From Protonemura montana (Eukaryota; Arthropoda; Insecta; Plecoptera; Nemouridae): 64,000 nucleotides of DNA. The notes below the pieces were generated by a model that worked only from the letters and a program-made list of their open reading frames with translations, was not told the DNA's origin and made no database searches. A program made the position numbers and the translations under genes. The stretch is taken from NCBI GenBank assembly GCA_947568835.1, contig OX387602.1, positions 7,472,570 to 7,536,569 on the forward strand. Direction: 5' to 3'. Of this stretch, positions 1 to 64,000 are shown in pieces; position 1 is the stretch's first letter, and every line of letters begins with the position of its first letter.

Positions 1-1837
1 CAAAGCGAGGTCTAGTTCCCGTTTCTATGTATGCATACACACCATCTACGCCTACGATCGTCTCTCTAAAACTAGTTCTGAGTGCAGCAGTTGTTGAAAT
101 ATTCAAAGTTGGTTTAGCTTGAGCGGGTAATTGTATTGTTTAGAAGAGCTCTTGGTCGAAAGCAGCGATGTGCCGTCTGGGTTGTCCCCGTTGGCTCTTA
201 GCGTCCTCATACTTTTCACCCGCGTTTTGAATTCATCGCGGGCTCGCTTCAAAAGCATTCAAATATACGCCGACCGCAACGCATAAGTTCAACTATTGCT
301 GCGCCATGCCCGCCACTAAATCCTTGTTATACCGCCTCATTGCGTTCATATTTACCTACGAGTGTGCTTTCCTTGGTCCCGCGTTGCCGGACAAAGTTCC
401 TCCCGTCGATGTATTGGTTTAGTATACGCTACGCTTCCGACTTTAAGGAACTTGCTTTTATATTAACTTTTCGAAGAAGAAAAGTTTCTTCGCAAACTGA
501 TTTTTGCATGAAAAGTATACTGAAAGAAAATCGCGTGCATAACACATGACACCAACTCATGTGAATAAAAAAAAAACATTTTTTCTTATTTTTTTTTATG
601 TGAAGTAGATTTTTAAACAGGAAATTGGATTTGAATGCACGCATGCGCTGATATGGGTCAGGCTTAGTTGGCATCAGCTAACTAATTAAAACCATGCATC
701 AGAAAGTATTACCATATTTAATATTACTGGCATGCGATAACCTTATTTTGATTGTGACGGTCGACCACACAAGCATCCCATGCCAGCGAATGCTATACGC
801 ATATTCACTTTGATTACATTTTATCCGATTGCCTCTAACTAATTGGACCGTTATCCAAATAGGATGCATCAATCATCGAAATTGTCGGATTCAATGAAAA
901 TTGACTGGCGAACTGTAATCGTTTGGTATTTATTTTAAATGTACGCTCGGATGTCGCAGAGAAAATCAATCCGTTGTTAGAGCCAGAAGCGGCGTTAATC
1001 TCTGTCTGCAAAGCTGCGTCCAATCTCACAGAAAACACAGGCAGAAGAGGGGCTAACCTGCCCCGAGCCCCGGCACGCACCGAATACAAACTACTTTTCT
1101 CTTTCTTCTAGGAGAAAGGTAACTAACAATGAAATTAAAGCAAGCGGCAGGGCTGCCACCGAAGTAGCGAGGTAGGGCTGGAACTGGAATCGTGGAAAAC
1201 CCCGGAGATGCACTTCTAGAGGCAAAGGAACTTATCCAACCGTGATATGAATATTTTATGGTGTTTTCTCATTTCGTATTATTTTTTTTTTTGCTTATTG
1301 CATGCATAGTTATGAGGAGTTTTTGTTTTGTTAAATAGAAAACTCTGTACCGCTTGAGTTTGCTTGTGCTGAAGTCGAACGTTGACTAAAGCGAGCAACT
1401 TAATAAGATTCTAAACATTTGACTCTTCACAAAAGAACAATCACAGGACAATTTGCTGTTTTCTAGATGTATATCATTAAATTACATTTCTCAGCAATAT
1501 AAGCTCGTTGCGAAACAAAAACAGTGTTTTTGTTGTTGTTAAAAGTATTGATTTCGAAATCTAAGTACAGCCGCCTTCTCAAGTTACCTAAGTCGCAATC
1601 CGTGGACGTAGATTTGATTCAAAACGTATACGACGAAAAAAAATATCCCAGAAAAACAAAACACCATCCAACAAGAACAACAACAGCAAGAGAAAAACTT
1701 TCCAATTGGAAATACGAAAGAAAACTGTGCGAACAAGCGAAGAAACAGCCATTACCTTCCGTCAATCTCAGCGTGCGATTCAGCAGCGACAAATACAATA
1801 TTCCGAACGACACGGCAAGCCAGAAAAAACACACGCC

Positions 1838-1856
1838 CACACACACACACACACAC
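1838..1856. repeat. (CA)n microsatellite
   Basis: About nine uninterrupted CA units, directly visible. They give rise to a spurious His/Thr-rich open frame. Confidence 0.9.
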
Positions 1857-2220
1857 CAACGCTGCAACATTCAGCAGACTTTCCCGAATCCCGTCCATTT
1901 GTTTCCCGCCACGGTGCTCCTCCACTTTATCGAGTATGAAGTTAAGTCAGCCAGTGAAAGAAAGCAGAGGAGCACGAAATCCATCTGCTATGATGGAGGA
2001 AACGATAAAAGCAAAATACTTTACAAGTAGAAATAATTTGAAATGAAACTGGCAAATGGTGATCGCCTCAATTTTTCTAATCTAAACGATCTGTTTGCAA
2101 CGGGCGATGTTGGAACGTAGAGAGGAGGCCCGGTGCTTGCATGGAGACTGTATGATTGATAGCTGAAAACAGCGCATTTGCAGGCCGCATCAAAGCGTGT
2201 GTGCTGCCGAGGTAACGAGC

Positions 2221-2244
2221 ACCACCACCAGCAGCAGCAGCAGC
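2221..2244. repeat. (ACC)3(AGC)n trinucleotide repeat
   Basis: Three ACC units run into about five AGC units, bracketed by GAGC and GCTC. Short compound microsatellite with no convincing coding frame. Confidence 0.8.
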
Positions 2245-4269
2245 GCTCGTCTCAGTGAAGCTGCATGATAAATGAATCAAATATGTCTGATGACTCATCC
2301 CGTGACACGCGGGTGGTGATTTATGCATTGAACTGATGAAAAGTCTGGGTGATTACAATCTAAAAAATGAAATTTTCAAAAGGAGAGCAGATGAAATTTT
2401 TTCAATTCACTTCACTGGAAAATGCTTCGCAAGATTGAGTCGGAAGTAATGAAACGTCACTGTATAATATGTGTGTATGCGTAAATGTTCTTGCTGCGTC
2501 TCAAAACGTACCGTTGGGCTCGCATTTTTGTTGGTCGTATCTTATTTCTTTTTATTTCAACGGTATTAGGTCACTCGAACGCTACCACAGGAAAAAAAAT
2601 CGTTGGAAATCTGGTAATGATTTCAGGGTAGATTTACGCAATTACCAATAGCGCGATATAATATTCTACTGGAAATTAATGGAGTTATGAATCAGCGTGC
2701 CATAGGAGTGAAGTATGTTTAATTCCAATGGGATATCAATTTCATGACATTTCATCATTTTATGGTTGGCGAGGCAGAATTTTATTTTTGCAAAAAAGTT
2801 ATCAACAATTAACATAGTTATCCCTACACAATTTAGATTCAAATTTCAATTATATCTGACTTTGAATTGCAATTAAATTAATGAAAATACTACTAGTACA
2901 CTTCAAACATACCAACTGCAACAACGAATTCGCTATAATTGAATCGAATAATTGCTATCTAAATCCAGGCTAACTTTAGGTGACTCTCGAATGACTATTA
3001 ATTCCAATTATTTCACTGTTTTGTGTTTTGATCATATGTTAATAAGCACATAACTATAAACTGATTCTCTGTCTCTGAAACGTATTGTATTCTGTATAAT
3101 ATGCTCGGTCTTGTGCTCAGCTTGCACAAACATACGTACCCGACATTGTGCTTTGTTGTGTAGTAAACGAACCGCAAATATTTAATTAATAAATGTACCT
3201 TTACACGCAGCACCACTCTGTAGGTACAGAGAGAGCGTGCAAGATGCTTCCTGAGCTCAAATCGTGATAGTACTGCATTGGAAGAGAAACCCTCCTACAT
3301 CCAGAATCTTGATAACTATTACCCTTTTTCTAGTTTTCCCGGTGTTCTGTTCTTTAATCTACATAGAGGAGAGACAAACTGCGTTGAAGAAAAGCAAGCG
3401 ATGGCTGATGCAGACTTTGTCGAAATGACTGTAGTTTAATTTGCATCCAAAATCACAATCTCGTCTACGGAAAAGAAACTGAAGTGAGGATCTAATTAGT
3501 TGAACATTTCAGAGAAAAGCAAGAAAAAACCAATGAGAAGCACTTGCATGAAATTAAACAATAAAGCATTGCAATGTGCCACCGAGGGTTTTAATTAAAT
3601 TGTATGTAATTAATTGTTGTGATTCAGAAAAAATGTTTTTTTTTGTCGAAGAGTTTTAGCCACAAGTTCCAAAAAAAAAAATTCTTTGTGTCTGTGAATG
3701 AAAATAAGCTGCAGAAAACAAGAATTTGAAAACTGTATTTCGCGATTTTTTTTGAATCAGAAACTATTGTGTACCTAAAACTTCGTACGAGCTAAATGTT
3801 ATTCCAATCTGCTTCGGCGTTATCATTTTCCAGAAACTAGCAGTTGAATTTTAATTGGCAACATTCAATAGCAACTATTACTTGGAAAATCGTGTAATTG
3901 CACTAGTTTTCAATAGTAACATCAGTTGACTAATTAGAACGCGTGTCGTGAACAGTATTCAAACACGAACAGTCTAGAAGCCAGCCAGCACAGGTCGCCA
4001 TGGTGAGTTGCTTCTTATCATTTTCCACTCGTGCAAAGTTTGTTAATGTTGATGAGAAATTCTAAAGTGTCTGTAATCTGACAAAGATATTCTCTTTTGA
4101 TGACAAAGGCAATGGCGGCGGTTTATGATGCTTCGTCAGAGTTGACATAATGCCTCAGGAAGTACAGCGTCCCCGTTCGAACATCGAAGAGGTCTCGAAG
4201 AGATAGCTTCTTAGCGTCGTGCCGGGATACGGAGGTGCCAGACGTTTTGACAAAGAGATACGTGTTGTT

Positions 4270-4292
4270 GGGTGGTTGGGAGGGTTGGGGGG
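4270..4292 (+). other. Potential G-quadruplex motif
   Basis: Four G-tracts on the plus strand (GGG, GGG, GGG, GGGGGG) are separated by loops of 5, 1 and 2 bases, which meets the usual G3+N1-7 definition. Whether it folds or matters is unknown. Confidence 0.6.
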
Positions 4293-7200
4293 TATGAGCC
4301 CGTTGAACAGAACACACGTCGTTAACGTTTAACCCTAGACCCAGGGGAAATGTCTCTTGTTTGAACGACAACGCAATCTCCGCGTGTATGCAGCCCTGTT
4401 GATTAGTGATTACTCGTAGACAGTTTACGTATTGTGCACTTGACTGCTTATGAAGTGCGCAAATGTAGGTACTCTAATCTATACCGTGGCGCGAATGTGA
4501 AGTCATCGCAACGTAATATAAGTATTTTAGTTGGAAGACTTTAATTATAACTCGTGTTGATCGGTAAAACAGCAAGTAAGTGCACGAAATAGGACCTCGC
4601 TGCTGGGGCGCTTAAGTTTTAGAAACACTCGACAGTTGCAAAGTAGCTAGGCAAATTACTTGGCGCACTGGAATGAGGGCGGGAGAGCAGTTTTCGAACC
4701 CAACTTTCGTCCAAAAACACCATTAAAGTGGCCACAGAGTAACTAGCCGCGCCCGCCACTGCAAACCTGGCAATGACAAGTTGTTGTGCACACAAGAAGA
4801 CATTTATCAATCTGTAAGGATTATATTAGCCTGCATCAATCAGTCCTTGAATGGTATGTTGGACTTGAAACGATTTTTCTGTTGGTTGCTTTGGTGTACG
4901 TGATTTTCAAGTAATATCTCTAGGTCCATTGTTGAATAGCACACTTTTCATATCTCAGACTTATGTCTTCATTTGTGTCATTGTTGAAGAATCTGCGGTG
5001 GGAAAACCGCGACGCCGGCGTCGAGCTAAACAGAGTTTTCCGCTGGCTGTGCGAGCGTCGGTGGCTCGGCGTCGATCGATCGCCGATGGAAAACAATGAG
5101 CCAGACGAGGAGATCCGCAATGCGGAGTCTCATGCACATCCAGTCCGAATCTCTCTCTCTTACGCTTTGCACACATGCCCACCACCCGCCCGTCTACCCG
5201 CCTACAGTAGAGCAGAAACCAGGAACAAGCGACATCGAATTCCCGTCCATCTGTCCAGCGTACTGGCACGACATGCATGTCCGATATACAGGACTGGGGA
5301 AAAATGCTGGATGCATGCATCGGGAGCGGAGAGAATTCGCGCTTTTATTGTCGAGTCTGGACGACGACGACGACGGCGACGGTGAACGACAACGAAGGCG
5401 GCGTCAACTTTGAGTTGAAACGTAAATTGACATTGTGTTATGCGTGGAATTTAATTCTGTTTTTGCTGAGGTAATCTCGGTTGCGAAACATTTGTTTCCA
5501 GCTGGCGAAAAAGATCAACTTGTTTTCGCCAATGTCTGTCTATGGCAAGCGTACACGTGGCAGAATGGGGGCGGGTGTAGGGTGGGGGCGCGAAGGCTTG
5601 GAAGAGTGATTGAAATTAATGTAAACAAACGCGTTCACGCTTTCATTAAAGCAGGGTGATGCTTAAACATTTTTGAACGGAAATTAATTCGATGTTCAGC
5701 TACGTCGCTTTCAAAGCTATTGCGTATTTGAGAATTGTACAGCGTGAAACTGGGTCCACATATTACACTAAATTTCAACCACACATAGATTTATTTGACC
5801 AGAGATTTGACCCCTCGAAACAACAAACAAGTCTTCGAGTTTCATTGATCTCGTCTCGGGTATCTCACGTCGCTAACCGTATGATTCATCTCACGAAAAA
5901 AAAAAAACATTCAAAAATATTTTTTTCTCTACCTCAGGCTCGCATACTGACTTTCCCATCTATCTTCTTCCAATCTCCCCATTTCCAAGTAATTCTGCCA
6001 TCCCATTCCATTCCTCCAGTCTCGTTCAAACAGACCCCCGCCGCCTGACACAGGTCGGTCAACAGAAACCTACAATATGGCAACCGTTACTGCAGCGCGA
6101 CCCCACAAACTCGAGACCTGTGCGCACGGGCACGAGCAATTGTTTCCCTTTCTAGTGTGTCAACAATTTATTCTTGAGCCCACTTTTCTCGCCTGTAGAG
6201 CCTGTAAAACAATTACATTTTTATGCCACTCTCTTTCCGTGCGAGTGCTAGGCAGAGAGAACCGACGGCGACGACGGTGGGGACTACGATGGTGGAAAAG
6301 CTCGAGATGAGAATGCTCGGGGTAGATGCTCTAAAACGTTAAGAGAAGTCGTCACCCGAAACGTTCCGTTAGGCATTGGCACGACATCGTGTCGATTGTT
6401 ACAATTCGAATAAGCGTCTTGTTTAGTTCCGGGCATTTTCTTTTTTGAACTTCTCTGTCATGTAAATTCTGTTTAGATTACCCAGAGACACAATGTTTAA
6501 GTGTGAACATAGCCCTGGGTCGCATTAATTTCCTACGGAGGAAGCATGGTGCTTGCTAATTAGGCTGTTGTATCTCAAAGAATGTCGCAACTAGTTCTTT
6601 GTGAGAGGAAACGCCCCAATACCGTCGTATCTCCTCTCTCTCACTGAATCTCACAGATACATCTTACAGCTAAGTAGTAAAGTGTACCTATTTAGCAGGA
6701 ACTACCTAGACCACCTCATCGCACGGCTGCAAATCACATCGTTTCAAAATTCATTACAAAGTGCGATGATTAGCTCGTTAAATTGATGTTAGCTACACAC
6801 AAACACGAAATAATAAAAAACTTTCTGAACACACCTCTGGGAAATCCACCCCGTTTCGGTCGGTTACTTGGAAAAGTTCTCGGTGCGACCTAGATTCTGA
6901 TTGAAACTTATCTACTGCTATGGGAGATAATTTGAGAGCTCATTTTCAGCACTTTTGGCTCGTGTCACGTTTTCGCTCTCAAGCAGTGGAGCCAAGTCTT
7001 TTCTAAAAAGCGCTAAAATGAGTCGTACGATTCAAGTAAACCCATGGCGGTGAACCACCAACGTGGACTTTGCTGCATTCCGTTAATAATTGAGGTGCTA
7101 ATAAATGCTTCATCCAGTTGTACAGTCGAGAGAAACATGTGCCAACTACCCAAAGATACGTCTGTGAAAGTGCATAAAATAGCGGCTTCTTAGTCTACAC

Positions 7201-10200
7201 AAGACATAAGCAAAACTCGAAAGAGTCAAAAGCTTGCCAGCTAGATACTCATCCAATTAAGCTAATTACTAATTTGATGATAACAAACAACTTTGCCATC
7301 CTCGTTAGTATTTTTTCGTGTTTCGTTAATGGCTGCTTCTGTCTATAGATCCCGATATGTCTTGAAAGGCAGAGCTAACGGCTCTCGCTACACTGAATTT
7401 GCGAAGGAAAACAGCGACTTTTCCTGATTGCAACGGGTTTTCAATGTTTATTACGGGCTTCGTTTTTCAATTAGTGAGAACAACTAAACGAAACCTTCAG
7501 CAATATACGCTGTAAAGTCCATCGTAGCTATTTTTCTCATTTTCCTTGAGTGCATTTTCTTTCACACTTAATCACTGAACTTTTTATACAACTAGAAGAG
7601 TTTAATTAAACTATAGGAAGATATTGAATGGCTCGAGGAAGGAAAAGTCTATTAGCGATACTTCAGGGCAAAGAATGGAACTATTTATCATTTTGTTATA
7701 CTGCTATACCACTTAAGGAAAACTTTACTTGTACTAGTAGGGGTCTTTTAGTTTTGTAAGGATAGCTTAGAAAATTCTTGCCACAAATATTTTATTGGTG
7801 ATGCCAATAGAAAAGAGCATACACTTAGTGTTTCATCATATAAAATGAAGAAAGCACTGCACAGTCATACAAACTAGATTATGTTTTATTAGCGAAACTA
7901 ATTTTATATAAGTGTACATCATCTCCAATTCATGAGCAGCAAATCTTGATGGAAGATTTTTACTCGCGTTGCGCTGGTTGAAATGCATGAATAGTTCATG
8001 GACCTACCCGATCGCGTGGTGGTGCTGAAGAAGAGAGAACTCAGGCGTTAATCCGCGGCAAAGACACTCTATTATTGATCAATTCTTACATCACTTCATC
8101 AAACATAGGCAAGACGTGGTTTTCCATCAGCCGTGGGGTTCGGTTTCACCCAATCCCCAGCCCAACCTCGATTCACCACCATTCTTTTGCAAGGAAGACT
8201 GAAAAATTTTGTACTGAAAAAAAAGTTCGCCGGGGGGGTAAGAACGTAAGTCAGGTAGGGTGCGAAACAAAAATGTTTTGAAAAATTAAACTTCGTGCTC
8301 CGATACTTTCAGTCAGAGAACTTTTTTAAATTCTTGCAAAATAAGGCTTTTTGAATGAGTTGGTAAAAACTATGTTACGTTCAAAAACGATATATCAAGG
8401 ACGTTCAGCTGAAGGTCACATGTTACTCGCATTTGTCTTGGTTTTAATCCTAATGGTTTTTAATAATGAACATTATTTGGTGTTTTTTTTTATTATTTTC
8501 TGTTTGCTAACTAATAATTAGAAATATCTGATGTACCAACTAAAAGAGCTAACATTCCGAACAAAACAAGTGTGTACCTCCTTTATGGTCTTGTTCACCA
8601 TACACCGTGATTGAAGTAACAAATGTAGAGCCAGAGCTACGTGTTTCTAGTTTCAATTAAACCAGAGTATGAAGAAATACATTCGGATTCAGACTTACAT
8701 TTCAAAAACACAAATGCCGTATACAAGAAATCTATAATGTAGTGCGCTGAGCTTCAAACCAGACTTCCATATCCTCCACAGACAAAAAGTCTGAAAATAG
8801 TTTTACCATTGGGTGTATAGGTTGTTTCACGTCGTCATGGTTGTTCGGGTACAAGAAAGTGTGTTAGCATATTAAGTTAATAACATTGATTAACACGGAA
8901 TGAAAGCGTGTCCAATGTCTTTTCACGATAATAAACCACGAATTTACACAATTATAAAAAAAAAAAAAAAATGAAATTAATCGTGTATGACCAGAAAGTA
9001 TAGAATACGGTGGTCCGACTTCGACCAGTGCGTTTCATGTTCCCTCGAAAACAAAATCTATTGCCGATATTTCACTACCGGCTTAGCTATCCCGAACAAT
9101 TGGCGCTGCGCTAAACATTGATTTCTCGGCATGCAAGGCTACGACCAATAATGCACCAAATAATCAAAACTGCGCGTTGTCATAAATTGGATAGGAATTT
9201 TCTCCTCCGGGCTTGGAGGTTTTCGTGTTTGGTATAAGATTCATTCCAACGTCATTGCCATTGCGTTCAAATTGCTAAAGCAAGCGACGTGACAACAAGA
9301 TAGGATGTGTAGCATGGCTTTTGTAACCAAATGAAAGCTTTTTGCGTCTTAACGCTTTTTTTCCAATTAATTTTCGTAGAACGAAGGCTAGAGAGCAAGC
9401 CACGTGGCGTTCCAGCAAAGGGTTAAAGCGTAGGAACTAGAGCTGCGGAAAGAAAGGGCTGCGTGCAGGGCTATTGTTGTTCGAGGCTTTGTCTCTGCGT
9501 CAAGGCGAAGGTGGAGCAGGAAGCAGGATGTTAGAGAACTGACGCCAGCACACCACACACGGGCTTCTTACACGGGCAATGAAAGCAGCTTCGGTTCTAT
9601 GCAAGAAATAGAGGCTTGCACAGGTTATGTATCACGTTACTGGCCCTTTTAAAGATAATTTTACGGATTGCTATCATACGTGTGAAAATTATCTTACTTT
9701 TTTTCTTAGGTGATAAGCCCGGGCCGCAAGCCAGTGTTCTCCAGTAAGTTTTGTTAGTTGTATACCAAACTATTCTAAGATTTTAATTATAACAGGTGTT
9801 TCATCGATATATCCAATAATTACTAGAATTCCAGGCTGTGGATGCAGATGAGTTCAACACAAACAGTTTTATCAGAAATTTGAAACTTAGAGCCGATAGT
9901 TTGTTAAAGTTTTGCTGGATCTCGTCAAACCCAACATGGGTCTACTACATCCATATTAACTGAACTTCAGCTATGAGCTCGTGGATTATAGACACCAAAC
10001 CACTGTACCCAACCCGCGGCAAGAATAAACAGACAGTATGCAGACGGAGACGGTTTCTAGTCGAGCTGTGTCCGTACATTTAAAGGAACCACAAACTTCC
10101 ATGTTTAAAATTTAAACCGAGTTAAGTTGCTATGACCAGATATGAGAAGTGGTGTGGTGGGGATATGGGTTGGAACGGGTCGGATTAACTTCCGCTGTTG

Positions 10201-10834
10201 TGAAAATTGTGTGTAAAGATGAATTGAAACTTTCTCCTCCGTCTCTGTCGCTCTCTCGATCTCCGTCTCATTCTCTCTTAAAGATAATATAGGACTAGCA
10301 AACTCGCGAGTTTACGATTTTCGACAGTGAAAAACGATCCGGCTAACCAGACACAATCATTAATTTAGTTTTGTTTAAATTAATTACCATAATTTTTAAT
10401 TAGCTTTCAGCGTTTCTCCCGTTTTGAAATTCAAGTTTCAACGTTCTCCCTATTTAAACAACAGCACATGCGACCAGTGCTACCGCAGTACTGTGAAAGA
10501 CTAATCCATTATGAAACTCAGAGGAGAGCAGGTACCTTCGTAACGCACACTCCAGAGAATACCAGTATCTTTTGCCTCAAGTTAAAGCAGTACTCTTCAT
10601 TATGAATAAGACTAAAGGACGTTAAAACTTCACATTGCAATGATAGCAATTCGCGGGCAACGACGGAAAAAGCATCATATGTCAACAACAAGACAGTGGG
10701 AGCAACGTTTTCTTCTTTTATTAGCCACAAAGAGAGTAAAATAGACCAAGCTTTCACCCCGGTCCTCATTGCGTTTTATATCCTGCTCCGTTTTACGATA
10801 CGAGGTTTGCCAAAACGTCGGCCGTGGTGCACGC

Positions 10835-10976
10835 CATTTACTAATTTCCTTGTCACAAAATGGCGGGAATTGATGCTGCACAACATTTACTAACATCCAT
10901 ATCACAAAATGGCGGACATTGATGCTGCACGACATTTACTAACTTCCCTGTCACAAAATGGCGGACAAACGAGAAT
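10835..10976. repeat. Tandem repeat, 49-bp unit, about three copies
   Basis: Three consecutive units begin with CATTTACTAA at 10835, 10884 and 10933, an exact 49-base period. Each carries a CACAAAATGGCGG core, and the first two continue into TTGATGCTGCAC. The third stops after the core. Differences between units are a few substitutions, so the array is fairly young or constrained. The core resembles the AAnATGGCGGC site of YY1/Pleiohomeotic zinc-finger proteins. That resemblance is an observation, not proof of binding. Confidence 0.9.
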
Positions 10977-13900
10977 TATAAAGTTTGATATCACCCAATG
11001 TAGCGTGCGTTCCTCTTGAAATACCTCAAACGACTCTGTAAAATGAAACGCATTTTTTATGAATGAAATACTAATCATCCATTGCCAAGAGATGGTGCTT
11101 CCTTATTTCCATGTTAATATTCGCACCTATTGAAGAGCCCCGGAAGAGTACTTGTACAACCTGATGAAAATTTAAAGCGTGTGGTTATTATTTTCCATCA
11201 AGTCTTCAATTTAGCGTTAGGAGTCCTTGCAAAACATTCAAGCCTTATAACAATAAAGATTTCTTCTATAAATCGCAATAGTCACATGGATTCTACAGAG
11301 TCTTATTAAATACCATAACCTATTTTTCTTACAAAATGTGCATTGAAACAATATTTTTTTATGGTTCTAGAATGGTTCTTGTATGGTTCTAGCTTTATAT
11401 TGAGTTGTTAGAACCTGAAAGACTGACCCATAGAAGAGGACTTCGCAGGTTTTAATCAAATTCATGAAAGCTTCAGTTAAAGTTGCCAACTTAAAAAATT
11501 TGATGCGGAGAGAGTTCGCTTTTCGAGCGGCACGGCAAAAGCGGCTTTTCTTTTTTTTTTGCAATTATTTCAGAATGCAAATCTCCCAATGCCGAGTGTA
11601 GTCGTATTTTCACTCGCCCTCCGCGAAATGTTTGACGTTTATGTGATATGTTCGCACTGGGCGAAGAAGCGAATCGAATTCGAACTGCCTAGGAACTGCG
11701 AGCGCACATTTGGTGCCATTACGGCTTTCATAAAGAACTCTTATTGAACGACTACCAGAAGTATTATGCAAATCAAGATAGAGAATGGCCCAGGGAGTTT
11801 TTTTTGCCCCCCGACTCGAGTTTAATGGGCAGTGTTTTCATCTAACTCAGATTTTGAATAGTTTGAGGTTGCCGGAAAGACCTTCAACTAAACGCCCATT
11901 ACTGCTAAGGAAGGTTAGGCTGGAGATGGTTGAGGCTTATTGACGCTAACCAAGTAACCATTACAGCATAGTGATATGCATCGCAATAGTTGACAATTAT
12001 TGAGCACACAATCATATATTCATTTCGCAATTGGCTGATCACAATACATGAGACTAAATTAGAGGTCTCGTTCAAAGTCTGACAGTTCATGAATCTTGCA
12101 ATGAAGTTACAACCGCCACGAATCTCCACGGCAATGTCAAATAGCAATACACACAGACAATCGCATTCTCATCGTGTCCGGAGCTAAATGGAAGATGGAA
12201 GAATTTTCCCATCCAAAGAAAAACCCCATTTATAAAAAATATATAACTCCACGTGAAAGTGGGGTCAGCTTGGCCGTCATATATGTCACCCGATTCACTA
12301 CTTGACCCAGCCTATATTGGTCTTGTTCGGTGTCCGTTCATCTTACAGGAAAACCATCGCGGCCTCCCCCTGTATGAATCTAGATCCTACCCTTTAACAT
12401 CGTCTTTTTGAGGCTTTCTATATTTTGGAGCAGCCCCTTTTATATACCACAAGCATCGCTCAATCTTCATGTTTGTAAAACAACGAAATATATCCACTTT
12501 TATTATTACCTATACGCCTCACAATAAATAATGTTTTCCATCTTCAAAAGAATACATGGAGTTGTATCACAATATTTACAAAATCAATCCCTTCGGAAGC
12601 ATTTCAGCCTATGCAATAAAGATAAACAAATGTATTATTGCTTTTAGTTGCTGTTTTCGTGGAATAGAAGTCACGGGCACACCTTTCATGTGTAATTTTC
12701 GCTCGAAAAACAATTATGGAAGTGCCGATGGCTGAAAAATGTTGTTTAAAATTTAGAAACTGATATAACGGATAGTATGTCAAATTCTGCTACCAATAAC
12801 GGATAGATTGTAATTCAGTCGAACGGAAATAGATCATACACGGGCAGATGGGTAAAAACAAAAGGTTCGGTAAATTCTTCTGCCAAAAAAAAAATGCAGA
12901 GTAAATATTTTCATTCATTTCAAAATGTACATTGTCAGAATTTGTTAGTGGTACTGATTCGGGTCTGAATTGTCGCGACACGGCCACAAGACGCGATTTC
13001 CGAATGCCACCAACTGATTATTCAGTTTTCCTCCTACTGTCTGATTACATTTGAATTTATTACTCGGCGAAATTTTGTCAAACGACCGAACATGATATTT
13101 ACAGTCTAATATCGCGGTTCAGTCGTAGACACGCAACCAGTCCATTTTTTTTTCCTTTCTCAGCAAAACGAAACAAAATCCAACTTTATTTTAAACACGC
13201 TCTACCTCGTCACTTTTTAGAAAACAAAAAATGTTGTTGCAGGGAATGGTACGTTTTTCGAGCAGCTGATGCAGGTTTTACTGAAAAGAAAACTGTACAG
13301 AGAACTCGTGCGCACAGATGTGTGACTAGGTTTACTAGTCCGGGCGAATAGCATTCACGCTGTAACGAAATAAGGGGACACAACCTTTATGTTAGTACGT
13401 TTTCCCTCGTATTTTTCTGTATCTATCAGCGTTGCGAGGCGTACGGGGCCATTAAATAACGTTCAAGAAAAATGTTGTGAAGATGTTTTCTCGAGATTTT
13501 CATTCGGTACTACTACTTTAAAAAATATACGTGAACTTTGTGATTCAATTTTATTATTTTCGGTTGAAATTGTATATATATCGCGAGCAAAATTTCATCT
13601 TGAAAGATGCAAAACATTCTGCAACGAACCAGACGCTAAAATCGCGCGAAATTCGGATGGGTATAAAACCAACCTAGTTCAATAAAGTAGCGGCTGATTT
13701 GTCGTTGGGCACAAAGTGCAGTACTAGAACAAAGTCACCCTTTTTATTTAGGGCATACTGTTTAAAAAAAAGTTGCTAGCGTTCTTTGCATTTTCGCAAA
13801 GTATCAACAAGTCTACAATTATTTGTTGCTGACTTCATTCTCCAGAAATAAAGATTTGACAAACGCTTACCGCATCATTACTGTAGTGTTATGTAGTCTT

Positions 13901-14760
13901 CGTCTTAGGATTTAAGTGCTGCTTGGGCTTAGGGCGACATTTGAAACTTTCTCAACTCCAAACTTAAAGTTAAGTAAGATTAAATGGCCTGGAATCAGCC
14001 AATTACATTGACTTGCAACAAACTTGAGTTCGAAAATAGCGAATCACACATTTTTCCATCTAAACGACATGGGAGCACATCTATACTTTCCTACAAACTG
14101 GAAAAAAATCCTCCGTTTAAACGATTATCGCTTCATTTTGTTAAAAGATAGGAATTTTTAAAGAGATCTTCCGCCGAAAGGCACGAAACGAATATTCGTA
14201 GAAAATTCCACTAAAATTAATGCAAAACATCAGATGAAAGATTGACACTAATGAAACTACATTTGTGTACATATCTAGCGAAGTTTTGGTAAAGTTGTGT
14301 TGTGTTCTATTGCATTGACAGACATTTTAATTCAGAGATGAACATTTTCAAAACACAAATATCCTAGATGCTTCAGACACCCCATTAAGTTTTTTATTTT
14401 TATTTCCAACATCCGTTTGGTCAGAAAACAGCGAAAAAAAGACTTCTCCGGGGTCGTGAAATTGACTCCGTCATTTCGTTCATCCGGTCAAATTTGACAG
14501 AATATATTAAACACGTCTTAACCACAAGTTAATCCTCAACCCCGTACACGCCGTGGAAATCCGGGACGTCCCTGGACACCGCTCCAACTCCAGACAAGCT
14601 GGGAGACAGTAATTGTGTCCCTGTGTCTCCTGTCCGATCTCCGGGGCCCGTTTGGGCTGGGGGGCATTGGACACATTGACGTCGGGCAACGCGATAGCTT
14701 CGTCGACACATGGACAGCAGGACACGATTGATGTGACCTATTTCAGGACGATTCTACTTC
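10977..14760. other. Non-coding stretch
   Basis: AT-rich sequence without a recognised gene or complete element. A GC-rich island at about 14530-14725 abuts the LINE tail. It has overlapping minus-strand open frames of 60-72 codons with no domain I can name. A short imperfect repeat of ATGGTTCTAG lies at about 11360-11392. Confidence 0.5.
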
Positions 14761-14788
14761 AATAATAATAATAATAATAATAATAATA
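14761..14788. repeat. (AAT)n microsatellite, LINE tail
   Basis: About nine AAT units on the plus strand, which is (ATT)n at the 3' end of the minus-strand LINE. It most likely arose from the element's own 3' terminal repeat. Confidence 0.85.
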
Positions 14789-15722
14789 TAATGTTTATTT
14801 CAGAGTGATCTTTTACAGATATTGAAACGTCATAATAACAATACATAATAAGTATATAACATAGTACATAAGTTAAGTACATAACATACATAATAAGTGA
14901 CATAACATACTTTTGATATACAATGCGGCTATCATTGGCATTTGTCGAATATTTACAATTTCTTAAAAATTAAAAATTGGGACAGAATTCTTTAATAGTA
15001 TAGAAACTTTTATCAAGTAAGAATGATTTTAATTTGCATTTGAACTCTTTGCCGGTAATACATCTGAGATAGGTGGGTAGCGCATTGTTTAGTCGTATCC
15101 CTGCCTGTATAGTATGTTGCTGAGTGGTTGACCTCAGCCGAAATTGGGTTTGTATTAGTCTTGGGTCACCTATCGTCCTTGCTCTTGTTAAAATGCCCGC
15201 ACTTGACTGATTGTCTTGTGTTTTAAAACTGTCCTGGTCCCTGGCATACAAAATCACATAAAAAATGTACAAACAAGGCAGCGTTAAAATTTTCAGTTTT
15301 TTAAAATGGGTCACACAAGTATCTTTAAAAAAAACTTCCGCACAAGGATTAAAGCTAGCACCTGCCAAATATTTTACGGCACGTTTCTGCAATATAAATA
15401 GCCTTTTTGCGTGTCGCGTACTCCCCCATAGGATGACACCATATTGAAGCCTTGCTTGGATATAGCCATAGTAAAGAGTTAATGCCGTTGAAAGCTTTGA
15501 AATTTCCATGATCTTTTTGATTAGAAAACAGCCTGCTGCAATTTTTTTGGCTAACTTGTCCGTATGGGCGCCCCAGTTGAGTTCGCTGTCTATAGTGAGA
15601 CCTAAGAACACCGTTTGTTCTACGAACGTTCTAATAACGAATCGTCTCTCTGCCCGCTTGCCGAGAATGATAGATTGGTTTTTGTGTTCGACGTGTGTTA
15701 TAATGTTTGAATGGATTGTCAA
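14761..15722 (-). mobile_element. 5'-truncated LINE (Jockey/CR1-group), 3' end
   Basis: A minus-strand frame from 15722 down to a stop at 14970 (about 250 codons) matches the C-terminal part of a LINE reverse transcriptase. FLGLTIDSELNW is the palm/thumb-region motif, followed by a YYGYIQARLQYGVILWG motif and a LKILTLPCLYIF motif typical of Jockey/CR1-like polyproteins lacking RNase H. Residues upstream of FLGL are less conserved, and the catalytic YxDD block and endonuclease are absent, so the copy is 5'-truncated. The stop is followed by about 200 bases of 3' UTR, AATAAA, and an (ATT)n tail at 14761-14788, the microsatellite tail used by several such families. The listed start codon would be TTG; the frame stays open upstream, so no real gene start is claimed. 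The surviving frame has no internal stop, so the insertion is not ancient. It is a dead-on-arrival copy because of the truncation. Confidence 0.85.
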
Positions 15723-18700
15723 TAAGTAGTGGTTATGTGGGTCTGTATGTGTGTAGGTGTGCGTGTATGACTGTTGTGTTTTGTGTTATTTACTGTTGTA
15801 GGCTTGTTGTTTACTGTCTGGGTATCTGATGCTTTTATCGGCTATTGGAGGGAAACTGGTAAGCGATTGTAGTTCTGGGAAGTTAAGATTTATCAGTAGT
15901 TTTGCAGATAAAATTACCTTCAATCTTGATTTCACTTTTGCTAGAGAAGAATTAAGAGGTTTTGCAAGATTAAAACATCTCCTAATGGTGACCTAAACTT
16001 GAGGTATGAATTGAAAAGCATAAAAAGTAGATGGATACATTGCATGAAAATTGTTTCGCACCTCTTAAGGTAAATAATATCGCAGATGGAAAGAAATTTT
16101 AGCGCATGCCACTGGTTGTTGTTTTTTCATTTAAAACGGCCAGCAGCAAGAACTTGGAACGGGAAGTTTGTAACTTTTTCAAATGTTCAACCGGCTCAAA
16201 TCGCTTCTTAACTTGTCACTATTTCAAATAAAATCTGGTTTCGTATATCTTTGTCAATTTGCCAGGTGTATTCGAAACCAGACGAACGCCACTTGAATAT
16301 CACAAAACAAAGACACAATGAACTAAAAACGCGATAAATTCGGAATGGAGACTGCACGTGGTGTCCGTTTTAAAACGATGCTGTCAAAATTTGACGTACA
16401 AAGAGGTAAAATATGTTTACAGCCACTCAAACTAGAACAGTCGCATTCGGAAATTTTAGTAGCTTGATGTACTTCATTCCCGCAACTCTTGTCGCCATAT
16501 TGCACGGTACGAGCAAACTACAAGTCGCTTCCCGTGCAACAAAACTGCTTAAAAAGCTCACATCCTTTTCATAAATAAATGCACCCAGCTGTTTCTCGAT
16601 GAATTATTAACCTGTTTTTCAGACCGACCGATGAGTGAACGCTCCTCTTGCCGCGCTGACTATAGGAGAACTGGTGTTTTATGCCATTGCTGTCTGTCTG
16701 CAAAAATATGCACCACCAACCACTACTAGAGCGCACATGCTCAAGTATTCACATTATTATTTATGTACGAGCCTAAGGTCTGAATAGCGCAGAGGCATTC
16801 TGCAAGAACCTTACTCTGTTTAACAATTACTATAGGGTGAAATAAGTCTGCTTTGCGGTAGAGCAATTTCATTAACGCTATGAAATTATATACTGTGAGA
16901 GAGACAGGAAAAAAAGAATGGAGAATGCGCGGGAAAAGGTGAAAATTTTCCACTCTCTAATAAACTCGTAATCAAAACGTAGGAGTGAAGGGACTTTTCT
17001 AATTTAATTGTTCCCTTGTGATGCGTACAACGTACTCCCTTTCGCTGAGGAAAGGAATTTCAAGCGTGCGTTTTTTCTACGAGGCGAATTATTTGCATGC
17101 TGATGGGCTTAGATTACAACTGGAATGAATGTTGCCGCCTTTCTATTCTTGTGGATCTCAACTGTAAGAGAAAGTAGGTATTTTTTAGTTGAAATTAATT
17201 GAAAATACCGTAATTTTGTAGAGATAATAATAACACTGCTTAGTAATCGCATGATTGTAATTAAATTGCAATGTAGAAACTCGATTTGTGTCTTTACGCT
17301 GAAGGAGTTCGTCCTTTAAAAGATAAGTACAAAAGAGATCCCTCACTTTTACCCAGTCTTTATAAAATGTATACGTAGACATTCCTCATTGAAGAAAAAA
17401 CCAATCAGGTGGAAACGAATGAATGAAAAAAAAAACAGATAAAAATGTCCCATCTTCCTGATGGATACTATTATCTGCACTTTTCACTTAATTCTCTCCA
17501 TTTTCCGAGTCTAGCTAGATGACTCTCTGATAGCTGATGAAATCCTAGCGAAACTAGTCAAAGATTGCGAGTGGTGACCCATATTATCTCCCTAGAGCTA
17601 AACTGTCATGCTATGTCAAATAAAACGACTCTATCAACAGAGCCAGCAAACAGCACGGTGGTAACAAAGTGGATGTGTTCAGAGTTGCACCAGTTTCAAT
17701 CGGGTTTATCTGTGTGTGACAGGTATTCCACACGTTGACAATTATAATACTTCAAACATAAAACTGTCCACCATTACATATACGGGCATATTCAAGTCAT
17801 GCATATAAATCTTAAAACACTTGTCACTTCAAACATACGTAACAAACTTCATGTTTGTTTGAGTTTGAGAAGTGCACTGCGTTGATTTGTTGCAACAAAA
17901 TAACACCCGACGCGAAACTCGAACGTGAAATTTGTCACAGTGACATGAATTAGTCGATCACGAACGTACAGAGGTTCACTATAATATATAATATATCAGA
18001 TGAACATTTTCCATATCCCACTCTGTGCTTAGTTAATGCTGGTACACGATGGACGTGTCCGGGAACGTTCGCTCGCCATAGACAGCGAGTGCATACAATA
18101 TGTTACCGGATGATGTTATCATCAAAGCAAATAATTATCATGCAGACACGTAGGTATACAACGTTGAATTCAAGCTAGGCGCGAAAAGCGATGCTATGAC
18201 ACGAGGCAATTGATCGTGTTCATAGAATCGCCTGGCGAATTTCAAATCCTGGGAGCGTGCGTATTTTATAATGGAACGGAGAAAATAGGAATTTTAATTG
18301 AAAATCACTGTAAAGTTGTACGTAACCACGCAATGAATTCTTTATGTCTTTATTTCAGAGCTCAAAATATGAAATAGCTTTTAGAAAAGTATTTCCATCT
18401 ACTTCAATTTCAAAAAAATAAATATACCACTCGCGCTTGGTACAGAAAAAAAAACGATAACATTTCAAAGTTGCGTGAAATTCTATTGTATTACAGTGCA
18501 AAAACGACTAAACTCGACAAATAATTTTCTCTTTTACGGTGTGGTGACGTTTTCAAAAATAAACACATACCCTTTTCGTGTAAGTATAATAGGCCACATA
18601 GCGTCGTATTCTCTGATTGCACCCTTTGTGCCGACTTGCCAAGGTGTTACCCTACTCCCAACAAACCAACCTCCCAACCACCCAACCACCAACCCAACTA

Positions 18701-21418
18701 ATCTCGTTAACGACCTCGTATTTTGTCCAGAGCTTTTCTTTCTGACGTTTGTTCGTTAATGAGCAACGTCTCTGTGCGGAGGTCGCTACTCGCTGGCTTC
18801 CCGTGACACCGCCATAGAACTGCATGCGGGTAGCGACCAGTGGCGTCGTCGCCAAGGGAAATGTCAGTTTCGACAAGAAGTGGACAGCTTAATTGCTATT
18901 ATGGAGGTCACTCCTGTGGTTTTGTTGGAAATTACAGCGGTGTTTACGTTCTGTTTATGAGCGAAGCGAAGGCAGATCATAGCAAACTTCGTTACAGTTT
19001 CAAGTGCACTTAAATGTTCTATGTGCTACTTGTTTTGCACGTGCTTTCTTACTCACAATGCAAGTTACCACACAAATAACAAAGGAAAGGCAAAAGATAG
19101 TGGGTCAGTTTGAATTCAGTACCACAAAAAGTTTTAATCTTACCTTCATATTTGCATTCATGCAATTTTAAGCACACAGAATGAAATGGCGTTGTTTTAG
19201 GTTGAGAATATTAACAGCCGAGCCGCCACTACAGAACCTCGGTTGCTTGGAAACCGGATCTCATCTCGTCGTTTTCGGTGACCTGTACCTTACTTCATTA
19301 CTACGCCGAGCTTCAGTCGGTAGAGCCTTTGATTCAGAGCCCGACCAAGATCATCGAACACAAGGCAACGGTCTCGGCAACGGTGACAATCAGCATCTAC
19401 ATAATAATGTCGTTCCTGTTCAAGCGAACTCGAGTCGGCGCATCGCTCGATTGAAGCTTTGGTAAAGCCACACATATTAACGCCTTGTAGCAGCTCTCAA
19501 AGAAGCAGGATAATTTACGGGAACAAACAAAATAATTGGAGGATGCTGGTTGAAGTCACGGGGAAGTGAAATATGTGAAACATCGAGGCATGATTTAGTT
19601 GTAACAAAAAGACCACGAAAATGAACTCCGACGAGTCGGTGCAGTGCGGAGCGTTCTCTTGGGGACAAAATAATGCCTGTGTAGAAAAACTCTGCTATCT
19701 TGTAACTTTTAATATCAAGATATCAAAAACGAAAGAAAGTAGTTGTACAAGTTTTACCCATGGATTATTATCATATCCGAGCTTTTTGACAACGAATTGC
19801 AGAATTCTTGAAGTTTTTAACCCAGTTTTTAGAAGCAGTCTGCTAGGAATTTAAAATGCATTCCCTTGAATAGCATCGTCAAATGTAAATCGGAAGTCTA
19901 AGGAAATCCAGTGACTTTTTCAACGGATATCAACATCAAATCAAAACAAACACGTCACAGATGAAAGACAGCCATACACTTTCACGAAAGATTAGACTTC
20001 ACCCCTGCTCCACGTGTATATATATATATATATATAGTATATCTGTACATTCGAGCATAGTTCCGCCTTTCCGACTATCGTCGACGCCATCACCCAATCG
20101 GATGACTTGAGTAAAGCTTTCACTTCGCTTCGGACGACATCCAATTTTCTCCACGTCGGCAAGCCTCGACGCACACCGCTTCCGGCACCGATGCGTGGTC
20201 CGATTCATCGCGTTATTGGCCGCGTCGCCTCACACAGGAATAGCCGGTCTTGGTCTCGCCATCGCGAACTTATCGATCGCCAATAAAATATCCGGACCAG
20301 TATATTTTGGACAAGATAAGAATAAACGGTTTCTTGGCGTCTACCTGATCCTAAGTCGAAATCCCTGTCTTGCACGAACTGCTGACAGTTAAAACTCTGG
20401 TTTGCTTTGATTCAATAATTCCCTAGAAATTTGGTCAATGTATCTGTCTCTTGGAGAAAAATATTTCTCTTTCTCGGCGCTCTTCACTTTATCTATATAC
20501 TTTGCGAATCGTCATTCAAAAGTTGTGCGTGAGAGGGAATTTTTCCCTCGCTTCGCTTGTTGAATGGAAAGAATATTGATGAAGCTATTTGTCCCTCATG
20601 GGCAAGCTTACGCCGTTTCCACTTGATTGGACATCAAACGCTTAAAGTAGCGGAATGAATGTGAGTCTAGGTGCAGAGAAAGCCGCCCTAATATTTGTTT
20701 CAAGCAAACAGTCAACATTCTAATTTTCTTTGGTAAATGAACGAAGAGTAATAACGCTGGTCGCATATTTAATCTTCTTATAAACTTCTAGGAGATTTTA
20801 TTCAATTATTGAAATGGCTTTATTGATGTATATTTGGAAAATTTGCGTCGTATCTCTTCGCTTCGTTAGGACAAGTTGTCACATGGGACAGTGTTCGATG
20901 GAAAAAATGTGCTTTTGGAAATGTTTCTCGCAGAAGGCGCGCGAGCTGAGAACATCACGATTTTGCCCTTCAACCCTTCTGTCAGGACTTAAAACGTCCC
21001 TGCAGCGTCGTTAGACACAATCAATCTCCATAAAAGGGGGCAATGTCAATAACGATTGCAACAACGTTTCTTTAACTGCCAGCTCGATATAATCCTAATT
21101 CCCAATTGCCAATAAATGTTTAATGAAATAAACGTGAGAACCTGTGAGAACCATTTCAAATCAAAGGTTACCCTCGGGATTGCCATGATTAATACAAGCA
21201 AAGATCACACGGTAAAAACAACAGCTGTGATCTTAAAAAAAAAAAACTGTTTCTTGATTAACCCCCTTACTTTCTATTTTCTGAGATTCAAAAACTCATA
21301 TTATAATAATTCCGTGTCTCCATTAGGTACATTCTTTACCTCAACAAAATTGTGTCCTTCAAAATTATCAACAACTTCACCTAGACCGGGTATTAAAATA
21401 TTTTTCAAACTAGAGTTA
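15723..21418. other. Non-coding stretch
   Basis: No recognised exon or element. A pyrimidine-rich CCAACC-type stretch lies at 18650-18700, a (TA)n run at 20017-20036, and GC-richer patches at about 18770-18880, 19200-19460 and 20040-20300. Open frames in these patches (up to 94 codons) have no domain I recognise. Confidence 0.5.
20017..20036. repeat. (TA)n microsatellite
   Basis: Ten TA units, directly visible. Confidence 0.9.
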
Positions 21419-21525
21419 AGCTCCTAGCTCGCCGAAACAGCTGACTTTCACTGCCTGTGATTGGCTGTTGCCTTGGCAATTAATTTAACTCCCACTTTAT
21501 CTAGAAGTTAAGAAAATTGTAATTG
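21419..21525. repeat. Dispersed repeat, copy 1
   Basis: About 105 bases match a segment 40 kb away (61743-61847) in the same orientation. Shared blocks include ACTGCCTGTGATT, GGCAATTAATTTAACTCCCA and TTTATCTA-GAGTTAAG-like sequence. The copies differ by scattered substitutions and small gaps, so they are old relatives and not a recent segmental duplication. Family unknown; a MITE or SINE remnant is possible, but no terminal repeats or target duplications were found. Confidence 0.75.
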
Positions 21526-22574
21526 TTTGGAATTAGTACAGCAACAATGTACAATGTAAACAAAATTTATTTAGAAACAAGACACGCTATCCGTGGTCTG
21601 GATCAATCGTGCACCAAAAGCAGTGCAAAAATATTTCCACATTGACAAATATCTATAAGTTGCCGGCAAGTGATGAAATGGTTCTGGGTAATTGAAAGAG
21701 AATGCGACTTTATTCGCTCGTGATTAAGGAGCGACCCTAGCAATTGAAACCCCCTGCACATCAGTCGGCTCTCGCCTCGCCCTAATTACGGGCACAATGG
21801 AATCCGAGAGCGCCGGACGTGAGACTGAAAAATTGAAGTAGCAGGATCAATGAGAAATCCCTTGTAATCATTCTTTCCTGTCAACTATGCCACCGCTCTG
21901 CGCTTTAAGCCCGCGTATGAGCCGCATTCGATTATACAACGGGTGGATTGCGAATTTTCCATGTGCTTTTTGAGAATTTTTTAACAGAGAAGAACTGTTG
22001 AAGTGGTTCATTTCAGAGAAATGAGAAGAAGATTTTTTCGTCCGTTTATGGTACAATCAATGATAGATTGTGATCTCTACGAATTGATTGTAACAAAATG
22101 ATTTCATTATTATTCAAATTTGGAACGCTCCTTGAAACTTTCCGAATGCCGTCGACGAGAGCGAGACTAATAAATATTTCTTGCACGAAATCTAAATAAT
22201 CCTTTTGCAATCATTTCAGCGAGATTAAAATTCAGGGAAGGCCATGTTTCGAGTTTGACTAGTCGCGCATCTGGTTTAAAATGAATGGACGGAGCCGATA
22301 TAATTGAAGGGATTCTGTTGGGCCGTTTAATCATCAAAGGCAATGAAATATGAATCCATTCCGGGAGCGCGCTCAGCTTGGCAGGGTTCGATCACGGTTT
22401 GGCTTCTCGTCGAACGGCGACCACCCTCTAAGGATGACACAGGTTCAATGCCATTATCAATACACTTTTTTCAAGTGGAATGACGAGCAACGATCAATAC
22501 ATAAAAAAAATAACTTTTTTTAAATTATAGCTCTTAACCTGTAAGGTTTGGTAGAAGAGCAATGGTACGCTCTA

Positions 22575-23225
22575 GCAGTTGCGTTTAGACGCTAGTCTGT
22601 TAAAACTGGCGTTTAATATGCGAAACATGGTAAAAGTTATTGACCAGCATCACTTTCAGAAAGAAAATCATGCATTTAACCAAAATAAAAGTTTTAAGTG
22701 GAGGTGCCAGAATTTGCTCTGCGGGTTGCGTTTAGGGGTTCGGCTACGGAATTTAACGAATCATGTGCGATACGTGGAGAAAATAGTTGCTCACCAATGG
22801 ATGAAGCAAGAAAGTCATGCTTTTAAACAATTTTTTTTTTTTTTCGTTATTAGGTGGAGGTGCCAGAATTTGCTCTGCGGGTTGCGTTGAGGATTCAGAC
22901 TGTTAATTCTATCCTTTATCACCAACATTGCTCTAATTACATTAAATATCAACAGAATTATCAATTTATTATACTGTTCCAACGGAGTATACTGTTATAC
23001 TGTTTAAGGAGTATGGGAAGTCACGAGTCTTTTGCTTAGGCAAAGGTGCCACGAATCTGCGGGCTGCGTTTAGGCTAGAGAAATAAGATAACTGATAAAC
23101 AACTCATGCAGTTCTTTATTAATATGCAGTAGCTAATTAATAAGGCCTTCGAAGCCACTTACGAATTATTTTGGTTTTAATGGCAGTGCCCGTATTTGCT
23201 CTGCGGGATGCGTTTAGGAGTTCAT
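22575..23225. repeat. Diverged tandem array, unit about 140-186 bp, about five units
   Basis: The block GTGCC-(A)GAATTTGCTCTGCGGG-TTGCGTTTAGG recurs with GTGCC at 22704, 22860, 23046 and 23186, and a partial first unit shows GTTGCGTTTAG at 22578. Spacings are 156, 186 and 140 bases. The first two full units also share a preceding AAGAAA-TCATGC-TTTAA stretch, which shows that the whole unit and not just the core is repeated. A 14-base T run interrupts one unit. No open frame spans the array. It may be a decayed minisatellite. Confidence 0.8.
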
Positions 23226-25792
23226 AGCGTATTTAATATATTTTTAATTAATAATGTGACTTTTCAATGTATTAGGAAAGTGAAATTACGTTAAATTAAT
23301 AAGATAGCTACTGGTACATCTCAAATACCACTTGCCAAAATTACTTTTTGGTTAATGAACTCAAAAATCAAAGCCCACCGTAAAATCTCGCCTTGAATAG
23401 GTAATTTATACGTTTAATGTGCTCGCCCATAATTCCAAGTTTTCCCACACAACTTTCTAATCACGATCTCTTCCAGCTCACGGTTTCTAAGCCGAGTCCC
23501 AAACAAGAACACTCTGTTCGTTACCCAGGTGGAATTATAATATCATTATGGTTTGAAAGATGGTAGGTTTGTTTGGCAACGACATTGAGATATTCCTCGT
23601 GGCGAACTGAAGAAGATTCAACAGAGTTGGAGCCAGGTATAGTAAAAAGCCGACCAGTTAATATTACCAGAATTTATGCCCTTACTTAAGCTCGGCTCGG
23701 TTTCTCGTATGGAAACATTGAATATCAGTATAGTTATAACCATCTCTAAATTGTAAGGGAAATTCTGGTGAAGATAGCTGAGCTCCATATTTCATGTACA
23801 CAGCGAGTAGAATGTTACCCATGCAAGCTACAGATGTGTTCGTAACTTGTATTCAAATTTCCTTACATGGGAATTCCTTTTGAGGGCGAAATATTACCGC
23901 CATTATATCGATTTTCAATATCTCACCTTAACTACTTTCTCAAAATACTGGTCGAGATGCAAAGGCAAAGGGTGAACCTTTCTGGAGGTGGCTGCATGTT
24001 GAGATAAACGGAATGCCGGGAAATAAGCCCCGCGTGCACCGCAATACGGCGATGGGAATGCTTAGCCGTGTACAGAGCATCAGCTTATAGATAGTTTCAA
24101 ATTATACTTATGGTAATGCCTTTCATACTTGCAAGTTTGCCACAACCTGTATTGCGCCTATCGAGGTACTTTATCTTCATATAAAGTACGACCGACGACG
24201 AATAATTGTAAAAACATTAATATTGCACGCGATAAAAGGATTCTCGCTGTAGCTACAAGAAGATTTATGTTTCAGTATAGTGTATACAGCCTTTTTAGCA
24301 GAAGACTTAGTGGATGTACCTAACAATTAAGCTTTGCGTGTGAAATAACACTTGTTTAATGAAATAACATTCACACGTACTTAAATTGTGAATTGCGTTA
24401 CATTAAATATACAACCTAATGTATTTTTTGTTTATACTGGAGGATAATTTAGTGTGGAACTAATTATTTCTTTACTACAGTGGAACTAGTGGCGCAAATG
24501 AGTTATTATTTCGAACATGGGAGTTATCTGCAAGAGAGATTATGCTGATTGCAAGACTCTAAGTATACATTTTATAGCGGTCGCCTCTTCTTAAACTTAA
24601 AAATTGTTGCTTTTAATTGGACCACTGCTAAGAATGGGGAATGCCAATTTTGAGTTTTTTACCCAAAATTTGAGTATATTCAGATGTTTTCTCTCATTAG
24701 ATTGACCCAGAATACCCATTGGATCTCATTTTCTCAAAATCTGACATCTATCTAAGCTATTTTTCCTATAAAGTAGCGTTTGGGTAAGTTGAGTTGAACA
24801 AAATGAGATGACATTTATTAAATAATATTTACACCATAAACTATCAAGAAATTAAATTCTTTCATGAGACACATGGGCATTGAATTACATGGAAGCATGT
24901 TTGATGCTTTTGAAAGGTCACAAAAATAAATTTAAAATAAAGAACTTAAAAAGTTGAAATGCCTCTCACCCTGCCCTTACCGACGTGTCTAGGGACACGT
25001 CTGGGTTATTTCTGATGAATTTGTTCTAATGAACGCACTCTATGTCAGGCGTCACGACGCCGTCTACGGCAAGCTTCGCGACGTGCTTTAAGCCAAATTA
25101 TACCAGTTTACGCGACGGGCTGCAAGAGCGTCTTAAGATTTAGGCTCACACATGCCCTAGACTTCTCTTGACTCTTTTATATGACAGAGGTCTTCGACGC
25201 TCACCCCGAAGAAAATAATTTTAATGTTTCATTCATCAGCCAACGACGAATCTAAATATTGTGAATAAACTTTTCACGAGTCGTTCACCATTTTGCTAAT
25301 GAGGCCACGACTACTACCATTTCGTAGCAGAATCAACATACGGAAACTATCCGATGAATTTTTAAACTCAGATACGAACATTGTGGAGAGCCAAAGCTTT
25401 ATAATTAACAGTCAGCATATTCAGCGTTCGATAGTTATTTTGTTTCACAAACATTTCTCCAATTAGTAGCTTCTTAATTAGACGGCTACACTGTACAGAG
25501 AACGACCTAAATAATGAAACAGGCGTATTCGCAATTAACAAGTCAGAAAATTGCTTGATAAATACTAACTAGATAAAGTACGTCATATCTCATCGAGTTA
25601 ATTTCAACGAACAGAAAGATAACATTATAAAATACATACTTTATTTTTCAAATATTGATTATCATCAAAGCAGTGTCGAGGTTTCTGCTGCATCTTAACA
25701 TAATAAAGTGCACCTGGAGTTTCTTCACCTCGAATTTGTCGTTATTTGGATTCCGACCCGTTACATTAGGCGGCCGGCAGGATTCACGGAAT

Positions 25793-25812
25793 GGGGGGTG
25801 GGGGGAGGGGGG
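25793..25812 (+). other. G-run cluster (G6-T-G6-A-G6)
   Basis: Three hexaguanine tracts separated by single bases. It may form G-quadruplexes or simply be slippage-prone sequence. No gene context is visible. Confidence 0.6.
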
Positions 25813-26557
25813 CACCCAAGGGAGACGACTCGCGTGCTCTGCGAGGTATTGCAAGCAGCTCCGGCTCACGGCCGACAACATCCGATGCCAGCCGAGGAAA
25901 GATCCCGGGAGACGAGAAAATCAAAGGAAACAGAATAAGGTTTTTCAACACATTTCCTTAGCTTCTACTGCAGTGGTGAGGAAATATGCTCAGATCTTTC
26001 AAAAGCTAGGCATCGGTGTAAAAGGTAACGCTGTCATAATTATTTTTTTAATGGTTAGTGAACGTTCAGTTATGAATTAGATTTGCTTTGAATGTAAAAC
26101 CAGGGCATGAATTTTAATTATTATTTTCTTGGTTTATTTTCATCGTACCTATCTTATGAATATTTCATTACCTGATTTATCAGCTGCAGAGCTGATTTCC
26201 ATTACCTTCCAATTGAAGATAAATATGTTAAAAAAAAGCATAGGTTTAAAAAATGCTGCTCCATTTTTGCTAAAAATAATGACTCCGTTGTTTTTCTTCG
26301 AGTTCACTTGAGTCAATCAGATTTAGAAATGGATAAAAATGATGTCGTAAGGTAATAAGTAAATGGCAAGAGATCCAGATGCATGCAATCTTATTTGCGA
26401 ATGCGATGTTCATAGAGAAAGATAAAAACAATGCTATTGGAGGTAACAGTGTGTTCAAACAAAGAAACGTGGGGGATCTTTGATCTTGTGCAAGCAGGGT
26501 TTACTAGCAAGAAGTCTTTTTTTTTCCTACGTCTTCATAAACGAACCGAGGTTTCGC

Positions 26558-26962
26558 TTAGCAAGTTAGCTTCGAAACCAACCCATGGTAAGATAGACTG
26601 TTGGTTATCCGGTGGACTTTGGGGAGCAGTGAAATAAGTATTTGGCAAGGAGAGAGCTCTTCCGCTGATTTTCCTTCTAGTGCATAAAATGTGTTCAACG
26701 AAACGAGATGATCGTTACAAAAAGGATATCTGGGAGATGAAGAAATCAGCGCGAGCGTCTCTAAAGGAAAGCAATTACAGTTCTTAAGGAGGTCATTTAG
26801 AAATCCACCAAAGCTGGTGTTATCGTCACCGTTTGATTGCTTCTTGAGACAATCGAGTTTGTGTGAATTTGTGATGAATAGAAAAGAATCTTTGCGCTTA
26901 CAATCAACAACATGGAACAAGTATAAATTATCGAAGGCAATTTGGTGCAAAATACCAATCAA
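26558..26962 (-). other. Unassigned open frame, 134 codons
   Basis: An uninterrupted minus-strand frame of 134 codons whose composition looks somewhat protein-like, with few low-complexity runs. I recognise no domain. I see no clear splice signals, promoter or conserved motif. Chance occurrence is the default reading, and it is recorded only because it is longer than most neighbours. Confidence 0.12.
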
Positions 26963-28679
26963 ACAGTAAGCATAAAATTAAACAAAACAACTTTAGTTTG
27001 CAGACAACCCCCAATATAAGTAAATTGCAATGCTATTTCACGTTACAGTTGCAATTTCACAACAAATATCGCGCACATACCCGGCATTGAATAGGATGAT
27101 TACACATTTCCTGCTCCAACCATTACGTTTCGGACGAGTCTGTGGTTGGTGAGAAATGCCGAATGAAAAGAGGTCTCCCCTCGTATATTGTTATCACTCG
27201 AGACGTGGTCTGGCCAGGCCTACGTCAACAGTGCTTGAGTAACGGCTTATTGTTTTAAAGAGTAACGGCCTGGAAGTAGTTCTCTGAATGAGTATTTGAA
27301 TGCAAGATCCGACCAAAACCTCACATGTGTGTGAGCCTTGAATGCGTCTATCCTATGGCATCATCGTTCCCACATAACCCCTAAAACATTGCTTTCTGAA
27401 GAGCGAATACGTGTGGCATAAACAGTGTAGAATGGGTTAAAAAAGGAAAAATTTGTAAGGAAATGGGGCGATAAGAAGACGTTAAATGCTGTGTGGTTGG
27501 TGAAAGCGAGCTGTTCGATATTACATCATTGCAGTTAGTAGCTGCTTGTAGGAATACTGGTGGTATAGGTGATCTCCGGTGGGATCCGTGCCGGAAGAGG
27601 AAAAAGATTGATAACGGAAGGATACACACGCGCGGATAGTGCGGTATGGCGTGATGAAGATGTGAGTGAACAATTGTGAGCTCGCTATCGTGTGTACACA
27701 CTTCGAAAAATAAACAAGTATAATACGCGTATTCTCTGTTCACACACTAGGGACCTATGAAACGGGGTGTAGACTTATATGGGTTTCCCTCTGGGTTAAT
27801 ATTCATCTCTCAGGCGTTTGTAGTTTATTTTGTTTTTGCATTAAACTTGTTACGTACGTTTCATAAATATATCTGGAGCAAGGAAAATACGTTTAATGCC
27901 ACACAAAATATCAAGAGAAACTTAATCAAAGGAAGTATCCAATCTAAAAGCGAGGCTTGCTTTTTCTCTGTTGAAGAATTTGTGTTCATCTACCATTGCA
28001 CATAGAGTTAACAATATTTAAATTATTTCGTTATGCACAAAAATGCGTTGTATTTTTTTTAAACCAACTGCTTTTCAAATTCATCCTGATTAATTTATTG
28101 AGCTGATTTTCCAGATGATCCTTTAAATGTTTATGAATTTAAATTAATCAGAATTAGAATAGACTGTTTAAAAGTTCACTGATATCCAGCACAATTCTGA
28201 CATCGTGGTTACAAAGTGCAAACACAGAGATCCTCTTCGGACAGTTTTTTTTTTTTTTTTTTAAAGAGAGTTCTCACACAAAGAAAGCGTCTACTTCACA
28301 ATTGGGCACAAAGTTCAAAAGTGACACACCTTCGGTCTGCGCTGATTTTAAATTCAAATAAAGTTCAAGTTGGGGATACTGTTAAATAAATTCTGTCTTT
28401 CTCTCATCTATTTGAATCTCTTTTTTTAACTTATACAAAAGAAAAATATGAAAAACTTTAGCTCGTATGGCAAGGAGAGAAAATAATAGGAAGAAAATTT
28501 CCATTTGCGTAGCTGTCAGGTCGCGACGGTGGCGTAGGCTGTGGCAGAATTTCCCCTCCCACTCTCCTACGTAAACGCTGAGGGTAAGAGACAAGTCGCA
28601 AGACCCTGCGGAACCACCAACTCTTAACACTCCCCCTCCCAGTACGTCAAATAAGAGCAGTCTTCTTGAGAACATCTTA

Positions 28680-29357
28680 TTAAAATACCTTATTTCTTAT
28701 GGAGACTTTCCTGAAGTATTTATTCGGCAACAGCATGTAATTAAAACACAAAAAAAGCATTGATATGCTCGTGGAAAGTGGTTTCTCGTTCTCTTCTTTC
28801 GCTTCAAAAAGTAACATTAAAAATTCACACAAGTCCAAGAGGTAAACTAACAAAAAGTCGGCGAGTTTTATACAGACATGATTAGTAAAGCAGACCATCC
28901 ATAATGAAACATCCTCACAGTCTTGAATCAAGAGTTGCACGCGCTGCGCTAACCGCATGAAAACGTCATCAGCGTGACTTGTACGACATATGATTCGCCT
29001 TGGAATCGAATGTGTAAGCTGTAATGAAGAGCAACCTTGCGTCGATAATTGGACGTCTTTGAAGGTAGGTAAGCGACGGCCTGCAGAGCTGCCCCCCACC
29101 ACGTCCGTCGCGACGCTACCGACGCCGTAGAACGGCGGAATAGAGCAGACGTCACGTCGAACTCGAGTATAGAAAGAGTCGGGAAGGAGGCAGCAAGCAA
29201 TTTTCTCCGATTCAATTATAAGAAGAATCCATCGCGAGGGGAATAGAGTCGGTAGAGCTGGTTGTTTTGTGTACACATATATATAGTCATGTGCAAAACA
29301 TAAAACACGACGTCCTCGTTGGACAGATAAAACCCCATCGCAATTGTTTAGAAACAC
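28680..29357 (-). other. Unassigned open frame, 225 codons
   Basis: This is the longest unassigned frame in the window, on the minus strand, and it overlaps a GC-richer patch (about 29050-29200). The translation has hydrophobic stretches near the C-terminus but no motif, signal peptide or domain I can name. It could be chance, part of an untranslated exon, or an eroded gene. No neighbour supports a role. Confidence 0.15.
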
Positions 29358-32300
29358 AATTATTTTTCTTTAATAGACCTTGAAATTGCGCTTTCTTTTC
29401 AATATATAAAAATAATCTCCTTATTGTTATCCGATGGAGAAGCAAGGAAATAAATACTACTTATATGAGTGAAAGACGCGATCACGAATGGCTGGATGCT
29501 TTCAAGCATCAAGCAAAATTCCTTCACGTTGGTAATTTCGAGAGCAATATTTCACCAGTCAATGGGACTGAATACGTGTCACCAATTCATCGCGATTGAA
29601 AATAATCCAATTACCTAGCTAAGAATCAAGGGAGCAATCGCTAGCCAAGTTTGAAAGGTACACATTTTAAGATGGTGTTGAGAAAAAAAGGCTTGTGGAG
29701 CAACAGCCATAAATAGATTAACACCTATCCTAAATGATATTCTTTCGAGAGACTATAAATCACGACCACCGTGTCTCTAGAGTTTCCAAATTCTGAAGAA
29801 ACAACATTTCCCTCACATTTTAACAGCTTTTTCAAGTAAAACCACCTCGATTTCTTTTCAAGTAGAAGAAGATTCTCGTGCTGAGAAAAGCTGCAGTATC
29901 ATAGCAAAATTCTTTTCAGGATTATTAGAGGAATTTGCATTTATCATTGCCGAATGACGTTCCACATTTTTGGCACTGTTTCAAAACGAAACTGCATTCG
30001 TTTGAACAAGCAACGTTTCGCATTCCTGCCATGATTTGTATCTGGTAAGGATGGGAATAATTCATCTTTTGTGACTCCTCGTCCATCTTTGAGTTGGCAT
30101 CCGCTGCAGGACGTTTGTTCTAAGAACGGACACCCCGGAAGATGTATCGTGCGTGATGGAATTAAACACAACCTTTTTCTGCTCAAAATCAATACAGTAA
30201 TAAAAAAAAGTTGTGGAAGCAAAGCGTCATGTATTATATCAGAACTAACAGCTTCTTGGTTGAAAATTGACAAATGGATCTCGAGAAGGAATTCATGTCT
30301 GTGCATACTTTGATCAGAGTTGTTGTTAGTGTGTTGGAAACTCATCTCTACGTTGTTACAATGAAAGTTGAAATATAACATAGTAACACAAACATAATCT
30401 ACTATAGACCCAAATTTCAGATTATGTATTAAACGCCCATCGATGTCTGACCAGCGATGCAGTCTTGTAAAGACAAACGATTGCTCAAAGCATAATTTTC
30501 AATTAAAACTCTACCTCTTCAACGCATTTATTTTGTTTCATAGAATCGTTATGTTCTATGCATTCAGAATTCAAACAAACAAACAGCCGCTCGGTTGGTT
30601 TTTCTTCAGTGTTGTTCATCAGGCCTGTTCCACCTCAGTTCCGCACTGCTTGCAGATCTTCAACAAACACTGCAATGCACTACGGAATTGAAGTGGAAGG
30701 ACCGCATCGTTTCCTGCAGCCAATGCTAATGGCGTAGTTGTGCAGGGCCAAGGGCGATGAAAGCTTGGCACTCCCTTTGTCTCCATCAGGACTCCTGCGC
30801 CCCCTGAGATCAGCGATTATTCGTGCCGTCGGCGGTGAGCGCCAATTCAATGCTTTCTTCCGACCGTCTCCGATCAATTAAAGGAAATCTAGGAAAATAT
30901 TTTCGTGGTCCTTAAAGATGGTGTCTTAAAATATGTGCTCATTTTAGATTTTGTGTTGAGTTATTATTGGAGAAAAGACGTCTTAAGCTGTTTTTTTTAA
31001 CTATTGTTTTCTTTTAGCGTCAACCAAGTCAATTTCATTGAGATCCCTTTTCTATGGAGCTTGTTTCCAGGTCATACAAATAGGCACAAGTCTTTTTGTA
31101 ACTCTAGCTTTGAATCGACGTTAATTGAATGATTTTACAAAATAAAATATATGTGCAGGTACGGAAAATTAGTTCGTTTTTGTGCACATGTACACCATAT
31201 AAAAGGTTTTGATCTAGAGGGAAATCACTGAGCAATATTTCAATTCAGCTGCATCGAGCAGGGTAACTATTTCTAAGCTTTGCCAAGCACCAGTCAGTAG
31301 TCAGTACTATTGAACTTACTCATTTCACTAAAGAGATGTTTGTTTCGCGAATAGGTACGTGTTAATTGGGAATGTAAACTATTTAATAGAATCATTCGAG
31401 ATTAACTAACTTGAGTTTAACTATGTGCTTGGCTTGGGATGTAGCGAGGTGGTCTCTAAAGGGCCCAACCCAAAGTAATGTTAGGCTGCTGACGTTAAAC
31501 CGACCCGGATTTCAACAGTTTTACTAGGATCATAAACCCAGTCCAAGATAAGTCTCGCAAGTTACAGCTTTCGAAAGACAATATTAAAGTAACTTTTGTT
31601 TCATTTGATACCAAAGTGTTTTTAACCATAGAGCAGCTTCCTGTCGACTAAATTAATATGGATAAAACAATAGTGCGTTTTCATGGGTTTGGATATTTTC
31701 AGACCAAAGGTATTAACATTTGCACAGATGTTCAGTGCTTTTTTGCTCTTCAATTTATAACATTTTTTACATTCATGGAATAAGTTTGAGGATTAAATCG
31801 ATACTAGCTAAATATTACCATAGTAAACGAGTTGATATAGTTTCAACTTTTTTTTTTTTTTTTTTAATAATATCTTTTATGTTCAAACTTATATTTATCT
31901 ATTCTGAATACGAGTCAATTTCTATCCCATTTTCTCTCACAATACATATATATATATTTTTAAACTTACAAAAGCTATTGTACAAATTGTGCTTGTTAGC
32001 TTTCATAATAAATCAACAACGGTCCTCGCCTGTGACTTTTTAAGTTTTTTTTTTTCAATGATAAAAAGTGATGAGCATGACGATAGCCGTAAAAATTATT
32101 GGTGTGTGATTAAGTTGCAACTTGCTGATGGGGAGAAGAAAATTTCAGAGCAAGAGCAAGAAAAGAGCAACAACAAAAGTACAAGATACTGGGTGTGTTG
32201 AAGAAAAAAACGAGAAAAGCACATGTAAATAAATTATTAAATTCTAAGTGCGCTTTTATATAGTTCCGATGAGCACTTTAATGAAGTGATGCTACGGGGA

Positions 32301-35300
32301 TTCGATCCTCGCACTAAAGGATCGTCTGGTATTTTAGTGTTCTTTTTATTCAACAATCTTTTGATTATAAAATATAATTCATGGGATAATAAATAATTGT
32401 CGTGAATCGCCTTTTTCTTTTAAGGATAATCATATCTTGGAGATTAAAACCTGCATCGTATTATTTTCCTTTCTGTTATAAAATAAATAAAATAATATTT
32501 TCTTTAGACCCGAAAATGTAGGTTCTAGCAGTTATTATTGATATTTAATTATTATAATTATATTGTATCCAACAATAATGTGTGGTTCCAAGACTACTAT
32601 CATAAATCACCAGCAAAATATTGTGGCTAATGAAATGTTAACAATGTTGTAGTTACATCAGAAAAATCGTGAAACCGGGTGGAAAATGTGAACTTATTAA
32701 AAAGTGTCTTGATTTCCAATGACAGTTTCTTGCACTAATTGAAGGGACAACGTGGGCACCAATATGTCAACTCGCAAAACAGCCCAGTCATACCACAAGA
32801 CTTGCAACATATTGAAAATATTCTGACAAGGCGTTTTGGAATTGCTGTTAAAAATGCGGAAACCTTGCACTCGGCGAAAAAAATGTTAATTTTACAATCC
32901 CAACGACATGTCATGTCGAATGACAATGTATTGTTGTTTTATTATTTCGATTTCCCTCCTCTGTTCAAATCGTATTTTTGTTCAAAGAGTGCTTTCAGAA
33001 AGTCATGATTAGAAATACGGGGTTCCAATGTTTACCTTGAGTATCCACACTTTATTCGATGGCTTTAAAATAAGTCCATCGGAATCGACTACAGACAAAA
33101 CCGTCACTCGCGCCCACTGGCATGAAACTACATAAGGGGTTTCACTGTTCCACTAAGCATGTCCTGAGAAATCACTGCTGAGCTTTTATGAACATTTTAA
33201 GGGATGCTTTGAGAACTTTATAAATCGATGCACTGAATGGTTTGTTGGTTTTGCTTTATGTCTCGCTGTGACCTCTTAAATTGTCGCAAATAAAGTTAGG
33301 GCGTAGATAAAATTCTGCAAAACTTAATGAAACAATTTGTAAGCTTGCCGTTTTTGCACACATTAAACGGCATTATTTCAGAGCGAAATGAATGGAAATA
33401 ACAATTTCAACTTTTTAGTGGCAATTGTATCGGTGGCTCCTATTGCACGGCGTCATGAATAAAGCTATCCAAGAGCAGAACAGCGAATGGGATTTCGTTA
33501 AACCAGCACACAATATGGTAATTCGTTTCTGCCATGATGGGTAGTCAAAAGCTAACTGTTTTGACAGTAACTTTAGGGAGAAGCCATTTTTGAAAAGCAG
33601 CTATAGACAAACAACTTCCGGCATGGAACACCGTTTCTTTTCTAATACCGTGAAATAAATGAGAATGATGGGGAAAAAAATCAATTCTGCGTACAGCTAA
33701 AGCAATATAACGAATAGAATGAAGTAAATATCCACATCGATGTATTGGCAACGAGACTTGTTAGGCATCAAGGAGCTGTCTACGTGATCCGCGAGATCCC
33801 GAGGAAAGTTTTAAAATTATTTTTATTACGACGTAACCGTGAAGGACGTTAAGGCAGCGAGCAAAGGAACACAATCTTACCAACATGCGAGAGCGACACT
33901 GAAAAGTTGCGAAAGTCAGAAAAAAAAAATGCAAATATAAAAGATGACAAACGCAGCGCATGGTTCTCAAGGCTCAAGCGGAGCAGAAAGGACAATATTT
34001 GTGCATTAAAATTCTACGTGGGTAGCATTGCTATTATACGCTGACTCTCTTACACAGGTATGGGAGGTAGATAGTATATAAATAATATGTGCATGATGAT
34101 TCAAGAAGCCATTTGCCATTTGGTAGTCTTTGTCAAGAAAACTCGAAGAAAGAGGAAAAATATCAGAGTCGCTGTTGTAGTTTCAAATCACCTGATCCAA
34201 TCTGCGATACCAGGGAGAGGAAGAATATTATTGGTGACATGTAAGTTTAAATGGTATACCTACATTCATATACATTTCTGGTGGGGTGAGGAAACCATAG
34301 GAAAATAAAATTGAGTTGATGTCAATTGGAATATCAAATATCATCGAATATATAGCAAACTGGTCGGCGCTGTTATGATGTTGGAAATTCGATTAAAATT
34401 GCGTCAGTGCCTCATAGCGATGAGTTTCTTTATTCAAACCATGATGGTCAAGCAAATCTTTTATAAAATGCGGTTAAAGCTCATGGTATAATGCAGATTG
34501 ATCTGGCAACTTTATGGCGTACGAGGATTTCACCGCAAGTTCATCAGAAAATGGATTAAAAGAGCGAGTTTCATCCATAACGAAGTATAGACAGCCGTGG
34601 CTAGCCATGTCCGAGGCTTTCGGATTAAAAGGCAAGAGCATTATCAATGGTTGGCCAGATTCGCGTGGTTATGCATGGCCAGGAAAAACTCAATTTAACT
34701 GTAATTGCGTTATTTCAGGGTACGTTGCATTAGCAATTTGGTTTGTTGGTGGAAGTTTACGGCACGGCGGTCGTTAGGTGCGACGAAAATGATGGTCCTA
34801 TTCTAAGCGCTAAAGCTGGAAAAATATAACGATTTCCGACATGTTGACCATTCTAGAACAAATTTGAAGAGACGGGTGTTTTATTTGATCACTAAAACAC
34901 GTGAATATTATGTGACAATTGCACGTACAGAAATAGAAAGCATGTCGTTTTTTAAGGCTACAATGGTGCCATTGGTGGGATGTTATTTTTACAATTCTGT
35001 TATGGGTCGGATTTTGATGAACTCGTCATACAAGATGAGTTTACGGCTGGCATATCTTTGTATCATTACTTTTGAAGTACAATAAACTGAAAAGATTGTA
35101 TGGGGCTTGGATAGTTATGAACGAGATTTGACGGTGTAAAAAGTGTATCCGTCGATTTGAGAATGACGTAAATATTAATAATATGCTCCGGTTCTGGAGA
35201 GGAACGTTTCATTCAAAACTTTCTCATTTTCGCGACCCGTATCGTTATCGTTGCTCTTGAGCCAAAACACACATATAGATAAAAAATTGCCACAACAACT

Positions 35301-35769
35301 GGGCCTTGTCATGCTTTTAGCTCCTGTTCGTTTGAACATCAAGCTGAGAAAATGGTACCACATTCAACTTCAAAATGTCCTCTCTTTTGCAACCAAGTCT
35401 AGCTTGTTTGGCCCAAGAGTGTATACGTGTATTCGTTCTATGTAAACCGCAGAAATCCCAAAAGACAAATTACCCTCATGCCGCGCTCTAAACACAGAAT
35501 ACAATTATTGATACCCCCTGCCCCGTCGGCAACCCCCTCCTCACCGAACAGCATCCCTTGCCGCTCCTATACAAGTCCCAGACTCCGCACAGAGCAGAGG
35601 GAGAACACGACCTCACGATTTCCATAAAACGAAGTGTGATAAAATTAACAGCGTGAAATTTACTGTTCGCTTCATTTAAATGCTTATTGGCTATTTTGTC
35701 GCCAACAATACAGATAACACTACGCGTTGGCTAATTCGAGCATGCAAATGACTCAAAGAAAACTAGCTC

Positions 35770-35775
35770 TCTTAC
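35770..35775 (-). other. Neuroligin splice donor
   Basis: On the minus strand the coding frame meets GTAAGA right after the esterase signature 2. The reading frame beyond it loses all similarity to neuroligins, which supports this as the exon end. Confidence 0.85.
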
Positions 35776-36286
35776 CAGATCTAGGCACGTAGATGTTGAG
35801 GTAGAGGCAGTCTTCGCTCTGGTTGGCTAGGAGTGGCAGTAGTTTTTCTAAGTAGAGGAGACGCCCTCGAGGTAACTCAAGGAGTGCCTCCGTACGATTT
35901 CCTATTTCAGGAGCCCGCTGAGGGCACACCGGTGAGAATGCGTCGGCCAGTCGTGTACTCCTCCACATAGACGGCGTCACCGGAGGCATGTAACGTAACG
36001 ACCCAAGCGGTGGGGTCGCGTATGGCACCCCTAGAAATGCCTCGACTGGCGGTTGGTTTTGTAACTGTTGCAGAATAACACCGCGCAACGGTCCGTACTT
36101 CGTGCGAACGACTCTAGTGCTATATTTGTGAACTAGTAGCGAACCGGAACCGGACGAACCCTGTGACTCGACGACAAATACGACGCAACACATTAAGAAC
36201 AGGGCGCGTATGAAATAGGTAGTGCACGGTAATTGGAATACGGCATCACGTATTTGATGTGCCCGCACGAATGGTTGCAGAAGCAT
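35776..36286 (-). CDS. Neuroligin, first coding exon (partial gene)
   Basis: Neuroligins are postsynaptic type I membrane adhesion proteins whose extracellular, catalytically dead cholinesterase-like domain binds neurexins. This exon gives residues 1-170. A hydrophobic stretch at about 28-40 (ALFLMCCVVFVVES) fits a signal peptide. The domain opens with VVRTKYGPLRGV and VEAFLGVPYATPPLG (about 59-95), and the exon ends in SEDCLYLNIYVP (157-168), which matches the type-B carboxylesterase signature 2. Cys121 and Cys160 are placed like the first conserved disulfide. NRT (130) and NQS (155) are N-glycosylation sequons. The ATG has a good context (TCCGCCATGC) and an in-frame TGA lies five codons upstream (36299-36301). 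The frame is interrupted after ...CCT AGA TCT G by GTAAGAG, a strong donor at 35775-35774 (phase 1). The remaining exons must lie to the left, probably beyond position 1. Assigning it to neuroligin and not another cholinesterase-like adhesion protein rests on the GRLLYLEKLLP-LLANQSEDCLYLNIY stretch, which resembles insect neuroligins. Confidence 0.92.
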
Positions 36287-39200
36287 GGCGGATGAACGTC
36301 ACCCTGGATGCCTTTGCCGCCCTTTCCCCATTGCGTGGCCTTCAGCACCAACGGCCGGAGTAGGGCGACGCCTTACGGCACCGTCCGAACCATCTGGTAC
36401 TGGCCTTGACGACACTAGCGCTCGAGGGAAGTCCGTGGGTGGCCATTTTCGAACAAATGCTCACACGATACCGTAGGCGAGAATGAAACGATCAGACTTT
36501 GCGCGATGGTTGATGGAACGTATCACTTGGTGGTGTCATCTGAAAGCTTGGAAAGTTGACAATAATGTCACCCTGACTTATGTCCGGCTCTTTAAATTTG
36601 TCTTTTATCGGATTCAGAAGCAACGGTGTCGCTAAGTCTGTCTTTCCCTTTTTTTTCTATTGCCTGTGAAAATATCTTGTTTCTGAGAGGTCTGGTAGCT
36701 CGCAGCGGGCGAACGGCCACTTTCCAGCAATGTTGTTGATGGTTCTAGACTTCTTCACACTTCGCTCTAAGGCTCTCGCTACTTGAGATTGATCGAACCT
36801 CGGAACAAACTTTCTGGAAAAAACAAAAAGAAAAACAACCATTACATTTATGCGACTGACCAGAGCAATGACATAATGGAGAAGATGTGACTAGAACAAT
36901 AAATCCAATCGGGTTTTTGACAAATTACTGACAAACGAAGTTATCACTTATCAGTCATTTCATACGGGTGGTGATTGACAATCAAATCCTAAATAAAATG
37001 TCTGTTTGAAGTGTTTGATTCAATGGGATGGTGTACAGTTGCTAGACTTTTGATTTCGTTCAGTCTGGTTGTTACATCAATTCGAGTAAAATGAGGCTTG
37101 ACGAGGTGGCTAGTCTCTGTCGAGCAAACGAGTGAAATGTCCCCTAACAATAGGTATTAATTGGTTTGTTTCATTCACCAAGTATTCTCCCATAAGCATG
37201 AGTTTAGAGAGAGGGCTGAAGCGGCCAGGGGCCAACCAAAAACGCGACCACAACAGCCCTAAATTGAACTAGGTATCTGTAGAAACAAACAAGTAATAAG
37301 GAAATGCAATGCTGACGAAATCAGCGGTCGTCAAAGGGGAGCTTTAAAAAAATCTCAGCTCGTGTGCATTTGAAACTGTTTGATCGCAAACCCAATGTAG
37401 TTACGCTTTCCGGGTTAGTTCCCTAATTGCTCAATTAAATTTCATGATGATACCGTGGATGCAGAGTTTTATCTCCCCATTTCTAATCGATTCCCAAATC
37501 ACGTGATTAATGACGATGTTCTGCATCGACGTTTTCACACAAAAATAACTGTGTGCATTACGGGTGCACGAATAGAAATACATTTTCAGCCGAGATTGTT
37601 ATAAATATGAACAGGTCGGGGATCGTCAGACATGGCTACAGCATGTAGCACAAATTCAAGCATAAATACATGTTGCATTGATTTAGTAAATGCAGCTGTT
37701 TTATTTGCTTTCTGGTGAGTTATCTGTTCGAAAAATGGGAACTGTGTGACTTCGATGGATTGTGGATGTGCAGCGATAAAAAATTGAAAACTTAAACAAA
37801 GGATTCTACAGCATTACCATACCAAACTGTGTTTAACTCCTTCCAATGAACGAACATTCTTTCCGGCAGTGGCGACACTGGTCTTTCTGAGATGCCAAGC
37901 TAGTCAACTGTCATTTTTTTAAAACTTCGAATCATCTCTGCTGATCCTCCATTCTGTTTTAGGTCTAAAGATTTTGTCGTGCCAAGATTTTTTGTTCTGG
38001 AGCTTTCTTTATAATTTTTCTACCAATTATAACAATTTTTATAATTATTTTACAGATATAACAAGTTTTTAAAGCCCCGCCACTGAAATCTTTACTGAAC
38101 TTTAATTCATGCGTAGGTAGCAACGCTGGGGGCAATTCTTGTACTGAAATCTTCTCTCACGGGCTGGACTGTATCCAAAATGATGTTCAAAATAACAACA
38201 GATTTCCAAAGACTGACATTAAATCTCAGTCAAGTGTCTTAGAACAATACCAGACTTGGGTTAAGGATCAAACTTTTAAATGTCAGTCCTAAAGTACTCG
38301 GGAGTTTGCTTGTGTGGATTTTTTTAGCTAGTAAACTAGGTTAAGTTTGCTTTACAACTGGCTGCATCTGTTCTAAAAATATATGAAAATGAACCTTGTT
38401 ATTGCTGTACGTTTTGCTTTGGTTATCTTTTCTGCGAATAGCAAAATGCGCTTCCAGCTTAGTTAACCATTTGTATGTATTGAAATTTGAACCAATGCAA
38501 ATTGGTATCCATTTCTGTAAAAGTTTGGCTCAAATTCTTTCAAATCCAGTATCACACGACACAAAGCAACGCATTTACAACACAGTCAAACATGTAAGCT
38601 CAGAGAAAAGAAGTTCATACAATGATAGGTCAGTAAAATCGTGTAACCAACCCTGGCGATTTCGTGAGAACTCGATGTGGCCACGAACACCACCTACAGT
38701 TTAAATTGTAGCGCGATCTCGGGTTGAATACAAATTGCCCGATCGTGAGATTTACCTGCGGCCAAAACTATGAGGACGCTTTCGCGAGAGCGATTGGTCT
38801 CGGTAACACGGTGATACCTCTTGGCGTAGCGACGCCGGTTGGAATAACAAACAGCTACGCACCGAAGTGCGAACGGCGCTGATGAAGCGTCGCGACTATA
38901 CGCAAGGCGTCGCTCTGAAGACCATCTTGTTTGACTTCACTCGGGTCGCTAAATTACTAGGATCGGCTGCCTTGGATGACAGTTTCAATCTGATGTATCA
39001 ATTTTTACAATTCATCTTAATGTGTGAACGTTTCGTGTTGAAATGTACCTTCGTTTTGGCTGTTTGTTGGAATTTAGATTTTGGAACTCAAATTGAGTAG
39101 TGAAGCTAAATTAAAATGTCTATACAGCTACGATATACGGCTGCATGCTTTAGCGTATTGAGACTGATTACAAAACCACAGAAAATACAATTGATTTTTA

Positions 39201-41132
39201 TTTTAAGAATGTCATAATTGTTTGTTATGAATTGGAATTGGAATTCTGCACTCTATCAAACAAATAATTAATAAAAACCTACATCATATTTCAATTCAAT
39301 TTCTTTATACAATAGATTTTCCAAGGAACTGTCAACATGATGTCAACATGACATGGCAGCATGCATGTGTCACAGGCGAAACTCCCGTTTGTATTGGATT
39401 TTATAAGCCTTGTTTCCAATTGGTCCTGTTTTATGCATATGTGTTCAATGCACAATTAATTGTGCATTGTAGTTTTGTGCACATTTCCCACACATGTGCA
39501 CATTTTTAATTATAACACTCATACATCTATTTCATATTTTTAACTTTTTTATGTGTTGTATATGTGTTGTAAAGTGAAAATTAAAATTTCTGTTAATTTT
39601 CCGAAGCGGGCGTTACAGTAAAAACAAGCTTCAGAAGTTTGAATTATTATATAATCTCAGGTGCGTGCCGAACTAATCTGGAGCGATGTTGTGCACTTAG
39701 TTTTAATAAAAACAAAAACGCGCATAATCAATCTAAATGTAGCGAATTAATTAACAGTTGTACGATACTAAAGACTTGATACACGCGTTGAGCTTATCTG
39801 GCTGTCATCCCCTTCCGATTCCCAATGTTTCAGAGTTCTGCTCATTTACAACAATACTCTTTTTAGGCATTTCCATCAAAGTGAAAATACGTCAGAACAT
39901 TCTGTTACAATAAGAGAAATTACGACCTTTAAAAACATTTCAATCCCATATTTTAGTATTTTATTTTCACCAGCAACGTGAATGGTTCATTTAATATTTT
40001 TATGAATGTGCGTATTGCCGAGTTTCCGATTTTCCGATTTTCCTCCACCATATCTATTCAAACGGCTGTCAACAGACCGATCGAATTCACAGATTGCAAA
40101 ACGTGAGCTTCAGTAATTCGTTATTTTTCGTCAGTGGTATTGAGTTCCTGAAAGGTTCTATTTTATTAGATGCCTCGATTCGCTGTTTAATCGGCTGAGA
40201 GCGAAGACCCGTTGAAAGTCAAACGCAGCCAGCTTGACTCACTCCCTTCAAAGGATAGTTTCATTCTAACCTTTATAATTCATATTAATTAAGAAAGGAC
40301 GTTGACGATAATGTACGAGGAGAGGATAAATTTAACCGCCAGAACATCCAATTAAACTTCTAGAGTTGCCAATTAGCGTATTTCTTCCTCTTGAGCTAAG
40401 TGTTTCTACAGCCAATATAGTAATAATATAAGTCTATACTCTGCGCTCGCCCTTGTGGTTTTGCATTCTTTTGTACAGGGCTGCGCACAGAATAATGGGT
40501 TCTGGCCCGCAGACCATAAATAAGAAGCTGCATGGGCAAAGACTTATCAAGTGAAGGGGCTTTAAAAGCCGGAAGATAGGCAAACAGCGCAGTTTACTCG
40601 GGGAAAAAAAAACAGTAGAAAACGGAACACCAGCGGACCTTAACTTAAGATTCAGTTTCTCGCAGTGAAAGGAACTCTTTATGAAAGCACCTTATTTTAA
40701 AACCAACAGGAAAACAACTAATTTCACTGGAGTCGTAAAAGGTATTGTTCTAGAAAGATTTAAGTTTGTCCCTCTTACTCTCTCCCTTTCCTTCACGTGC
40801 AGCCAACGTTAATAACGAAACATAAAACGTTTCATTTCTCAAGTTTGCGTTGAATACTTCGGGGTTTTTTCACCATCCCAGTTGGATCCTTTTGTTTGAG
40901 TAAGTATTTTGACAATACTCTCGAAGATGCGTGATTGCTTCACGATCACGAGTCTTTAGAAACTTTACCACCATACCTTGCCGCCTTGAGAATAAATAGC
41001 AGTCTCGAGTCATGGAAATTGAGTTTTCAACTACCTCATAGCTTCCCAGAATTCTGTAGCAATTTTATGTTTATTTTCATCCAAGTAGAAAGCAGACAGT
41101 AATTAACTTATACCATTGTCTAATTCCCACAC
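36287..41132. other. 5' flank of the neuroligin coding exon; non-coding
   Basis: The first few hundred bases (to about 36480) are CpG-richer and probably 5' UTR or a promoter-proximal region of the minus-strand neuroligin transcript. I see no convincing acceptor that would define a separate 5' UTR exon. The remainder is AT-rich. It holds a CpG-rich patch at 38700-38930 that may be a MITE and a 24-bp perfect palindrome. No other gene is recognised. Confidence 0.5.
39446..39469. repeat. 24-bp perfect palindrome
   Basis: CAATGCACAATT is followed immediately by its exact reverse complement. There is no spacer, and the symmetry breaks at the next base on each side. Function unknown. Confidence 0.9.
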
Positions 41133-41346
41133 AGCACATGATATCCCTGGGATATCCACAGGACGTACGCAATGTTCAAAAAACATCCTATGAAAATGGT
41201 ACGTTGTGGGGATGTCCCGGGTACATGCTGAAATGGATCATCCCTAGCCCATTTTATTTGGTCATTGTGAGGATATCCCGGGGACATGCCAGAAAACACG
41301 TTAAAATTGGTCATTGTGGGGATATCCCGGGGACATTCGGCAATGG
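41133..41346. repeat. GGGATATCCC-type repeat cluster, left of transposon genes
   Basis: Three tandem units begin GGTACG/GGTCATTG at 41199, 41260 and 41309 (spacings 61 and 49). Each continues TTGTGGGGATRTCCCGGG-ACAT. An inverted relative (ATATCCCTGGGATATCCACA) lies at about 41140-41160, just inside a CACACAGCAC sequence. Alternating direct and inverted GGGATATCC motifs are typical of transposon subterminal regions, where transposase binds. That function is inferred. Confidence 0.75.
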
Positions 41347-42163
41347 ACCACAATATTATCTTCGTAAGTTTTTCAAACATACTTTGTCTAATATTTCACA
41401 AACTATTACGTCAATTTGGAACGCATAGATATGCCGTGTTGATCAGTCGATTCAGCGATGAAAAATGAGTAATCTATGTTAATTTCAACTCACGAAACCT
41501 CCGACAAAATAAGTTTCAAGATCGTTTCAAATTTGTTAAATTTCTCGAGCTCACAATATGAAACCATGGCTGAATCTCTTACTTTGCAAAAAAAACAATT
41601 TTGGGTGATCCAAGTTTTTTGTCATTTACTCGCTCAGTTTTCTAGCTATGCTGAAAGAAACGTCTATATAAAATGTAGACGAGATCAATAGGTATCTGAA
41701 TGTTATATCAAACAGTCGTTATGGTCCTTTGACTTTGCGTGAGAGTCTCTTGTAAGAGTCAAAGCGTAGTTTTTAGCTACACTTAGCCTTCTACTCTGGT
41801 CGTTTATCTCTCTCAAAGGTTAAAATCTGGCAAGTTAGTGTCCTGATAAGCTTGCCAGGGTCTTCGCGGTTGTGTTGATGTTCTGGTTTACCTGATTTGA
41901 TTGATTATACGAGCAAAGGAGTGTATGTTTTATGGTTGAACAAGCATAAGTGGGTGTACCCTTGTCATCGCAGCCTGGGACTCGTTTCAACACTATTAAA
42001 AGTGTTGATTGAATCGATTAGCTGAATCAAACCAACCTACCCCATCGTACAATTTACGCTGTATCTCGATCGTCTTTCAGAATCGCGCCACGAAGTGTCA
42101 TTCGATCGTTAAGAACAAAATATCGGTGATTTGAGAGCATTTACATATTATTTTCATCTCGTG

Positions 42164-42422
42164 TGACGTCAGACCACACGATTAGATCACATTATGACGT
42201 ATCTTTCCCACGCTCGGTGGTGTGGTTAATATTGGATCGATTGCGTAGATATAATATCATCGATTCGATTTCATATCGGTTGTCGAATTAATTAATTCAT
42301 CTAAATACAATTAAATGTGAAACCGAATCAAAAAATAAAAATACGGGGAGTCGGAAGCGACCGAACAAAGCCGATCACTGAGCGCAATATTGTCACGTGA
42401 TGTAAACATAGAAGCCATCTTG
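42164..42422 (+). promoter_or_regulatory. Probable promoter region of the transposon transcript
   Basis: Upstream of the first untranslated exon lie a perfect CRE palindrome TGACGTCA (42164-42171), a half-site TGACGT at about 42195, an E-box palindrome TCACGTGA (42393-42400) and GCCATCTTG (42414-42422), whose complement CAAGATGGC matches the YY1/Pleiohomeotic site. YY1-type sites near the start of transcription are known in other mobile elements. No TATA box in a clear position. Function inferred from motif and position only. Confidence 0.45.
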
Positions 42423-42429
42423 CCTGTTC

Positions 42430-42547
42430 AGTGATTGCTCGACTCGCAGTGCTACGATCTCTGAGTACAATTCTGATTTCGGGCTTTATGTGGATTTTGC
42501 CTTGTGGATTTTTGCATCAAGAAGCAACAGAATCTGAGGATACAACG
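42430..42547 (+). other. Putative 5' untranslated exon 1 of the transposase
   Basis: The 3' edge is set by the donor ACG|GTAAGA at 42548. The 5' edge is approximate. The exon has no long open frame. It could also feed gene B directly by splicing to the acceptor at 45288-45289. Confidence 0.45.
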
Positions 42548-42724
42548 GTAAGATGCATTCTTAATCATTATATATTTTGATATCATAATACTATTACTTT
42601 TACAGCGTCTTTGTAAGGTTATCTTGCCTTGCCTTGCCTCATGGACCTTACTAGTTACTTGGTTCGTAAGCTACTTTAATAAATGACACCTAGCCTGTAA
42701 ATCTATTCACTTTTCTGTTTTCAG

Positions 42725-42819
42725 CTCAGCTTAATTTTTCTTGTGGAGAGGAAAACCTAATATTAACAGCAGTATTGTAGAGCAAGGGTCTGAGCTCCTG
42801 GCTTACAATTTATTTATTG
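42725..42819 (+). other. Putative 5' untranslated exon 2 of the transposase
   Basis: Bounded by acceptor TTTTCTGTTTTCAG (ending 42724) and donor TTG|GTGAGT (42820). The next intron ends with TTTATTGCTAG at 42925, two bases before the transposase ATG. Both signals match consensus. Confidence 0.5.
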
Positions 42820-42927
42820 GTGAGTTTACAATATTGTATGCTTCTGTTAGGGTAGTGGCTTAGTCATCCTTGGCCTAGCCGGCTAATATGCAATACTTTG
42901 TAGTTACCTCTGGGTTTATTGCTAGAG

Positions 42928-45063
42928 ATGCCTCTTACTGAGAATGTTTCTACAGAAACACTTGAACTTCCAGCTCTTCTTTCAAAGACAACCATGAGTG
43001 GCACAAAATTAAAATCCCACCGACAGAGAGACAGGCTTGTAGCGCAGGAAACGAGCCAAGCACTTCAATATATTAATCAGGCATCTTCATCTGAAGAAAT
43101 TGACAGTGACGACCCTCAGCTTTTTTCCAGTCATGAGATTTCTCCTGTCCAGAGCCCGATTTATGCCGCCGATGTAGATAGTTTGATATCAGACCAACGC
43201 TCTGATATTTCAGAAGAGTCAAGTTTTGATGAGCAAGCCTCGACCATCGAAAGACCTTTGAACGACCAGTATGAGCCTAGTGAGTTTTGCGATCCAGATG
43301 TGCGATTCGATTCAGTTGACAAGTCGTTCCAAGACCTACTGGCTTCCTGGGCAGTGAAAGATAATGTGCATCATAGTGTTGTTAACAATTTACTAACAGT
43401 GCTACACTCACACCCATGCCATGTCAACCTTCCAAAAGATGCACGCATTTTACTTGGGACTCCCCGTTCCACCGGCGTTCAAAACGTTTATCCCGGTAAA
43501 TACTGGCACCACGGGATAAAAAATGGCATTGAATATTTGCTAGGCAAAATTAGTATTGCTCAAAGACAAATACCCACAACCATCAAACTCGTTGTGGGAA
43601 TAGATGGTCTTCCAATTGCCAAAGCTTCGGGCAGCCAACTGTGGCCAATTTTAGGACTGGTGCGAGAAATTTCCAACAAACCATTTCTCATTGGGTGCTA
43701 CCATGGGGATGTAAAGCCACATTCTCCACATGATTTCTTGAGAGAATTTGTAGAAGAGGCTGTAAACCTAACATCCAATGGCATCTCAATCCAGGGCAAA
43801 GTGAGGCAATTCAAGACCACATCGTTTATATGTGATGCCCCGGCTAAATCTTTTGTGACGTGTACCAAGGGACACTCGGGTTTTTACAGCTGTACCAAGT
43901 GCACCCAACGTGGAAACTACATCGAAAATAGAGTGTGCTTTCCATACAGTAAAAATATCGAACTGAGAACGGACGCGTCATTCCAACAGCACCGCCAAGA
44001 AGAACATCATGTTGGTCTTTCTCCACTGGAAACCATACCAGGGTTTGGACATGTGTCCCAATTTCCACTGGACTACATGCACCTCATCTGCCTGGGAGTG
44101 ACAAAAAAACTTATTCTTCTTTGGATGCGTGGAAAATTGCCAACGAAGCTGTCCATGGGGCAGGTCAATCGAGTTACTGCGAAACTCTTACTGTTAAAAA
44201 CCTGTGTTCCGGTCGAATTTGCCAGAAAGCCTCGGGATTTAAAATCGATTGATCGGTGGAAGGCTACGGAGCTCCGCCAATTTCTCTTTTACAGTGGGCC
44301 GGTTGTGTTGCTGCAAGTATTGCCCAAAAAATTATTCCTCCATTTTCTGACACTCCATGTCGCCGTGAGAATTTTGGCATCACCAGATATGTGCGCCACT
44401 CACAACGTGTACGCTGACGAACTGCTGCATTTTTTTGTTGAGCGCTTTGCAAAGCTTTACGGGAAAGCGTTAGTTTCGCACAATGTTCATGGTTTGCTCC
44501 ACATTGCGCAGGATGCTGCAAAACTGGGTGCACTCGATAACTTCAGTGCATTTGCTTTCGAGAATTTCATGCAGGAACTGAAGAAACTTGTCCGAAAGTG
44601 TGATAAGCCACTGCAACAGCTCCACCGACGTTATGAAGAAATTAAGAACCAATCATCCGTATTTACTGCCAGTCAATCAGAAAGCAAAATAATTTTCTCG
44701 TTTGTACATGTCAATGGGCCTCTGCTGAAGGATTTTGGAGATCCCCAATACAAACGAGCCAACTTCAAAAACTTCTCTCTTCGCATTGACCAGGCTAATA
44801 ATTGTGTTCTTAGCGATGAGGACGACATTATTATTGTCGAGAACATAGTGAGTTCGAGAAAAGGTCAAATGTTTGTAATTGGCAGGTTGTTTGAAGCCAG
44901 AGAAAATCTTTTCGAGAAGCCAATCCACTCGTCCGAGCTAGGCATTTACAAAGTGCACACGCTGTCGAATCGAAAATTCTGGCCAATCAGTAAGATTTGC
45001 GCCAAATTAGTTCGGTTTACTTTAGGCAACACTGATGTTGTATTTCCTCTTCTGCATTGCTAA
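42928..45063 (+). CDS. CACTA/EnSpm-like DDE transposase, 711 aa, intact
   Basis: Cuts and rejoins the element's ends in the nucleus. The start is ATG 42928, two bases after a splice acceptor (TTATTGCTAG); an in-frame TTG upstream lies across that acceptor and is not used. Residues 1-120 are acidic and Ser-rich. The catalytic core reads VVGIDGLPIAKASGSQLWPIL with probable first Asp at about 226, ICDAPAKSF with second Asp at about 303, and DNFSAFAFENF with Glu at about 545. Cys312/Cys322/Cys325 with an intervening GHSG form the usual metal-binding-like insertion after the second Asp. FPLDYMHLICLGVTKKL (about 380-396) is the helix motif characteristic of this tnp2-related family. The C-terminal 140 residues end GIYKVHTLSNRKFWPISKI...VVFPLLHC, as in invertebrate relatives. 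No internal stop or frameshift, and all key residues are present. A donor-like AAG|GTAAAA sits directly on the stop codon. Assignment of catalytic residues is by motif resemblance. Confidence 0.9.
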   Translation: MPLTENVSTETLELPALLSKTTMSGTKLKSHRQRDRLVAQETSQALQYINQASSSEEIDSDDPQLFSSHEISPVQSPIYAADVDSLISDQRSDISEESSFDEQASTIERPLNDQYEPSEFCDPDVRFDSVDKSFQDLLASWAVKDNVHHSVVNNLLTVLHSHPCHVNLPKDARILLGTPRSTGVQNVYPGKYWHHGIKNGIEYLLGKISIAQRQIPTTIKLVVGIDGLPIAKASGSQLWPILGLVREISNKPFLIGCYHGDVKPHSPHDFLREFVEEAVNLTSNGISIQGKVRQFKTTSFICDAPAKSFVTCTKGHSGFYSCTKCTQRGNYIENRVCFPYSKNIELRTDASFQQHRQEEHHVGLSPLETIPGFGHVSQFPLDYMHLICLGVTKKLILLWMRGKLPTKLSMGQVNRVTAKLLLLKTCVPVEFARKPRDLKSIDRWKATELRQFLFYSGPVVLLQVLPKKLFLHFLTLHVAVRILASPDMCATHNVYADELLHFFVERFAKLYGKALVSHNVHGLLHIAQDAAKLGALDNFSAFAFENFMQELKKLVRKCDKPLQQLHRRYEEIKNQSSVFTASQSESKIIFSFVHVNGPLLKDFGDPQYKRANFKNFSLRIDQANNCVLSDEDDIIIVENIVSSRKGQMFVIGRLFEARENLFEKPIHSSELGIYKVHTLSNRKFWPISKICAKLVRFTLGNTDVVFPLLHC

Positions 45064-45289
45064 GGTAAAAGCATCCCCTATGTCACAGCCACATGGATAG
45101 CTAATTCAAGCTATGATCAGTAATAGTGTACACAATTATGGTGCCCCTAGACTAGGTTTCTCTTGCCCTTCTCTCACGCTCTGACGGTGAAGCAGAGAAG
45201 CACCAAGTACATTCTCCTTGGTAGCCTGGGCATCTTGCAAAAAAAACCAAGATCCACTACTTTTTATTAACTCACAATATTTGTTTCAG
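45062..45289 (+). other. Inter-gene splice signals: donor at transposase stop, acceptor before gene B
   Basis: The transposase ends TGC TAA G, and GTAAAA begins at 45065. TTGTTTCAG ends at 45289, ten bases before the gene B ATG at 45300. This forms a plausible 225-base intron whose removal leaves the transposase stop, then a short leader, then gene B. It suggests a common pre-mRNA, with gene B expressed either as a second cistron or by skipping the transposase exon from the 5' untranslated donor. Confidence 0.55.
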
Positions 45290-45299
45290 GTTTGCTACA

Positions 45300-47005
45300 A
45301 TGGCCTTCTGCGTGGTGTCGATAACCGACAATGGTAATCTTTTTGTTGATGCGGTACCACAGTCATGGTTTGTTATGAAAACCAAGCAATGTTACTGGCC
45401 GCCAAAAGCAGTGGATACTGCCAAAGTTTTGGCAGCCATTAGGAATGAAGACCTCCCCAAGAAGAACTGGCCAATGTATTCCGCTAAACTTATGGGGAGG
45501 TATGGTACGTAAACTGATTTATTTTGTTGTATCGCGTTGCATGGCATTTTTGTTGATTCACACTTGTGAATTTCATATGCATTTTGTTGATTTGGCCATG
45601 GTTGATGTCCACATTTAAATTTAAATGTGCATGGCAATTTGTTACATTCATAGGGTGCCGACAAACAAGTGATTTTTGCTCTCATTTTTTAGCTGACTTG
45701 GCAACTGCACAGCTGAAAGCAGAAAAAGGAACTACCTATTCCCGTCTGACGACAGACTTCAGTGACTCCAGTGAAATGAGTTCCGATGATGAATTTCCAG
45801 CACCACCTAAGAAAAAAAATAAGAAAGCCACAATGCAAGGTGCATCATCGCTGACAGCACAGCTGCAAGATCTCCCCCCTTTTTCACCGCTCTCCCCTAT
45901 GTCACTGCCTCAAGACTCCCCCGTAGCACAGCCGCAGGAACATTCTCCCTCGACGCAGCCTCGGAAACAGATCTCTATGTCGCAGCCCCGGAGAATAGCG
46001 TATTCGCAGTCTGGTAAAGACAGAACTGTTCCATCGACACGTGATCGAGATACACCTAGCCGGCCGCCACCTCACTCTCCACCTTCTCGCAGGCGTGAAT
46101 GTAAGCTGAATAAATTAGCCTTTTCTCAGCTTAAGTTTACTATCTCTTTTTTTGTGAACTATTATTAATGCCTTTTTTGCAGGCTTTGAATCGGAAGTAA
46201 TTCGTCTGCTGACCCGGCAGAAGGTCGAACTTCAGCAGCTCCGAGCAGGCGTTGATCTGCTATTGGCTGCTAGCAGCAAGTCTGCCAACACTGAGGCACC
46301 AGCTAGGACAAACCTACTTGTTGAGCTGCTTTTACCTGTCAAGTCTCTGAATAGTTTAGACATCCTGGAAAAGAAACTGGAGAAAATTGATATTTTTTTG
46401 GGCCTGGTATGTAAAAAATCTGAATGAACTGGTGGTGTAGTACTGTTTCAAAGCAAAAAAACTCAATAACAACATACCAAATTAATTGTAATAAATAATT
46501 TTTTTTTTTAGATAAACGAGCTTTCTCGAGTGGGGGGATGTTCTGTCAAGAACAGCGTTGCTCGCATTATGGAGCGTGTGGTTACATCAGATGTAGCTGT
46601 CAGTTACAGTTGGCCAGGAAAGAAAAAGAAAAATTCTTTTAGCAAGCTGACTCTTGCTAAAGTCATCAAACGTATGTATAATGTAAAAGCATTGGTCTTT
46701 GCTCAATTATTACATTTGGATTCTCATCAGAATGATCGGCCCGATTAATAATAAAACCGCTTATAAATTACTCCAATTTCAGAAGCTGTACTAAAACTCA
46801 ACGAAACTGCCAGCGAGAAGGAGATAGAGGGGGCCATCCAATGTTGGTTGGTTAGATCCAAGGAGCGGCTTTTGCGTGCTACTAATATTTTGTAAGTAAA
46901 TATATTTGTATATAATGTATGGCTTGGTGTTGTTATAAGTTATCAAAAACAGTAATTTATTTGTGATGCATTTTCAGGCCTGAAAACTCCCAAATTACGG
47001 ATTAA
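45300..47005 (+). CDS. Spliced DUF4806-domain transposon protein, 377 aa, six exons
   Basis: Accessory protein of the transposon; molecular role unknown, with DNA or transposase binding possible. Exons: 45300-45504, 45693-46100, 46183-46406, 46512-46671, 46783-46891, 46978-47005. Every intron is GT-AG and the phases (1,1,0,1,2) join without a frame break, giving 1134 nt. Exon 1 encodes a small N-terminal domain with WFVMKTKQCYWPP and KKNWPMYSAKLMGRY. Exon 2 is acidic, then basic (PPKKKNKKA, possible nuclear localisation), then rich in Pro, Ser and Gln with SPxAQPQ/STQPR/SMSQPR quasi-repeats. Exon 3 begins with a short heptad-like helix (VIRLLTRQKVELQQLRAGVD). The DUF4806 domain covers roughly residues 252-365 over exons 3-5: LPVKSLNSLDILEKKL, INELSRVGG, YSWPGKKKKNSFSKLTL, IEGAIQCWLVRSKERL. 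The last exon adds only LPENSQITD. The family name is from memory of the domain's pattern. The model is ab initio and no transcript was available. Confidence 0.85.
45610..45629. repeat. 20-bp perfect palindrome in gene B intron 1
   Basis: CACATTTAAA followed by its complement, with outer GCCATG and CATGGC arms a few bases away. Potential hairpin in the pre-mRNA or a binding site. Function unknown. Confidence 0.8.
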
Positions 47006-47263
47006 ACTGAACTTTCACAACCAGCCAACACAATTTCATCACTCATATTTAAGTTAAGCTCAAGTTTAAGTGTCCTGTAAATTTTTGTCTTTTACGAGTG
47101 TTGTATTTATAAATGCAGTTCTTGCAGTATATTTCTTAGATACAGTTTCCAATGATCATATATTCTGTAAAAATCTTTATTGTGATCGTCAATTATCTGC
47201 CCAGTGGTAGACAAAGATAGTATTAATGATCAAGTGCAAATTAGTTATATTTCATGACCATAG

Positions 47264-47835
47264 TTACCAAGCTAATGATGGCGTTGAGGAAGGAGAGATT
47301 TCCTTTTCCAACCTACATTTGGTTTTGTATCGTAACCATTATTATCAAGCCAATGATGGCAGTTAGGTAAGAGAGATTTTATTTTCACTTTATTTTGGTT
47401 CTGAATCGTAACTAGTTGCTAATCAAGCCATTGATGCCAGTCCGGGATGAGAGTTACTCATTTTTCTTTGTATGCTTGGGTGTGTGAAGTTACCAATACC
47501 GACGATGGCTGTGAGGTACGAGAGATACTGTTTTTCAATTTTCTCTCAATATTAAGACTTTGCGTGGATGATATCAACCGTTGTCAGATACCGATATTCT
47601 ATCAATATCAAGACGTGAAAAATGTATGTATATCTGTTTCATATCATCTTTCCGTAAAGACATATTAGTTGGCAGAAAAGATGTCATTTTTCAACCTACC
47701 GTTGGCTTAAACAGCAATTATAATTATTTTTGCCAAACATGTGTTACCAATGCCGATGATGGCTGTGATTGGTTTGAGCCTATGAGGGAAGATATTTTGT
47801 GTGTGGCTGCTTCCCATTTTCTTTCAATATTATTA
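47264..47835. repeat. Tandem repeat 3' of the transposon genes, unit 71-78 bp
   Basis: The motif TTACCAAGCYAATGATGGC followed by TGAGGTAAGAGAGAT begins at 47264, 47342, 47419 and 47490. A displaced fifth copy is at 47744. The last two also share TTCTCTCAATATTA downstream, so the unit includes more than the core. Divergence is moderate. The position directly after gene B suggests a 3' subterminal region or 3' UTR of the element. Confidence 0.8.
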
Positions 47836-48084
47836 TGTGAAATGTCCTTATCTTCAGAACGAAGAATTAGAAACTTAAGGAGAATCTTATCATTAACATT
47901 AGTTACTATATTGCCTAGACAAGAGATTTTCCATGTTGCCTCTAACGTGATGTTTAGCATAGCATCCACTTGATTACCCCATTTTATGACCAATCTGTAG
48001 GTCGAATTTTGTACACTGCAATACAATAATAAATATGCAACAGAATTTTTAGTTTTTTTTAAATAACTCATTAAATCCCATAAA

Positions 48085-48155
48085 ATCGATATGCAGACAA
48101 TATCCCGACGATATATGTGGTACATCCCTTGGAACCTCCAAGGCACGTCCGTGGC
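48085..48155. repeat. GATATCCC-type motifs, right of transposon genes
   Basis: AATATCCCGACGATAT, GTACATCCCTTGG and ACGTCCGTGGCATAT resemble the motifs in the left cluster (41133-41346) but are more decayed. The complement of the left cluster contains ACGTCCTGTGGATAT, close to the last motif, which gives the inverted arrangement expected at opposite ends of a transposon. The similarity is short and could be chance. Confidence 0.4.
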
Positions 48156-51100
48156 ATATATATAAGAAAATGGTAAGAAGACGTCTCACACGTCTCGCTG
48201 GTAGTATGTTGACTCGATGTAGAATAGCAACGTTGTGCACAAGGAAAAACGATATGCGGTGAGTAAGGAAGTGTGATACAAAACAGAGCAGAGCTTATAT
48301 AACAAGTCCTGTGTTGGGATTTTAATGAAAATTCCTTTGCCGCGAAAATGGACCAATTATTCATTCGGACATTGTTTCAGTTTGGGAATAGAATAATCTG
48401 TGAAGTGTTTGGTGATCATTGATAAATTCGAGTCACAAATGAATTGAGACCGCCACGCTTGTACACGTCGTCAGCTAAGCAGATTAAAAAGCTTTCATTA
48501 CACAAGGAAAATGGGGGGTGAAGCCCGGTACAAAGCAGAGAGTGTTCGGCTGCCTGCTTGAAGCGGCTTGTAACGAACCTAAAATTATACAATATCAGCA
48601 ATTATCTCCCTTGATGTGCATAAGTATGTAAAGCTGAATAAGTTTGCGTTACCACACATACTTGCCATAACAAAGTGAGTATATTGTAAGTTAAAATACT
48701 TTAACCTAGATACCACGCTGCAACATTACGAAATGCTCACCTAAAAGAAAAATATTTTACAGAGATTCTCAAGTCCTTAAAATATTCCAGGCATGAATAC
48801 TACAAAGTTCCGTGATTACATCTATGGCAATCCTTTTGAGTATCTCTACAAACTGGGTACCCACTGGGAGGATATAATATGGCAAAGTTATTCCAGTGGA
48901 ACATAGAATGATCCATTACAGCCAAATTTACAATAATGCCATTTTCTATGTGCTGTATAATTTCAATTTTCATCGAGACTGAATGATAAAAAGTGTAAAC
49001 GCCAGCTGAATAATAATCATGCCATAGATTTGGAACACACAGTTCGCCTACATCACCATTAATCCGTTGGTTTTTGTCCCCATAGAAAGCCTTCTGAAGT
49101 GGTGGTGGTGCCGAGTACTGGCAATGATACCAATGCCATACGCAATGCCAAGCCTGTCCCCGATGCATTGTCCAATACTTTAACTTCATATGATCCGCTA
49201 ATTCCATCGAATAAATGAAGACTATTGAAATTTTTTTATATATTTGGTTTAATTTTGGAGAGGATTATGTAATTTGGAAATGTAGGTATTCGTAATAGAC
49301 CCATATTCAAACGTACATCCTTACACTAGCCGAATTATTAATATTTTATTAAGCGTTAGAACTTTTTCACAATATTTGTATTCTCATTTGACAAAAAATC
49401 TGTAATTGACGCAAAATATACGCATTGACAAACCAATCTCGATAAAAGGTAGCCGCTAGCGACATGCAGGTACATCAGCTGTTCGGAGACTGCCAATTGC
49501 TCCTGGTCGTTCTGATATATTTTGACGAGACAGATCTGCATTGAATGTAACGCGACGTGATTGATAGCTGAATATGTATTTCAGATCAGGTCTCGTCACG
49601 GGGGATTATGTATGCCATTTCAGAAAGAGCTCTGCAAGCCTGGAATCCAAAGGCGCACTTTTCCAATCCCTTGGGACCCTCTGAGGAGTCGGATCGGGAT
49701 GCCTTCGCATGCGGATTCTGTCGATGATGCTGGCGCACATGCTTTTGCCTTTTATGTTTTGCTATTTCGTGCCTAACTTTGCATAATCTCGACATGGGGA
49801 TTATCAGGGTGGGTTTTACGTTGTTTTCTAGGTCACATCACTGGGCGATTTCATCAAACGAAGGGCGGTGCATTGAGCATCAAGACGTCATTACAGTTTT
49901 ATCGACAGAAGGTACATCTTTCTGTGTGCCATATGCGAAAGTTTAAATTAAATTTACTGTATTCTTGTAAGCGAATGAAAGTTTGCAGTCCAATCTAAGA
50001 ATAAGAAATTGATTGAAATGTTTAGCTTCATCAAAGTTGGATCGTGAATTGCTTCTCGACGATAAATTCAAAGATATTTCATTCGCCTCCACAACTATTT
50101 GATAAAATAGGCCATTCAATACCACAAACAAGAATTTCATTAAACTCATCATTCACTGTTAATTTCGTCTAATTAAAATGGATATTACTCTGCCCATACT
50201 TTATAGACGTGGCGCGAGTGAGAAATATTAATTTCCTATTTATAATGAAATTTTGCGACCGCCGGGAAATATTTTCCCTTCTTTTTTCCGGCTCTATTCG
50301 CAACAGGAGATGAAAAATTCTCGATATGAATTTTTATAAATTAAAGGCCGCATAAATTTAACACTCTTGGCGTTTTCAAGCACCTCGGCAGCACCTTAGA
50401 TTATCTCATTGTGTCAACCACCTTGCCAGTTTCTTGCATATAGCTGTAAAGTTATTAATCGCCAGTAATCTTGTATTTTATTATTAAACTATGTGGTGCT
50501 AAAGTATTCCAATCTACTTGCGTGCAAGTGGGCAAGCTAAACTTTCCTCGCAGAGAAATTGATGAGGGAATGTTGAACGTTGCCGAGAAAGTGCACGTTC
50601 GCTCAAACCGAGACCTAGCTAAGATTAAAGTGTGAATAGAGGTGGGATGGGAGCTGGGTCTAGTCAACCGGCAACCCGCAACGCACAGACGAATATAAGA
50701 AATAATGAGGAACAACCCTTCTGGGCTCAAAAAGCACTAAAGGTTGGCAAATTTCATTCTATGATGTATGCTAGAGCCTGACGAGCTGCCAAGGGATTTT
50801 GCCACCTTTGCTGTCGTAAAAAGGGGAATTGCTGTTTAAAAGCATCACTGCACTCTCCAAGCATTTTCATATAAAATTGTGGGCTGGCTTTAAATGAATT
50901 TCTAGTTTAATTTGAACATTTAAATTCGGCTAAATATACAGTTTGCATTAACATTTCCGACGGAAAGTGAAATTGAATATTATAACCCTTTCTGAGCAAT
51001 AGTCGTTACTGTAACATTACTCGAGCAAAAGTGTACCTTCATAGTCGTACCAGGACGTGGAGTTCTAGGAATTCCACAAGTAATAAATACGAATAACACA

Positions 51101-53823
51101 TCTGGGATATCTAGGAGGGAATATAGCAATTTGAATGGTTGTACAGAGTCTGTGTAAGCTTTTTCTAACAATGCGTAGGTACAGGAAGAAAATAAACAAT
51201 TTCTGTACATTCTTTGGTAAAAAAAAAGGGTTCACTCATGTCTCTCTATTCACGTACTATACACAGTAGACTTGCATAAGTGTATAATATACACGAAATC
51301 TCTAGAGGAATCCTTTGTACTATACGTTTCAGTGTGCTCTGCAATATTATTATTATTGTCATTATTATTATAATTGTTATCATCGCCACAAGCATGTCTA
51401 CAGTGTGTTGGATGTTGTGGTGTGTTGTCTACAAAATGCAGTAAGGATGGAGGTGGTATAATACACCCATACAGTTTTGAGACCATTTCAAAGTACGAAA
51501 TCAAATAAAAAAAATAATTATAAAAATTCGGAGCATTTTATACTATCTTTTTCTATGTGTTCATATCCCGTTGCATAAACAACAAGGAAATCACTTAAAG
51601 TTACTTTAAAAACCCAATAATAAGGGTGTAATTTACCAGCCAACCGACTGAATTCTCGTATTTTTAATACCAGCTCCTCCATCATCCCCGCAATATCTCC
51701 CTCGTCTTTTTGTGCACATGTATTTTTGTGCGCTAGGGGCTGAATAGTAAGAAATGGGAGGCGATGGTCCCGTATGCCGCCCCCAAGATTAGCTCTCATT
51801 GTGAACCTGCCGAGAGTTCCATCCTTGTATTCACGATGGTATTCACCATCGCCTGGACGCCGATGTGGAGTGCGCAGGGGCTGGATAGAGGAGGATAGAG
51901 AAGGATGGAGAAAAGGTATTGAAGTGCAAAGAGGTATTGGCAAGGAATGTGCTGCAGTCAGCAAGCACACTACTGGGGCTTGTGATCGAGTACCAAAATG
52001 TGAAGATGTGCAGGGGGGCTTCATAATTTAAATATAATGTGATGGGAGCTTTTGACATTCTATTGTTTAAAAGTGGGATTCACGCTTCAAATATAAAATG
52101 GTCTCTTTAAATAGTCCGAAGTTGAAAATTTGTACAGACTATTTAAAAAAATCTCATTTCGTTTAAACCGTCTTAAAAACTGTTGAAGTTGACGCTTTAT
52201 CCTGAATGCAAAAATATCACTGAAAAAATCTACGCTCATGGTGTTTCGATTCTCAGCAACTTGACGTGTTTCTGCGCGTTACTTTTTAAATTTCCTGAAA
52301 TAGTTTTCTCAACTATCAGAGGTTCATGTTAAGCAGGGTTTTTGTGAAATAGTTCAGTGCATTCCTGTGTTATTTTCATGCTAAAGTTGCTGTACACCAT
52401 TAACAAGACTATCTTTCGTTTGCCTTTTTCCTTCAAGCAGGTCCTCATCACATTCACAACAATACTCTGTTAAGAGATTCCTATGTTTTACAGACATATT
52501 AGAAAGGAATCGTCTTGTGTTTTTGTTGCGCCTAGATATTTGCCATGCATTTTTTTTTAAATTGGTAGCTTTTAAATATTTATCATTTCATCCCGTTAAA
52601 TTTTCGGATATGGATATTTTTTGAACGGAAAGGACCTATGAAGATTACCCTTGGATCTTTTTTCCCATTTCTTGGCAGGTATATTCAGGTTTGTAAGCCT
52701 GATGATATCAAGATAGTCACTTTCATCCCTTGTTTTCTGGTGACACTTAATCTCCCCCCATCAAAATTACTGCCTCTCTTCGCGCGTTTCTACCTGGGGA
52801 ATTTACGCAGGCGGAGAAGCGATCAGATTGTTCACGTTTTTCTTACTTTCCGCGAAACGACGAAATTTTTACAAGTGTCTAAAAATAAATCATAGTTTTA
52901 AAAGAGTCCTTACAAAATATAAAATGAAAATATCTGAATGCATCGAACACTATACCATTATATTACAATTTTCACAATTTTTGTTATCAAGAGAGATACA
53001 GCTCAATCTTTTTCCTTTCGAAAGAAAATTATAAGCGATACCCCTATGATAGATACAATACATTACAGACAGTGAAATCTGATTTAAATTTTAAACGCTT
53101 ACAATGCACGGGGTGTTTTGTTATTAGGAGCACTATTATAGATACATTTTTGCAAAGATTTGGCTCTACTAATGCTGAAAGTTAGCCACACCTGAATAAA
53201 TATCATTATCAATTCGTTAATACTAAAAGATTTATTTTCAAGTAGCATTTTATAAATTTTACATCCTGTCTCCGAAGCCTATATTTTTAGTTGGGCCAGG
53301 CAAACATATACAAGACAATAGTTGACTTTTTTGGCATCAGTTTTTTTTTGTGTCTTTTACCAAATGTTTTCTAGTATGTAAATAAAATAAAAATCAATAA
53401 AAAAGCTTCGCGTATGTGCAGGTAAGTTTATCTGAGAGTGCTCTCAAGTTTAAACTAAACAGTACATCTTAGGCGGAAGTGAGAGAGTGCGGACTGGTGC
53501 AAAGTAATGCACCATTATTCCAGATGTGCACTGCATTTTGAGCGGATAGCCTCATCCATTAAAGATGAATAATGGTGTTTTGGATAATAGAATAATGCAA
53601 AGCGCACTCGAGACAAGCACTGCAGTCACTAAACTTCTTGTATCAAAGTTTCACACGAAACATGATTATTAAGACAATGTGGTAAGAATAAGTTTTATTT
53701 TCTGGTAATGGGGACATTTATAAGGGGAACATTTTCGCAGAGAAGATAATACTCTGACAAGCAGATGGACTCAACGAGGTGTCAGACTTCTCTTTGATAA
53801 ATTTCAGAATAAGTCTCTAATAG
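48156..53823. other. Non-coding stretch
   Basis: AT-rich, with no recognised gene. Contains an interrupted (ATT/ATTATA)n region at about 51340-51385 and a hairpin with perfect 11-bp arms (TTTAAATAGTC / GACTATTTAAA) at 52106-52147. Open frames of up to 168 codons (for example 51518-52024, minus) overlap others on the opposite strand and show no domain. Confidence 0.5.
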
Positions 53824-53831
53824 CTGGCAAC
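53824..53831. repeat. hAT target-site duplication, left copy
   Basis: CTGGCAAC, identical to 54482-54489. Confidence 0.9.
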
Positions 53832-54481
53832 CAGTGGCGGTTTGTGCATGGGGCACTTGTGGCACGGCCTCCCCAAAAAAAGGAGAGAGAAGGAGAGGTT
53901 TTGGGTTTCCTTAAAAGTTTCCGTTGTAGCTTTTTTATTTCACTCGTAATTCGTAACTACCGGCTGGCAGGCAACCCACGGTCCATTGGTGTCGCGCGGA
54001 TTGCCGATACAGGTAGGGCACCGCGGGCAAAAGTGAGGCACGCTGAGGCACCGCGCCGCTTGGTGGTGCTTGAGGGGTGGTCGGAATCGCCGAGGTGTGC
54101 TGGGGGGTATGGCTAAAACGTCACAGCCACGTCAGAGGGGTGGCACGGTCATGGCACCAAGCATCTACGAGCCGATCGAGATCACGTGACCCGAAGCATA
54201 CCCGATATTTCACGAATGCATTTGCTAGAGGTACCATCGACGCTGGATAAACCCCATTGCTCCTTTCTACATAAAATCCACATTTATATCAGTATATCTA
54301 TATAAATTTAAATTGCTTTGAACGCGGGCGAGTTTGCTTGTTTTTTTGTGAGTTTGTTTGAAACTGTGTCGTTATCGTGTGCGCGTGGTTTTGTATTCCA
54401 ACTGCAAAGTGCGGATTCTGTTGAGTGTTGTTATAAGTGTTTTTTGTGCCTCCCACTTTTTTGCCCCACGAACCGCCACTG
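53832..54481. mobile_element. Non-autonomous hAT element (MITE-like), 650 bp
   Basis: The left end starts CAGTGGCGGTTTGTG and the right end finishes CACGAACCGCCACTG, whose complement is CAGTGGCGGTTCGTG. That is 14 of 15 identical, with looser similarity inward (GGGGCA, GTGGCA/GTGGGAGGCAC, CCTCCCC). A perfect 8-bp target-site duplication CTGGCAAC flanks it. Length of duplication and the CAGTGGCG terminus are diagnostic of the hAT superfamily. The interior is CpG-rich in the middle (about 53960-54190) and codes for nothing recognisable, so it depends on a transposase supplied elsewhere. The intact duplication suggests a fairly recent insertion. Confidence 0.92.
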
Positions 54482-54489
54482 CTGGCAAC
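54482..54489. repeat. hAT target-site duplication, right copy
   Basis: CTGGCAAC, identical to 53824-53831. Confidence 0.9.
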
Positions 54490-57400
54490 CACAGCCTAGT
54501 AAAAAAATGTGATATTGAAGTATATCAAAATATATGATCGAATTAATGTAATATCCGTTCATAATCATCCCTCTCGCCTAACTGCAAATAGGTTGGGTTG
54601 TATTTTATTATTATTAGTGTAATATAATAGTTGTGTTCGCTTCTATGATCTTTTCTACTCCTTTGCTCAATCTTGATCTTTCAGAGCTCGTTTTTAATTT
54701 AGTGTAAACACATTGCCTACGTGTTGTGTTTTTCTACCTGCACCGGCCTAAAAGATGGCATGAGTTGGAGCAGAAACAAATGAAAACTTGTTCAAGATGA
54801 TCTACTCTGCTCAAAACTAATTCTAGCAAAGTGTAGTCTTTCAATGTCAGTGCCGTTTTGCGTTACTTTCATTGTAAAATGCACTTATAAACCTCCGTGC
54901 ATGCAGAAAAATTCAAATTATTTTAATTCCCTTTCTAACCACACGAACAATAATAATTTCCCTGTGAACTGGCAACATAATATGACAGAAAACCCAGCCC
55001 GTTGCGCTATATTAGGTAGTGCGAAACATCTCGTTCGGCACCAAACCACTGGAGAGTATGTTGCTTACGAACGTAATGCGCCCAGGGACTACATCTTATA
55101 CATAGAAAATACGTATAAATGTACACCTGTTCCCGAATCCTCCCAGATCTTCCCGGTTGTTCCCCGTATTACACTGGTGAGATCATGTGCGGTTGCGATC
55201 TAAGTGTGCTAAACCCCTGGGGACACATCCGACTATGTGCATGGCTACAGATGTGAACTGTATAGTTAAATCTCTCTCACAAAAGTATTTCCTGCAAGGG
55301 TTTATGTTGCTATATCTTGTGTAGCAATGAAGTGTCCACCTTATTTGTGCGCGAAAAGGATACGGAAGTGCAACACAAAATATCTGGTATCTTTGATTGT
55401 TTTATAGCATTGACCTAAATATCTGAGATGAGGAGAAACAATAAAAAGTTGTCATTTGTATTTGTTCTGAGTTTTGAATCCACTAAATAAGCCGTTAAAG
55501 TATACCAATACGAAGTAAGCACAATGTTGATTAAAAAGCGGCCACTAGTTTTCTTTTTGTATCACATATTATTTTTAGGGGAAATACCCCCAGTGATTTA
55601 TAACCAATTTTCCAGAGATTTTCAGGTCTTCACGTTGGAGCAACAATGCTAGAGTTTGAATCGGTTGTAAATAAAAGATTACACTTTGGAACTATAGGGT
55701 TCTTTTTTCAAAATATGTTCTCTTTTGGCCAAAATGAACCCCCGAAATTGAAATTTGCACCCAAAATCAGGACAACGTATGTATGAATAAAGCAAAATCT
55801 CTGGAACTTCGGTACATTGTGTAGTGACTTTTTCACTCTCATTTTGTGACTTGGATCTCCCTGAAATTCTCCAATACCTGGATAGAGCATAGAATCCAGC
55901 AAGTCGTGAAGTCCATTTTTAGCTTACAGCTGTACTAAGATCAAGTCAAGTAAACAAAAAAGTCAAAAATTGCAGGAATCTTTCCCTTATAAATTAGGAA
56001 TCGCGTAGGTTCTGCAACGATTTTTTCGATCGGTTAAGTCGACTCAATTTTCTCAAAAAGTGCCTGCTCGTCCTCATTTTAAATAAAGCGCTCCAAATCA
56101 ACGGGCGGGAGCAGCAAGTTGTGTGAATAATTCCCACTAGACTGGTCCGAAGTACGAACCATACGGCCCGGCCAAGCCCCGCTAGAGCCGAGAGAGTCCG
56201 ATTGATTAAACGATACATCTTTTATACGTGCGTATAATTGGAAAATCTTTCTGGCCGCTAGCTCCTGTGATAAGGATGAAATTGGAGAAGAATGGGTTAT
56301 TTTATTAGTGTTTGTTGAGAAAAGGAAGTTTTGTGCCTCGCTGTGGTTTATACTTTATTCCCGAATCTATTCTCCGCATTTAAAGAAACCACTGCAGAAT
56401 TCTAGCACAACGTGCGCCGATTGCTAGAGTCGAATTAATATTAAATCAAAGCTTTAATTTTCCTTTTGACGGACGATGGACTGCAGAATTCGGAAACACT
56501 AGAAGGCAAACCAATTTGGACATGTATCGCAGAAGCATTGCTCGAATTGCACGGTTTGTTTTGGCTTTCAGTACAAATCGGTCCACGTTGCAACAAACGC
56601 GTGAATGTCCTTCGCTCGCAATTAATTGGAAACAGGTAATTGTTTCCACCGTGAAAAGTAATTAGGGAATTGCGGAAACGCAAAGTACTGCTCTAATTGT
56701 CCATCGACCGTATAAAACGTATGACCGTAATCAATTTTTTTTTAGTGCCGTATCACTTGTTTATCTCTGTTATCCTGCTCACGAAAATAGATGATTTGAC
56801 CTTGGGGAGGTAGTTTCGGTTTTGCATAGAGGGTGAGTAATGGTATCCGCTCTATTCGAGCATTGCATGAATAATTTATAATAGAAAACTATTGATGGCA
56901 AAGTAAGACCCGAGACCTTGTCAATGCAACGTGCAGGCCTTCTCACAACGTCTTCTATGCAATGTCAAACTTGACTTAACCTTGGCAAGATTAAACGTCG
57001 AATTAATGGTGCGACCATAAACTAACCCTGGAACTTTCGCATTTTTTGAAAGCCGCATTTTTTTTTTTTTTTTTGTAGGTAAAGTACCGAACTAAAAGAG
57101 TTCTAGCGGGCATGACGGACGCCTAATCTTTCTTTACAATTACTAAACATCGTAACAGCATCTCTTTTCCTTGTTTATTTAATAGCTAATTTCACAAAAA
57201 ACACATTTGTGTTATTATTTAACAAACTGCTCGCTAGCTACACAGAATTTAGACAGCTTCTATTAGCTAACTTCACTGGACTAAGTTTAGTCAGCACAGC
57301 TTTATTAAAAAACGAATTTTTCTGCCCCTATCCGATTGTACCACACTTTTAATTCGTACCCTTTCCACAAAAATTCATAAAATTTATATCTAGTTATTAT

Positions 57401-58486
57401 TAATTCCAATATTTCGATTTTTTCCTAAAGCTCAATATCACTTTTATTTCGTTAAAACCCAACCAAGCTAGTCGAATGTATGTTTATATGTCACTTGTAA
57501 GGTCACTTTTAGTCACTATTGCCTAATCAGTCGCTCTTATTTTTTAACCTCTGTCCATTTGGCAGGGACTTTATTTCCACGCTTTATCTGCGGAAACCAC
57601 AAACGTTTACATACTGCGGACGCATGCGCGTGGGAGCAGCAGTGTTCAAACATAAGCTACCTATTTCATGGGCCCGATTTACTCTCCGGACTTTATCGGT
57701 GCTACTTTTACTGTTTTTTTATTCGTGATAAAAGTATATAGGCGTAGCAACGGACAAGCTTCTGGCCAGATACTACGTTATATAGGTATATTATTTTTGC
57801 TTGGTAGTTACAGACGCCACACTTTTATATTCCCATTTCGATGCTTAACAATGTTAATTCTCTCAAATGAAAGGTCGATCTTATAAGAAACTGCATTGGA
57901 TGATTGCAATAAATTCAATAATAATTTAATTTTTATGACTAGGATTATAGTATAAAAACTAAAAAAGTTAGATATCAAATATATACAGCGTATAAATATA
58001 TAAATCTACAAGGATCAGTTCCTTATATTTGCTAGAGCATCTCACGAATGTAGCTTCCTGCTGTTGTTTATACTCTTTTTAGGACATGATAGACGTTTTC
58101 CCCATGCAGTTTATGTCCCCGTTGCTAGCACGTGCTACCCTCGATAGAGTTGATATTAAAGTTTCTCCAAGATCACAGCGTAGCAAGTTTAGTAGCTATA
58201 GTTGCCAAGTCGGCACTTATTTCTTGCAATCAAAAGTCGACTGGTGCAATACCAAGTTATTAAAAATGAAAGAACGCCTTCGATTGGTGTAATAAATCAC
58301 TGCGGTGCATTTTATTGGTTCAATTTACTACCTCAAGAGAATTTGATGATTGTAAAAAAGGGGACACAATATAGAATTACTCTTGATTGGATTGCTCGCG
58401 TTGCAGTAGATTCTTCGAAAGAAGTTATAGACTATGATTGTTTTTAGACTCATGTCTATTTGATGTAACCTTAGCACTACCCTTTT
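54490..58486. other. Non-coding stretch
   Basis: No recognised gene. A 119-codon frame at 54844-55203 and overlapping 70-80 codon frames around 57520-58450 have no motif I can assign. The last of these (ending 58447) lies directly upstream of the palindrome and ribozyme-like motif, so a decayed retroelement frame is conceivable but unproven. Confidence 0.45.
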
Positions 58487-58516
58487 AGTCTTGTAGCCTT
58501 GCAAGGCTACAAGACT
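58487..58516. repeat. 30-bp perfect palindrome
   Basis: AGTCTTGTAGCCTTG is followed directly by its exact reverse complement. As RNA it would form an unusually stable hairpin. It lies one base before a ribozyme-like motif. Confidence 0.95.
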
Positions 58517-58517
58517 C

Positions 58518-58563
58518 TTACCCTTGAAAAAGAAACAGGTACAAGTTACGAAACGTTGGGTAA
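58518..58563 (+). other. Degenerate hammerhead-ribozyme-like core (retroelement fossil candidate)
   Basis: Order of parts on the plus strand: TTACCC (58518-58523), a seven-base box resembling CUGAUGA at four positions, a weak stem-loop of about 19 bases, GAAAC (58550-58554), GTT (58555-58557), then GGGTAA (58558-58563), which pairs perfectly with TTACCC. This matches the layout of the minimal type I hammerheads with almost no stem III found in Penelope-like retroelements. The copy looks decayed, and no reverse transcriptase is seen beside it. Similar GAAACGTTGG motifs can arise by chance. Confidence 0.35.
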
Positions 58564-58593
58564 TTTAGTTGTTTACTTAGCATTCCAAACCCA

Positions 58594-58623
58594 GTTCAAA
58601 TAGTTTTTGTTCAAATAGTTTTT
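58594..58623. repeat. 15-bp direct tandem repeat, two copies
   Basis: GTTCAAATAGTTTTT occurs twice in succession without change. Confidence 0.85.
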
Positions 58624-61600
58624 AGACTAGTTGTGTGAGTGTGGGTTGAGATGGGGGTAAGGGTGGATACCAAAGGCCAATGAAGTATTTGAAAAAAATA
58701 CACGTACGTTTCTAAATTACAAATATCCACCTCACCGCAACTACAGAGAATTCAAAATAGAATACTGTGTTTACTCTCAACATTACTGGTATTACAGCGC
58801 ACCTACAACAAATAAATGGGGCACTTATAAAAATAGCAAGTAGGTACGCATTGATGTGTATAAAAAAAATTGTGGTTTATTTGTCTATTTGAAATTAGCA
58901 ATTACACTTAATTTTAAGCAGATGAGAGTAATTAAACAGTGTTAAGAAAAGGAAAGAAGACGATCTCACACTAATACCGTAAGAGATTATCTTTATTTGC
59001 TAAGTAACTGAAATGAAGTGAGGTTAGGTGCATTGTTTCCACGGTGCTTTCAAAAGAGCGTGGCTTATTTGCACATTCAGAGATACAACATCTAGACTCG
59101 TTGTTAAGCTTTCAGTACATCCACACGCCCTCCGAGTGCACTTGTGAAAAACTATGTACACTTGCAAGTTATACCGCATTTTAACTTGCAAAGATATGTG
59201 GGCTACACCTTATACAAAATTTTCTATAAAAGACAGAGAACACATATTTCAGACGCATTGGACATTCAAAATGTATCTGTCGTGCTATAAATCATCTCGC
59301 AAGGTTTTATTATTCAATTTAAATTGAAAATATTCATAACTTTTTATCGGGCGAATTAGTCTTGATGTTTTGATTTATTGATAGTTGGAAGCAATTTAAA
59401 TCCCAGTATTATCATAAAAAAGAGATTGATATATGAAATAAATGTGATTTCGATAACTTAATTTATTAAATATTCAATGGCGATATGTTTTGTGTGAGAG
59501 AAACATTTTCATTACTCGGCTTTTAAATTGAAATAATTTCTTGCCCGTCACTTTAAGGAATATTGGTGTAAAAATGGACCCTATTTATATGGCATGTAAT
59601 ATATGTATAATATACCTGACCATAAAATAAAGTTCTTTCAAATTTAAGCAGTGGTTATGTTCTCATCATTGTAGTCCCAAATTAAAAGTTACTTCAGCGC
59701 ACCAAATTTGACCTTACCAACACCCATCTCTAATACGTTCCTAACAAGCCGGGAAAACGTTATTATAGCCAGTGAAATGAGCCTAAATTGCGCTAATACA
59801 CGATATTACTGTTCACAATATGTTAAGCTATAAGTTACAGATTCAAAGCTAAAACTGTCACTTTCCTTAAATTGGTATGAAAAAACTTTTGGGGGTAAAC
59901 AGGTAATTATAATAGATCTAGTACACAAAGGCGCAGACAGTAAAGAAATGTAGGCAAGAGTAAAAACCGCTGGTGCTAGCGAATAACGCTAAGAAAATTA
60001 CCGCACCTTTTCTAGAACACTGGATTTTGAGTACCTCTACAGAGATTGGGAAGCTAAACGTGGCGTGCGGTAGCTAGCGACATCAACTAATTGCACCACG
60101 GGAAGCGGAAATTCGACCCGGAAATGCCGCAGGAAAACTCTGTTCGACGGCTAAATAACAGGATATGGAAGTCCAATTACCTGGCAAGCTCGAAATCCAT
60201 CTCTGACTTCAATAAATCATCAAGTGCACGAACGTTCAATTTAATATGTATATGTATAGAGAGAAACTGTCGATATTCTATTGGTAATTCTGTCATTTTT
60301 TGCAGTAGAACGAAAAAAGGAATAAATTATGCCATGCTATTACTGTTCTGTATAGTATGTGGTAAATCAATTTTTCTGGGTTAATATTCCATGTCATTTA
60401 ACGCTTCAAATGCATTGTTGGCTGATACTTTGCATAATTTGTTGCACATTTATATGTAGATCCGTTTTAGCTATACTTCCATGATGTTATGCACCCTAGC
60501 TATGTTTATACTGTTATCCTTGTGAGATAGCAGGAAAGGAATTTCCCAAGTTTATTTCGGCATTGTTATCATTGCACATTCGGGTTAATTAAATTAATTC
60601 CAAGACTAAATTAAACATAAACAGTGTTCGTTTTGAAACTGTTCCTGCAGTTTGTCGTAGAACTTGAGTTTGCACGTTAAAGAAAGCTAAACATGTTCGA
60701 ATCGATCGCAGATTTCAGCCACGCAATGTACAGAATTTATGCAGCATAAAACTTCTCCTTCGAGCAAAGAGATTCCCAAAAGAACTCATTTGAGAATCAT
60801 TCTAAAGTATCCTCAATTGGAAACTTAATAGCGATACGTCTTCTAGAAAGGTATCGTTGATATACATATTCAGAGCGTGCACGCTGAAATTTTAGTTACG
60901 AATTGTAACTCTTTACTTTACTTTTCTCGGGCAACTGTCATGTATTTCAGTGAAGTGGCAGCTTGACATTGACATGGGTCGGCAAAACGTAAAGGCTCAC
61001 TCGTAAATCATACGTTTCGATTATAAAAAAACGTTGTGGAAATGTAATCTTGAATTGAAAACGCATTGAAAGTGTGTAATAGACCGTGCGTGATAATGCG
61101 TTACAGATTATTAATAACAATCGAGTTTGAAATATTTTGCAAGATAAGATTATGTAGTGGAAGGTAGAGTTTATTTAAGGTAATGTAATGTGGTGTTGGG
61201 AAAACTTCGTTACTCCTTGTAGCAAGTACTGTGACGTCACTCGTTAACGCATCCTGAGTAAGAATACTGAAAATTGAAGCTGAACGCTATGGCAAGCAAT
61301 ATTAACATGTATTGTTCTCAAAGATCTTATCAAACAACAAACAATTAACAAAGTACACATCAATCTGGCGAGAAATTTAATGCGGTGAAATATTTGCCCG
61401 TGGTTTCTCCGCATAATGGTTGTGATATTTAAAATGCATTGGATATTTAAAATGCATGAACACTACTCAGAAATTGGGGTGTCATTGTGTCATTTTTACC
61501 AGGTATTACCAAAGATTCAGTAAAGTTACAACCGTCTTAAACAACAGCAAATGTAAGGATGATGGCTTTGACGAAGACTTTGATGACACGAACTACGTTT

Positions 61601-61742
61601 TTGGCGATGCCAACCACTAAAAGTATTTATGTGTGCAAGTAGTTGTAATTAATAAATAGACTAATTACATAACAGCCCATTTATGTCTCTTGTGGTTTTT
61701 TTTCTTATTCCTATTCCTAATATTTTTCAACCCCAAAATAAA
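58624..61742. other. Non-coding stretch
   Basis: AT-rich, no recognised gene or element. An 18-bp direct repeat (GATATTTAAAATGCATKR) occurs twice at 61424-61459. A 97-codon frame at 60091-60384 has no recognisable domain. Confidence 0.5.
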
Positions 61743-61847
61743 GCTCCTTTCTCTCAGAAACAGCGAATTTTAACTGCCTGTGATTAGTTGTTGTCATGGC
61801 AATTAATTTAACTCCCAGTTTATCTATGAGTTAAGACAATTATAATA
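61743..61847. repeat. Dispersed repeat, copy 2
   Basis: Same-orientation partner of 21419-21525, sharing the GAAACAGC, ACTGCCTGTGATT, GGCAATTAATTTAACTCCCA and GAGTTAAGA-like blocks. No terminal inverted repeats or target duplication recognised at either copy. Confidence 0.75.
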
Positions 61848-62278
61848 CTGGACCTTTAGGAGAACTTAGGACTCCCATGCATTCCCTATGATATATAAAC
61901 TAATTTATTCATCGGAACAACTTATCACTGACTTAGTTACAAAATCAAATCACATAGCAACTAAGTATTCATTGGAAATCTGGAAAACGTTTCGGCAGGT
62001 CTCGAGACACCTTGTATTTACCATGTATCTCGCTTACTCGAAGTAGTTGTCAACATAAAGGCTTATCTTGGTTCCTGATATTACTCAGGTACAGAGTTCC
62101 TTAATTAGTTTAAGCCATATGCAACGTGCAGTGACGTCCAAACGCTTCTACCAATGAGCGTGCGAGGGGGAAACAGATTGGTACATAGATTCGATTACTT
62201 GGTTAGGCTCGTGGGGGTTAATGCTCAACTAATCAAGTTAGCTGCGATGGTTTAGGGAACGTACGACGACGACGACGA

Positions 62279-62347
<69 letters not shown>

Positions 62348-64000
62348 AGGTAGGTTTCTAGGCTGAAGGCGTGTTCCTTTTGATGGGACCAATTGCCTCA
62401 TGATGATTATCGTCCGGGATAATCCCCGTTTTCATGAGCATGATTACGTTGATCTCTAAAGTTGAGCATGGCACCTCCACCGCTAGATGAATGAAGGGAT
62501 AAGTAACCTTGAACCTGTTTACTGCATAAAAAACTGCTAAAATCTGGACTTTTCCAACGTTTATTTTAAAAATTAACGCAAATATTTACTCACGTTTTTT
62601 TTTTCAAAACTTTCGTGTTGTACTTTTGTTTGTTGTACATACTTAAAGTATTTAAGTATGCATTCTTAAAGTGAATAAAAATAAATTTGAGCTTACTTTG
62701 TATACATCAACATATTCCTTCAGGCATAATTTCAGCAAAAAAATGTAAAAATCATCTTGTCCTATAGATCAAACAGAGAAGTGGACAACCGATGTTTATT
62801 TTCCTCGCTGATTCTAAACGTGTCCGAATTTTTAATGAAAACCCAAATAAAAAAAATAAAAAAATGGTAGACGATTGGTAATATTGGAAACCGTAAAATG
62901 AAACGGCCATTAAATGTATCGCGACTCGTCGACACAGCCCATTAAATCTGATGGAAACCAGGGAAAGTCTGGTGTGCAGTCAGAAAAATATTAATCCAGC
63001 TCGGTTTACTTGATCAACTCGCCATGGCTTTTATTAAAACTTTTCCGGTGATCTATCAGCAAAAATTAACAAACCTAATCCATCATCCACTCGTTGCTCA
63101 CTTTTTTAAGTACACTGCCAGCATTCCTTCTCCATATTTCAACGAAACCTGGCCAATGTTGAATTAATTACCTACCGATAATGACATTTTTAAATGATGG
63201 GCTTCGTAATTTGTAAAAATCCGTGTAAAAAGTTATAATCGAATATGGCTCTCGGAGCATTGGGTTTCTCTTTGAAGCTTGACTCAATGCCGCTCCAGTG
63301 AGCTTCTGGCAAACTAATTATCTTTCCTCCAACCCAAATACAACTATAAAAGTAGTAAAAGAACGAATATTACACAGTTTTATCTCTGGAAATATAAAAT
63401 CCGGCATTTAATCTTGAAATATTTTGATCATGGTACATTTCATCTCAGCTCTACAGTCTATACCAATCATAATTAAAAGCCACCCAAGATAACGTCTGTC
63501 AACTTCTCATTTGTCAACCAACTTATAAAACATGAGAGGTACAAGAATTTATGATTTAACAAAATAGAATGGCCAAAATGCAAACAACGTCCACCACTTC
63601 ATGCTCGAGCTGAAAACGCATTATGTAATGCTTGTTCCTATTCCCTTTCCGACCACCTGATCACATAGCTAGTCCAAAAGGGTACATCTGCCAAACAGCA
63701 TGGCGAGGGCCAAGGGACTGTCACATCAATATTAACTGGCATGGTGTCTGTCACAACACACACGACGCAACCACCCGCACAGAAGATCAAATTTGAAAGC
63801 TAAACCTAAATCTAATCCCAAGTTCGCTCCGACTGTCGGTTCACGATCTATTTAAAACTCAAAAGCTTACCCTTCGTAGTGACGTAAAACCTTCTAGTTG
63901 TATTTTTGACTTCGAATTGCTAATACTAAATGCATTTTTATTAAATCTGTTAATCTTTCCTTTTTTTAGAGCAAATATTAACATGGAAATTAAAAAGGGT
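61848..64000. other. Non-coding stretch
   Basis: No gene recognised. The only distinct item is the hexanucleotide array listed separately. Confidence 0.5.
62263..62347. repeat. (ACG)6(ACGGCG)10 hexanucleotide repeat
   Basis: Six ACG units pass into about ten uninterrupted ACGGCG units and end ACGACG. In one plus frame it would read as Asp-Gly repeats, but a TAG lies a few codons upstream and the frame soon closes, so it is not coding as it stands. Confidence 0.95.

Follow-up and report, generated by a model that had tools for sequence, protein, structure and literature searches.

Does the two-gene element in this 64,000-nucleotide stretch of Protonemura montana DNA (hereafter the window) represent a transposon that moved recently, or a pair of genes kept open by host selection? 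The preliminary description had proposed an apparently intact CACTA/EnSpm-like transposon in an animal genome and offered both explanations. We read the element as a member of a recently mobile DNA transposon family of the TRC type, the animal branch of CACTA/EnSpm, and give this family membership and recent movement a probability of about 0.88. The animal setting was borne out by the surroundings, as the element adjoins neuroligin and mir-932.

The span first proposed, 42928 to 47005, covers the coding positions, but the element itself runs from 41126 to 48171 on the forward strand (7046 bp), as delimited by end-to-end sharing with other copies and by the divergence of the flanks. Complete copies elsewhere in the genome measure 7,229 bp. 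The window copy breaks off between 48171 and 48172, the last 183 bp including the right terminal repeat being lost and 77 bp of the final 260 bp retained; hence, both genes are open as first described, but the transposon is not intact. The left terminal inverted repeat (CCCACACAGCACA, 41126..41138, forward strand) has the right partner CCCATACAGCACA, alike at 12 of 13 positions and absent from the window copy. All six two-ended copies carry CCC...GGG termini and 13-bp terminal repeats (12/13 match), with ends reading CCCACA and CCCATA, and all six are bordered by a 2-bp target duplication (TA in four, CA in one, and AA in one). The terminal CACTA and 3-bp duplication of classical plant En/Spm were not found; the element has CCC ends and a 2-bp duplication instead.

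The first gene (42928..45063, forward strand) is a single open frame of 711 codons from ATG to stop, encoding a DDE transposase of 711 aa, with an acceptor-like AG directly before the ATG. The chance of a given frame staying open that long is ~1.5e-20 for independent bases of this composition. As the preliminary description had stated, the frame is full length and all catalytic motifs are present (D226, D303, C322xxC325, H521xxxH525, and E545). The two D residues are about 80 residues apart, and residues 381–390 read LDYMHLICLG, which fits LDxMHxxxLG. In a by-eye reading of the TRC motif I of DeMarco et al., all positions but one match (A where F/Y is listed); the available text describes this motif for 'most' TRC elements (PMC1636069). 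The product is predicted to be the transposase that would cut at the CCC/GGG ends and insert with 2-bp duplications.

Direct searches with this protein returned little. No Pfam family was matched at E<=1, Transposase_21 included, NCBIfam gave no match, and no solved structure was found with the transposase profile. An AlphaFold model built from the single window sequence was unusable (mean pLDDT 33.5). Viral contigs yielded 18 pattern matches and 0 relatives, and a bacterial promoter scan 5' of the gene, ill-suited to animal DNA, scored under the shuffle mean. Because neither Pfam nor structures match directly, the case for the superfamily is made through relatives and motifs. The profile aligned by hhalign with an alignment of two relative loci, L042 and L040, at 99.9% over 383 columns, and L042 itself passes Pfam Transposase_21 (PF02992; 33.6 bits vs a cut-off of 28.6). 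A genome-wide Transposase_21 search gave five matches; every one belongs to the distant L042 group, and the family of the window element is not among them. Since the link through relatives is strong, we take the missing direct match as distance; Pfam recognition is a sensitivity test and not a defining TRC trait. Together with the CCC termini, this link upholds the CACTA/EnSpm-like assignment of the two-gene element.

This kind of element is already described. In the available text of PMC1636069, SmTRC1 of Schistosoma mansoni and the TRCs of Aedes and Tribolium have CCC termini and 2-bp duplications, as here, and TRC transposases share with ours the two D ~80 residues apart, the CxxC, and LDxMHxxxLG. 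They also encode a second protein 3' of the transposase, as here, which in SmTRC1 is reached by alternative splicing. However, SmTRC1 is about 4.5 kb long with 54-bp terminal repeats, where our element has 7.2 kb, 13-bp repeats, and long subterminal arrays. Spongebob / EnSpm-4N1_HM of Hydra, filed as TRC, is alike in its terminal repeat CCCAGCCAACATTGAC, which starts with CCC, and in its 2-bp duplications; unlike here, the part of PMC4298943 available to us records no exact transposase for it. Plant En/Spm (TnpD and TnpA) and Tgmt* likewise combine a transposase with a second protein, subterminal arrays, and autonomous alongside deleted copies, and Tgmt* has terminal repeats of the same length (13 bp), but the plant elements have CACTA ends and, in Tgmt*, a 3-bp duplication (PMC2613891, in part), and Pfam Transposase_21 does not recognise our transposase directly. 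Finally, the Plavaka, ESTA, Mirage, and Chapaev elements (CMCT group) share C(2)C and H(3-4)H between the second D and the last E. By the descriptions in the accessible part of PMC12730594, their termini differ from CCC, being mostly CA..TG (in Plavaka TGT..ACA or CATCA..TGATG), and ESTA has TA duplications.

The second gene (45300-47005, forward strand) splices cleanly through six exons, in agreement with the preliminary description, with GT/AG at 5/5 introns and a product of 377 aa. Exon 1 (45300..45504), preceded directly by an acceptor-like AG at 45288-45289, encodes a VPxSW...CYWPP region and is followed by exon 2 (45693..46100). A Pfam DUF4806 match (28.2 bits vs a cut-off of 25) starts in exon 3 (46183..46406) and continues in exon 4 (46512..46671); exon 5 (46783..46891) and exon 6 with the stop (46978..47005) complete the gene. 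The Pfam entry lists the function of DUF4806 as unknown, and a single remark in the available text of a zebrafish paper calls it a kind of BEN DNA-binding domain. Solved structures gave one chance hit (E 0.92). A genome-wide Pfam search for DUF4806 returned 0 matches and is uninformative, as exon borders split the domain and the controls also gave 0. Neither AATAAA nor ATTAAA occurs between the two genes, acceptor-like sequence precedes both ATGs, and positions 42548..42549 (forward strand) are a candidate donor site for an untranslated 5' exon. This arrangement suggests that both proteins are probably made from one transcription unit through alternative splicing.

What this second protein does is suggested by the element ends. 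The left end carries nine GGGAYRT matches on either strand (41141..41336), two pairs of which overlap as palindromes, and two of the eight right-hand matches survive in the window copy (48100..48128). In the terminal 2x300 bp the motif occurs 17 times, where 2000 shuffles gave a mean of 0.9 and at most 6; the interior has two matches. This comparison overstates the enrichment because the motif was itself chosen among k-mers that stood out in those very ends. The ends of plant CACTA elements contain sites bound by an accessory protein, and the second product of these elements binds the subterminal arrays and is required for transposition (PMC2613891, in part). In our model, gene 1 would encode a TnpD-like transposase, and the VPxSW/CxWPP and DUF4806 protein of gene 2 would most likely bind the GGGAYRT arrays and join both ends, the role of TnpA in maize En/Spm. 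We give this TnpA-like role slightly better than even odds.

A related subfamily bears on this role. Its transposase (the L027 subfamily) is about 40% identical to ours, gene order is alike, DUF4806 lies downstream, and the position of the intron between exons 3 and 4 is common to both; gene 2 therefore belongs to the transposon lineage. Of the 21 relative loci searched, five have the exon 1 pattern after the transposase (E 1e-6 in two; E about 0.4, with motif and splice donor alike, in three), and gene 2 was not seen within the 1.5 kb flank at the other 16, many of which are fragments. Two motifs tried on the sister subfamily did not locate its ends, and the stretches read there contain no GGGAYRT, so the target of gene 2, if it binds ends, may differ in that lineage. 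The protein could also act otherwise, for instance against host silencing or in regulating the element. The lack of GGGAYRT in those stretches agrees with such a role, as do the Pfam entry without a function and the indirect case for DNA binding, but the arrays are present here and their plant counterparts are bound by the second product. We regard another role as a real possibility, albeit one less likely than not.

Gene 2 might instead be a captured host gene travelling as a mere passenger, which would fit its five introns where the coding part of gene 1 has none. However, gene order, the exon 1 pattern, and the intron position are common to the ~40%-identical subfamily, and 38/38 of the gene-2 matches listed lie in copies of the window element's family, although a distant host paralogue could have escaped, as the same search missed gene 2 of the sister subfamily. 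Capture is thus quite unlikely.

The assembly search for near-identical copies proposed in the preliminary description gave seven, namely six long ones, including that of the window, and one internally deleted (L015). Apart from a single 8-bp insertion, the internal deletion of L015, and the truncation of the window copy, only three substitutions separate them; this near-identity indicates that the element is young. The copies compared are alike up to the element borders and no further. Two copies (L012 and L013) have a common 8-bp frame-shift, differ in their target duplications, and share nothing in the flanks compared (E<=1e-5), and L015 has a target duplication of its own. Even copies whose transposase is frame-shifted or deleted have thus moved, so mobilisation in trans took place. 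These near-identical copies with their own target duplications support the recent activity first suspected.

Over its 7,046 bp, the window copy matches the two-ended copies on contigs C2 and C3 without a single difference. We propose that it inserted recently and then lost its right 183 bp. Displacement of this end to another place in the window was not found: two probes from the lost part gave no match there at <=3 mismatches. The 1,200-bp flanks on the left and right matched only themselves in a genome search that skips common words, and the same search revealed no empty paralogous site. An autonomous copy would have both ends and both genes; here both genes are kept and one end is lost, so this copy is probably no longer able to jump, although it could probably still make both proteins.

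Loss of a terminal repeat is a usual mark of an immobilised copy, and with both frames open one could suppose a domesticated pair, fixed in place and kept for host use, as the preliminary description had allowed. This explanation did not hold, since the genes are not single-copy, only one end is lost, and identical complete copies exist at two other sites. With 7,046 bp identical to the C2 and C3 copies, selection has had no time to leave a mark. An old copy (L014) has decayed in the alignable part of gene 2, with 17 replacement codon changes (one a stop), eight silent ones, and a 6-base gap. Domestication is therefore very unlikely. Recent segmental duplication or gene conversion is suggested by two copies on C4 that lie ~75 kb apart, oppositely oriented and with a common frame-shift, but is a very unlikely explanation of the near-identity. 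Segmental duplication of this pair was rejected because no similarity (E<=1e-5) was found between their flanks as compared; in the copies examined, likeness stops at the element ends, and each has its own 2-bp duplication.

The recently mobile TRC-type family is thus a very young two-gene CACTA family of an animal. A single assembly contains complete copies alongside frame-shifted, deleted, and end-truncated ones, which makes cut-and-paste transposition and trans-mobilisation directly testable in a little-studied animal group. Our literature search on animal EnSpm elements with a second protein found no paper matching the combined description, and the connection of DUF4806 with a transposon may be new. 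Tentatively, and at somewhat less than even odds, the DUF4806 protein would be the animal counterpart of TnpA, a dedicated end-binding transposition factor that would have accompanied TRC-type transposases ever since the subfamilies described here diverged. DUF4806 genes are reported in many copies in Hydra, an ambrosia beetle, and a zebrafish sex-chromosome region, in the parts of these reports available. If the TnpA-counterpart reading is true, these would largely be transposon genes or their descendants. The present element already places DUF4806, treated in genome papers as unknown or as part of a host gene expansion, within a transposon and suggests a function for it that can be tested.

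The reading of two genes in the element was borne out. In the genome searched (258 Mb in 34 contigs, the window being part of contig C1), gene 1, the transposase, is a single forward-strand open frame of 711 codons (42928-45063), and gene 2, on the same strand (45300-47005), comprises six exons with GT/AG at every intron and encodes 377 aa, with DUF4806 at residues 255-326 (Pfam, 28.2 bits against a cut-off of 25). The ATG of each gene is directly preceded by an acceptor-like AG, and the stretch between the genes holds neither AATAAA nor ATTAAA. According to the available portions of the reports, the element has the features of TRC elements, a group of animal CACTA transposons that was described in 2006 (PMC1636069) and is known in Hydra too (PMC4298943); SmTRC1 likewise has a second product encoded downstream, made by alternative splicing from exons beyond the transposase (PMC1636069), as gene 2 here follows gene 1. 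In the partial texts available, DUF4806 figures as a domain whose function is unknown, as a candidate chromatin factor or simply as a gene name, and no link to CACTA elements was found there. A literature search combining the BEN domain with CACTA gave no BEN domain among the matches listed, and the BEN domain and DUF4806 were found in one paper only in the accessible part of a zebrafish study.

The transposase protein gave 37 matches in its own genome, fragments included, with identities from 100% down to 27%. The window protein itself had no Pfam match at E≤1, and among six relatives scanned only L042, of a distant transposase group, passed Transposase_21, while five of the six had DUF4218 matches, each below the cut-off. 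A genome search with the Transposase_21 profile returned five matches, all of the L042 group. When an alignment of the window transposase and three relatives (34-40% identical) was compared with an alignment of two sequences from the distant group, the match reached a probability of 99.9% over 383 columns. The motifs D226, D303 (77 apart), C322/C325, LDYMHLICLG, H521/H525 and E545 are all present, in the order that the available text of PMC12730594 describes for CACTA, Mirage, Chapaev and Transib transposases. Two distant CACTA-like transposases, L039 (C12:15131370) and L040 (C1:140170), carry a long tandem GDAVH[LE] repeat in their N-terminal part; Pfam also matches L039 with a Plasmodium histidine-rich protein, apparently by low-complexity chance. 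Five of the 37 matches lie near contig starts (C1:140 kb, C2:43 kb, C8:74 kb, C10:58 kb and C30:3.7 kb), perhaps near chromosome ends, this being a plain count.

At 5 of the 21 relative loci searched, the first exon of gene 2 was found 3′ of the transposase and on the same strand. It was matched at E 1e-6 at L032 and L033 and at E ~0.4 at L027, L028 and L037, where it is backed by a VPxSW...CxWPP motif and a splice donor after TATG. Gene 2 was not found at the other 16 loci, many of which are fragmentary and had 1.5 kb of flanking sequence. In the L027 subfamily, a sister group with a transposase ~40% identical, a further 3.4 kb was examined; one exon there aligns to window gene 2 at E 1e-7, and two exons spliced together give DUF4806 at 35.9 bits, where singly the first scores 16.8 bits, below the cut-off, and the second has no score. 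The intron within DUF4806 and its counterpart in window gene 2 share the same residue position. This subfamily is young as well: its two long copies, L027 (C2) and L028 (C17), differ at 5 of 4,980 bases. All 17 places listed for the L027 5′ part also carry the 3′ part (L059) nearby on the same contig: these are the two long copies, one on C4 with a different deletion, and 14 with an identical 5-base gap between matched pieces that are 99-100% identical. The shared gap points to the multiplication of one internally deleted form, which would have spread to at least 14 copies.

Searched against the whole genome, a 3-kb coding query matched at least eight places, six of which, the window among them, cover the whole query at ~100%; an internally deleted copy (L008/L015) matches at 100% over 911 bp and an old copy (L007/L014) at 97% over 1.3 kb. 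Comparison of flanks sets the left boundary at window position 41126, where similarity starts in the window copy and in six copies read at that end. The preliminary description had called the transposon apparently intact, which proved incorrect for this copy: its similarity to the others stops at 48171, 183 bp before the common right end to which six copies continue. Complete copies measure 7,229 bp, or 7,237 bp with an 8-bp insertion, and the deleted copy 5,112 bp. The element starts with CCCACACAGCACA and ends with the inverse of CCCATACAGCACA, and 2-bp direct repeats flank all six copies having both ends (TA in four, CA and AA in one each). A 260-bp right-end search found seven places, six at 260/260 and the window at 77/260; the left-end search found eight, seven at 100% and one, on C12, at 94%. 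Within the element, downstream of gene 2, a 78-bp unit is repeated 2.4 times (47257-47441).

The outermost 300 bp at each end together hold 17 matches to GGGAYRT on either strand, against 2 in the 6.6-kb interior; in two cases a pair of matches overlaps as a palindrome. In 2000 dinucleotide shuffles of the ends the mean was 0.9 and the maximum 6, a comparison that overstates rarity because the motif was picked from k-mers enriched in these very ends; the contrast between ends and interior is large despite this choice. Of the eight right-hand matches, two are left in the window copy, and GGGAYRT is absent from the L027-subfamily stretches read. As the accessible text of PMC2613891 describes, TnpA of En/Spm binds subterminal repeats and is required together with TnpD for transposition; by analogy, the gene-2 protein is likely to be the binder of the GGGAYRT arrays.

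The transposon lies antisense to a neuroligin-like gene, ~4.8 kb upstream of an exon (35756-36286, reverse strand) that encodes an N-terminal part and, among solved structures, matches neuroligins best (E 2e-21). A mir-932 precursor (30626-30698, Rfam 68.9 bits) is on the same strand as this gene and perhaps inside one of its introns; in insects, mir-932 lies within a neuroligin intron, which makes a protostome host probable. Elsewhere in the window, an ACGGCG hexamer is repeated 14 times (62263-62347).

Two copies on C4, L012 and L013, have an identical 8-bp insertion that ends the transposase at codon 349; their fetched flanks share no sequence and their target duplications differ. In L015 a deletion of ~2.1 kb starts inside gene 1 and ends in intron 1 of gene 2, a few filler bases marking the joint; this copy is flanked by a target duplication of its own. 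One insertion at different sites, and a deleted copy with its own duplication, show that these defective copies were moved by transposase supplied from elsewhere. The 8-bp insertion (window equivalent ~43864) duplicates its neighbour bar one base at the joint, resembling the footprint left on excision by an element whose target duplications are 8 bp long, such as a hAT-like one; a second transposon may have visited this one and left again. L014 is a copy in decay: within the alignable stretch of its gene 2, which covers exons 1 to 4, there are 17 replacement changes of codons, including one stop, beside 8 silent changes, a 6-base gap and an altered first donor site. The replacement at codon 314 is also found in four of the seven young copies.

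Those seven copies, when aligned, differ by three substitutions in total (window 41727, 41731 and 46615), not counting three bases at the L015 deletion junction, and by the one 8-bp insertion. If a star tree is assumed, with rates that are likewise assumed and not measured (2e-9 to 1e-8 per site per generation), their age would be ~6,000 to 31,000 generations, with upper limits of 18,000 to 91,000. No support was found for host domestication, one of the explanations first offered for the undamaged gene pair, whereas the other, recent activity, was confirmed by these few substitutions and by the copies' own 2-bp target duplications. The element in the window is a real and very young transposon, ordinary in kind.
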